A stretch of 35,355 nt of DNA from the NCBI GenBank assembly GCA_025450815.1, contig JANWLO010000193.1, positions 1 to 35,355 of the forward strand. The letters run 5' to 3'. Position 1 is the stretch's first letter, and the number at the start of each line of letters is the position of its first letter. Position numbers and translations under genes: made by a program. Shown piece by piece: positions 1 through 35,355 of the stretch. This stretch comes from Gemmatimonadaceae bacterium. Lineage in GTDB: Bacteria > Gemmatimonadota > Gemmatimonadetes > Gemmatimonadales > Gemmatimonadaceae. The notes beneath the pieces were generated by a model. The model saw only the letters and a program-made list of their open reading frames with translations. It searched no databases and had not been told where the DNA came from.

Positions 1-804
1 AGGTTTAAGCTTCTCGGCTTGCCGAAAGATGAATTTCCGAGCTTCCCTGTTATTCGCTTCGGTGAAAGCTGGAGAGTACGAGCTGGTGATCTTCAGAAAC
101 TCATCTCGCATACCGCTTTCGCATCATCAACTGAAGAAAGCCGGCCGATTTTAAATGGTGTATTATGGGAGCTGCGTCCTGATCATATGCGAATGGTGGC
201 AACGAATGGTCACCGCTTGGCGAAGATGGAGATTCCAATCAATGCAGCTGGAGTATCGTCAAGCGAATTAATTATTCCGCCGAAAGCATTAGAGCAAATT
301 CGTAGACTCTTCCCTGCGGAGGAAGAACTCGAGGTTGCAAGAGGTGAGAACCATTTAGGCTTTCGATCACCGTTTACAGCCGTATATACCAGGCTAATTG
401 AAGGACCTTATCCGAACTATGAGCAGGTCATTCCGAAGGACAATGACCGATTTGCTCTAGCAGATCGTAATGCGCTAATTCAGGCCCTAAAGAGAATGTC
501 TGTAATAGCGTCTGATCAGACTCATAGAATTCGAATGTCGTTCAACTCTGGAATGCTGAAATTCAGCGTGCAGACACCAGACTTGGGTGAAGCACAGGAT
601 GAATTACCGATTAATTTTGAGGGTGATTCACTTGATATCGGATTTAACGCCATGTATCTGCTTGAAATTCTGCGAAATCTGCCGACCGATGAGGTGAAGC
701 TTACGTTCAAGGCTCCTGAACGAGCTGCTACAGTTGAACCAGTTGGGTGGGATGATGCAGCGAAATACATGTGCTTATTGATGCCTCTTCGGTTAGTCGA
801 CTAG
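1..804 (+). CDS. dnaN: DNA polymerase III beta sliding clamp, 3' part
   Basis: The beta clamp is a ring-shaped dimer that tethers replicative DNA polymerase to DNA. The reading frame is open from base 1 and ends with TAG at 802-804, giving the last 267 residues; a full clamp is about 370, so most of the first domain lies before the window. Clamp hallmarks are visible: TNGHRLA in the middle domain, GPYPNYEQVIP before the third domain, and the C-terminal MPLRL that lines the partner-binding pocket. A TTG at 19 is an internal Leu codon rather than the start, because residues before it (KLLGLP) still match the family. Sampled lines are about 47-48% GC, well below the rest of the window. dnaA may lie upstream, but this cannot be seen. 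Confidence 0.95.
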   Translation, partial: RFKLLGLPKDEFPSFPVIRFGESWRVRAGDLQKLISHTAFASSTEESRPILNGVLWELRPDHMRMVATNGHRLAKMEIPINAAGVSSSELIIPPKALEQIRRLFPAEEELEVARGENHLGFRSPFTAVYTRLIEGPYPNYEQVIPKDNDRFALADRNALIQALKRMSVIASDQTHRIRMSFNSGMLKFSVQTPDLGEAQDELPINFEGDSLDIGFNAMYLLEILRNLPTDEVKLTFKAPERAATVEPVGWDDAAKYMCLLMPLRLVD

Positions 805-860
805 GAACTTTGAGTTTTGCCAATAAGAGTTGGCGATTTCGTACTTGTTTCCATCTCTGG

Positions 861-1715
861 CTAATTACTTTCAACTGTTATTTTTGAATGTTGCTGGAAG
901 GGAAATATTCCTCGGCTTGTAGTTACTGATAGAAAGAGATCTGAGGTTCCAGTACTCTTGAGAAGTTCTCCGGTATCCTGATCGACAAAAAGAATTGTAG
1001 AGCTTGATCCAGTTCCACTGGTCACAATCGAGTTGGTCGAGTCTGCAGGAACTCCCTCCGTTTTTACGGATGCTGTACGTTGAAGCTGTACTACTGGCCT
1101 GTTCTGTAGCGATAAGGCTGAAAGCAACCTGTAGTTCCGAACCACGTATTGTTTTAGTGCGATTCTTCCGTGGCAGATAATCGAGGTGGAGGTATCTGCC
1201 CACTCATTTCCGATTACGACCGGATTTGGAGGTAGTAGAATTATCAGCTCGGATAGACGGACGAATCTTGGATCCATTCCGCCCTGGCAGGATATTGGTG
1301 TCGTCGAATGTAGATCGACAATCTGGCCCCGTGCTGAAAGCGTAGCAGTTGCATGCACTTTTGGCTGCATTTGTGAAGGCATGCTATTTGTGCTATCTGT
1401 GCTAATAGAGTCGAGACGCAGATCAACGGTGAGCTTCTTACCCTGCGTGAGAGCTAGACTATAAATAGTGCTGGACGCTAGAAGTACTTCTTTCCTAGTG
1501 CTGTCACTGGTGATAGAAACCGTTGAGCTATCGTCAACTCGGTACCGACTCGAGTGCGCCAAAAGCGTTGGATACCAATGAAACTCTTTTGACGTATTAA
1601 GCGACTCGGGAACAGGTCTGACTGGAGGAGTGCCAGGCTTGTTGACTGAGCTAGAACATCCCCAGGCAAATAGTGTCAACACTGAGATCATGGGGATCAG
1701 TTTTGAGTCAGGCAT
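861..1715 (-). CDS. Hypothetical lipoprotein
   Basis: I do not recognise the family. The 284-residue protein starts with a lipoprotein signal peptide: a hydrophobic stretch then FAWGC, with Cys20 as the probable lipidation site, so it is probably membrane-anchored outside the cytoplasm. The mature part is rich in Ser and Thr and looks like a beta-rich extracytoplasmic domain (pattern inference only). The ATG at 1715 is preceded by GAGGA about 8 bases upstream, a good ribosome binding site. It lies tail-to-tail with dnaN, 56 bases apart, and downstream of rnpB on the same strand, separated from it by rnpB's terminator. Codon use resembles low-GC dnaN more than the later genes. Confidence 0.8.
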   Translation of the reverse strand: MPDSKLIPMISVLTLFAWGCSSSVNKPGTPPVRPVPESLNTSKEFHWYPTLLAHSSRYRVDDSSTVSITSDSTRKEVLLASSTIYSLALTQGKKLTVDLRLDSISTDSTNSMPSQMQPKVHATATLSARGQIVDLHSTTPISCQGGMDPRFVRLSELIILLPPNPVVIGNEWADTSTSIICHGRIALKQYVVRNYRLLSALSLQNRPVVQLQRTASVKTEGVPADSTNSIVTSGTGSSSTILFVDQDTGELLKSTGTSDLFLSVTTSRGIFPFQQHSKITVESN

Positions 1716-1810
1716 AACAGCATTCCTCGATGAGTCTCGCGTAAGGGATTGCCCTCCATAGCAAGTAGGCCAGTCCTGTGCCTGCTAGTGTTTACCGTTG
1801 GCAATGGTGT

Positions 1811-1856
1811 AAAAATGAATGATCTCCGACAATCGTAAGATTATCGGAGATCATTC
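1811..1856 (-). terminator. Rho-independent terminator of rnpB
   Basis: A perfect 13-bp inverted repeat (1817-1829 and 1844-1856) encloses a further AATC/GATT stem and a 4-base loop. On the minus strand the two stems join through a U-G wobble into one 18-bp helix, followed by ATTTTTAC. On the plus strand the same position is a C-A mismatch, so the structure favours minus-strand RNA. It starts 4 bases past the RNase P RNA 3' end. Confidence 0.92.
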
Positions 1857-1860
1857 GACA

Positions 1861-2253
1861 TAGTAGACGATCTATAAGCCGGGTTCAGTCGAATGATGTC
1901 TCATTCGGACGGTCATTTCTCTCCGCACACGATCGCTCGCGTGCTCTAGCAGCCTACCCGCGGCGTCTTGATCGAGGTGGGCCACCCCTCGCCGCTTATT
2001 TGGCCTTGCTCCGACCGGGGTTTACCATGCCGTAACCATTACTGATTACGCGGTGAGCTCTTACCTCACCTTTTCACCCTTACCGAACTGTATTTCTACA
2101 ACTCGGCGGTTTGTTTTCTGTGGCACTGTCCGTCATCATCTTCTTGCAAGCAAGTAGATAGTGCCCAGGCGTTACCTGGCGATCTGCCCTCTGGAGCCCG
2201 GACTTTCCTCGATGGGATTTGACTCTCATCGCGACCGTCCAATCGTCTACTAC
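1861..2253 (-). ncRNA. rnpB: RNase P RNA (bacterial type A-like)
   Basis: This is the catalytic RNA of RNase P, which trims the 5' leader from pre-tRNAs. Read on the minus strand it has the conserved 5' block GAGGAAAGTCCGGGCTCC and the 3' block ACCCGGCTTATAG. The ends form helix P1: TAGTAGACGAT near 2252 pairs with ATCGTCTACTA ending at 1861. The length of about 390 nt fits the family. A TATATT -10 element 7 bases upstream of the 5' end and a strong terminator just past the 3' end bracket the gene. Short open frames crossing this stretch are incidental. Confidence 0.95.
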
Positions 2254-2260
2254 ACGCTTC

Positions 2261-2266
2261 AATATA
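2261..2266 (-). promoter_or_regulatory. -10 element of rnpB
   Basis: TATATT on the minus strand ends 7 bases before 2254, the expected position of the first RNase P RNA base. No good -35 is seen at the usual spacing; TTGGTC lies 20 bases upstream. Confidence 0.55.
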
Positions 2267-2331
2267 GCACTATTTAGACTGGTACGGACCAACTACTTGA
2301 GGGAGTGCCACATGGATTGCTTTGCACCTTG

Positions 2332-2360
2332 TTGACGCAACGCTGACGCACGGGAATACA
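2332..2360 (+). promoter_or_regulatory. Putative sigma70-type promoter of the AraC-type regulator
   Basis: TTGACG (2332-2337), 17-base spacer, AATACA (2355-2360). The -35 is good and the -10 is weak. Predicted start near 2367 would put the transcript start inside or just before the inverted repeat at 2363-2409. Confidence 0.4.
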
Positions 2361-2362
2361 GT

Positions 2363-2409
2363 GGAAGTGCCTCGCTTTTTCCGTCCTCACTTACCGACAA
2401 GGCACTTCC
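2363..2409 (+). repeat. 10-bp inverted repeat abutting a start codon
   Basis: GGAAGTGCCT (2363-2372) and AGGCACTTCC (2400-2409) are perfect reverse complements separated by 27 bases. The second arm ends immediately before the ATG at 2410 and contains part of the only purine-rich stretch (AAGG) that could serve as ribosome binding site. In RNA it would fold over the initiation region; as DNA it could be an operator. Confidence 0.7.
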
Positions 2410-3330
2410 ATGAGGTCCCTCCCGGATATTTCAAGCCAGCTATTGCCTCCAGTTGCAACGATGTTGATGCCTGGTGAACGATCGCGTGTAGACGCAGCTG
2501 GTGATGGCTTCTATCGGACGGTACATCGTGATTCGATCGATGACATAATCAGCGATCTTCGTGCACAACGTGTGAGTGCGGTACTCGTGTCGGTAACACG
2601 CTGTGGTGCAGAAGACGATGCTTCCCGGTTTGGACGTATCGTCCGTGAATTTCCCCGAATTCCTGCAGTCGCGCTTCTCACCCAGTTCGAAGCTGGAACA
2701 CCTCGAGCTGTCCTAACTCTCGGACAGTCCGGGATACGATCACTCGTTGATGTCCGTCAGCCAAATGGTTGGCGTGAGCTTCGTGATGTTCTCATGCGAG
2801 ATCGAACTCGCGACATCGAAAAGATTGCCCTGGCGCAACTCTCACTGGACCTCGTTGGCGCTCCGGATGACTGTTGGACCTTTTTTGAGACGATCTTTCA
2901 ACCAGGATTGCGAACGAGTACGATCCGTACGCTCGCTGATGAATTGCGGATAGTACCTAGTACCCTCATGAGTAGATTTTTTCGTGCTCGACTACCCGCG
3001 CCAAAACGTTACCTGGCAATGGCCCGGCTCACTCACGCAGCGCGGGTATTCGAGAATCCTGGACTCTCGGTAGCAAATGTTGCCAACCACCTCGAGTACT
3101 CCTCACCGCAAAGCTTTGGTCGACACGTGCGTACCCTGCTTTCAATTACGGCGCTTGAGTTTCGGCAGCGCTACGACGGTGAGGGAATGCTTCATCGCTT
3201 TCGTGAGGAGCTCATCCTCCCTTTCCAAAGCACGTTGCGAACATTTAGCCCTCTAACTGAAAGTCTGAGATGGCTTGCAGGGACATCCAGTCTTCAACGA
3301 CCACTAAGCCGAGGGAATGAGCGGCAATAG
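2410..3330 (+). CDS. AraC-type transcriptional regulator
   Basis: A 306-residue probable DNA-binding regulator. The last third carries an AraC-type double helix-turn-helix: a first helix-turn-helix around IRTLADELRIVPSTLMSRFF and a second around VANHLEYSSPQSFGRHVR, ending near FRQRY, followed by about 50 extra residues. The first 130 residues resemble a degenerate response-regulator-like fold (inference); no phosphoacceptor site is evident. The start has no free Shine-Dalgarno site, because the upstream bases form one arm of an inverted repeat. The 3' end overlaps convergent pyrE by 27 bases. The regulated targets are unknown. Confidence 0.8.
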   Translation: MRSLPDISSQLLPPVATMLMPGERSRVDAAGDGFYRTVHRDSIDDIISDLRAQRVSAVLVSVTRCGAEDDASRFGRIVREFPRIPAVALLTQFEAGTPRAVLTLGQSGIRSLVDVRQPNGWRELRDVLMRDRTRDIEKIALAQLSLDLVGAPDDCWTFFETIFQPGLRTSTIRTLADELRIVPSTLMSRFFRARLPAPKRYLAMARLTHAARVFENPGLSVANVANHLEYSSPQSFGRHVRTLLSITALEFRQRYDGEGMLHRFREELILPFQSTLRTFSPLTESLRWLAGTSSLQRPLSRGNERQ

Positions 3331-3873
3331 TTCTTCCACGGTAACCAACGAAACTACGGTAAGTCCCATATCCTCGATGGCCTGTCGTCCTCCCTCATTG
3401 CGATCGACGAGTGCCAGAACGCCCTGCACAATCCCGCCGGCATTCCGTATCGCTGCGACAGCCTGGAGAGCAGAACTGCCACTGGTGATGACATCCTCTA
3501 CCACTACGACACAGTCTCCGGATTGAAAGGGGCCCTCGATCAACTTTCCCGTTCCGTGCTTCTTGGATTCCTTTCGCACAGTGAAAGCTCGGAGAGGCTT
3601 ACCAGACTGTAGGCCACTTGTGTAGCTGATTGCATAGGAGATCGGATCTGCCCCCAAGGTCAATCCGCCAATCGAATCAGCTTTCCAGGTAGCGCGGATT
3701 GCCGCGACGCCAAGATTCCCTATCAAAATGAGCCCTTCGGGGCTCATTGTCGTCACACGAGCATCGATGTACAGTGTTGATTGCTTGCCGGAAGCAAGCA
3801 TGAATTGACCGCGGCGAGCGGACCGAGTTGCCAGCAAACTGACGAGTCGGGCGTGTTCCGTCTGATCGTTCAT
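3304..3873 (-). CDS. pyrE: Orotate phosphoribosyltransferase
   Basis: Transfers the phosphoribosyl group of PRPP to orotate to give OMP, the fifth step of de novo pyrimidine synthesis, in the cytoplasm. At 189 residues it is near family size. The PRPP loop VVVVEDVITSGSSAL is intact near residue 120, and LASGKQSTLYIDAR near the N-terminus fits the OPRTase substrate region, as does the flexible-loop stretch RKESKKHGTG. It is a stand-alone gene: divergent from the histidine kinase, and its stop lies 27 bases inside the convergent regulator gene. The ATG at 3873 has no clear Shine-Dalgarno site and lies 5 bases past a TATAGT, so the mRNA may be leaderless or nearly so. Confidence 0.95.
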   Translation of the reverse strand: MNDQTEHARLVSLLATRSARRGQFMLASGKQSTLYIDARVTTMSPEGLILIGNLGVAAIRATWKADSIGGLTLGADPISYAISYTSGLQSGKPLRAFTVRKESKKHGTGKLIEGPFQSGDCVVVVEDVITSGSSALQAVAAIRNAGGIVQGVLALVDRNEGGRQAIEDMGLTVVSLVTVEELLPLIPSA

Positions 3874-3878
3874 GCGGG

Positions 3879-3886
3879 ACTATAAT
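3879..3886. promoter_or_regulatory. Overlapping divergent -10 elements (pyrE / histidine kinase)
   Basis: The octamer ACTATAAT reads TATAAT on the plus strand (3881-3886, toward the histidine kinase) and TATAGT on the minus strand (3884-3879, toward pyrE). No good -35 is seen for either direction. The arrangement suggests a symmetric divergent promoter. Confidence 0.45.
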
Positions 3887-3945
3887 GGTTTGGGAAGAAC
3901 GTGTGTGGTACGAGATTGAAAGCTACGCTGCATTTCAGGAGCCTC

Positions 3946-5679
3946 ATGCAGATACAGATCTCTAAACTGCGCCCTTCCTCCATCGCGTTAGCCGTATCAC
4001 TTCTCTTCGCCCTCGGCGGAATCTTTGCAATTGATCGGGCCCTCGCCGATGCGAATAGATCACAGGTCCAGATTCAGGCCGTAGAAGCGGCAGCTCGTGT
4101 GGAAAGTTTCCTCACCGTTCATGCGCAGTCACTGCAGTCCGTTCGTGGACTGTATCTCGATTCGAGCCGTGATGTAAATGAGGAACAGTTTCGGTCATTG
4201 CTCCAGTCGCTCGTCCAGTATGCTCCCGCGTTTCGACGCGTTTGGCTCAGTGATTCGCTCGGAAACATTCGCTTTCAGGAACTTCTGGGAAGTGAGGGAG
4301 TTGCGCTGCCGGCGGGAATGAACGTCGACACCGTTCGCAAACAGCCATTCAGCGACGCGATTCAACGCGCGCGCATGTCCAAGCGAACGCAGATCTCTTC
4401 TATCGGGGATCTCGGTAGCGGCGAACGCGGACTCCTGCTCGTGCAGCCCCTCTTCATTAATAGCCGATTCATCGGATATGCAGGCGGTACTCTCACGAGT
4501 GAGAGCATCCTGCAGTTTGTCGAGCATCAGGAGCCCCAACTCCACGGTCAAGTGTTCATTGTTACGCTGTCGGATACCATACGTGGCACTACGGCTTCAG
4601 TACCTCATCGGCTGCCGGTCGATTCTGCGTCCGCGAGTATTCGTATTCCCGGTGGCGATTCATGGCGTTTGATTGCGGTTCAGCGAGCGACTAACCAGAG
4701 CATACGGTTTTTGCTATGGGGCGTTGGTCTCGCAACCCTGGGAACGCTACTCATTGGGCTACTGCACGAGCGCCGGCAGGGATCACGTCTCGCCGAGCGT
4801 AGTGCGGAACTCGAGCGACTCTCGAGCGAGTTGCTACGGGCCAACCGGGTAAAGAGCGAGTTTCTTGCCAACGTTTCGCACGAATTACGAACTCCATTGA
4901 ATGCAATCGTCGGATTTGTCGAGCTGCTTCGCGATGGGGTATATGGTGATCTCAACACTCGCCAGGCCGGCCCGGTCGAAAGGATTGCATCCTCGGCAAA
5001 TCACCTGCGTCAGTTGGTGGATCAGATTCTCGATCTGGCTAAAATGGCCGCAGGCCGACTCGACGTACAATGGGAGCCGCTCGAGCTTCAATCGTTCGTA
5101 CTGGACCTGACGAGTGAGATCGAGGCTCTAATCGGCGAACGGGGGCTCACCCTGTCGATTTCAGTAAGCGCATCGCTTCCGCGCATTCGCACCGATCCAA
5201 TGCACCTTCGGCAAATCATGCTGAATCTGCTGGGAAATGCATTGAAATTCACACCCTCGGGAGACATTGTGGTTCGGGCTCGTCTCATCGATTCCAATCC
5301 CGATAGTGCAATCGACACGGGCGCCGCAATCGATCTTCCCCATGGGATCTGGATCGCACTCGATGTGGCGGACACAGGAGTCGGGATCGCCCGAAGTGAC
5401 CAAGGGCGAATCTTTGACGAATTCGAACAGGTGAATGCAGGTCCGCGAACAGACTCAGCTCAACGTGGCACCGGGCTCGGACTTCCGATCTCTCGTCGGC
5501 TTGCGCGATTGCTGGGTGGCGAGATCACAGTGATCAGCGAACCCGGCAAGGGCTCGACATTTACCGTCTGGCTACCCGTCGCGGGACAAGTGAAGAACTC
5601 CGGTGTATTCAGCGCCTGGGGTAAGGCAACCAAATCGGCGTTTCACATCCCCGGCATCGGTGATTCCTCCAGTTCGTGA
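3946..5679 (+). CDS. Membrane-bound sensor histidine kinase
   Basis: A 577-residue two-component sensor kinase. It has TM1 near residues 10-30, an extracytoplasmic sensor region of about 215 residues (CHASE-like by position, family not certain), TM2 near 251-274, then a HisKA domain with phosphoacceptor His312 in SHELRTPLNAIVGF. The ATPase domain has the N box (NLLGNALKFTP, about 426), G1 (DTGVGI, about 473) and G2 (GTGLGLPI, about 508). No receiver domain is attached and no response regulator is adjacent, so it is an orphan. ATG 3946 is chosen over GTG 3901 because AGGAG lies 4 bases upstream and it places TM1 at the N-terminus. Its stop directly abuts the stop of the convergent Ser/Thr kinase. 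Confidence 0.92.
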   Translation: MQIQISKLRPSSIALAVSLLFALGGIFAIDRALADANRSQVQIQAVEAAARVESFLTVHAQSLQSVRGLYLDSSRDVNEEQFRSLLQSLVQYAPAFRRVWLSDSLGNIRFQELLGSEGVALPAGMNVDTVRKQPFSDAIQRARMSKRTQISSIGDLGSGERGLLLVQPLFINSRFIGYAGGTLTSESILQFVEHQEPQLHGQVFIVTLSDTIRGTTASVPHRLPVDSASASIRIPGGDSWRLIAVQRATNQSIRFLLWGVGLATLGTLLIGLLHERRQGSRLAERSAELERLSSELLRANRVKSEFLANVSHELRTPLNAIVGFVELLRDGVYGDLNTRQAGPVERIASSANHLRQLVDQILDLAKMAAGRLDVQWEPLELQSFVLDLTSEIEALIGERGLTLSISVSASLPRIRTDPMHLRQIMLNLLGNALKFTPSGDIVVRARLIDSNPDSAIDTGAAIDLPHGIWIALDVADTGVGIARSDQGRIFDEFEQVNAGPRTDSAQRGTGLGLPISRRLARLLGGEITVISEPGKGSTFTVWLPVAGQVKNSGVFSAWGKATKSAFHIPGIGDSSSS

Positions 5680-6600
5680 TCAGCCCTTGTCCGTGCGCTT
5701 GATGATCGACTTCACACGTGAAAACAGAGACGTGCGACCAGCATCCGGTGTCGGTGCGTTGATGCATGCGCGAAGAGCCGTGGCAAATGCAACGACATCA
5801 GGGTAGCGGTCGGATGGATTACGTGACAGCGCCTTCATGACAACAGCTTCCACGGGCGCCGGCACCGTACACCCCTTTCGTGCGCTGTTGAGCGGTATGG
5901 GAGGTTGTGAGAGCAGCTGCGCGAACATCTCACGCTGGGACTTGCCAGCGTATGGAAGACAGCCTGAGAGCAGGTAGTACGCGATGGTCGCCAGACTGTA
6001 TTGATCGGCAGCCGATGTAACCAACTGACCCGAAAGAGCCTCCGGCGCCACGTACATAAGAGTTCCAACGAAAAAACCGGCACGTGTCAACCGTTCTTCC
6101 GGAGCCTGATCAGATTGCGCGGCGATTCCAAAATCCAGCAGCTTTGCCCGTTTGGAGGCCGGATCGTACATGATATTGTCAGGCTTCAAATCCCGATGAA
6201 TTATGCCAGCAGCGTGAACCGCATACACTGCGTCGCCGATCTGGCCAATGATTTCACCGACCTCCTCAGGCGGAAGAGGAACGTGCTGCTTGGCGTACTT
6301 TTCGAGGAGCTCGCCGAGGGCCCATTCGATGGCGAGGAAGTGAACGCCTGGTCCGGCTTCGCCGATTTCGATCGTGCGAACCACATTGGGATGTGAGACA
6401 CGAGTGCCATACGTTGCTTCGCGAAGAAATCGCGCAACCGCAGTTCGGTCCGTTCGCAGCTTTTCCTTCAGCACCTTGACTGCAGCTATGCCGTGGGTGG
6501 GGTGTTCGGCGCGGTACACTACTGCCGTTCCCCCTTCTCCGACCATATCCTGCAGTGCATATCCGGCGAGTGTCGTGCCGGTAAGATTTTCGCGGCTCAC
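5680..6600 (-). CDS. Soluble Ser/Thr protein kinase (Hanks type)
   Basis: A 306-residue eukaryotic-like protein kinase with all key parts: glycine loop GEGGTAVVY, ATP-binding Lys42 (VKVLKEKL), helix-C Glu61, catalytic loop HRDLKPDN (Asp137, Asn142), DFG at 157-159 and APE at 185-187. It should therefore be active. Only a short basic tail follows the kinase domain, with no transmembrane segment or PASTA repeats, so it is probably cytoplasmic. The start is GTG at 6600 with no Shine-Dalgarno site. It faces the histidine kinase end to end, and the GWxTD lipoprotein gene is divergent. Substrates are unknown. Confidence 0.93.
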   Translation of the reverse strand: MSRENLTGTTLAGYALQDMVGEGGTAVVYRAEHPTHGIAAVKVLKEKLRTDRTAVARFLREATYGTRVSHPNVVRTIEIGEAGPGVHFLAIEWALGELLEKYAKQHVPLPPEEVGEIIGQIGDAVYAVHAAGIIHRDLKPDNIMYDPASKRAKLLDFGIAAQSDQAPEERLTRAGFFVGTLMYVAPEALSGQLVTSAADQYSLATIAYYLLSGCLPYAGKSQREMFAQLLSQPPIPLNSARKGCTVPAPVEAVVMKALSRNPSDRYPDVVAFATALRACINAPTPDAGRTSLFSRVKSIIKRTDKG

Positions 6601-6700
6601 GCGCCGAAGCTAATCGCGCCACCGGAATGGAGCAAGCAGCCGCTACGTGCCAGGTGGCGAATGCAGCCGGAACAATCACTCGATGGGAGCAACGGGACTT

Positions 6701-8092
6701 ATGTCGGTATCACTCTGTGGTTCACGGCGACTGTGGTTTTCGATTCTTTCCGGTTTGTTCGTATTGGGTTGCTCTCCGCGGACACACACTGGCGGGCGTG
6801 CCGGTGGCAGGGAGGGCAGCAGGGGAGCATTTCCGAGCGACTCCAGCGCCTCGCCGGATCCGAGCGCGTTCTACCGACAGCTCGGGATGATCGCACAGGG
6901 CGGCACGTTCCCATTCGTAGGGCAAGTGCGTTATCTCGCCGGAAGCTCCGCTGACAGCACCCTCGCGCTGATCACCCTCTCGTTCGCGAATCGCGTGCTG
7001 ACGTTCGTCGGCGATGGATCCGGGCAGCGAGCGACGTACAACGTGTCAATCGATATTGCGCAGGGAACGACAACGATTCGGCATCTCGACGTTCATAAGG
7101 TGATTCGAGTTGCTTCATTTCACGAGACGCAGCGTGAAGACGAGAGCGTGATCTTCCAGCAATACCTGCAAGTTGCGCCCGGCACGTACTCTCTCTCGAT
7201 TGCCGTGAGGGACGAAGGGGGTAGTAACGCGAATTCGCAGCAGATTTCGTTGACGGTTCCGCGGTTTGGCCCGCACAGCTTGTCGACGCCGATCAGCGTC
7301 TACCAGGTAACGCCGAGGACGCGAACTGATACCGTGCCCGCGCTGATTGCGAATCCGCGATCGATCATTGTGCTTGGCCGCGACACACTGGCCGGTCTCT
7401 ATCTCGAGGGATATGGGCTGCCGGAAACCGAGCGAGTAGGAGTTGCAGTGCTCAACGATGCGCACGCGGTGATCCTGCGCGACACGGTAAACCTCGTGCG
7501 TCAGGGCTCGCTGTCGTCCGCGCTGCTGGAGTTTCCCGTTGCAAGCATTGGCGTTGGTCCCGTCACCGTCATCGCGTCGCTGGTGGGATCTTCGGACAGC
7601 GTTCAGGCTCCGCTCTTCCTGAGCTTTGGTGACGCGTTCGGCATCACTAGCTTCGATCAGCTGTTGAGCTATCTGCGCTTCTTTACGTCACCGGAGCGAC
7701 TCCAGGCGTTGCGGGACACGCCAGCGGATCAGCGTGCCGCAGCGTGGGCGGCGTTCTGGAAGCAAACGGACCCGAATCCCGCGACGCCGGAACATGAAGC
7801 CTTGCGCGATTATTTCAAGCGAATCGCCACGGCCAACGGTCGTTATCAGGAGAAGGGAACGCCGGGTTGGCTCACCGATCGCGGAAAGGTTTACGTGACG
7901 CTGGGCGAACCCGATCAGGCCGGACAGCAGATGGGCACCAGCTCGGCGCGAAGCCGCGGGGAAATTTGGGTGTACACGCAATACAATCTCCGGCTCGTGT
8001 TCACGACCCAGGGTGCCATTGGGCGATACAGGCTCACCGCTTCGAGTGAGGCCGACTTCGAACGTGTCGTAAAGCGTGAGCAGTCACGGTGA
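6701..8092 (+). CDS. GWxTD-domain lipoprotein
   Basis: About 463 residues from the ATG at 6701, chosen because it gives a compact signal peptide ending LFVLGC (Cys24 lipidated); an in-frame ATG at 6683 is possible. The mature protein has a low-complexity Gly/Ser segment, a long beta-rich middle, and near residue 388 the motif GWLTDRGKVYVTLGEPD, which defines the GWxTD domain. Such proteins occur in Gemmatimonadota, Acidobacteriota and Bacteroidota, and their biochemical role is not established. It probably sits in the outer membrane or periplasm. It is divergent from the kinase gene. No convincing ribosome binding site is seen. Confidence 0.85.
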   Translation: MSVSLCGSRRLWFSILSGLFVLGCSPRTHTGGRAGGREGSRGAFPSDSSASPDPSAFYRQLGMIAQGGTFPFVGQVRYLAGSSADSTLALITLSFANRVLTFVGDGSGQRATYNVSIDIAQGTTTIRHLDVHKVIRVASFHETQREDESVIFQQYLQVAPGTYSLSIAVRDEGGSNANSQQISLTVPRFGPHSLSTPISVYQVTPRTRTDTVPALIANPRSIIVLGRDTLAGLYLEGYGLPETERVGVAVLNDAHAVILRDTVNLVRQGSLSSALLEFPVASIGVGPVTVIASLVGSSDSVQAPLFLSFGDAFGITSFDQLLSYLRFFTSPERLQALRDTPADQRAAAWAAFWKQTDPNPATPEHEALRDYFKRIATANGRYQEKGTPGWLTDRGKVYVTLGEPDQAGQQMGTSSARSRGEIWVYTQYNLRLVFTTQGAIGRYRLTASSEADFERVVKREQSR

Positions 8093-8175
8093 TCGCTCAT
8101 CCTGTGGTGAGGGATAAAGGTTTTTCCACGAGGGATGTACCTCGCGGTTTGATGAAGCGCCCGGCCTGCGTTGCC

Positions 8176-8204
8176 TTGACAAAATCGCACTTCGTTCCTA
8201 TATA
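8176..8204 (+). promoter_or_regulatory. Strong sigma70-type promoter of the cold-shock gene
   Basis: TTGACA (8176-8181), exactly 17 bases, then TATATA (8199-8204): the closest match to the consensus seen in the window. The predicted start near 8211 leaves a 5' leader of about 75 nt with complementary CCCCTC/GAGGGG segments, which is common for cold-shock mRNAs. Confidence 0.8.
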
Positions 8205-8287
8205 GGCGCCGCAAGCCGACCGCGGCCTGCCCCTCACGTCGCAGCGAGGGCGAGGGGAGCAACCGATCCATGCGCAGGAGAATGGCG

Positions 8288-8488
8288 ATGGCAAAGGGCA
8301 AGGTGAAGTGGTTCAACGATGCCAAGGGTTTCGGTTTCATCGAGCAAGAGGGTGGCGAAGACGTTTTCGTGCATTTCTCGTCCATCACCATGGATGGCTT
8401 CAAGACACTCGCTGAGGGACAGGAAGTAGAGTTCGAGATTCAAACGGGTGCGAAGGGCCTTCACGCGACGAACGTCCAGCGCGTGTAA
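8288..8488 (+). CDS. Cold-shock protein, CspA family
   Basis: A 66-residue single cold-shock domain that binds single-stranded RNA and DNA and acts as an RNA chaperone. [16 protein letters not shown] holds RNP1 (KGFGFI) and VFVHF is RNP2. The ATG at 8288 is chosen because AGGAG (8276-8280) lies 7 bases upstream and the length then fits the family; in-frame ATGs at 8270 and 8282 sit before or too close to that site. It has its own strong promoter and a leader of about 75 nt. Of possible paralogues (cspA, cspB and so on) the sequence does not say which, so no symbol is given. Confidence 0.95.
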
Positions 8489-8540
8489 GCGGCAGTCGTT
8501 CGGGCTGGCATTCGATGGATAGCGGGGCGAGCTTTCTTTC

Positions 8541-11489
8541 ATGCAGCCCCGCCTTCCGGCATCGCCCCGACTCTTCCTCATAGACGGTTACGCGCTGATT
8601 TACCGCGCGTTTTTCGCGCTCATATCGCGTCCGCTCACCACTAGCCGCGGCGAAAACACGTCTGCGGCGTGGGGCGTGGTGAACTTTCTCCAGCGGCTCA
8701 TCGATACGCACCGGCCGGAATACGTCGGTTGGGTGCACGACTCCGGTCTATCGTTTCGACACGAGCAGTATCCCGCCTACAAGGCAACTCGCGAGAAACT
8801 CGGTGAAGAGCTGCAAGCGGACTTCGATCGCGGCATGGAGCGCATCGAGGAGCTACTGCAAGCGTTCAATGTACGAGTGCTGTCGCTGGACGGATACGAA
8901 GCCGATGATGTCATCGGGACTCTCGCACGCCAGAGCGTCGACGCGGGCGTGAACGTGGTGATCGTTTCGGGCGACAAGGATTTCTACCAGCTCGTACGAC
9001 CCGGCGTGTGGCTGCTCAATCCTGGCCGCGGGGGCCCTGCCAGCGTCGAAGAACAATGGGTCGGGATGGAGAACGCCAGCGAGCGACTTGGCGTCCCTCC
9101 GCACCACGTTACCGACTATCTGGCGCTGGTGGGCGATTCATCCGACAACGTGCCCGGCGTTCGCGGTATCGGCGACAAGACTGCAGGGGAGCTCATCGCG
9201 ACATACGGCTCGCTGGAGAATATCCTCGAGCACGCCGGTGAGGTCACCAAAAAGCGTCCGCGCGAAGCGCTACTCGAGCACGAATCGGATGCACGCTTGT
9301 CGAAAGAATTAGTCACGATTCGCGAAGATCTCGGGATACCGCTGGTGCTCGACACGCTCACGCTCGCGGAACCGGATCACGCAAGGCTGCGTGATCTCTT
9401 CGTGGAACTCGAATTCCACGGCCTGGCAAAGGATCATGCGGTCAGTGCACCTGCGGTGCTGCGCGACACGAGCTATACCACCGTCGATACGCTGCCGGCC
9501 CTCGAGGCGATGCTGCGGCGCATCGAGTCGGTTCCGTACATCGCCGTGGATACCGAGACGGTCATCGAGCTGGGTAGTCCGCAGGTCGTCGATCCACTGC
9601 GATCGACGCTGGTCTCGATTTCCATCGCTGTCGCGGCGGGCGAGGCGTACTACCTGCCACTGCGACACCGGGAGCGTCAGAACGAGCAGCGTGAGCTGCT
9701 GACAGACGCATCGGGTGACAGGTCTCCGACAGATGCTCCGGAAGATCGCGGCCTCGTTCGGGGAGGCGATGAGCCGGAGGCCCCGATAAGGAAGAGCGTT
9801 CGAAAGAAGGCTGCCGGTGCGAGCGAGCCTTCCGGAATTGCTGCTCGATTGCTCGCGGAACGGCGGCATGCGATTCGAAATCTTCCGGCACTTCTGTCCG
9901 ACGAGATGGCTCCCCTGCGCGCGATGCTCGAGGATCCGTCCGTCCGGAAGACGGCTCAGAACGCGAAGTACGATCTGCTCGCCCTTCGCCGCGCCGGCGT
10001 CACACTGCGCGGGCTCGACTTCGACACGATGATCGCCAGCTACGTGCTCGATCCCGGCAGGCGGTCGCATGGGCTCGACGTGCTGGCGCTCGAATTTCTC
10101 GAGCACACGATGACGTCGTACGAGGATCTTTGCGGCAAGGGCAAGGGCGCGGTGCCGTTCGACGAGTGTCCAATCGAAGCTGCACGGGACTATTCGTGTG
10201 AGGATGCCGACATGACGTTCCAGCTGCGTGCGGTGTTCGAGCCGCAGCTCGAGACGTATGCGTTGCTGCCGTTGTTCAACGACATCGAAATACCATTGAT
10301 CGATGTGCTTGCGGACATGGAGTGGGCGGGCATCGCGATCAACTCCAGCTGGTTCGCATCGCTGAAGGAACGTTTCACGCGTGAGCGCCAACGCGTGGAG
10401 CAGGAGATCTACGCAAGCGCGGGCACCGAGTTCAACATCAATTCGAACCTGCAGCTGCGGCAGATTCTGTTCGAGAAGCTGGAGTTGCCGATGCTGAAGC
10501 GAACGGCTACCGGACCCTCCACCGATGCCAGCGTTCTGCAGCAGCTCGCCGAGATGGGCCATGTTCTTCCGGAGCAGCTCATGGAGTATCGGGAGCTCGC
10601 GAAACTCGAAAACACGTATCTCGACGCACTGCCGGCGCTCGTTCATCCTCACACCCAGCGCATCCACACATCGTTCAATCAGACAGTTGCAACGACGGGA
10701 CGGTTGTCATCGAGTGATCCGAATCTCCAGAACATTCCAATCCGGCGAGAGCTCGGCCGCGACATCCGTCGCGGGTTCGTACCGCGTGAGGGATGGATGC
10801 TCCTCGCCGCCGATTATTCCCAGATCGAGCTGCGATTGCTGGCGCATCTTTCGGCGGATCCGGCGTTCGTCAGTGCGTTTCGCGCGGGTGGCGACATCCA
10901 TCGGCAGACCGCCTCGATCATCTTCGGCGTGCCGCTTGAGGACGTCACTGCCGAGATGCGTGCGCGCGCAAAGACGATCAACTTTGCGACGATTTACGGC
11001 CAGGGCGCCAACGCGTTGTCGAGGCAGCTGCGCATCGAGCATGCGGACGCGCGACGATTCATCGATGAATACTTCGAGCGCTTTCAGGGCATTCGAGCGT
11101 ATCTCGACTCGATGGTTGCGTTCGCGCGGGAGCACGGATACGTGCAAACGATCTTCGGGCGCCGCCGGTACATTCCCGAGCTGCGCGACCGGAACTTCAA
11201 CGTGCGCGCGTTCGGAGAGCGCACGGCTACGAACTCGCCTATTCAGGGGTCCGCCGCGGACCTCATCAAGATCGCCATGATTCGAATCCATTCGCTGTTT
11301 GCGCGCGAACGGATCGAGTCGAGAATGCTTCTGCAGGTCCACGACGAGCTGGTGTTCGAGTCGCCACCGGCGGAACTGGAGGTCGTAGCAGAGATGGTGC
11401 GCCGGGAGATGGAATCGGCCGCACAGCTCTCGGTTCCGCTGGTCGTCGATCTGGGGGCGGGGAGCAACTGGCTCGAAACGAAGCAGTGA
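8541..11489 (+). CDS. polA: DNA polymerase I with insert in the proofreading domain
   Basis: Family A polymerase of 982 residues for gap filling and primer removal. N-terminal 5' nuclease: LFLIDGYALIYRAF, DGYEADDVIG, GDSSDNVPGV. The 3'-5' exonuclease keeps its catalytic acids: Asp337/Glu339 (VDTET), Asp478 (NAKYD) and Asp555 (CEDAD), so proofreading is probably active. Polymerase motif A is DYSQIELR (Asp758), motif B is AKTINFATIYGQG, which keeps the O-helix Phe, and motif C is HDE (934-936). The gap between exo I and exo II is 141 residues, against about 69 in E. coli; the extra, charged, low-complexity segment lies near 375-450. The ATG at 8541 lacks a clear ribosome binding site. Confidence 0.97.
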   Translation: MQPRLPASPRLFLIDGYALIYRAFFALISRPLTTSRGENTSAAWGVVNFLQRLIDTHRPEYVGWVHDSGLSFRHEQYPAYKATREKLGEELQADFDRGMERIEELLQAFNVRVLSLDGYEADDVIGTLARQSVDAGVNVVIVSGDKDFYQLVRPGVWLLNPGRGGPASVEEQWVGMENASERLGVPPHHVTDYLALVGDSSDNVPGVRGIGDKTAGELIATYGSLENILEHAGEVTKKRPREALLEHESDARLSKELVTIREDLGIPLVLDTLTLAEPDHARLRDLFVELEFHGLAKDHAVSAPAVLRDTSYTTVDTLPALEAMLRRIESVPYIAVDTETVIELGSPQVVDPLRSTLVSISIAVAAGEAYYLPLRHRERQNEQRELLTDASGDRSPTDAPEDRGLVRGGDEPEAPIRKSVRKKAAGASEPSGIAARLLAERRHAIRNLPALLSDEMAPLRAMLEDPSVRKTAQNAKYDLLALRRAGVTLRGLDFDTMIASYVLDPGRRSHGLDVLALEFLEHTMTSYEDLCGKGKGAVPFDECPIEAARDYSCEDADMTFQLRAVFEPQLETYALLPLFNDIEIPLIDVLADMEWAGIAINSSWFASLKERFTRERQRVEQEIYASAGTEFNINSNLQLRQILFEKLELPMLKRTATGPSTDASVLQQLAEMGHVLPEQLMEYRELAKLENTYLDALPALVHPHTQRIHTSFNQTVATTGRLSSSDPNLQNIPIRRELGRDIRRGFVPREGWMLLAADYSQIELRLLAHLSADPAFVSAFRAGGDIHRQTASIIFGVPLEDVTAEMRARAKTINFATIYGQGANALSRQLRIEHADARRFIDEYFERFQGIRAYLDSMVAFAREHGYVQTIFGRRRYIPELRDRNFNVRAFGERTATNSPIQGSAADLIKIAMIRIHSLFARERIESRMLLQVHDELVFESPPAELEVVAEMVRREMESAAQLSVPLVVDLGAGSNWLETKQ

Positions 11490-11556
11490 GCAGCGCGTGC
11501 CGGTGCCGGCTGAGACGTTAGAATCGCCCGGTCGTCTGTATTCTCAGGCAGCATCA

Positions 11557-11585
11557 TTGTGCGTTAGCCAAATCGCACGTAGGAT
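11557..11585 (+). promoter_or_regulatory. Candidate promoter of the first pilin-like gene
   Basis: TTGTGC (11557-11562), 17 bases, TAGGAT (11580-11585). Both boxes are partial matches. Predicted start near 11592, about 44 bases before the ATG. Confidence 0.35.
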
Positions 11586-11635
11586 GGACGCTCGTCGGGT
11601 CCTCCCAACACTTACCGGGATTCGCCACCGATCGA

Positions 11636-12022
11636 ATGTCGCCTCGCGGCCGTAGAGGATTCTCACTGATAGAGCTCTTCGTGGTGCTTGTAGTCATCGG
11701 CATCCTCGTGGGCTTGTCCATCCCGCGATTGCACCAATTCAAGCACCAGTTCTATCTGACCGCGATGATCTCCGACCTCCGCAACCTGGCGGCGACGGAA
11801 GAGGGATATTGGAGCACCGGTGATTCATACACGTCGGACTTCAGCGCGCTGCGGTTCAACGTCAGTCAGGGAGTCTGGGTGACTTTCGTACAAGCTGACA
11901 GCCTCGGCTGGTCCGCCACCGCGACCCACGACAATGATACTTCCACCTGTGCGATCTACTACGGCAACGCTCCGCCAGTGGCACCCGCTACGGTCAAGAA
12001 CTACATAGGCTGTAGTAAATAA
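11636..12022 (+). CDS. Type IV pilin-like protein 1
   Basis: A 128-residue class III signal peptide protein. A short basic leader MSPRGRRG is followed by FSLIELFVVLVVIGIL; cleavage after Gly8 would leave Phe1 and the conserved Glu5 of mature pilins, and the hydrophobic stretch forms the N-terminal helix. It could be a type IV pilus or type II secretion (pseudo)pilin. Two Cys near the C-terminus, about 20 residues apart, could form a disulfide. It is clearly a paralogue of the next gene: both are 128 residues and share SDLRNLA, EEGY, SQGV, GWSA and APVAP. No assembly genes (pilB, pilC, pilD) are in the window. Confidence 0.88.
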   Translation: MSPRGRRGFSLIELFVVLVVIGILVGLSIPRLHQFKHQFYLTAMISDLRNLAATEEGYWSTGDSYTSDFSALRFNVSQGVWVTFVQADSLGWSATATHDNDTSTCAIYYGNAPPVAPATVKNYIGCSK

Positions 12023-12053
12023 TCCCCTCCCTGGCGCCGTTGCAGATTGCGGG

Positions 12054-12153
12054 ATGACTGGCAAATCGACCGGTCATATGTTCCCGGCAACCATGCGCAC
12101 AAAGACGTAAATGGCAGTCCCGCAAGCACTTAGCTATGCGAACTCAGCGGGGC
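12054..12153 (+). other. Structured leader between the two pilin genes
   Basis: The 189 bases between the pilin genes hold several stems: ATGACTGG/CCGGTCAT (12054-12061 with 12070-12077, one T-G wobble), CCAT/ATGG (12091-12094 with 12111-12114) and GTCCCGC/GCGGGGC (12117-12123 with 12147-12153, one wobble) with an inner GCA/TGC. None is followed by a T run, so it is not a standard terminator. It may be a structured 5' leader of the second pilin. Confidence 0.35.
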
Positions 12154-12211
12154 ATTTGGCTTGCTTTGTACTCCACCGCGATCAACTGAAACTCCACGGC
12201 GGAGCATCACA

Positions 12212-12598
12212 ATGCCCAAGTCACGCAAATCCGGCTTTACGCTCATTGAGCTCTTGATTGTCGTCGTGATCATCGGAATTCTTGCGGCAATCGCGATTCC
12301 GAAGTTCTCGTCCACGAAGGGCAAGGCGTTTCTAGCAGCGATGCGCAGCGATCTCCGCAATCTGGCGACTGCTGAGGAGGGGTATTACTACGCCAATAAC
12401 GCGTACAGCAACAATCTTTCGCAGCTCAACTACATTTCGTCGCAAGGTGTGACGATCATAGTTCCGGAGGCGACTGCGGGCGGCTGGTCCGCATCTGCGT
12501 CGCACTTGTCAATGGGTGCGGAAATATGCACGGTGTATTTTGGTACTGCGGCGCCCGTTGCTCCTTCTACGCTCGAGGGGCGCATCACCTGTAACTGA
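12212..12598 (+). CDS. Type IV pilin-like protein 2
   Basis: A 128-residue paralogue of the preceding gene, closer to the pilin consensus: leader MPKSRKSG, then FTLIELLIVVVIIGILAAIA, with Glu5 of the mature protein. The globular part repeats the neighbour's pattern, including the C-terminal Cys pair (EICTVYFG and RITCN). ATG 12212 is chosen because GGAG (12201-12204) lies 7 bases upstream and the leader then has normal length. A 189-base stem-rich gap separates it from pilin 1, so the two may be separately controlled. Whether it is the major pilin or a minor pseudopilin cannot be told. Confidence 0.9.
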   Translation: MPKSRKSGFTLIELLIVVVIIGILAAIAIPKFSSTKGKAFLAAMRSDLRNLATAEEGYYYANNAYSNNLSQLNYISSQGVTIIVPEATAGGWSASASHLSMGAEICTVYFGTAAPVAPSTLEGRITCN

Positions 12599-12621
12599 TC
12601 CCCTCTGGCGGCTGATCGCGA

Positions 12622-12927
12622 GTGAGCAGTTCCTCGACCCCTCCCAGCTCCGCACCGATCGATCGTCCGTATCGCGAGTTCAGCTTGCGCCGAGAGGGGA
12701 TGATCTTCGCGATGGACGGCGGACTGTGGCTGCACCGACATGTGTGGAAAGGCCGCCCAATGGCGCATCTCGTGTCGACCGACCGCGAGCGACTGTTTCA
12801 GTATGGCCGCGACGTTGGCCTTCCTGCTTTCCGTCTCCAGTACAAGCCGCTCAAGGATCCGCGCTCCGGCGTGCGTCGCGACGCGTGGCATTGGGATCTC
12901 GTGGGCGATCTGCTTCCGCCGCGATGA
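12622..12927 (+). CDS. Small conserved protein, DUF4031-like
   Basis: About 101 residues from GTG 12622; ATG 12700 (76 residues, preceded by GAGAGG) is an equally possible start. The stretch LWLHRHVWKGRPMAHLVS, followed by a GLP segment and a late HWDL, resembles the short DUF4031 family (an HLVS-type motif followed by a later HYD). This is pattern memory, not a search. No signal peptide or membrane segment is seen, so it is probably cytoplasmic. Its stop overlaps an ATG of the next frame (12924), but the likelier start of the next gene is 12975. Function unknown. Confidence 0.55.
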   Translation: MSSSSTPPSSAPIDRPYREFSLRREGMIFAMDGGLWLHRHVWKGRPMAHLVSTDRERLFQYGRDVGLPAFRLQYKPLKDPRSGVRRDAWHWDLVGDLLPPR

Positions 12928-12974
12928 GCGCGCTACACGTTGACGAGTGGGATTCGGCGGGAAAGATTCATCGA

Positions 12975-13925
12975 ATGTCTGCCCGATCGATTTTCGCGTT
13001 CGTCATCATGCTCGTCGTTCTGGGTGCATGCGAGCGCAAGTCCGCCGTGAAGTCGTCGGAGACCTCCGCGACACCGGCGCCGCCGTCGACAGGGGTGCCA
13101 TCGCCACGTCCGGTGATCGCACCGTCGACGTGGGATTCGTCGGCCGGACCCATCATGTTCGTTCGAGGCAACACGGCGGCAGAGGCGTACGTCGTGTTCC
13201 CCGCGATCACGGACAGCACACCGTCGGACGACGTGCACTTTGATTCGGCGCTTGCGCGCAACACACCGGTAGAGCTCTTCGAGCGTGCGGGCGGCGGCGA
13301 TGCTGCGCGCGTTGGCGCCGTGTCCGGGGGTGAGTGGGACGCGGACCAGTGCATCGAGTGGCCAGCGGCAAAGATCGTCACGACTTCCGTCAGCGCGGCA
13401 TCCTCTGGCTGGACGGTTGCCTTTCTGAAAGGTCGCGCGCGAGCGATTCCACTCGACACGATCGAGACGATGGCGCACGCCGATTCCGCGCAGCTTGCCG
13501 CGGATATCACTCGCCTGGTCTCGACGGTTCCGAACGACACGGCCAGGACCTTTCGCGGAATTCCGTATGCGGTGCGAACGGCGTATCGCTTCACGCCCGT
13601 TGAGGGAGTGGAAGGCGTCGTGGCCGATGTCGTGCGCACGCTCAACCAGGAGGCGACGCCGCTCGAGGAGCACACGCTCATCGTCGGCGAACGTCCCAGC
13701 GGCTCGAACGCGCCGTATCGCCTCGCGTACCGCGAGGTTACCGCGGGCTCGGACGAGACGCTCGAGAGCTCTGATGTTCTGGCGGCGGTAATGATCGGAG
13801 CTCCGCCACATGTGGACTTGGTGCTTGCGCGAGAGGGCTACGAGTCCAACGCGTACGCGCTTCTGGAGCGGCGGCCTGACGGCAGTTGGCGACTCCGATG
13901 GACGAGCGCGCACACGGGCTGCTGA
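12975..13925 (+). CDS. Hypothetical lipoprotein
   Basis: I do not recognise the family. The 316-residue protein begins with a lipoprotein signal peptide ending VVLGAC (Cys19 lipidated). A Ser/Thr/Pro/Ala-rich linker of about 40 residues follows, then a mixed domain with few distinguishing motifs. ATG 12975 is preferred over ATG 12924, which would put an acidic 17-residue extension before the signal sequence, although that upstream ATG overlaps the preceding stop as ATGA. It ends 18 bases before the convergent phosphoesterase stop. Likely an envelope protein of unknown role. Confidence 0.72.
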   Translation: MSARSIFAFVIMLVVLGACERKSAVKSSETSATPAPPSTGVPSPRPVIAPSTWDSSAGPIMFVRGNTAAEAYVVFPAITDSTPSDDVHFDSALARNTPVELFERAGGGDAARVGAVSGGEWDADQCIEWPAAKIVTTSVSAASSGWTVAFLKGRARAIPLDTIETMAHADSAQLAADITRLVSTVPNDTARTFRGIPYAVRTAYRFTPVEGVEGVVADVVRTLNQEATPLEEHTLIVGERPSGSNAPYRLAYREVTAGSDETLESSDVLAAVMIGAPPHVDLVLAREGYESNAYALLERRPDGSWRLRWTSAHTGC

Positions 13926-13943
13926 TTGGCGATTGGTGCGACG

Positions 13944-14816
13944 CTACCTGTGCACGAGGGGCACGAGTCGCACGAGGAGAACCTCCGCCGGACAGTTCAC
14001 GCGAACCGGCAGCACCACGCCGACACCCGTGGTGACGTAAAGCCTAATCGGCGATCGCGACACCCAACCGCTCGCCGATGACGCATCGCAAATGGAGCAA
14101 TGCCGCGCGGGAGCACCTAGCAGTGGCAGGACGATCTGGCCGCCGTGCGTGTGTCCAGCGATCACCAGATCGGCGCGTGCGTGAGGAGTGAGCTCCAGCA
14201 CGCCATCCGGATTGTGCGACAACACGACACGCGGCACCTCGGGCGCAAGCGATGCGCATCCTCCGTCCGGGTCGATGCGACCATGCGTCCAGTCATCGAC
14301 ACCACCAATGCCTAGCGTCGCGGCTCCGCGATGAATCACTGTGCATTCGTTCACGAGTACGTGCGCGCCCAGTGACCGAAGCCAGGTGGCGACCTTGGTG
14401 GCATCGTAGTCGTAGTCGTGATTCCCGAGAATTGCAACAATGCCATCGCGAGCACGCAACGAGCGTAACGGCTCCGTCATCGGCGGCAGCGCCCATTCGT
14501 ACAGCCATCGCGAGAGCGTCGGAAAGCGCGAATGTGAGAGTGCGTAATCGCCGAGGAGTGCGATGAGATCTGGTGTGGCCTCGTTGGCGATTCGCACGGC
14601 GCGGGCGAGCAAGCGACCGGGCAGGATCGTTCCGCCGTAGTGCAGGTCGCTCAGGATGGCGATCGAGTATCCGTCGAGCTCGGGCGCGAGCAGGTCGATC
14701 GGGACGTCGATGCGGGTGAGTCGCAACGTGAGAGGCGCCGTGAGCACGGCACGGGCGATCGCGATCACGAGGACGATCGCGATGACGGCGGCGAGCGCGG
14801 TCCACATCGTCATCAT
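13944..14816 (-). CDS. Membrane-anchored calcineurin-like metallophosphoesterase
   Basis: A 290-residue protein with one N-terminal transmembrane segment (LAAVIAIVLVIAIARAVL) and a metallophosphoesterase domain: SDLHYG, LLGDYAL, GNHDYD and GHTHGGQI supply the usual metal ligands. This layout matches the YkuE/YaeI group, some of which act on phospholipid or UDP-sugar-lipid pyrophosphates; the substrate here is not shown. The second block reads GDYAL where GDLVD is usual. The start is one of the tandem ATGs at 14816/14813, behind GAGGGA. It follows the Nif3-like gene by 37 bases, probably in the same transcript. Confidence 0.85.
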   Translation of the reverse strand: MMTMWTALAAVIAIVLVIAIARAVLTAPLTLRLTRIDVPIDLLAPELDGYSIAILSDLHYGGTILPGRLLARAVRIANEATPDLIALLGDYALSHSRFPTLSRWLYEWALPPMTEPLRSLRARDGIVAILGNHDYDYDATKVATWLRSLGAHVLVNECTVIHRGAATLGIGGVDDWTHGRIDPDGGCASLAPEVPRVVLSHNPDGVLELTPHARADLVIAGHTHGGQIVLPLLGAPARHCSICDASSASGWVSRSPIRLYVTTGVGVVLPVRVNCPAEVLLVRLVPLVHR

Positions 14817-14853
14817 CGTTCCCTCGACGAGCGTTGCGAGGGACGATCGTTCG

Positions 14854-15627
14854 TCACAGTCCGGTGGGAACGTCGATGAAGATGGTTGGCAGATCGAAAG
14901 TGTGACCGACGTGTTCGGCGAGCGCGCGTACACCGAGCGTCTCGGTGGCGTAGTGTCCTGCGTAGATGATGACGATTCCCAGTTCGTCGGCATCGACTGC
15001 GGTCCAGTGCGGGCCTTCGCCGACTATGAGAGTGTCGACGCCAAGTTCGACGGCTTCGCGCAACGTGTCTGCGGAGGCACCGGCGCCTGTGCAGATGGCC
15101 CAGCGTTTCGTGATTCTTCCCGGTTCCGAGTGCGAGCTGCGTGCGCTCCCGCCCCATCGCTCGGCGAATGAGGCCGCGCGCGCGAGGAGATCACTGGTAG
15201 CGACGTTGTGGTCGCCGCGCACTCCGATGTCGATTGTCTTGTAGCGCGCGATGCCGTCGGACGGCTCGAGTCCGAGCTCGCGTGCGAGCAGCACGTTGTT
15301 GCCGACGTTGGGGTGCGCGTCGAGCGGGAGGTGCGAGGAGTAGAGTGCCATCCCGGATGAGAGCAGCAAATGGATCCGTCGGTAGTACGGTCCGCGCAGC
15401 GGTTGTAGTCCGCCCCAGAACAGTCCGTGGTGGACGAGGAGCAGATTTGCGCCGGCGTCGAGAGCGCGGCGGATCGTGCGCTCGCGGAAATCGACGGCCG
15501 CGGCGACCTTCACGATTTCGGCGTCGCATTCGACCTGAATGCCGTTGATCGCCTGCGGATAGTCGGGAATATCCGCGGTGTGGAGCAGCGCGTCGAGGTT
15601 GTTGGCGATGCGAGTGAGCGGGGGCAT
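14854..15627 (-). CDS. Nif3-like dinuclear metal centre protein
   Basis: 257 residues of the Nif3/YbgI (DUF34) family, hexameric toroids with a two-metal site; the cellular role is unsettled, with GTP cyclohydrolase-like folding noted in the family. Metal-ligand blocks are visible: VHHGLFWGG, HLPLDAHPNVGNN and the late GHYATE. ATG 15627 is chosen because the family-typical start (MPPLTRIANNLDALL) begins there; a TTG at 15675 would add 16 residues without similarity. No Shine-Dalgarno site is seen. The metallophosphoesterase gene follows. Confidence 0.87.
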   Translation of the reverse strand: MPPLTRIANNLDALLHTADIPDYPQAINGIQVECDAEIVKVAAAVDFRERTIRRALDAGANLLLVHHGLFWGGLQPLRGPYYRRIHLLLSSGMALYSSHLPLDAHPNVGNNVLLARELGLEPSDGIARYKTIDIGVRGDHNVATSDLLARAASFAERWGGSARSSHSEPGRITKRWAICTGAGASADTLREAVELGVDTLIVGEGPHWTAVDADELGIVIIYAGHYATETLGVRALAEHVGHTFDLPTIFIDVPTGL

Positions 15628-15656
15628 GGGGGGTGTCACGCGTGGCGCGTGAGCGC

Positions 15657-15745
15657 TGTGGATATATGTGGACAACCCCCCACATCCGATGTGAATATCG
15701 TTGCTAACTCATTGTGAGACAAGAGATTACTGGCTTGTGTACAAA
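15657..15745. promoter_or_regulatory. Cluster of DnaA-box-like sites
   Basis: TGTGGATAT (15657-15665) and TGTGGACAA (15667-15675) are each one base off the inverted consensus TGTGGATAA, and start exactly 10 bases apart. TGTGTACAA (15737-15745) also fits the relaxed box TTRTNCACA on the other strand. The bases between are the most AT-rich of this neighbourhood. The sites lie in the 171-bp gap upstream of the Nif3-like gene. Confidence 0.4.
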
Positions 15746-15759
15746 ATCGCCGGATGGCG
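15743..15759 (-). terminator. Weak terminator candidate after bactofilin
   Basis: On the minus strand CGCC-ATCC-GGCG is followed by ATTTTG. The stem is only 4 bp, so termination would be inefficient. Confidence 0.2.
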
Positions 15760-15798
15760 GGTGCGAGCGGTGTGGTGGAGGTAGGGCGAGTAGCTGGA

Positions 15799-16233
15799 TT
15801 ACCGCAGGACGGCCACGGGTGAAGGGTGGCTCTGTTCGTCGGTTCCGGGCTCTTTAGCGTCGGCGATTCTGACGCTTCCGTTGATTCGGCCGCCTTCGAT
15901 CACGGCGAGGGCGCGGGTGTTGATGTCGCCGATGATGACTGATGTTCCCTGCACTTCTACGCGATCTGATGCATTGACGGTTCCCTGAACGCGTCCGCCG
16001 ATCACGGCTTCTCTTGTGTTGATATCGCCGAGTACTTCGCCTTGGCGTCCGACGAGAACCTGGCGGGCGGCGCGGATGGCGCCTTCGACGCGGCCTTCGA
16101 TTTTGACGACGCCATCGGTGTCGATGTCGCCGACGATTTTGGTGCCGGCGGCGATGATGGAGAGGGCGTTGCTGTTCACGGGCATGTTCTTGATGTCGTC
16201 CATCCCCTTGGAGTCTTTATTGAAGATCGCCAT
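15799..16233 (-). CDS. Bactofilin cytoskeletal protein
   Basis: A 144-residue bactofilin (DUF583), which forms nucleotide-free beta-helical filaments that scaffold envelope enzymes or chromosome-segregation factors. The repeating beta-helix turns are visible (GTKIVGDIDTDGVVKIEG, VLGDINTREAVIGGRVQG, VIIGDINTRALAVIEG), flanked by short disordered tails. ATG 16233 follows AAGGGA by about 8 bases. The start lies 17 bases inside the M23-like gene, so the two are probably translationally coupled. It is the last gene of parA-parB-M23-bactofilin. Bactofilin/M23 pairs are known in cell-shape systems. Confidence 0.92.
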   Translation of the reverse strand: MAIFNKDSKGMDDIKNMPVNSNALSIIAAGTKIVGDIDTDGVVKIEGRVEGAIRAARQVLVGRQGEVLGDINTREAVIGGRVQGTVNASDRVEVQGTSVIIGDINTRALAVIEGGRINGSVRIADAKEPGTDEQSHPSPVAVLR

Positions 16234-17080
16234 GAGCCGGTCCCTTTTTGATGACGGATGAAGCGTCGATTGCGACGCCGTGACGGCGCATCTCGAAGTG
16301 GAGATGCGGCTCGAGGGTTCCTGGGGCGGCGCCGGAGAGTGCGATGACGGCGCCGGCGGCGACGTGATCACCCTTGGCGACGCGAACTTCGCTCGCGCCT
16401 GCGTAGATGGTTTCGTAGCCTGCGCGGTGGGAGATGCGGATGAGTTTACCGAGTGTCGAATCGTCTGCGACTTCGACGACCAACCCGGCGCCAGCGGCAC
16501 GAATGGGAGTGCCGAGTGGAACGGCGACTTCGAGTGCGCGCGAGTCGGATGGGAGGAGTGTTCCGGCGATGGGGAGTGGCCAGAGCTCGGGCGGTGGTGC
16601 GGAGTCGGAGGCGGTGGCTACGGGGGCGGGCGGTGGTGGTGCGGTATTGGTGCTTGCGGCAGTGGGAGTAGTGGAAGCGATGGAGGTGGTGGAGGGTGTG
16701 GGAGTGGTGGAGAGTATGGGAGTGGTGGAGCCGCCCATCATGTGTTGTACTTGTTGGAAGCGTGCGGCGAGCTCGTTGAGGGAATGCTGAAGGGTGTCGA
16801 CGCGCGCGACATCGTGTTGGAGTTTGGCTACGCGTTGAGTGAGGAGTGGGACGCGAGCGGCTTGCGCGGCGAGGAAGACCCAGCTCACGGCGCCGACTGC
16901 GATGAGTGATGCGAGCACGATCGCGCCGGCGCGGAAGAGTCGTACTTGTCGCTGGCTGAAGATGATTGTTCGATTGGCCAATCCGCTTTCGCGCTGGACG
17001 TGAATGATCATCGCGCCCGCGTGTGGCGTGTAGATATTTCCGTAGCCGCGTTCTGCTGATTTTTCCTTATCGTCTGCCAT
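16217..17080 (-). CDS. Membrane-anchored, degenerate M23 (LytM) protein
   Basis: 287 residues: cytoplasmic head, TM 51-71, coiled coil about 75-115, Pro/Thr-rich linker 117-165, then an M23-like domain 180-275. M23 enzymes cut peptidoglycan cross-links using a Zn ligated by HxxxD and HxH plus a catalytic His. Here HLHFE (259-263) is kept, but the first His is Ser180, the Asp is Glu184, and the YxH catalytic His is Gly228. It is therefore probably not an active peptidase but an activator or scaffold like EnvC-type LytM factors (inference). It starts 5 bases after the parB stop and overlaps bactofilin by 17 bases. Confidence 0.88.
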   Translation of the reverse strand: MADDKEKSAERGYGNIYTPHAGAMIIHVQRESGLANRTIIFSQRQVRLFRAGAIVLASLIAVGAVSWVFLAAQAARVPLLTQRVAKLQHDVARVDTLQHSLNELAARFQQVQHMMGGSTTPILSTTPTPSTTSIASTTPTAASTNTAPPPPAPVATASDSAPPPELWPLPIAGTLLPSDSRALEVAVPLGTPIRAAGAGLVVEVADDSTLGKLIRISHRAGYETIYAGASEVRVAKGDHVAAGAVIALSGAAPGTLEPHLHFEMRRHGVAIDASSVIKKGPAHGDLQ

Positions 17081-17085
17081 CGGCT

Positions 17086-17997
17086 CTACTCGCGAGAGGA
17101 CAGTACGAGGTCGAGTACGCGTTCGAAGTCATCGGCTGAATAAAAGGCGATCTCGATTTTGCCGCGCTCGTTTGCGCCGAGTGTGATGGTCACGTCGGTT
17201 TGCAAATGTCGGCGGAGCTCATCCTGTAGACGCTTCAACTCGGCGCTTAGCTTCGGGGTGCGGCGATCGTCTTTCGACTTCGTCGAGCGAGAGGAAGGTA
17301 GGAGGGCGCCGTCGCGTGCGCGTTGTTCCACATCACGCACGGTGAGACCGCGCGCAACGATTTCGCGTGCGAAGTCGAGCATCTCGCGTTCGTTGGGGAG
17401 AGCGAGGAGGGCGCGGGCGTGTCCGACGGTGAGGTGCCCGTCGCTGACCATCATCCGGATAGCATCGGGTAAGTTTAATAGCCGCAACATGTTAGATACG
17501 GTAGAACGATCCTTGCCGACGATCTCGGCGACCTCCTGTTGCGTCAAGGCGAACTCGGTAATGAGACGTTGGTACCCTTCCCCTTCCTCGATGGGATTGA
17601 GATCAGCGCGCTGAAGATTTTCGACGAGCGCGAGGGTGAGGAGTGCGCGATCGTCGATATCCTTGATGACGGCGGGGATGCGGGTCCAGCCGATTCTGGC
17701 AGCGGCGCGCAGGCGTCGCTCTCCGGCAATGAGCTCGTAGCCGACCCCGTTTGCGGCGGGACGGACGGCGATGGCCTGGAGGAGCCCGCTGTTCTTGAGG
17801 CTCGATTCGAGCTCGGCGAGCTCCTCTGCGCGGAATTCCTTGCGCGGTTGAAAGGGATTGGGTCGAATCTCCGCGATTGGCAGCGTCTGGGGGGAATCGT
17901 CCGAGATTCTTGGGGGTGAGGGCGACGGAACGGGATCGCGGCCAGCGAGGAGGGCGTCCAATCCCCTGCCCAAGCGTCGAGGCTTTTCGGTGGACAT
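17086..17997 (-). CDS. parB: Chromosome-partitioning protein ParB
   Basis: ParB binds parS and, as a CTP-dependent clamp, spreads along DNA to form the partition complex. The 303-residue protein shows the N-terminal ParA-interaction segment (RRLGRGLDALL), the CTP-binding region with GERRLRAA, the helix-turn-helix TQQEVAEIVGKDRSTVSN and a C-terminal dimerisation domain (DDFERVLDLVL). ATG 17997 gives the usual N-terminus; GTG 18006 is possible, and neither has a good ribosome binding site. It sits 17 bases after parA. Two parS-like sites lie upstream of parA. Confidence 0.96.
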   Translation of the reverse strand: MSTEKPRRLGRGLDALLAGRDPVPSPSPPRISDDSPQTLPIAEIRPNPFQPRKEFRAEELAELESSLKNSGLLQAIAVRPAANGVGYELIAGERRLRAAARIGWTRIPAVIKDIDDRALLTLALVENLQRADLNPIEEGEGYQRLITEFALTQQEVAEIVGKDRSTVSNMLRLLNLPDAIRMMVSDGHLTVGHARALLALPNEREMLDFAREIVARGLTVRDVEQRARDGALLPSSRSTKSKDDRRTPKLSAELKRLQDELRRHLQTDVTITLGANERGKIEIAFYSADDFERVLDLVLSSRE

Positions 17998-18014
17998 GTG
18001 AGGCACCGGTTGAT

Positions 18015-18878
18015 TTAGGGAGCGAGAGGGTCGGTGGACCCCGATGTCGTCGATCCTAATGTCGTCTCTGGGAGATCGATCTGTGCAAGCGCGCGCGCCG
18101 GACCGGAGGCGGATGATTGCCGCTGGACGAGTTCACGGGCGACGCTGAGGTAGGCTTGGGCGCCGACGGAGGCGATGTCGTAGAGCACGATGGGCTTGCC
18201 GAAGCTCGGCGCTTCGGCAAGCCGGACGTTGCGGGGGATGATCGTCTGGAAGACTTTGGCGCCGAAATATTCGCGGGCGTCGGTGACGACCTGGCGGGAG
18301 AGGTTGAGGCGAGCGTCGTACATGGTCAGAACGACGCCATCGATTGCGAGATCCGGATTGACCGTCTGCTGGATGCGGTGGATCGTGTTGAGGAGCTGAG
18401 AGAGTCCCTCGAGCGCGTAGTACTCGCACTGAACGGGTATGAGGACCGCATCGGCGGCGGCGAGCATGTTGATGGTGAGGAGGCCGAGCGACGGGGGGCA
18501 GTCGATGAGGACGTAGTCGTAGCGATCGCGGATGGCGGATAGGGCGTCGCGCATGGCGAGCTCGCGCTGTGGCCGATCGATGAGCTCGATTTCGGCGCCG
18601 GCGAGATCGGGGGTTGTAGGAGCGACGTCGAGGTGGGCGAACTGGATCGCCCGGAGGATGACCTCATCGAGCGATAGTTGGCCAATCAGGGCGTCGTAGA
18701 CCGTGCCCGTCAACCGCTCGCCCTGGAGGCCGACTCCGCTCGTCGCATTGCCCTGCGGATCGCCATCCACCAGAAGCGTGCGCTGCTCTGCGACTGCGAG
18801 GCTCGCGGCGAGATTTACCGCGGTCGTTGTCTTCCCGACTCCACCCTTCTGGTTTGCGATTGCAATGACTCGGGCCAC
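18015..18878 (-). CDS. parA: Chromosome-partitioning ATPase ParA
   Basis: A 287-residue ParA/Soj ATPase that drives segregation of ParB-parS complexes over the nucleoid. Deviant Walker A is KGGVGKTT with the signature Lys, the A' region is LLVDGDPQGNAT, and Walker B is YVLIDCPPSLG. The core ends near residue 255; the last 30 residues are a Ser/Thr/Gly-rich tail. The start is GTG 18878, immediately before the motif-bearing strand, without a Shine-Dalgarno site. Upstream are a possible -10 (TATATT, 18942-18947) and two parS-like sites, suggesting ParB could affect its own operon's promoter. Confidence 0.97.
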   Translation of the reverse strand: MARVIAIANQKGGVGKTTTAVNLAASLAVAEQRTLLVDGDPQGNATSGVGLQGERLTGTVYDALIGQLSLDEVILRAIQFAHLDVAPTTPDLAGAEIELIDRPQRELAMRDALSAIRDRYDYVLIDCPPSLGLLTINMLAAADAVLIPVQCEYYALEGLSQLLNTIHRIQQTVNPDLAIDGVVLTMYDARLNLSRQVVTDAREYFGAKVFQTIIPRNVRLAEAPSFGKPIVLYDIASVGAQAYLSVARELVQRQSSASGPARALAQIDLPETTLGSTTSGSTDPLAP

Positions 18879-18941
18879 GCACTACTCGGGAAGGGAGTGA
18901 GAAGGATTGGATTACCGGCGCCGCGGACGGATACTGAAGGG

Positions 18942-18947
18942 AATATA
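18942..18947 (-). promoter_or_regulatory. Possible -10 of the parAB operon
   Basis: TATATT on the minus strand, with no recognisable -35 at the right spacing. The expected -35 region lies directly next to the first parS-like site. Confidence 0.3.
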
Positions 18948-18974
18948 GACCCGACCATCCGAGAGGGCTATTGC

Positions 18975-18990
18975 CGTTTCACGTGGAACG
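18975..18990. promoter_or_regulatory. parS-like site 1
   Basis: CGTTTCACGTGGAACG matches the bacterial parS consensus TGTTTCACGTGAAACA at 13 of 16 positions and keeps the CACGTG core. It lies about 100 bases upstream of parA. Confidence 0.85.
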
Positions 18991-19023
18991 TGAGGACAAG
19001 GGCGAAGGGCGCGGCGGACCATT

Positions 19024-19039
19024 CGTTTCACGTGGAACA
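19024..19039. promoter_or_regulatory. parS-like site 2
   Basis: CGTTTCACGTGGAACA matches the parS consensus at 14 of 16 positions. It lies 49 bases from site 1, centre to centre, in the same orientation. Both carry the same variant GGAAC half. Confidence 0.88.
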
Positions 19040-19120
19040 CGCGCTCGGCACGTTCAAGTGATTTGTCAAATGCTCGCCGCCTCTAATCGGCAAAATCGTG
19101 CAAATCCGCACTAACATAGC

Positions 19121-19885
19121 CTATTTAGCGCCTGCAACGAATCTCCATCGCGCCATGACAGCGACATTTGCGCTCATCTCGCCGATTGCTATGGGAGTCG
19201 ATGCGGCCAGCTTGATCGCGAACGACATCGGACGCGGTGGCTCGATTCCCCCTCCACCCGTCGTCAACTCCATCAATTCACCCAGCCGTCCGCCCGCCGC
19301 CTGCGCCAAAACCATCGCATCCGCCTCCGCCCGGCCAAAACCATCCGCCAGCGCCACTCGGCGCAACGAATCCGGCGCCGACGAATGGAAGCTCAACGAG
19401 TTCACCTCGTTCGCGCCCTTTGCGATCGCCGCATCGATGAGCGCTCCCACCTGATCCACCTTCTTCACTTCCACCCGCACGGTATTCGACACGTTGTAGC
19501 CGGTGATGCGCGGCGCCTTGTCGCCCGCGTTCGGCTCGTACACCTGAATCGCCGTCAACGAATAATTCTCCGTGGTGATCTGATCCGCTCCAATCCCCTG
19601 CGCGCGCAACGTATCGATCACCGCGCGCTGCTTCGTCGCATTATCCGCGCTCGCTCGCGCCGCCGAAACCGCGCGCGTCTGCACGCCAAGCGAAATCGTC
19701 GCGCGATCCGGCGTATATCTCGCCTCGCCGGTCGCACTCGTGCTGATCTGCCCCGGGAAATGCATCGTCATCGCACCATTTCCCGACGCCGGCTGTTGCG
19801 CAGGTTGCTGTGCAGGTTGCGGTGCGGGTTGCTGCGCCGCTAGCGGCAGCGTGATGAACATCAGGGCAGCGAGTGAACGATGCAT
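19121..19885 (-). CDS. SIMPL-domain (DUF541) exported protein
   Basis: 254 residues: an N-terminal signal peptide (MHRSLAALMFITLPLAAQQ, probable cleavage after an Ala), a Gln/Pro/Ala repeat region (PAPQPAQQPAQQPA), then a SIMPL/DUF541 domain (SATGEARYTPDRATISLGV at its start, ITGYNVSNTVRV in the middle). These proteins are periplasmic or outer-membrane and poorly understood. ATG 19885 follows GGAG closely; GTG 19921 would add 12 residues before the signal peptide. It lies between mnmG and parA, where rsmG is found in many bacteria. Confidence 0.85.
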   Translation of the reverse strand: MHRSLAALMFITLPLAAQQPAPQPAQQPAQQPASGNGAMTMHFPGQISTSATGEARYTPDRATISLGVQTRAVSAARASADNATKQRAVIDTLRAQGIGADQITTENYSLTAIQVYEPNAGDKAPRITGYNVSNTVRVEVKKVDQVGALIDAAIAKGANEVNSLSFHSSAPDSLRRVALADGFGRAEADAMVLAQAAGGRLGELMELTTGGGGIEPPRPMSFAIKLAASTPIAIGEMSANVAVMARWRFVAGAK

Positions 19886-19979
19886 GGGCTCCACGAAGGA
19901 AATGGAATCGCGCCTCCGCACGTCGCGATTCGGAAGATTAATTGATACTCCGATACTAATTGACGCGCGGCACCAGGCC

Positions 19980-19993
19980 CGATACCGGTATCG
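19980..19993. repeat. Perfect 14-bp palindrome
   Basis: CGATACCGGTATCG lies between the mnmG stop and the SIMPL gene start. Nearby is GATACT-CC-GATACT, a direct repeat sharing the GATAC word. A possible operator for the SIMPL gene; no regulator is identified. Confidence 0.4.
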
Positions 19994-20021
19994 ACACTTC
20001 TACCCCGCTGCCTCGCGCCTG

Positions 20022-21956
20022 CTACGGCAAGACCCTCGCCGCAGCAAGCCGCCGACGCTCGATCTCCAGTACCAGATTCTGAAGATCGTTGGGGCTTACT
20101 CCCGGTACGCGCGAAGCCTGTGCCAGAGTGCGCGGCTTGAGCGCTCCAAGCTTCTGGCGGGCCTCCGTCGACAACGATCGCAGCTCGTCGTATGGAAGCG
20201 CCACCGGGAGCGGAAAGTCTCCCATGCGCTTCATCTTCTCCGCCTGCACGCGCTCCCGCTCGAAATAACCCGCGTACTTTATCTCCAACTCGGTAGTGAT
20301 GAGGGGTTCCCGTTCCAGCATCCCTCCTACGCCAGTCGCATCGAACAGTGCGCCGAGCGAGATGTTTTGCCGCTTCGCGATCTCGGCGAGTCGCATTGCG
20401 TGCGGCAGCTGCGTGCTTCCCGCGTCCGACAGCAGTGCAGCTACCTGCTCCGGACGAGCGCTCGTGGCTTCCGCGAGCGCTCGCGCCTCCTCTTCCATTG
20501 CGAAACGCCGCTCGACAATTCGCTCTTCTGCGCCGGTGAGCATGTCGCGCTCCATGGCGATCGGCGACAGTCTATGGAGCGCGTTGTCCTGCCGAACCGT
20601 CAACCGAAACTCGGAACGCGAAGTGAACAGCCGATAAGGCTCGTCCACCCCGCGAGTAACGAGATCGTCCACGAGCACTCCGATGTACGATCGCTCCCGG
20701 CCGAATATCGCGGGCGAGCCGCCGCGTACCGCAAGCGCAGCGTTCATTCCCGCGACCACGCCCTGGCCGGCGGCCTCCTCATAGCCGGTCGTGCCGTTGA
20801 TCTGGCCCGCGAAATACAGACCGCCAAGCGCCTTCACCTGCAGCGTCGCGTCGAGCTGTGTCGGCGGAAAATAGTCGTACTCGATGGCGTAGCCCGCACG
20901 CGTCATGCGCGCCTGCTCGAGTCCCGGAATCGAATGCAGCAGCTCGAGCTGCACATCTACCGGCAACGACGTCGAGAGTCCATTCACATAAAGCTCGCTG
21001 GTATCGTGCCCCTCCGGCTCGAGAAAGAGCTGATGCCGCTCCACGTCTGGAAAGCGCACGATTTTGTCTTCGACACTCGGACAGTAGCGCGGTCCACGCG
21101 ATGAAATCGCACCACCGTACATCGCCGACTTCGCAATATTCTCGGAGATGATCCGCTTCGATTCTGCGCCGGCAAAGGTGATCCAGCAGGGGAGCTGCGC
21201 CGGGTGACGCGTAGTGCCCTCGCGGGAGCGCGGCGTCTCCCAGAAGTGCGACCATGAGTAGTCGAACTGCTCGATCTCGCTCTCCTGACGGTCGAGTTGC
21301 GTGTAGTCGACGGAGCGTCCGTCGATGCGCGGCGGGGTTCCAGTCTTGAATCGCGCTGACTCGAGCCCGAGCGCATCCAGCTGCTCGGCGAGATGAATCG
21401 CGGGCGCATCACCAGCCCGCCCGCCAGCCATCTTCGTCTCGGTGCCGATGTGCAGACGCCCGCGAAGAAAGGTGCCGGTCGTGATGACGACCGCGGATGC
21501 GCCGAACCGGCGACCCTCGAGCGTCTCGATTCCCGTGACGCGCCCCGCGTCGCGATCGACGAGCAGCCGCGCCACGGTTCCCTGGATCGTGTGCAGCGAT
21601 GGGTGCTGCTCTATCAGCGAACGCACGGCACGTCGATAGAGCCCACGGTCACATTGCGCGCGCGGAGCCCACACCGCCGGCCCCTTGCCGCGATTGAGCA
21701 TGCGAAACTGCAGCATCGACAGATCAGTCGCTCGGGCCATGATGCCGCCCAGCGCATCGACCTCACGCGCGACGGTACCCTTGGCGACGCCGCCGATAGC
21801 CGGATTGCAGGACATCTGGCCGATCGTCTCGAGCGCGCTGGTGACCAGACCGACGCGCGCTCCCAGACGAGCCGCCGCGACGGCTGCTTCGGTGCCGGCG
21901 TGGCCGGCGCCCACGACAATGACGTCGAGCTCGAGCTCGAACGGCGGCGAAGTCAT
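20022..21956 (-). CDS. mnmG: tRNA uridine 5-carboxymethylaminomethyl enzyme MnmG (GidA)
   Basis: FAD enzyme that, with MnmE, installs the cmnm5 group on the wobble uridine of certain tRNAs. The 644-residue full-length protein has the FAD-binding [12 protein letters not shown] at the N-terminus, [14 protein letters not shown], the signature [32 protein letters not shown], and the helical C-terminal domain that contacts MnmE. ATG 21956 fits the usual start. mnmE is not in the window. The gene is often near the origin with rsmG, parA and parB; here rsmG is absent and a SIMPL gene is in its place. Confidence 0.97.
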
Positions 21957-22010
21957 CGCTCAAAGATACGAGGATTGGACAAGACCGGGACCCGTGCGCA
22001 GACTTGTCGC

Positions 22011-22295
22011 ATGCCACTCGAGGTTCACCCGGACGCTCCGACGATGCTCGTGCGAAAGGCTGCGTTCGAGCGGCTGGAGCTCGCTCGCGCACACTTCGAC
22101 GCGCGCTACAATCTCACGCCCGATGAATTTCGCGTCGAGGGCGAATTGATCGCCATCGGCCCGCTCTACGACGAAGAGGCCCTGGGCGCGCTTACCGGCG
22201 AGCTCGAAACGCTCGGACTGGTGTACTTCGAGGACTTCGTCGAAATGAGCGGCAACTGGCCGCAGTGGCTCGCGATGTTCGCGCGCGCTCGCTAA
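22011..22295 (+). CDS. Small hypothetical protein
   Basis: I do not recognise this 94-residue protein. It is acidic, with no signal peptide or membrane segment, and looks like a compact helix-plus-strand domain (LVRKAAFERLELARAHFDAR, then GELIAIGPL and LVYFEDFVE). The start at ATG 22011 gives a tidy frame; it is divergent from mnmG by 54 bases and convergent with the next gene, 7 bases apart. Codon pattern is normal for the region, so it is probably real. Confidence 0.6.
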   Translation: MPLEVHPDAPTMLVRKAAFERLELARAHFDARYNLTPDEFRVEGELIAIGPLYDEEALGALTGELETLGLVYFEDFVEMSGNWPQWLAMFARAR

Positions 22296-22302
22296 CCACG
22301 CA

Positions 22303-22584
22303 CTAGCGGCGGTGGCTTCGAACCTTGCTCGGAAGCGTGGTGGGAGCCTCCGTGAGATGTCCGTGTCGAAGGAGCCCACGCCATCCGCACGCGTAACACC
22401 AGCTCGTGCGGAACCAGGGCATGAGGAGGTTCCAGCCGCGAGAGTGCACGCGCAGAGTGGGCGTATCGCACTCCGGGCACCGGTCGCTGTCGGGGAGAAC
22501 TGCGTGGAAAAACATCGTGGCGAAGACGATTCGCGCGACGAAGATCACGGTGAAGATGATCAGGAATATCCATCCATCAGACAT
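22303..22584 (-). CDS. Small membrane protein with zinc ribbon
   Basis: 93 residues: a single N-terminal transmembrane helix (WIFLIIFTVIFVARIVFATM), then a zinc-ribbon-like pair of knuckles, CPEC and CYACGW, about 30 residues apart. GAGGTG lies just upstream of ATG 22584, a good ribosome binding site. It is a probable membrane-tethered zinc-binding protein of unknown function, in the same direction as the NfeD-like and YheT-like genes upstream of it, 68 bases away. Confidence 0.7.
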   Translation of the reverse strand: MSDGWIFLIIFTVIFVARIVFATMFFHAVLPDSDRCPECDTPTLRVHSRGWNLLMPWFRTSWCYACGWRGLLRHGHLTEAPTTLPSKVRSHRR

Positions 22585-22652
22585 ACTTCACCTCGCCACG
22601 TGCCACTGCGCGGAACACATTCTCGTCGATCGCGCGCCAACGGCGACGAATC

Positions 22653-23186
22653 TCAGCCTGGGATCTCCAATTGCTTCTGGATATTGCTCCATAGCTCTAC
22701 GTACGCAATACCGTCTTCGATTCGTTCGATCACCACTTCGGCCCCAGCGTTGATAGCGACCCTTTCGAATCCGAGTGCGGGCACCGCGTGGCGAACTCCG
22801 CCGTGCTCGTACGAAATCTCACCCGGCTGACCAATGGAAATATCCTGCGAAACTCGCGCCGGATGACCCTGGAGAGCGTAGCGCGGATCCTCGACGTGCA
22901 GCGCCGCGCTCGGCACCGCCCAGCCGGCGATTAGCGTCACCATTCCGATAGCCGCGGCCGCTGCAGCGCCGCCCGCGATGGCGAGCATCGCGGCGGTGCC
23001 CAGCGAGGAGTACTTCGCGAGCGGATAACCGACGATCCCGAACAACGCCGCCGCCGCGCCAGCCGTCGGGAGATTGAAGTACTTCACCCAGGCGCCGTGA
23101 CGCTGTTTGCGGTCGATTCCCCCGATCATGGCCGTCACGCCGACGGCGAGGCCAGCGAGAAGTGCGAGCGCGAAAAGCAAGGTCAT
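22653..23186 (-). CDS. NfeD-like membrane protein
   Basis: 177 residues. Three hydrophobic segments (about 1-20, 37-57 and 65-90) are followed by a soluble C-terminal domain whose pattern (GQPGEISYEHGGVRHAVPAL, then GAEVVIERIEDGIAYVEL) resembles the OB-fold of NfeD proteins, which partner membrane stomatin-like proteins. No stomatin gene is adjacent. ATG 23186 overlaps the stop of the YheT-like gene as ATGA, implying translational coupling. The assignment rests on pattern only. Confidence 0.6.
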   Translation of the reverse strand: MTLLFALALLAGLAVGVTAMIGGIDRKQRHGAWVKYFNLPTAGAAAALFGIVGYPLAKYSSLGTAAMLAIAGGAAAAAAIGMVTLIAGWAVPSAALHVEDPRYALQGHPARVSQDISIGQPGEISYEHGGVRHAVPALGFERVAINAGAEVVIERIEDGIAYVELWSNIQKQLEIPG

Positions 23187-24199
23187 CGTGCCGGTATAAT
23201 ACGGGAAGTGGGTGGACAAACGCCAGCGAGCGTACTCGCGAGAAATTCCCCGGCACGCTGCTCGGCGTAGTAGATCGGCCGCCACGGCACGCGGCCGGAA
23301 ATGAAGCCGACATGGCCGCCGCGATCGACGAAATCGATCTGGAGCGACGGGTTATCGTGCGCGATGACGAGTACCTCATCCAAAACGGCGGCGGGCAGGA
23401 ACGGATCGTCGCGCGCGCTCAGGAGGAGGGTGGGCGTGCGTACGTGAGCCAGCCAACGAAGAGCGCTCGACTGCGAGTAGTAATCGTTTGCGTCGCGAAA
23501 GCCGTGGACGGGCGCGGTGACGAGATCGTCGAACTGGTAAAGCGTGCGCGCGCGCCGAACGACGTCCGCGCTTATCGATTGCGGATAGCGGATACTCTTG
23601 CCGATCGCCTTGCGGCGCAGCGATCGAAGGAAATGCGCCTGATAGAATCGCGAGAAGCCGCGATCGAGGATCCGGGAACCGCGCGCGAGGTCGAAGGGCA
23701 CCGAGATCGCCGCCGCTCCCTTCACCTGACGCGGCACGCTCTCTCCGAGCTCACCGAGCCATTTGAGTAGAACGTTGCCACCGAGTGAAACGCCAATGAG
23801 GACGAGTGCGCGCTCCGGCTCTTCGGCAGTGAGGCGGCGGACGACAGCATCGAGGTCGCTTGTCTCGCCGGAGTGATAGAAGCGAAGCGCGCGATTAGGC
23901 TCGTCGCCGCAAGAGCGGAATATCAGGACGTCGGCGGCCCAGCCGCGCCGCTGCGCTTCGCGCATCAGGCCGCCCACATAGTGCGAGCGAATCGTGCCTT
24001 CGAGACCGTGCAAGATGAGGAGGCGCGGCGCACCGGCCGGGGCATCGAGGCGATGGAGGTCGAGAAAGTCATCGTCGGCCGTGACCCATCGCACCGCACG
24101 TGTGGCGATGCGCGAGCGAGGGCGCACAAATTTCCCCCACAGCGTGCGTAGATGCGCTCCGGGAATCCACCAGGCGGGCCGATAGGCGCGAACGGGCAT
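23183..24199 (-). CDS. YheT-like alpha/beta hydrolase
   Basis: 338 residues of the alpha/beta hydrolase fold. The oxyanion-region motif is LLILHGLEGTIRSHY, the nucleophile elbow is GVSLGGNVLLKWLGE (Ser nucleophile), the acid is in ARDDPFLP and the base is in GGHVGF. This order and the LxGN elbow match the YheT/ABHD1 group of predicted esterases; the substrate is unknown. ATG 24199 gives the family-typical N-terminus (PAWWIPGAHLRTLW); a longer upstream frame has no similarity. It is divergent from the ArsC-like gene and overlaps the NfeD-like start by 4 bases. Confidence 0.87.
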   Translation of the reverse strand: MPVRAYRPAWWIPGAHLRTLWGKFVRPRSRIATRAVRWVTADDDFLDLHRLDAPAGAPRLLILHGLEGTIRSHYVGGLMREAQRRGWAADVLIFRSCGDEPNRALRFYHSGETSDLDAVVRRLTAEEPERALVLIGVSLGGNVLLKWLGELGESVPRQVKGAAAISVPFDLARGSRILDRGFSRFYQAHFLRSLRRKAIGKSIRYPQSISADVVRRARTLYQFDDLVTAPVHGFRDANDYYSQSSALRWLAHVRTPTLLLSARDDPFLPAAVLDEVLVIAHDNPSLQIDFVDRGGHVGFISGRVPWRPIYYAEQRAGEFLASTLAGVCPPTSRIIPAR

Positions 24200-24265
24200 C
24201 GCGAAAGTTATCGGCCGATGCGGCGAGGCGCTTGGGAATGACGTGCCGGCGGCGTTTATTTCGGC

Positions 24266-24616
24266 ATGGACGTTCAGGTATTCGGTGTGAAGAAGAATGC
24301 GGACACGCGAAAAGCGCTGCGATTCTTCGCGGAGCGGCGCGTCAAGACGCATTTCGTCGATCTTGCGGAGCGCGCGGCGTCGCTTGGCGAGCTGAGACGA
24401 TTCGCGCAGAAATTCGGCGTGTCCGCGTTGATAGACGACGGCTCCAAGCGCTATCTGGATCGCGGGCTGCGCAATGCGCGCATGTCCGATGACCGCTGGC
24501 TGGAGCTGCTCGCCGACGAGCCACTCATACTCAAGATGCCGCTCGTGCGGCAGCAGAACCGGTTGAGCATCGGGCTAGCGGAAGCGGATTGGGCGAGCTG
24601 GGTGAGTACGACGTGA
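24266..24616 (+). CDS. ArsC/Spx-family protein lacking the catalytic cysteine
   Basis: 116 residues with the length and layout of the ArsC/YffB/Spx thioredoxin-fold family. The N-terminal FGVKKNADTRKALRFF aligns with the family's KNCDTxKKA, but the redox Cys is Ala; the whole protein contains no cysteine. The later MPLVRQQNRLSIG matches the conserved cis-Pro segment (KRPLVxxxxxxxxG). It cannot act as a thiol reductase; a binding or regulatory role, as Spx has toward RNA polymerase, is possible but not shown. Its stop overlaps the ABC-F GTG start (GTGA), so the two are probably co-translated. Confidence 0.82.
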   Translation: MDVQVFGVKKNADTRKALRFFAERRVKTHFVDLAERAASLGELRRFAQKFGVSALIDDGSKRYLDRGLRNARMSDDRWLELLADEPLILKMPLVRQQNRLSIGLAEADWASWVSTT

Positions 24617-26544
24617 CGCAGCTATCGCTCTCGAACGTCGCCGTGGAATTCGGCGCAACGAAACTCTTCTCCGATATCACGTTCACGATCGCTGCGCGCG
24701 AGCGCTGGGGGATCATCGGACGCAATGGGACGGGGAAGACGACGCTCTTCCGGCTGATCACGGGTGACATGCAGCCGACGCGTGGAGTGATCGCGCGACA
24801 GCCGGCGCTGCGGGTGAATCTGCTGGAGCAGCATCGCGATTTCGGCGATGCGACGACGGTATGGGAAGCGGCGGCGGGACAGTTCGCCGAGCTGCTCGCG
24901 CTCGAACAATCGCTGGCCGATCAGGCGACCCGGATGGGCGAAATGGGCGAGTCGGTGAGCGAGGAGGTGCTCGCGCGTTACTCGCACGATCTCGAGCGAT
25001 TCGAACGAGAGGGCGGATACACGATCGCGCCGCGCGTGGATGCGGTGCTGCACGGGCTCGGATTCGATCCCGTGGATGCGCGCACGCGGCCGCTGGAGCG
25101 ATTGAGCGGTGGCGAGCGCGGACGTGTAGGGCTCGCGCGCCAGCTCGTGGCGCCGGCGGACGTGTTGCTGCTCGATGAGCCGACGAACCATCTGGATCTC
25201 GAGACTACGCGGTGGCTGGAGGAGTATCTGCGCGCTACTGACGAGACAGTGGTGCTCATCAGCCACGATCGTGCATTTCTGGAAAGCGTGTGCGATCACA
25301 TTCTCCACGTCGAGGCGCACAGCGCAACGGCGTACGTGGGCGGATACAGCGCGTTCATCGAACAGCGCGCGCATCGGCAGCTCGAGCAGCAGCGGGCGTT
25401 CGTGCAGCAAAGGAAAACGATCGACAAGCAGGAGGACTACATCCGTCGTCATCTGGCCGGACAGAACAGCCGGCAGGCGAAAGGACGGCGCAAAATTCTC
25501 GCGCGGCTTCCGCGGCTGACGCCACCGCCCGGCGAGGAGGACTCGATGGCGCTGCGGCTCGACGTCGGCGAGCGCGGAGGCGATCAGGTCGCGGTCGCAG
25601 ACAAGCTTCGTCTGTCGCTGCGTGACCGCGTGCTGATCGAGAATTTCAGCGCGACGGTGCAGCGCGGGGATGTGATCGGATTCATCGGCCCGAACGGCGC
25701 GGGGAAGTCAACACTGCTGCGCACGCTGGTGGGCGAGCGCGCGGCGGATGGCGGCGAGATCCGGCTCGGGGGCTCGATCACTCCGGCGTACTATCGTCAG
25801 GATCTCACGCAAGTGCCTGCGAACCAATCGTTGTACGACGTGATCAACGACCTGCGTCCCATGTGGGGGCGCGGCTCGATCCAGGGGCACCTCGGCCGAT
25901 TCGGCTTCAGTGGCGACTCGGTGCAGCGGTCGGCGGCGACGCTATCCGGAGGCGAGCGCGCACGCGTGGCGCTGGCGATGATCATGCTGTCGCGAGCGAA
26001 CCTGCTGCTGCTCGACGAGCCGACGAACCATCTGGACGTCGAGTCGATCGAGGCGCTGGAAGACGCCGTCGAGCGATACGACGGGACGGTGTTTCTCGTG
26101 AGCCACGATCGTGCACTGCTGCGCGCGCTCGCGAATCGCGTCTGGATTCTGCACGACAGTCACATTACTGATTTCGATGGCAGCTTCGCGGAGTGGGAGA
26201 CCGCGAGCGCCGAGCGTGAGTATGCGGCGAGCGTGTCCGCCGCCGAGGAGCAGGAGTCGCGCCGAGTGCGCGAGCGTCAGAAGACTCAGTCGGGTGTGAA
26301 GCAGGCGAAGAAAGAGGTCGCGCCGCGCAAGCGATCACGCGACGTGATTGCGGAGGCGGAGAGTGAGGTCGCGAAGCGCGAGGCGCGGGTGGCGGAGCTC
26401 ACGACGATGCTCGCGGACCCCGAGCTTTACACGACGGGGAATGGTGGAAAGCGCGCGACGTCGCTGGGCGCGGAGCTGGAGCGCGAGAAGGAGAAGCTGG
26501 AGCGCGCGTTCGCCGCGTGGGAGCAGGCGATCGCGAGCGAGTGA
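24613..26544 (+). CDS. ABC-F family ATPase (Uup-like)
   Basis: 643-residue soluble tandem ATPase of the ABC-F family, which acts on ribosomes rather than in transport. Domain 1: Walker A GRNGTGKTT (about 36), signature LSGGERGR, LLLDEPTNHLD (about 185). Domain 2: GPNGAGKST (about 358), LSGGERAR, LLLDEPTNHLD (about 464). The inter-domain linker (about 240-320, with QRKTIDKQEDYIRRH) corresponds to the arm that reaches the P-site tRNA. A charged, probably coiled-coil C-terminal tail (about 530-643) resembles Uup. No TM segments. GTG 24613 is chosen for the GTGA overlap and the normal N-terminus. Confidence 0.94.
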   Translation: MTQLSLSNVAVEFGATKLFSDITFTIAARERWGIIGRNGTGKTTLFRLITGDMQPTRGVIARQPALRVNLLEQHRDFGDATTVWEAAAGQFAELLALEQSLADQATRMGEMGESVSEEVLARYSHDLERFEREGGYTIAPRVDAVLHGLGFDPVDARTRPLERLSGGERGRVGLARQLVAPADVLLLDEPTNHLDLETTRWLEEYLRATDETVVLISHDRAFLESVCDHILHVEAHSATAYVGGYSAFIEQRAHRQLEQQRAFVQQRKTIDKQEDYIRRHLAGQNSRQAKGRRKILARLPRLTPPPGEEDSMALRLDVGERGGDQVAVADKLRLSLRDRVLIENFSATVQRGDVIGFIGPNGAGKSTLLRTLVGERAADGGEIRLGGSITPAYYRQDLTQVPANQSLYDVINDLRPMWGRGSIQGHLGRFGFSGDSVQRSAATLSGGERARVALAMIMLSRANLLLLDEPTNHLDVESIEALEDAVERYDGTVFLVSHDRALLRALANRVWILHDSHITDFDGSFAEWETASAEREYAASVSAAEEQESRRVRERQKTQSGVKQAKKEVAPRKRSRDVIAEAESEVAKREARVAELTTMLADPELYTTGNGGKRATSLGAELEREKEKLERAFAAWEQAIASE

Positions 26545-26591
26545 GCGCTAGCTTACCGCGGTGAAGCAGTAGGGTAGCCGGAATTCCCCTC

Positions 26592-27539
26592 CTAGAACTC
26601 GCCAACAAATCCGATTTCAGGCTCCAATTTGTGCCCGAATTTCTCTTCCACTTGCCGCTGGGCCGTCGCGATGAGCTCGCGCACGTCGCGTGCGGTCGCG
26701 TGGCCGAGGTTGATGACGATGTTCGCGTGGATGTGTGATATCTGCGCGTCGCCCACGCGAAAGCCTTTCATCCCGCACTGATCGATCAACCGGCCGGCGC
26801 CGACGCCCTCGATTTTCTTGAAGATCGAGCCTGCGCTCGGATTGATCTCGAGCCACGGATGACGGGCGCCGCGCCAGCTGAGATTCTCCTGCATCACTCG
26901 ATACATGGCATTCGAGTCGGCTTTGGTGAGCGCGAAATTGACGGCCAGCACGATGTCCGCGCGGTGATGAAACACCGTGTCGTCGTAGCCGAAATGCACG
27001 TAGTCCGAGTCGACCGTTTCCCGAGTTCCCTCAGCACTAAGGATTTCGCACGAATCGAACACTTCGGCGATGAACACGGTTCGCTCGCGTTCAGGGGCCG
27101 GCGAGAGAAAGTGCAAATTCTGCCAGATTGCGCCACCGACGGTACTCGGAATCCCGACGAAGTGCTCCAGTCCCGACCATCCACGCCGCACCGACTCGGC
27201 GATGAGATTGCGCATCACCGCGCCGCTCTCCACCCAGAGCTTTCCGTCGTCGCTCCAGCGCTCGTGACTTGTAACATTGCGGATGACGAGGCCGCGGAAG
27301 CCGCGATCCCCTACGAGAATGTTCGCGCCGAGACCGAGCACGAAGTATGGAACCTCGAGCTCGCGCGCCGCGAGCACCGCGCTCGCCAGCTCGTTTGTGG
27401 ACGATGGCTCGCAGAACAGGTCCGCGGGCCCGCCGATTCGAAAGGTGGTGTACGGCGCGAGCACGACATCGCTCTTAGGTTGCAGCGACTGCAGACGCGC
27501 GGCGAGCGCGGTGAGTGCGGTGGGAGTGAGAGTGCTCAT
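26592..27539 (-). CDS. murB: UDP-N-acetylenolpyruvoylglucosamine reductase
   Basis: FAD/NADPH enzyme making UDP-MurNAc for peptidoglycan. 315 residues; FAD-domain motifs TTFRIGGPADLF and LGLGANILVGDRGFRGLVI are clear. The active-site Ser is in AGSIFKK and the final Glu in EPEIGFVG. Two signature blocks deviate: GIPSTVGGAIWQNLHF (usually IPGxVGGAxxxNxGAYG) and GSIFKK (usually GSxFKNP). ATG 27539 begins MSTLTPTALTALAARL; longer frames upstream overlap hisIE without similarity. It is the last gene after the his operon, 40 bases past hisIE, with no terminator seen between. Confidence 0.92.
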   Translation of the reverse strand: MSTLTPTALTALAARLQSLQPKSDVVLAPYTTFRIGGPADLFCEPSSTNELASAVLAARELEVPYFVLGLGANILVGDRGFRGLVIRNVTSHERWSDDGKLWVESGAVMRNLIAESVRRGWSGLEHFVGIPSTVGGAIWQNLHFLSPAPERERTVFIAEVFDSCEILSAEGTRETVDSDYVHFGYDDTVFHHRADIVLAVNFALTKADSNAMYRVMQENLSWRGARHPWLEINPSAGSIFKKIEGVGAGRLIDQCGMKGFRVGDAQISHIHANIVINLGHATARDVRELIATAQRQVEEKFGHKLEPEIGFVGEF

Positions 27540-27579
27540 GGACGGGAAAGAAAGGGAATTCCCTGCACCGCCGCCACCG

Positions 27580-28287
27580 TCAACGCTTCTTCTTCGACTT
27601 CCCGTCGTCCTTCCTCTCCTCGGTTCGCGGCGGCATCGCCGGCGTCGCGCGCTTCGCGAGCACGCGCTGCACATCCGAAAGCGAGCCACCCGCAGCACGC
27701 AGCGCGACCAGCGCATGGTACAGAAGGTCCGCCACCTCCTCAGTCGCCCTGGGCAAGTCGCCGTCGGCGCACGCGGCGATGAGCTCCGCCGCTTCCTCGC
27801 CGAGCTTCTTGAGGCGGAGATTTCGATCCTCGAGGAGCTGCACGGTGTAGCTCTGCTCGGCCCGCGCATCCTTTGCCTTGGGCAGATGCCGAGCGTGCTG
27901 GTTGTCCACCTCCGCGGTTGCTGCGCGGCCGGCGATGGTGGCGTCGAGGGCGGACAGCGCGTCGCCCATTGATTCGGGGCCGACGAAGCACGAGATGGAC
28001 CCCGTATGACACGCGGGGCCGTTTGGCACCACGCGCGCGAGCAGCACGTCGCCGTCGCAATCGCACGCGAGCGATACCACGCGCTGCGTGTTGCCGCTCG
28101 TCGCGCCCTTGTGCCAGGGGCCGCGCGTGCGAGAGAAATAGTGCATCTCGCCGGACGCCAGTGTGCGCTCCACGGCCGCGCGATCGGCATGGGCGACCAT
28201 GAGAACCATTCCGCTGGCCGCGTCCTGTGTGACCACGGTGACCAGGCCGCCGTTCTTGTCGTAATCCAAACCCGATAGATCAAGCAT
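27580..28287 (-). CDS. hisIE: Bifunctional phosphoribosyl-AMP cyclohydrolase / phosphoribosyl-ATP pyrophosphatase
   Basis: Steps 2 and 3 of histidine synthesis in one 235-residue chain. The N-terminal HisI domain shows HYFSRTRGPWHKGATSGNTQ, the metal-binding CDCDGD and HTGSISCF; the C-terminal HisE domain shows LKKLGEEAAELI and EEVADLLYH. A Lys-rich tail follows. ATG 28287 lies one base past the stop of the HisN-type gene. A long competing frame on the same strand across this region only makes sense at its murB end. Confidence 0.96.
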   Translation of the reverse strand: MLDLSGLDYDKNGGLVTVVTQDAASGMVLMVAHADRAAVERTLASGEMHYFSRTRGPWHKGATSGNTQRVVSLACDCDGDVLLARVVPNGPACHTGSISCFVGPESMGDALSALDATIAGRAATAEVDNQHARHLPKAKDARAEQSYTVQLLEDRNLRLKKLGEEAAELIAACADGDLPRATEEVADLLYHALVALRAAGGSLSDVQRVLAKRATPAMPPRTEERKDDGKSKKKR

Positions 28288-28288
28288 G

Positions 28289-29074
28289 CTAACCCCTCAC
28301 GATGCCGGTCTTGAGCAGCGACCGTGATTCGGCGGCGACGCCCTGGTTGGTCGCCACGGCACTCCCTCCAAATGCGGTGCGCGCTCCCATCCAATCGGTG
28401 AACACGCCCCCGGCCTCCTCTACGATGGGCATGAGCGCCGCGGCGTCCCACGGCGACATGACGCCGTCTACCATGACCTCCGCCCTCCCTGTCGAGACTA
28501 GCAGATAGCCATAGCAGTCACCCCAACTACGGCTGAGGCCCGCGCGGCCCGCGAGCTCGATCCACCCGGCGCGCTGCACCGGGTCGCGGGGGAAGCGTTC
28601 GTTGGTGGTCAACACGGTAGCGTCGTGCAAAGTTGCACAGGAGGAGACGCGGCACCGCGCGCCGTTCCACCAGCAGCCGGCGCCCGAGGCTGCCGCGAGC
28701 ATCTCGCCGACCGCGGGAAAGTACGCAGCTCCGGCCAGCACCCGCTCCCCCTCGCACAGCGCCACGAGCGTTCCCCACAACGGCACGCCACGAATGAAGG
28801 TCTTCGTGCCATCGATGGGATCCAATATCCAGCGACGCACGGCCGTCGGTCGCGTGACGCCGAGCTCCTCTCCCAAAATTCCATCGGCCGGAAAGCGACG
28901 CTCAATCCAGTCGCGCGCGGTCTGCTCCGCTTGGCGATCGGCGATTGTCACCGGTGAGCCGTCGGCCTTCGTCTCGACACTGATCGACGAGCGATAATGC
29001 TCGAGCGCGACATCTCCGGCGAGGCGAGCCACCTGCTCGACCGCGCCGGCGAGCGTATCCGGCGTCTCACTCAT
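28289..29074 (-). CDS. hisN: Probable histidinol-phosphate phosphatase, inositol-monophosphatase family
   Basis: 261 residues of the Mg-dependent IMPase fold: GEELG (metal 1), WILDPIDGTKTFIRG (metals 1 and 2) and SPWDAAALMPIVEEAGG (metal 2). Family members hydrolyse inositol phosphate, PAP or histidinol phosphate. Its place inside the his operon, and a hisB with no phosphatase domain, point to histidinol-phosphate phosphatase (HisN). The ATG at 29074 overlaps the hisF stop as ATGA. The specific substrate is inferred from context. Confidence 0.9.
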   Translation of the reverse strand: MSETPDTLAGAVEQVARLAGDVALEHYRSSISVETKADGSPVTIADRQAEQTARDWIERRFPADGILGEELGVTRPTAVRRWILDPIDGTKTFIRGVPLWGTLVALCEGERVLAGAAYFPAVGEMLAAASGAGCWWNGARCRVSSCATLHDATVLTTNERFPRDPVQRAGWIELAGRAGLSRSWGDCYGYLLVSTGRAEVMVDGVMSPWDAAALMPIVEEAGGVFTDWMGARTAFGGSAVATNQGVAAESRSLLKTGIVRG

Positions 29075-29832
29075 GCAACGAGCCGGATTGGAAGACCCGC
29101 CGCGGCGAGCAGCTGCTTGATCGCGCCAACTGTGGTCGAACCATCGTGAAGGATTCCCGCGACGAGCGCCGCGTCGGCGTTTCCCGACTCGAGGACCTCG
29201 CGCACATCGTTCGCCGAGCCTGCGCCTCCCGACGCGACGATGGGCACGTCGACCGCCGCGGAAACCGCGCGCGTGAGTTCGAGATCGTAACCGGAGCGCG
29301 TGCCGTCGCGATCGATGCTCGTCAACAGAATCTCACCAGCGCCGTGCGCGACGCACGCGCGCGCCCACTCCACCGCATCGAGCTCCGTACGCGTGCGGCC
29401 ACCGTGCGTATACACCTTCCATCCTCCCGCCTCGCGCCTGGCATCGATGCTGGCGACGACGCACTGCGCACCGAATCGCGCCGCGGATTCGGTGAGCACC
29501 TCCGGCCGCGCGACCGCCGCGCTGTTGATGCTCACCTTGTCCGCGCCCGCGCGAAGCGCCCGCGACACGTCATCCGCAGTCCTGACGCCGCCACCCAAAG
29601 TGAGCGGAATGAACAGACGCTCGGCAGTTCGACGCGCGACATCGAGCAGTGTCGCTCGTTCGTCCGCCGTCGCCGAGATGTCGAGGAACACGATCTCGTC
29701 CGCGCCCTCGGCTTCATAGCGAGTTGCGAGCTCTACCGGATCGCCGACCTCGCGCAGATGGACGAATCGCTCGCCCTTCACGACGCGCCCACCCTGAACA
29801 TCCAGGCAAACCACCACTCTTCGTGCGAGCAT
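29071..29832 (-). CDS. hisF: Imidazole glycerol phosphate synthase, cyclase subunit
   Basis: 253-residue TIM barrel that, with HisH, converts PRFAR and ammonia to IGP and AICAR. The catalytic Asp11 region is VVVCLDVQGGRVVKG and the second Asp is in TSIDRDGT; LTLGGGVRT and IVASGGAG are the phosphate-binding loops. The start is ATG 29832, whose A is also the last base of the hisB TGA (TGATG), so translation is probably coupled. A longer frame through hisB is not real. Confidence 0.96.
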   Translation of the reverse strand: MLARRVVVCLDVQGGRVVKGERFVHLREVGDPVELATRYEAEGADEIVFLDISATADERATLLDVARRTAERLFIPLTLGGGVRTADDVSRALRAGADKVSINSAAVARPEVLTESAARFGAQCVVASIDARREAGGWKVYTHGGRTRTELDAVEWARACVAHGAGEILLTSIDRDGTRSGYDLELTRAVSAAVDVPIVASGGAGSANDVREVLESGNADAALVAGILHDGSTTVGAIKQLLAAAGLPIRLVA

Positions 29833-30374
29833 CACGTGACCTCGAGGCCAACGGCGCCCTTGGTGCTGAACACTCCCGCATCGCCATCTGCAGCGAGTGC
29901 CTTGCGCAGCGCGGCGCCGAGCGCCTTGAACGCCGCCTCCACAATGTGATGCCGGTCGCGCCCGCGCAGCACGCGCAGGTGAATCGTCGCGTGGGCGTTG
30001 TCGCTGAACGAGCGAAACCAGTGGTCGTACAGATTGCTGGGGAGCGGGCCGCAATAGTACGGCCGGCCGCCGAGGTCGAGCGAGACGTGGACGAGCGCGT
30101 CGTCCATGGGGATGACGCAATCGCCGTAGCGCGCCGCGCGCGGGGGTACGATCGCTGCGAGGGCGGCGCCGAGCGCGATCGCGACGTCCTCGATGAGATG
30201 ATGACGGAGGTCGCCGCGCGCGGTGACCGTGAGATCGAGCGATGAGTAGCTCGCCAGAGTCACGAGCATGTGGTCGAGAAATGGGACCGTGGTAACGATG
30301 GTCGATGCGCCGGTGCCCGCCGCCAGCTCGATCCGGATCTGTGTCTCGCGAGTGTTGCGAACGACGATGGTCAT
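29832..30374 (-). CDS. hisB: Imidazoleglycerol-phosphate dehydratase (monofunctional)
   Basis: 180 residues, the dehydratase only; unlike the E. coli protein it has no histidinol-phosphatase domain, which the HisN-type gene downstream probably replaces. Metal-binding repeats are visible: FLDHML, LRHHLIEDVAIALG and RDRHHIVEAAFKALGAALR. ATG 30374 is chosen; upstream codons in the frame lack similarity. It lies 16 bases past the hisA stop and overlaps hisF by one base. Confidence 0.95.
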   Translation of the reverse strand: MTIVVRNTRETQIRIELAAGTGASTIVTTVPFLDHMLVTLASYSSLDLTVTARGDLRHHLIEDVAIALGAALAAIVPPRAARYGDCVIPMDDALVHVSLDLGGRPYYCGPLPSNLYDHWFRSFSDNAHATIHLRVLRGRDRHHIVEAAFKALGAALRKALAADGDAGVFSTKGAVGLEVT

Positions 30375-30390
30375 CGTGCATGCTCCAGAT

Positions 30391-31104
30391 TCATGATGCG
30401 AACTCCTCCGCCACCGCGCGCGCGTCGAGCGCACCTGTGTAGAGCGCCATCCCGATGACGGCGGCCGCGATCCCACGTTCCGCGAGCTCACGTAAATCGC
30501 CGACGTTTGCGATGCCGCCGGACGCGATCACCGGATGCACCGAGAGCTCGGCGACGTCTTCCATGAGAAAGAGATCGGTGCCGGCGAGCTGTCCTTCGCG
30601 ATGCACGGCCGTAACGAGCACGCCGCCAAGAGGAATATCGTTCAGTCGCTCGACGACGTCGAGCACCGTGCGGTCGAGCGTGCGACTCCAACCGCGCGTG
30701 ACGACGTGGCGCTCGCGCACATCTGCGGCGACGATGAGTTGGCCGGGAAAGGTGGACGCGGTTCCCGCGAGCCACTCCGGTTCTTCCAGCGCGCGCGTGC
30801 CGAGCACGACCCACTGGGCGCCCTCGCCGAGCAGGCGCTCGACCGTGTCGCCGCTGCGAACGCCGCCGCCGGCCTGCACGTTTGCGGGCACCTCGCCGAG
30901 GATGTCGCGCACGATGGCGGAGTTGTCGCCTCGTCCGGTGGCAGCATCGAGGTCTACGAGGTGCAGGCGCTGAAAGCCGGCGCGCGCCCAGCCGCGCGCG
31001 ACCTCGAGCGGATTCTCGACGCGAAGCTGCTCGTGCGCGTACGATCCACCCACGAGCTGAACGCATGCACCATCGCGCAGGTCAACGGCGGGAATGGCGA
31101 TCAC
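30391..31104 (-). CDS. hisA: ProFAR isomerase (HisA)
   Basis: 237-residue TIM barrel catalysing the Amadori rearrangement of ProFAR to PRFAR. The N-terminal strand is IAIPAVDLRDGACVQLVGG with the catalytic Asp; the C-terminal half has VIASGGIANVGDL, and VQAGGGVRS is a phosphate loop. GTG 31104 is chosen because the barrel begins there and it overlaps the hisH stop as GTGA; the frame continues upstream without similarity. hisA and hisF are homologous barrels. Second in the pentose-to-imidazole part of the operon. Confidence 0.95.
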   Translation of the reverse strand: MIAIPAVDLRDGACVQLVGGSYAHEQLRVENPLEVARGWARAGFQRLHLVDLDAATGRGDNSAIVRDILGEVPANVQAGGGVRSGDTVERLLGEGAQWVVLGTRALEEPEWLAGTASTFPGQLIVAADVRERHVVTRGWSRTLDRTVLDVVERLNDIPLGGVLVTAVHREGQLAGTDLFLMEDVAELSVHPVIASGGIANVGDLRELAERGIAAAVIGMALYTGALDARAVAEEFAS

Positions 31105-31700
31105 GAACCCACCTCGCGCAAAAAGGCCCGAATGAGCTCGACGCCGGAGCGCGAGCTCTTCTCCGGATGAAATTGCACGCCGACCGTGCGCTCCGCACGC
31201 ACGAACGCCGGGAAGGTCGTGCTTCCGTGAGTGCTCCACGCGCGAACGCTTGGGATATCGATTGGGTCGCAGACGTAGCTGTTCGCATAGTACGCGATTG
31301 GCAGGGGTGCGGCATCGAGGAGCGGGTCAAGCGCGTTCTCGATGGTGTTCCACCCGATCTGAGGAACGCGTTCGCCCTCGAGCTTGCGCACGCGTCCGGG
31401 AAAGACGCCGAGCCCGATGCCGGGGCCCTCGTCGCTGGCGTCGAAGAGGAGCTGCATGCCGAGACAGATGCCGAGACATGGCAGTCCGGCATCGATCGCG
31501 GCGCGTACGGCGTCGCGACCGGGCGCGAGGCGTGCTGCGGCGTGGCCGAATGCGCCGACGCCGGGGAGAACGAGCACGTCGGTGTCTTTCGCAGCGAGCG
31601 ACGGGTCGGTTTGCGTCTCCACGCGGCAATCGTCGCCCGCGAGCGCCTTGAGGAGAGAATGGAGGTTCCCTGCCCCGTAGTCGAAGATGGTCACCTTCAT
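31101..31700 (-). CDS. hisH: Imidazole glycerol phosphate synthase, glutaminase subunit
   Basis: 199-residue class I amidotransferase giving ammonia to HisF. Nucleophile Cys in GLPCLGICLGMQLL, catalytic His/Glu in GVQFHPEKS; N-terminal IFDYGAGNLHSL is typical. ATG 31700 overlaps the fused hisD-hisC stop as ATGA, and its own stop overlaps the hisA GTG. Confidence 0.97.
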   Translation of the reverse strand: MKVTIFDYGAGNLHSLLKALAGDDCRVETQTDPSLAAKDTDVLVLPGVGAFGHAAARLAPGRDAVRAAIDAGLPCLGICLGMQLLFDASDEGPGIGLGVFPGRVRKLEGERVPQIGWNTIENALDPLLDAAPLPIAYYANSYVCDPIDIPSVRAWSTHGSTTFPAFVRAERTVGVQFHPEKSSRSGVELIRAFLREVGS

Positions 31701-34063
31701 TGCGCCACCGCATCGCGAAGCGCGGCGAGTGCCGTCTCCATCATGGGCCAGGGACCGAGCGTGATGCGCACGCCGTCGCCCACTCCGTACACGGCGGGGA
31801 ATGGCCGAACGGCAACGCCGGCCGCGCGCATGCGCGCCGAGACCACGGCGGCATCGAAGACCGGGACGAAAACGAAGTTCGCTGTGGAGTCGAGCGGCTG
31901 CATTCCCAGGGCTCGGAGTGCATCGATGAATCTCGCTCGATTGACGATCGCATTGCGCACGTTCGCGCGCATCCAGTCTATGTCTTCCCGGAGGGCGGCG
32001 AGCGCTGCGCGTTCCGCTGCCGTGCCAACCATGTACGGCCCGCGCGCCTTCTCGATGGCGAGGATCAGCGGGGCAGCACCGGTGGCGTAGCCAACACGAA
32101 GTCCGGCGAGGCCGAACGCCTTGGACATCGTGCGCGCAACGACGAGCCGAGTGAGTGACGGCGCACGCTCTACCCAGCGCGCCCCGGAAAACTCCGCGTA
32201 AGCCTCATCGATGATTACGATGCCCGCCGCATGCTCGATCAATCGTGCTAGCCGTTCTGGTGCGACCGAGCGTCCGGTCGGATTGTTGGGCGAGCAGATG
32301 TAGGTGACTCGCGCGCGCGCCGCGAGTAGCGCGTCGACGTCGACCTCATGCCGGCTGGTCATGGGCACCGGGGTGGCCACGAGCCCGTTCATGCGCGCGA
32401 AGAGCGGCAGCATCCCGAACGTCGGCTCCGGATACGCGAGCGAATCGCCCGGCTCCGCGAACGCGCGAATTGTGGAATCGAGGATGTCGTCGGAGCCGCA
32501 GCCGGTAACTACTTCGCTCGCGCGAACGCCCGCGTACTCCGCGAGCGCCGCCTTGAGCGCGGTCGCGTACACGGTCGGGTAGCGCGTGATCGCGCCGGCT
32601 TCCAACTCGCGCAGCTCCCGCGCCGCCGCGGGCGCCGAGCCCCAGCGATTCGTATTGTCGCTGAGATCGAGCGCGCAGGGCGCGCGCTTCGGATCGTAGA
32701 GCGAGAGCTCGCGGATCGTCGCTCGCGCGGTGACGACTCTGCGCGAGCGAGTCTCTCCATCCTCCGTCGCGATGTCCCCGCCCGCAGCCGCCGCGGAGTG
32801 CGCCGGCAGTCCCTCCGCGCGCGCGAGCACTGCGACGTCCGCGGCAAGCGCCGCGGCGCCAGCGCGCGTGACGCGCTGATACGTGGTCCAGCGCACGAAA
32901 TCGAGCGTCGACAGTCCCGAGTACGATCGCGCGAGACCACCAGTGGGCAGCACGTGGTTGGCGCCGGTCATGTAGTCGCCGAACGCAACTGAGCTCGTGC
33001 TGCCGAGGAATACCGTGCCGGCGTTGCGCACTCGTGTCAGTGCTTCGTCGGGGTCGCGCACTGCAAGCAGGAGGTGCTCCGGCGCGTACTCATTCGCGAG
33101 CTCGATCGCGTGCTCGAGCGACGGCTCACAGAGCAGCGCGCCCCGTGTCGCCAGCGCCTCGGCGATGATCGCGCTCCGCGGCTCGGCGGCAAGCATCGCG
33201 CGAACGCACTGCTCGATCTCGCGTGCGACGCGCTCGGTGAGCGCCAGGACGACGACTGCCGCGCGCGGGTCGTGCTCCGCCTGCGCCAACAGCTCGCGTG
33301 CGACGCCTGCTGGCGTGCACGAGTCGTCCGCGATGACGAGCAACTCGCTCGGGCCAGCCGGCGAATCTATTCCCGTGATTCCCGCGACCTGCAGCTTCGC
33401 CTCGGCCACGTAGGCATTGCCGGGGCCGACGATGCGGCGCACGGCGGCGATGGACGATGTGCCGTACGCCATCGCGGCGATGGCGCCTGCACCGCCGATC
33501 GCGTAGACCTCGTCGACGCCCGCCAGCTCGCCGGCGGCGAGGACGACCTGCGACGGGAGCCCGTTCCGCGCGGGTGGTGAGCAGAGCACTACGCGAGGAA
33601 CTCTGGCGACCTTTGCGGGGATGACGCCCATAAGCACGCTGCTCGGATACGCGGCGCGACCGCCCGGCGCGTACACGCCCACGGAGTCGAGCGGATCCGC
33701 GCGTCGGCCGACGACGACGCCTGGCTCGACCTCGATCTCAGACGTGCGCGGAAGATAAGTTCGATGAACCGCCCGAATGTTCGCGGCTGCGTGCTCGAGC
33801 GCCTCGCGGACTGGCACGTCGAGGGTCGCGAGCGCGCGTGCACGCACGTCGCGCGGCACCGCGAGATCCTCGAGTGCAACGCCATCGAGCTCGGACGCGA
33901 TGGCGCGGAGCGCCGCGTCGCCACTGGCGCGGACGCGAGCCACGATCGCGGAGGTGCGCGCCCGTACGTCCGCATCAGTGGAGGTGGAGCGCTCGCAGAG
34001 GGCGATGCGGTCGGCGGGCGAAAGGGAGCGGAGGCTTCCCTGCCATCGGAAGATCTCGCTCAC
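31697..34063 (-). CDS. hisDC: HisD-HisC fusion: histidinol dehydrogenase + histidinol-phosphate aminotransferase
   Basis: One uninterrupted 788-residue frame encoding two enzymes. Residues 1-428 are HisD (two NAD oxidations of histidinol to histidine, Zn-dependent): IDSPAGPSELLVIAD, zinc ligands Gln261, His264, Asp363 and His422, catalytic Glu329/His330 (APEH). Residues about 450-788 are HisC (PLP aminotransferase): YPEPTFGM, CSPNNPTG, IIDEAYAEF (Asp619), Schiff-base Lys648 in TMSKAFG, Arg656 and Arg766. A linker of about 20 polar residues joins them. Both parts look complete, so this is a true fusion and not a decayed gene. GTG 34063 overlaps the hisG stop (GTGA). Confidence 0.95.
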   Translation of the reverse strand: MSEIFRWQGSLRSLSPADRIALCERSTSTDADVRARTSAIVARVRASGDAALRAIASELDGVALEDLAVPRDVRARALATLDVPVREALEHAAANIRAVHRTYLPRTSEIEVEPGVVVGRRADPLDSVGVYAPGGRAAYPSSVLMGVIPAKVARVPRVVLCSPPARNGLPSQVVLAAGELAGVDEVYAIGGAGAIAAMAYGTSSIAAVRRIVGPGNAYVAEAKLQVAGITGIDSPAGPSELLVIADDSCTPAGVARELLAQAEHDPRAAVVVLALTERVAREIEQCVRAMLAAEPRSAIIAEALATRGALLCEPSLEHAIELANEYAPEHLLLAVRDPDEALTRVRNAGTVFLGSTSSVAFGDYMTGANHVLPTGGLARSYSGLSTLDFVRWTTYQRVTRAGAAALAADVAVLARAEGLPAHSAAAAGGDIATEDGETRSRRVVTARATIRELSLYDPKRAPCALDLSDNTNRWGSAPAAARELRELEAGAITRYPTVYATALKAALAEYAGVRASEVVTGCGSDDILDSTIRAFAEPGDSLAYPEPTFGMLPLFARMNGLVATPVPMTSRHEVDVDALLAARARVTYICSPNNPTGRSVAPERLARLIEHAAGIVIIDEAYAEFSGARWVERAPSLTRLVVARTMSKAFGLAGLRVGYATGAAPLILAIEKARGPYMVGTAAERAALAALREDIDWMRANVRNAIVNRARFIDALRALGMQPLDSTANFVFVPVFDAAVVSARMRAAGVAVRPFPAVYGVGDGVRITLGPWPMMETALAALRDAVAQ

Positions 34064-34917
34064 GGCATGAGCCTCTCGATGCGGGTGACGAGGATTCCCT
34101 GGGCACCGAGCGATTTGAGATCAGCGATCGTGCGATAGATCGCCGACTGCGCGACCACTGCGTGCACTGCCACGAACTGGTCGCCGTCGAGGATATCAAT
34201 CACCGTAGGCCCGTTGACGCCGGGCATCACGCGGCGCACGCTCTCGAGCGCCACGCGTGGCACGTTCGCCATGACGTAGCGCTTGTCGCGCGCGCGCAAA
34301 ACGCTCGACAGCGCAGCCGCGAGCTCGCTGGCTGCGCGCTCCGCCGCGGCTGCGGGCGTTGGCGACGCGATGAGGCGCGCGCTCGACTCGAGGACGGTTG
34401 CGACTTCGTGGAGCTGGTGTACGCGAAGGGTGGAGCCCGAGGAGGTGAGATCGACGATGATGTCCGCGATCCCCAAGTGCGGAGCGATCTCGGTGGCGCC
34501 AGACACCGGCACGATCGTGACCGGGCGGCCAGCGCGAGCGAAGAATTGGCGAGCGAGATTGGGGAAGACGGTCGCCACGCGAGGAGCGTCGGTGATGTCC
34601 TCGAGTGTCGCGATGCCGCTGTCGTCGCGGGCTGCGACGACGAGTCGGCAACCTCCGAACTCGAGGTCGAGGAGCATGCCGAGGTCGCGCCCGGACTCGC
34701 GGACGAGATCCCATCCGGTGACGCCGACGTCAGCCGCGCCGTCGGCGACGAACTCCGGGATGTCCCGGGCGCGAACGAGGATCGCCTCGAACTCGCCGCC
34801 GAGTGATGCGAGGAGAGCACGCTCGCCGTGGGCGCGTACTTCGAGGCCGGCATCACTGAAGAGCTCGCGTACGTCTTCGGAAAGGCGACCCTTGTTGGGG
34901 AGCGCGACTCTCAACAT
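34060..34917 (-). CDS. hisG: ATP phosphoribosyltransferase, long form
   Basis: First, feedback-regulated step: PRPP + ATP to PR-ATP. At 285 residues it is the long hexameric type with a C-terminal ACT-like regulatory domain (ending PTVIDILDGDQFVAVHAVV), so no HisZ is needed. Motifs: RVALPNKGRL at the N-terminus, ADVGVTGWD, and the PRPP loop DIIVDLTSSGSTLR. ATG 34917 is followed by the family start; the upstream GGGA touches the ATG, so the Shine-Dalgarno site is poor. A 13-codon frame (34952-34911) ends over the hisG start and may couple translation. First structural gene of the his operon. Confidence 0.96.
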   Translation of the reverse strand: MLRVALPNKGRLSEDVRELFSDAGLEVRAHGERALLASLGGEFEAILVRARDIPEFVADGAADVGVTGWDLVRESGRDLGMLLDLEFGGCRLVVAARDDSGIATLEDITDAPRVATVFPNLARQFFARAGRPVTIVPVSGATEIAPHLGIADIIVDLTSSGSTLRVHQLHEVATVLESSARLIASPTPAAAAERAASELAAALSSVLRARDKRYVMANVPRVALESVRRVMPGVNGPTVIDILDGDQFVAVHAVVAQSAIYRTIADLKSLGAQGILVTRIERLMP

Positions 34918-34970
34918 TCCCTGCCCCGCGGCTGACGCATTTCTCCACTCATTTTGACCGAGGATGACAC

Positions 34971-35000
34971 AAAAAAGGCCCGTCCGGAAATGGACGGGCC
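34971..35000 (-). terminator. Attenuator terminator of the his operon
   Basis: Minus strand: GGCCCGTCC (35000-34992), 6-base loop, GGACGGGCC (34985-34977), then TTTTTT (34976-34971). A perfect 9-bp GC-rich stem plus six T: a strong rho-independent terminator. It lies between the His-rich leader peptide and hisG, so it would stop the his transcript before its first gene. Confidence 0.93.
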
Positions 35001-35065
35001 GAAGACGCCGGATTGCCTGAGGTGTTAGCCGATCACCTTGGCAAGCACGCGACGCCCCGACCCGT
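34994..35065 (-). promoter_or_regulatory. Antiterminator pairing of the his leader
   Basis: ACGGGTCG (35065-35058), inside the leader peptide just after its His codons, can pair over 8 bases, one a wobble, with CGGCCCGT (35001-34994), which contains most of the terminator's 5' arm. That pairing would enclose the hairpin at 35013-35044 and exclude the terminator. Pairing is by eye; energies were not computed. Confidence 0.6.
35013..35044 (-). other. Central hairpin of the his leader
   Basis: Minus strand: TTGCC-A-AGGTG, 9-base loop, CACCT-CA-GGCAA: ten pairs with a small internal loop. The leader peptide's TGA stop is in the 5' arm, so a ribosome completing the peptide would open it. Confidence 0.7.
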
Positions 35066-35110
35066 GAGGCCGTGGTGATGCGTGGGGTGGTGGCGAGCGA
35101 TCATCTGCAT
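35033..35110 (-). CDS. hisL: His operon leader peptide
   Basis: A 25-residue peptide, start ATG 35110, stop TGA 35033-35035. Residues 7-13 read HHPTHHH: five His codons in seven, the hallmark of histidine-attenuation leaders. A second ATG is codon 3. There is no room for a ribosome binding site: the predicted transcription start is the A of the ATG itself, so the peptide is probably translated leaderless. It ends in the central hairpin, 33 bases before the terminator stem. It is the histidine sensor: ribosome stalling on His codons would favour read-through (known mechanism in enteric bacteria; inferred here). Confidence 0.88.
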   Translation of the reverse strand: MQMIARHHPTHHHGLTGRGVACLPR

Positions 35111-35116
35111 GGGTTC

Positions 35117-35145
35117 AACGTAGAACATTGCTGCGGGAGCGTCAA
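35117..35145 (-). promoter_or_regulatory. Promoter of the his operon
   Basis: Minus strand TTGACG (35145-35140), exactly 17 bases, TACGTT (35122-35117). Seven bases downstream is 35110, the A of the leader-peptide ATG. Good sigma70-type spacing and -35. Confidence 0.78.
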
Positions 35146-35173
35146 CAGTAACCCCTGAAAGCGAGGCTCCGGT

Positions 35174-35203
35174 TTGCAATTTGCGTCGGCGAACGGGTAG
35201 ATT
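35174..35203 (+). promoter_or_regulatory. Candidate promoter of the divergent lipoprotein gene
   Basis: TTGCAA (35174-35179), 18 bases, TAGATT (35198-35203); predicted start near 35210, about 54 bases before the ATG at 35264. It is divergent from the his promoter. Confidence 0.4.
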
Positions 35204-35263
35204 CCGAGTCTCCGCGGGTTGCGGAGCTCGCATCGCACACAGCACGTACTGGAGGCTATAAGA

Positions 35264-35355
35264 ATGCGGTTCATCGGACGGGCGCTCTTCGCGAGCGTGT
35301 TTGTCCTCGGCGCATGCGCCGGCGGCGACAAGAATGCCAGCAAGACGGATACGAC
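35264..35355 (+). CDS. Lipoprotein, 5' end only
   Basis: The first 30 codons of a gene cut by the window end. GGAGG (35251-35255) lies 8 bases before ATG 35264, the clearest Shine-Dalgarno site in the window. The protein begins MRFIGRALFASVFVLGAC, a lipoprotein signal peptide with Cys18 as the lipidation site, then a Gly/Asp/Lys/Ser/Thr-rich linker. Solute-binding proteins often start like this, but the family cannot be told. Confidence 0.8.
   Translation, partial: MRFIGRALFASVFVLGACAGGDKNASKTDT

Follow-up and report, generated by a model that had tools for sequence, protein, structure and literature searches.

The window, by which the whole 35,355-nt stretch analysed is meant, comes from an incomplete genome of a Gemmatimonadaceae soil bacterium (2.9 Mb, 68.5% complete). 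It contains a complete histidine biosynthesis pathway made up of hisG, a hisD-hisC fusion, hisH, hisA, hisB, hisF, hisN and hisIE, with murB following (Table 1). The HisG protein is 85-88% identical to records named Gemmatimonadaceae or Gemmatimonadetes. The hisD part of the fusion corresponds to residues 39-426 (TIGR00069, above cut-off) and the hisC part to residues 447-783 (TIGR01141, below its cut-off). A class A RNase P RNA is also found in the window (1859-2250, minus strand). The pathway lies downstream of a short leader frame on the minus strand, the ATG of which precedes hisG by 193 nt.

Table 1. Positions of the his leader elements and his genes in the window.
Feature	Position	Strand	Basis
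-35 element TTGACG	35140..35145	-	sequence; TTGAC common among related leaders
-10 element TACGTT (17-bp spacer; 6 nt before ATG)	35117..35122	-	sequence
Leader peptide ORF, MQMIARHHPTHHHGLTGRGVACLPR and stop (25 codons; predicted leaderless)	35033..35110	-	conserved His run; no Shine-Dalgarno
First regulatory His codons (7-8)	35087..35092	-	sequence; ribosome-position model
Second regulatory His codons (11-13)	35072..35080	-	sequence; ribosome-position model
Segment 1 of protective (anti-antiterminator) hairpin, CACGC, within His region	35080..35084	-	minimum-energy fold; swap test, 58 leaders
Partner of segment 1, GCGTG	35046..35050	-	minimum-energy fold; swap test
Antiterminator segment ACGGGTCGGGG	35055..35065	-	core conservation; pair counts across leaders
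Antiterminator partner CTTCGGCCCGT, overlapping terminator 5' arm	34994..35004	-	complementarity; pair counts
10-bp hairpin overlapping stop codon	35013..35044	-	present in predicted fold (5+5 bp around small internal loop)
Intrinsic terminator (9-bp stem, six T)	34971..35000	-	9 pairs, 8 GC; alignment of relatives
hisG	34060..34917	-	TIGR00070, above cut-off
hisD-hisC fusion (one frame, 788 aa)	31697..34063	-	NCBIfam matches
hisH, hisA, hisB, hisF, hisN, hisIE	27580..31700	-	NCBIfam matches

A preliminary description of this region proposed a his-operon attenuator, and the parts that it named are present. The consensus-spaced promoter (TTGACG-17-TACGTT) and the 25-codon His-rich frame (ATG at 35110, stop codon at 35035-35033) both occupy the minus-strand positions proposed for them. 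Between this frame and hisG, the first gene, lies the intrinsic terminator, in which GGCCCGTCC and GGACGGGCC flank the loop ATTTCC (35000-34977) ahead of TTTTTT (34976-34971). The hairpin at the stop codon is likewise found; it is outside the family-wide consensus structure and is possibly a pause hairpin. An 8-base segment (35058-35065) had been suggested to pair with the 5' arm of the terminator. The pairing holds, with a segment longer than proposed: ACGGGTCGGGG and CTTCGGCCCGT are complementary over 11 bases (35065-35055; G-U pairs counted). In the region upstream of the his promoter, the window has the sequence CAAATTGCAA at about 35182-35168. The palindrome TTGTGAAnnTATTCACAA is found just upstream of the his -35 element in many Gemmatimonadaceae (L010, L014, L017, L019, L023, L025, L056, L060 and L063), and by its sequence is operator-like for a putative transcription factor (ARG-box-like).

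The arrangement is widespread. A hisG gene was identified in 106 of 149 relatives, and the same layout is found upstream of hisG in 58 distinct relatives, which form the aligned set. Nearly every Gemmatimonadaceae genome has TTGAC, about 17 nt, TAnnnT (with 6-7 nt as the commonest distance to the start codon), 5-10 nt and ATG or GTG, followed by a 17-32-codon frame containing a His run, by CGGGYCGGGG, a stop codon and the GGCCCGTC terminator with a T run. A covariance model built from the 58 aligned leaders and searched in 259 genomes of the phylum (E-values up to 0.01) has matches in 173 Gemmatimonadota genomes, the weakest of which may be false. Its matches adjoin hisG in other families too (Pfam HisG). 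Some relatives differ. The L032 locus (genome G035) has no his leader upstream and its hisG seems to start directly after a promoter, while the leader at L069 is degraded. The his leaders at L071, L215, L217 and L219 carry an altogether different terminator. The one at L219 contains GTTGATGGT, a match to ACCATCAAC next to its terminator, and its antiterminator thus seems to have been rebuilt. In the genome of the window, at its 68.5% completeness, the his leader is the only leader found; the weak model matches there (L222-L230) have the look of ordinary coding sequence or promoters and were rejected as leaders.

The spacing of promoter and start codon bears on how the leader frame is translated. 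Exact TTGAC together with a -10 element (xAxxxT) at a leaderless distance is found in 99 of 126 leaders, compared to 8 of 12600 shuffled upstream sequences (0.06%). The start codon lies within CATG in 87 of the 126. Shine-Dalgarno-like tetramers show no enrichment (8% of leaders, 10% of hisG starts), and hisG starts likewise seem to do without a Shine-Dalgarno sequence. Promoter spacing gives strong, indirect support to the leaderless initiation proposed in the preliminary description, predicting a transcription start at or within a few nt of the start codon and a his leader peptide that is leaderless or nearly so (5' UTR of 0-3 nt). Alternatively, the attenuator could be real and be transcribed from a start further upstream with an ordinary 5' UTR. 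The window -10 element agrees with TATAAT at just 3 of its 6 bases, a generic promoter scan lists no promoter at the window leader, and the spacing of 9-10 nt in some relatives permits a UTR of 1-3 nt. Against the fixed distance of TTGAC and the -10 element from the start codon, the frequent CATG and the missing Shine-Dalgarno sequence, this alternative is unlikely. The weak -10 element is outweighed by conservation, as is the mild fold score of the window leader (only mildly better than shuffles; z = -2.05).

Pairing within the leader RNA is constrained. In the 58 leaders, 83% of antiterminator cells are paired (37-54% when slid by 1-3 columns), with six pairs changed on both sides, and 93% of terminator cells are paired (22-52% when slid). 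Compensatory changes, which the preliminary description had suggested looking for in relatives, are found in both stems, and the His run is kept as well. The antiterminator duplex scores -21.9 with native and -20.2 (SD 0.30) with swapped partners. For the protective hairpin, formed between the His region and a segment after the core, the values are -18.4 and -16.1 (SD 0.34) in the 58 leaders; none of 5000 permutations is as good as the native pairing. Across 127 leaders of all types, the leader scores -19.4 with its own terminator arm, -17.7 with foreign arms and -14.8 when shuffled. Kinship among the leader sequences makes these permutation values optimistic. Arm and leader can be seen by eye to change together: GTCC occurs with GACGGG, GTGG with CCACGGG, GTGC with GCATGGG, TCGG with CCGAGGG (L254) and CGATTCGC with GCGAGTCG (L267). 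Complementarity and covariation thus point to an alternative antiterminator that would be exclusive with the terminator. The antiterminator core CGGGYC is nearly invariant in the 58 leaders. In 10 of them it lies in another reading frame, changing the peptide (for example, HGSRAGA instead of HGPTGRG) and leaving the nucleotides unchanged, which argues that the constraint acts on the RNA. Between the His blocks the commonest codons are GCG, GTG and ACG, as the predicted protective helix would favour.

Histidine is also under selection. The leader frame is a short ORF rich in codons for the amino acid of the downstream operon: the best 9-codon window contains 4-8 His in 62 Gemmatimonadaceae his leaders and usually 1-3 in shuffled upstream regions. 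The His codons (302 CAC, 244 CAT) are mixed within the same columns, indicating selection on histidine as well as on the RNA. Conservation of an RNA-level element (CGGGYC with GGCCCG) would also be expected if the leader sensed something else, such as a tRNA through a T-box, a riboswitch ligand or an RNA-binding protein, with the His-rich frame being incidental. This is very improbable, as an Rfam search of the window leader returns no T-box or riboswitch match and the codons track the pathway (His at hisG, Tyr/Phe at DAHP synthase, Phe at pheA, Asn at asnB and Leu at leuA). The same search, which the preliminary description had called for, finds no fitting model: his_leader (RF00514) is not matched at the gathering threshold or at E-values up to 10. 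Rfam matches over the terminator at a relaxed threshold (anti-hemB, suhB and others) are all below the gathering score and are attributed to chance. HHxHHH resembles metal-binding tags, yet it is scarcely credible that the frame encodes a small metal-binding peptide with its own terminator and hisG downstream by chance, as the leader recurs at hisG across many genomes at a fixed distance and there is no protein conservation after the His run, where the frame shifts while the RNA stays.

The effect of ribosome position was modelled with a 30-nt footprint, on RNA that extends through the terminator loop. For the window leader, placing the A site on any of codons 3-12, the first His pair among them, gives a predicted antiterminator probability of about 0.98-0.99. 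This falls to 0.5 at codon 13 (the last His codon) and to less than 0.1 for codons 14-24, with values of 0.11-0.12 for codon 25 and the stop codon. Mean predicted values for the 58 leaders are 0.82 at the first His, 0.85 at the second His, 0 on the motif, 0.42 with the ribosome at the stop codon (where the motif is partly free) and 0.39 with no ribosome. The model therefore agrees with the earlier proposal that stalling at the first His pair would free the antiterminator segment and that fluent translation would cover it. In the window leader the antiterminator is predicted to form first when no ribosome is present (0.98); many relatives differ in this (median 0.22). Termination may therefore fail in the window leader if translation is lost. 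At the modelled equilibrium of the full-length RNA, even a stalled ribosome leaves the terminator as the preferred structure (mean probability 0.84); antitermination would thus have to be kinetic, with the choice made ahead of completion of the 3' arm. In leaders whose motif stays free when a ribosome is at the stop codon, termination presumably relies on ribosome release and the protective hairpin.

We infer the following course of events. RNA polymerase would start at or beside the A of the leader ATG, and a ribosome would load straight onto the 5' end of the RNA. When charged tRNA-His is scarce, the ribosome would stall on the His codons and prevent the His region from pairing with 35050-35046 in the protective hairpin. 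This would leave ACGGGTCGGGG free to capture the nascent CTTCGGCCCGT, such that no terminator forms and the operon is transcribed. When His-tRNA is ample, the ribosome would either reach codons 14-25 and cover ACGGGTCGGGG, or finish and allow the protective hairpin to form. With ACGGGTCGGGG covered or sequestered, the terminator would fold and transcription would end near 34971. The best reading of the leader is thus ribosome-mediated transcription attenuation of the his operon, with a leader peptide that is leaderless or nearly so (5' UTR of 0-3 nt); we assign this reading a probability of about 0.88. The interpretation in the preliminary description is supported on almost every point.

The finding reaches well past a single operon. 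The same his leader is found before hisG in Myxococcus xanthus, Corallococcus, Pyxidicoccus, Archangium and Hyalangium and in 'Candidatus Eisenbacteria' MAGs. HisG proteins of these loci are about 65-72% identical to that of the window, and it is a reasonable guess that operon and attenuator were transferred together horizontally. Myxococcus-like and Gemmatimonas-like his loci are also found in L099 (Comamonas sp. KCTC 72670) and L149 (Candidatus Kuenenia stuttgartiensis), records which are probably mislabelled or contaminated.

Secondary matches of the his model, together with matches of a second model, have the same promoter-start layout with sensing codons other than His. Tyr/Phe leaders precede DAHP synthase (L182, L183, L192, L193, L198, L199, L248-L250, L253, L254, L258 and L272) and a chorismate mutase/prephenate dehydrogenase pair (L262; tyrA named only from reading its translation). 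Phe leaders precede prephenate dehydratase (L186, L242, L268 and L274). Tyr-rich (Tyr/Phe) leaders are found before phenylalanine hydroxylase (L188, L195, L197, L201, L239 and L261), which suggests that this enzyme serves tyrosine synthesis in Gemmatimonadota. Single candidate cases are a Thr leader before aspartokinase (L214) and an Asn leader before asparagine synthase (L267; asnB named, like tyrA, from its translation). Leu leaders precede leuA in L288 and L270 (the L270 peptide being read by eye). On examples, Pfam confirms DAHP synthase, Biopterin_H, PDT, AA_kinase and HisG; the loci in G020 and G174 have LeuA_dimer. The regions upstream of eleven trpE-like loci, from ten genomes, yielded neither a Trp leader nor a terminator. 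Two further loci (L216 and L273, family f2) have a leader-like short ORF (MTKCACNPKMLLTGNHLGEAGAS) and a terminator before a HAD-type phosphatase gene. Model matches before an infC-like gene (L269 and L275) have a conserved leader and terminator and no evident sensing peptide; this element is perhaps an infC autoregulatory leader. On balance, the evidence leans towards a Gemmatimonadota-wide set of leaderless amino-acid attenuators, largely one CGGGYC/GGCCCGT cassette that spread by copying or arose by convergence and was adapted to sense His, Tyr/Phe and Thr (with Asn and Leu as variants), including the Tyr leader before phenylalanine hydroxylase, and with a his unit that moved with hisG between Gemmatimonadota, 'Eisenbacteria' and Myxococcaceae.

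The enteric his operon attenuator (Rfam his_leader; PMC3896937, PMC9413887) shares with these leaders a His-codon leader peptide, a terminator and an antiterminator that exclude each other, the his operon as its target and the ribosome-stalling logic. It belongs to another phylum and has seven His in a row, whereas the Gemmatimonadota ORF is predicted to be leaderless and has its His in two blocks (HHxxHHH), and the window leader has no his_leader match even at E-values up to 10. The preliminary description regarded sensing through a leaderless frame as unlike the textbook case; this is true of enteric his attenuators but is not new among bacteria, given the leaderless attenuator peptides of Sinorhizobium meliloti trpL (PMC7298713) and of Streptomyces lividans leuL, trpL, ilvL, metL and thrL (PMC8079986). 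S. meliloti trpL RNA begins at the ATG of the leader ORF, as predicted here, and its attenuation yields a small leader RNA; it differs in sensing Trp, in belonging to the Alphaproteobacteria and in serving one operon. Mycobacteria have leaderless polycysteine sORFs (PMC8764745, as cited in PMC13236596). The S. lividans and mycobacterial leaders also sense several amino acids through leaderless short ORFs; in the portions of these sources available, no His leader is listed, several leaders are without a clear intrinsic terminator and no common CGGG/GGCCCG cassette appears. Outside Proteobacteria, His leader peptides before his genes are known from Firmicutes, as candidates in the Bacillus cereus group, Eubacteriales and Erysipelotrichales (PMC9413887) and at hisS/hisZ of bacilli (PMC2965389); the available text of these papers reports no leaderless start. 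A literature search, with most subscription journals outside it, returned no paper linking Gemmatimonadota to leader peptides or attenuation, in line with the earlier statement that no described example was known in this phylum, and no description of attenuation in Myxococcus. Because leaderless attenuator peptides and his attenuators are each known, the novelty lies in the phylum, the leaderless his case and a design shared across pathways; this combination, its breadth and its phylum appear undescribed.

These leaders offer an initial picture of how amino-acid genes are controlled in Gemmatimonadota. They also add leaders that sense Asn, before asparagine synthase, and Tyr, before phenylalanine hydroxylase. 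Most work on attenuation, a textbook mechanism, has used ordinary enteric leader ORFs, with few leaderless cases. Here a whole phylum seemingly relies on leaderless ORFs for attenuation, which would open ribosome loading at the 5' end and its coupling to RNA polymerase to study in dozens of natural variants. As Myxococcus xanthus has a version of the his leader, the mechanism may be tested in a tractable organism.
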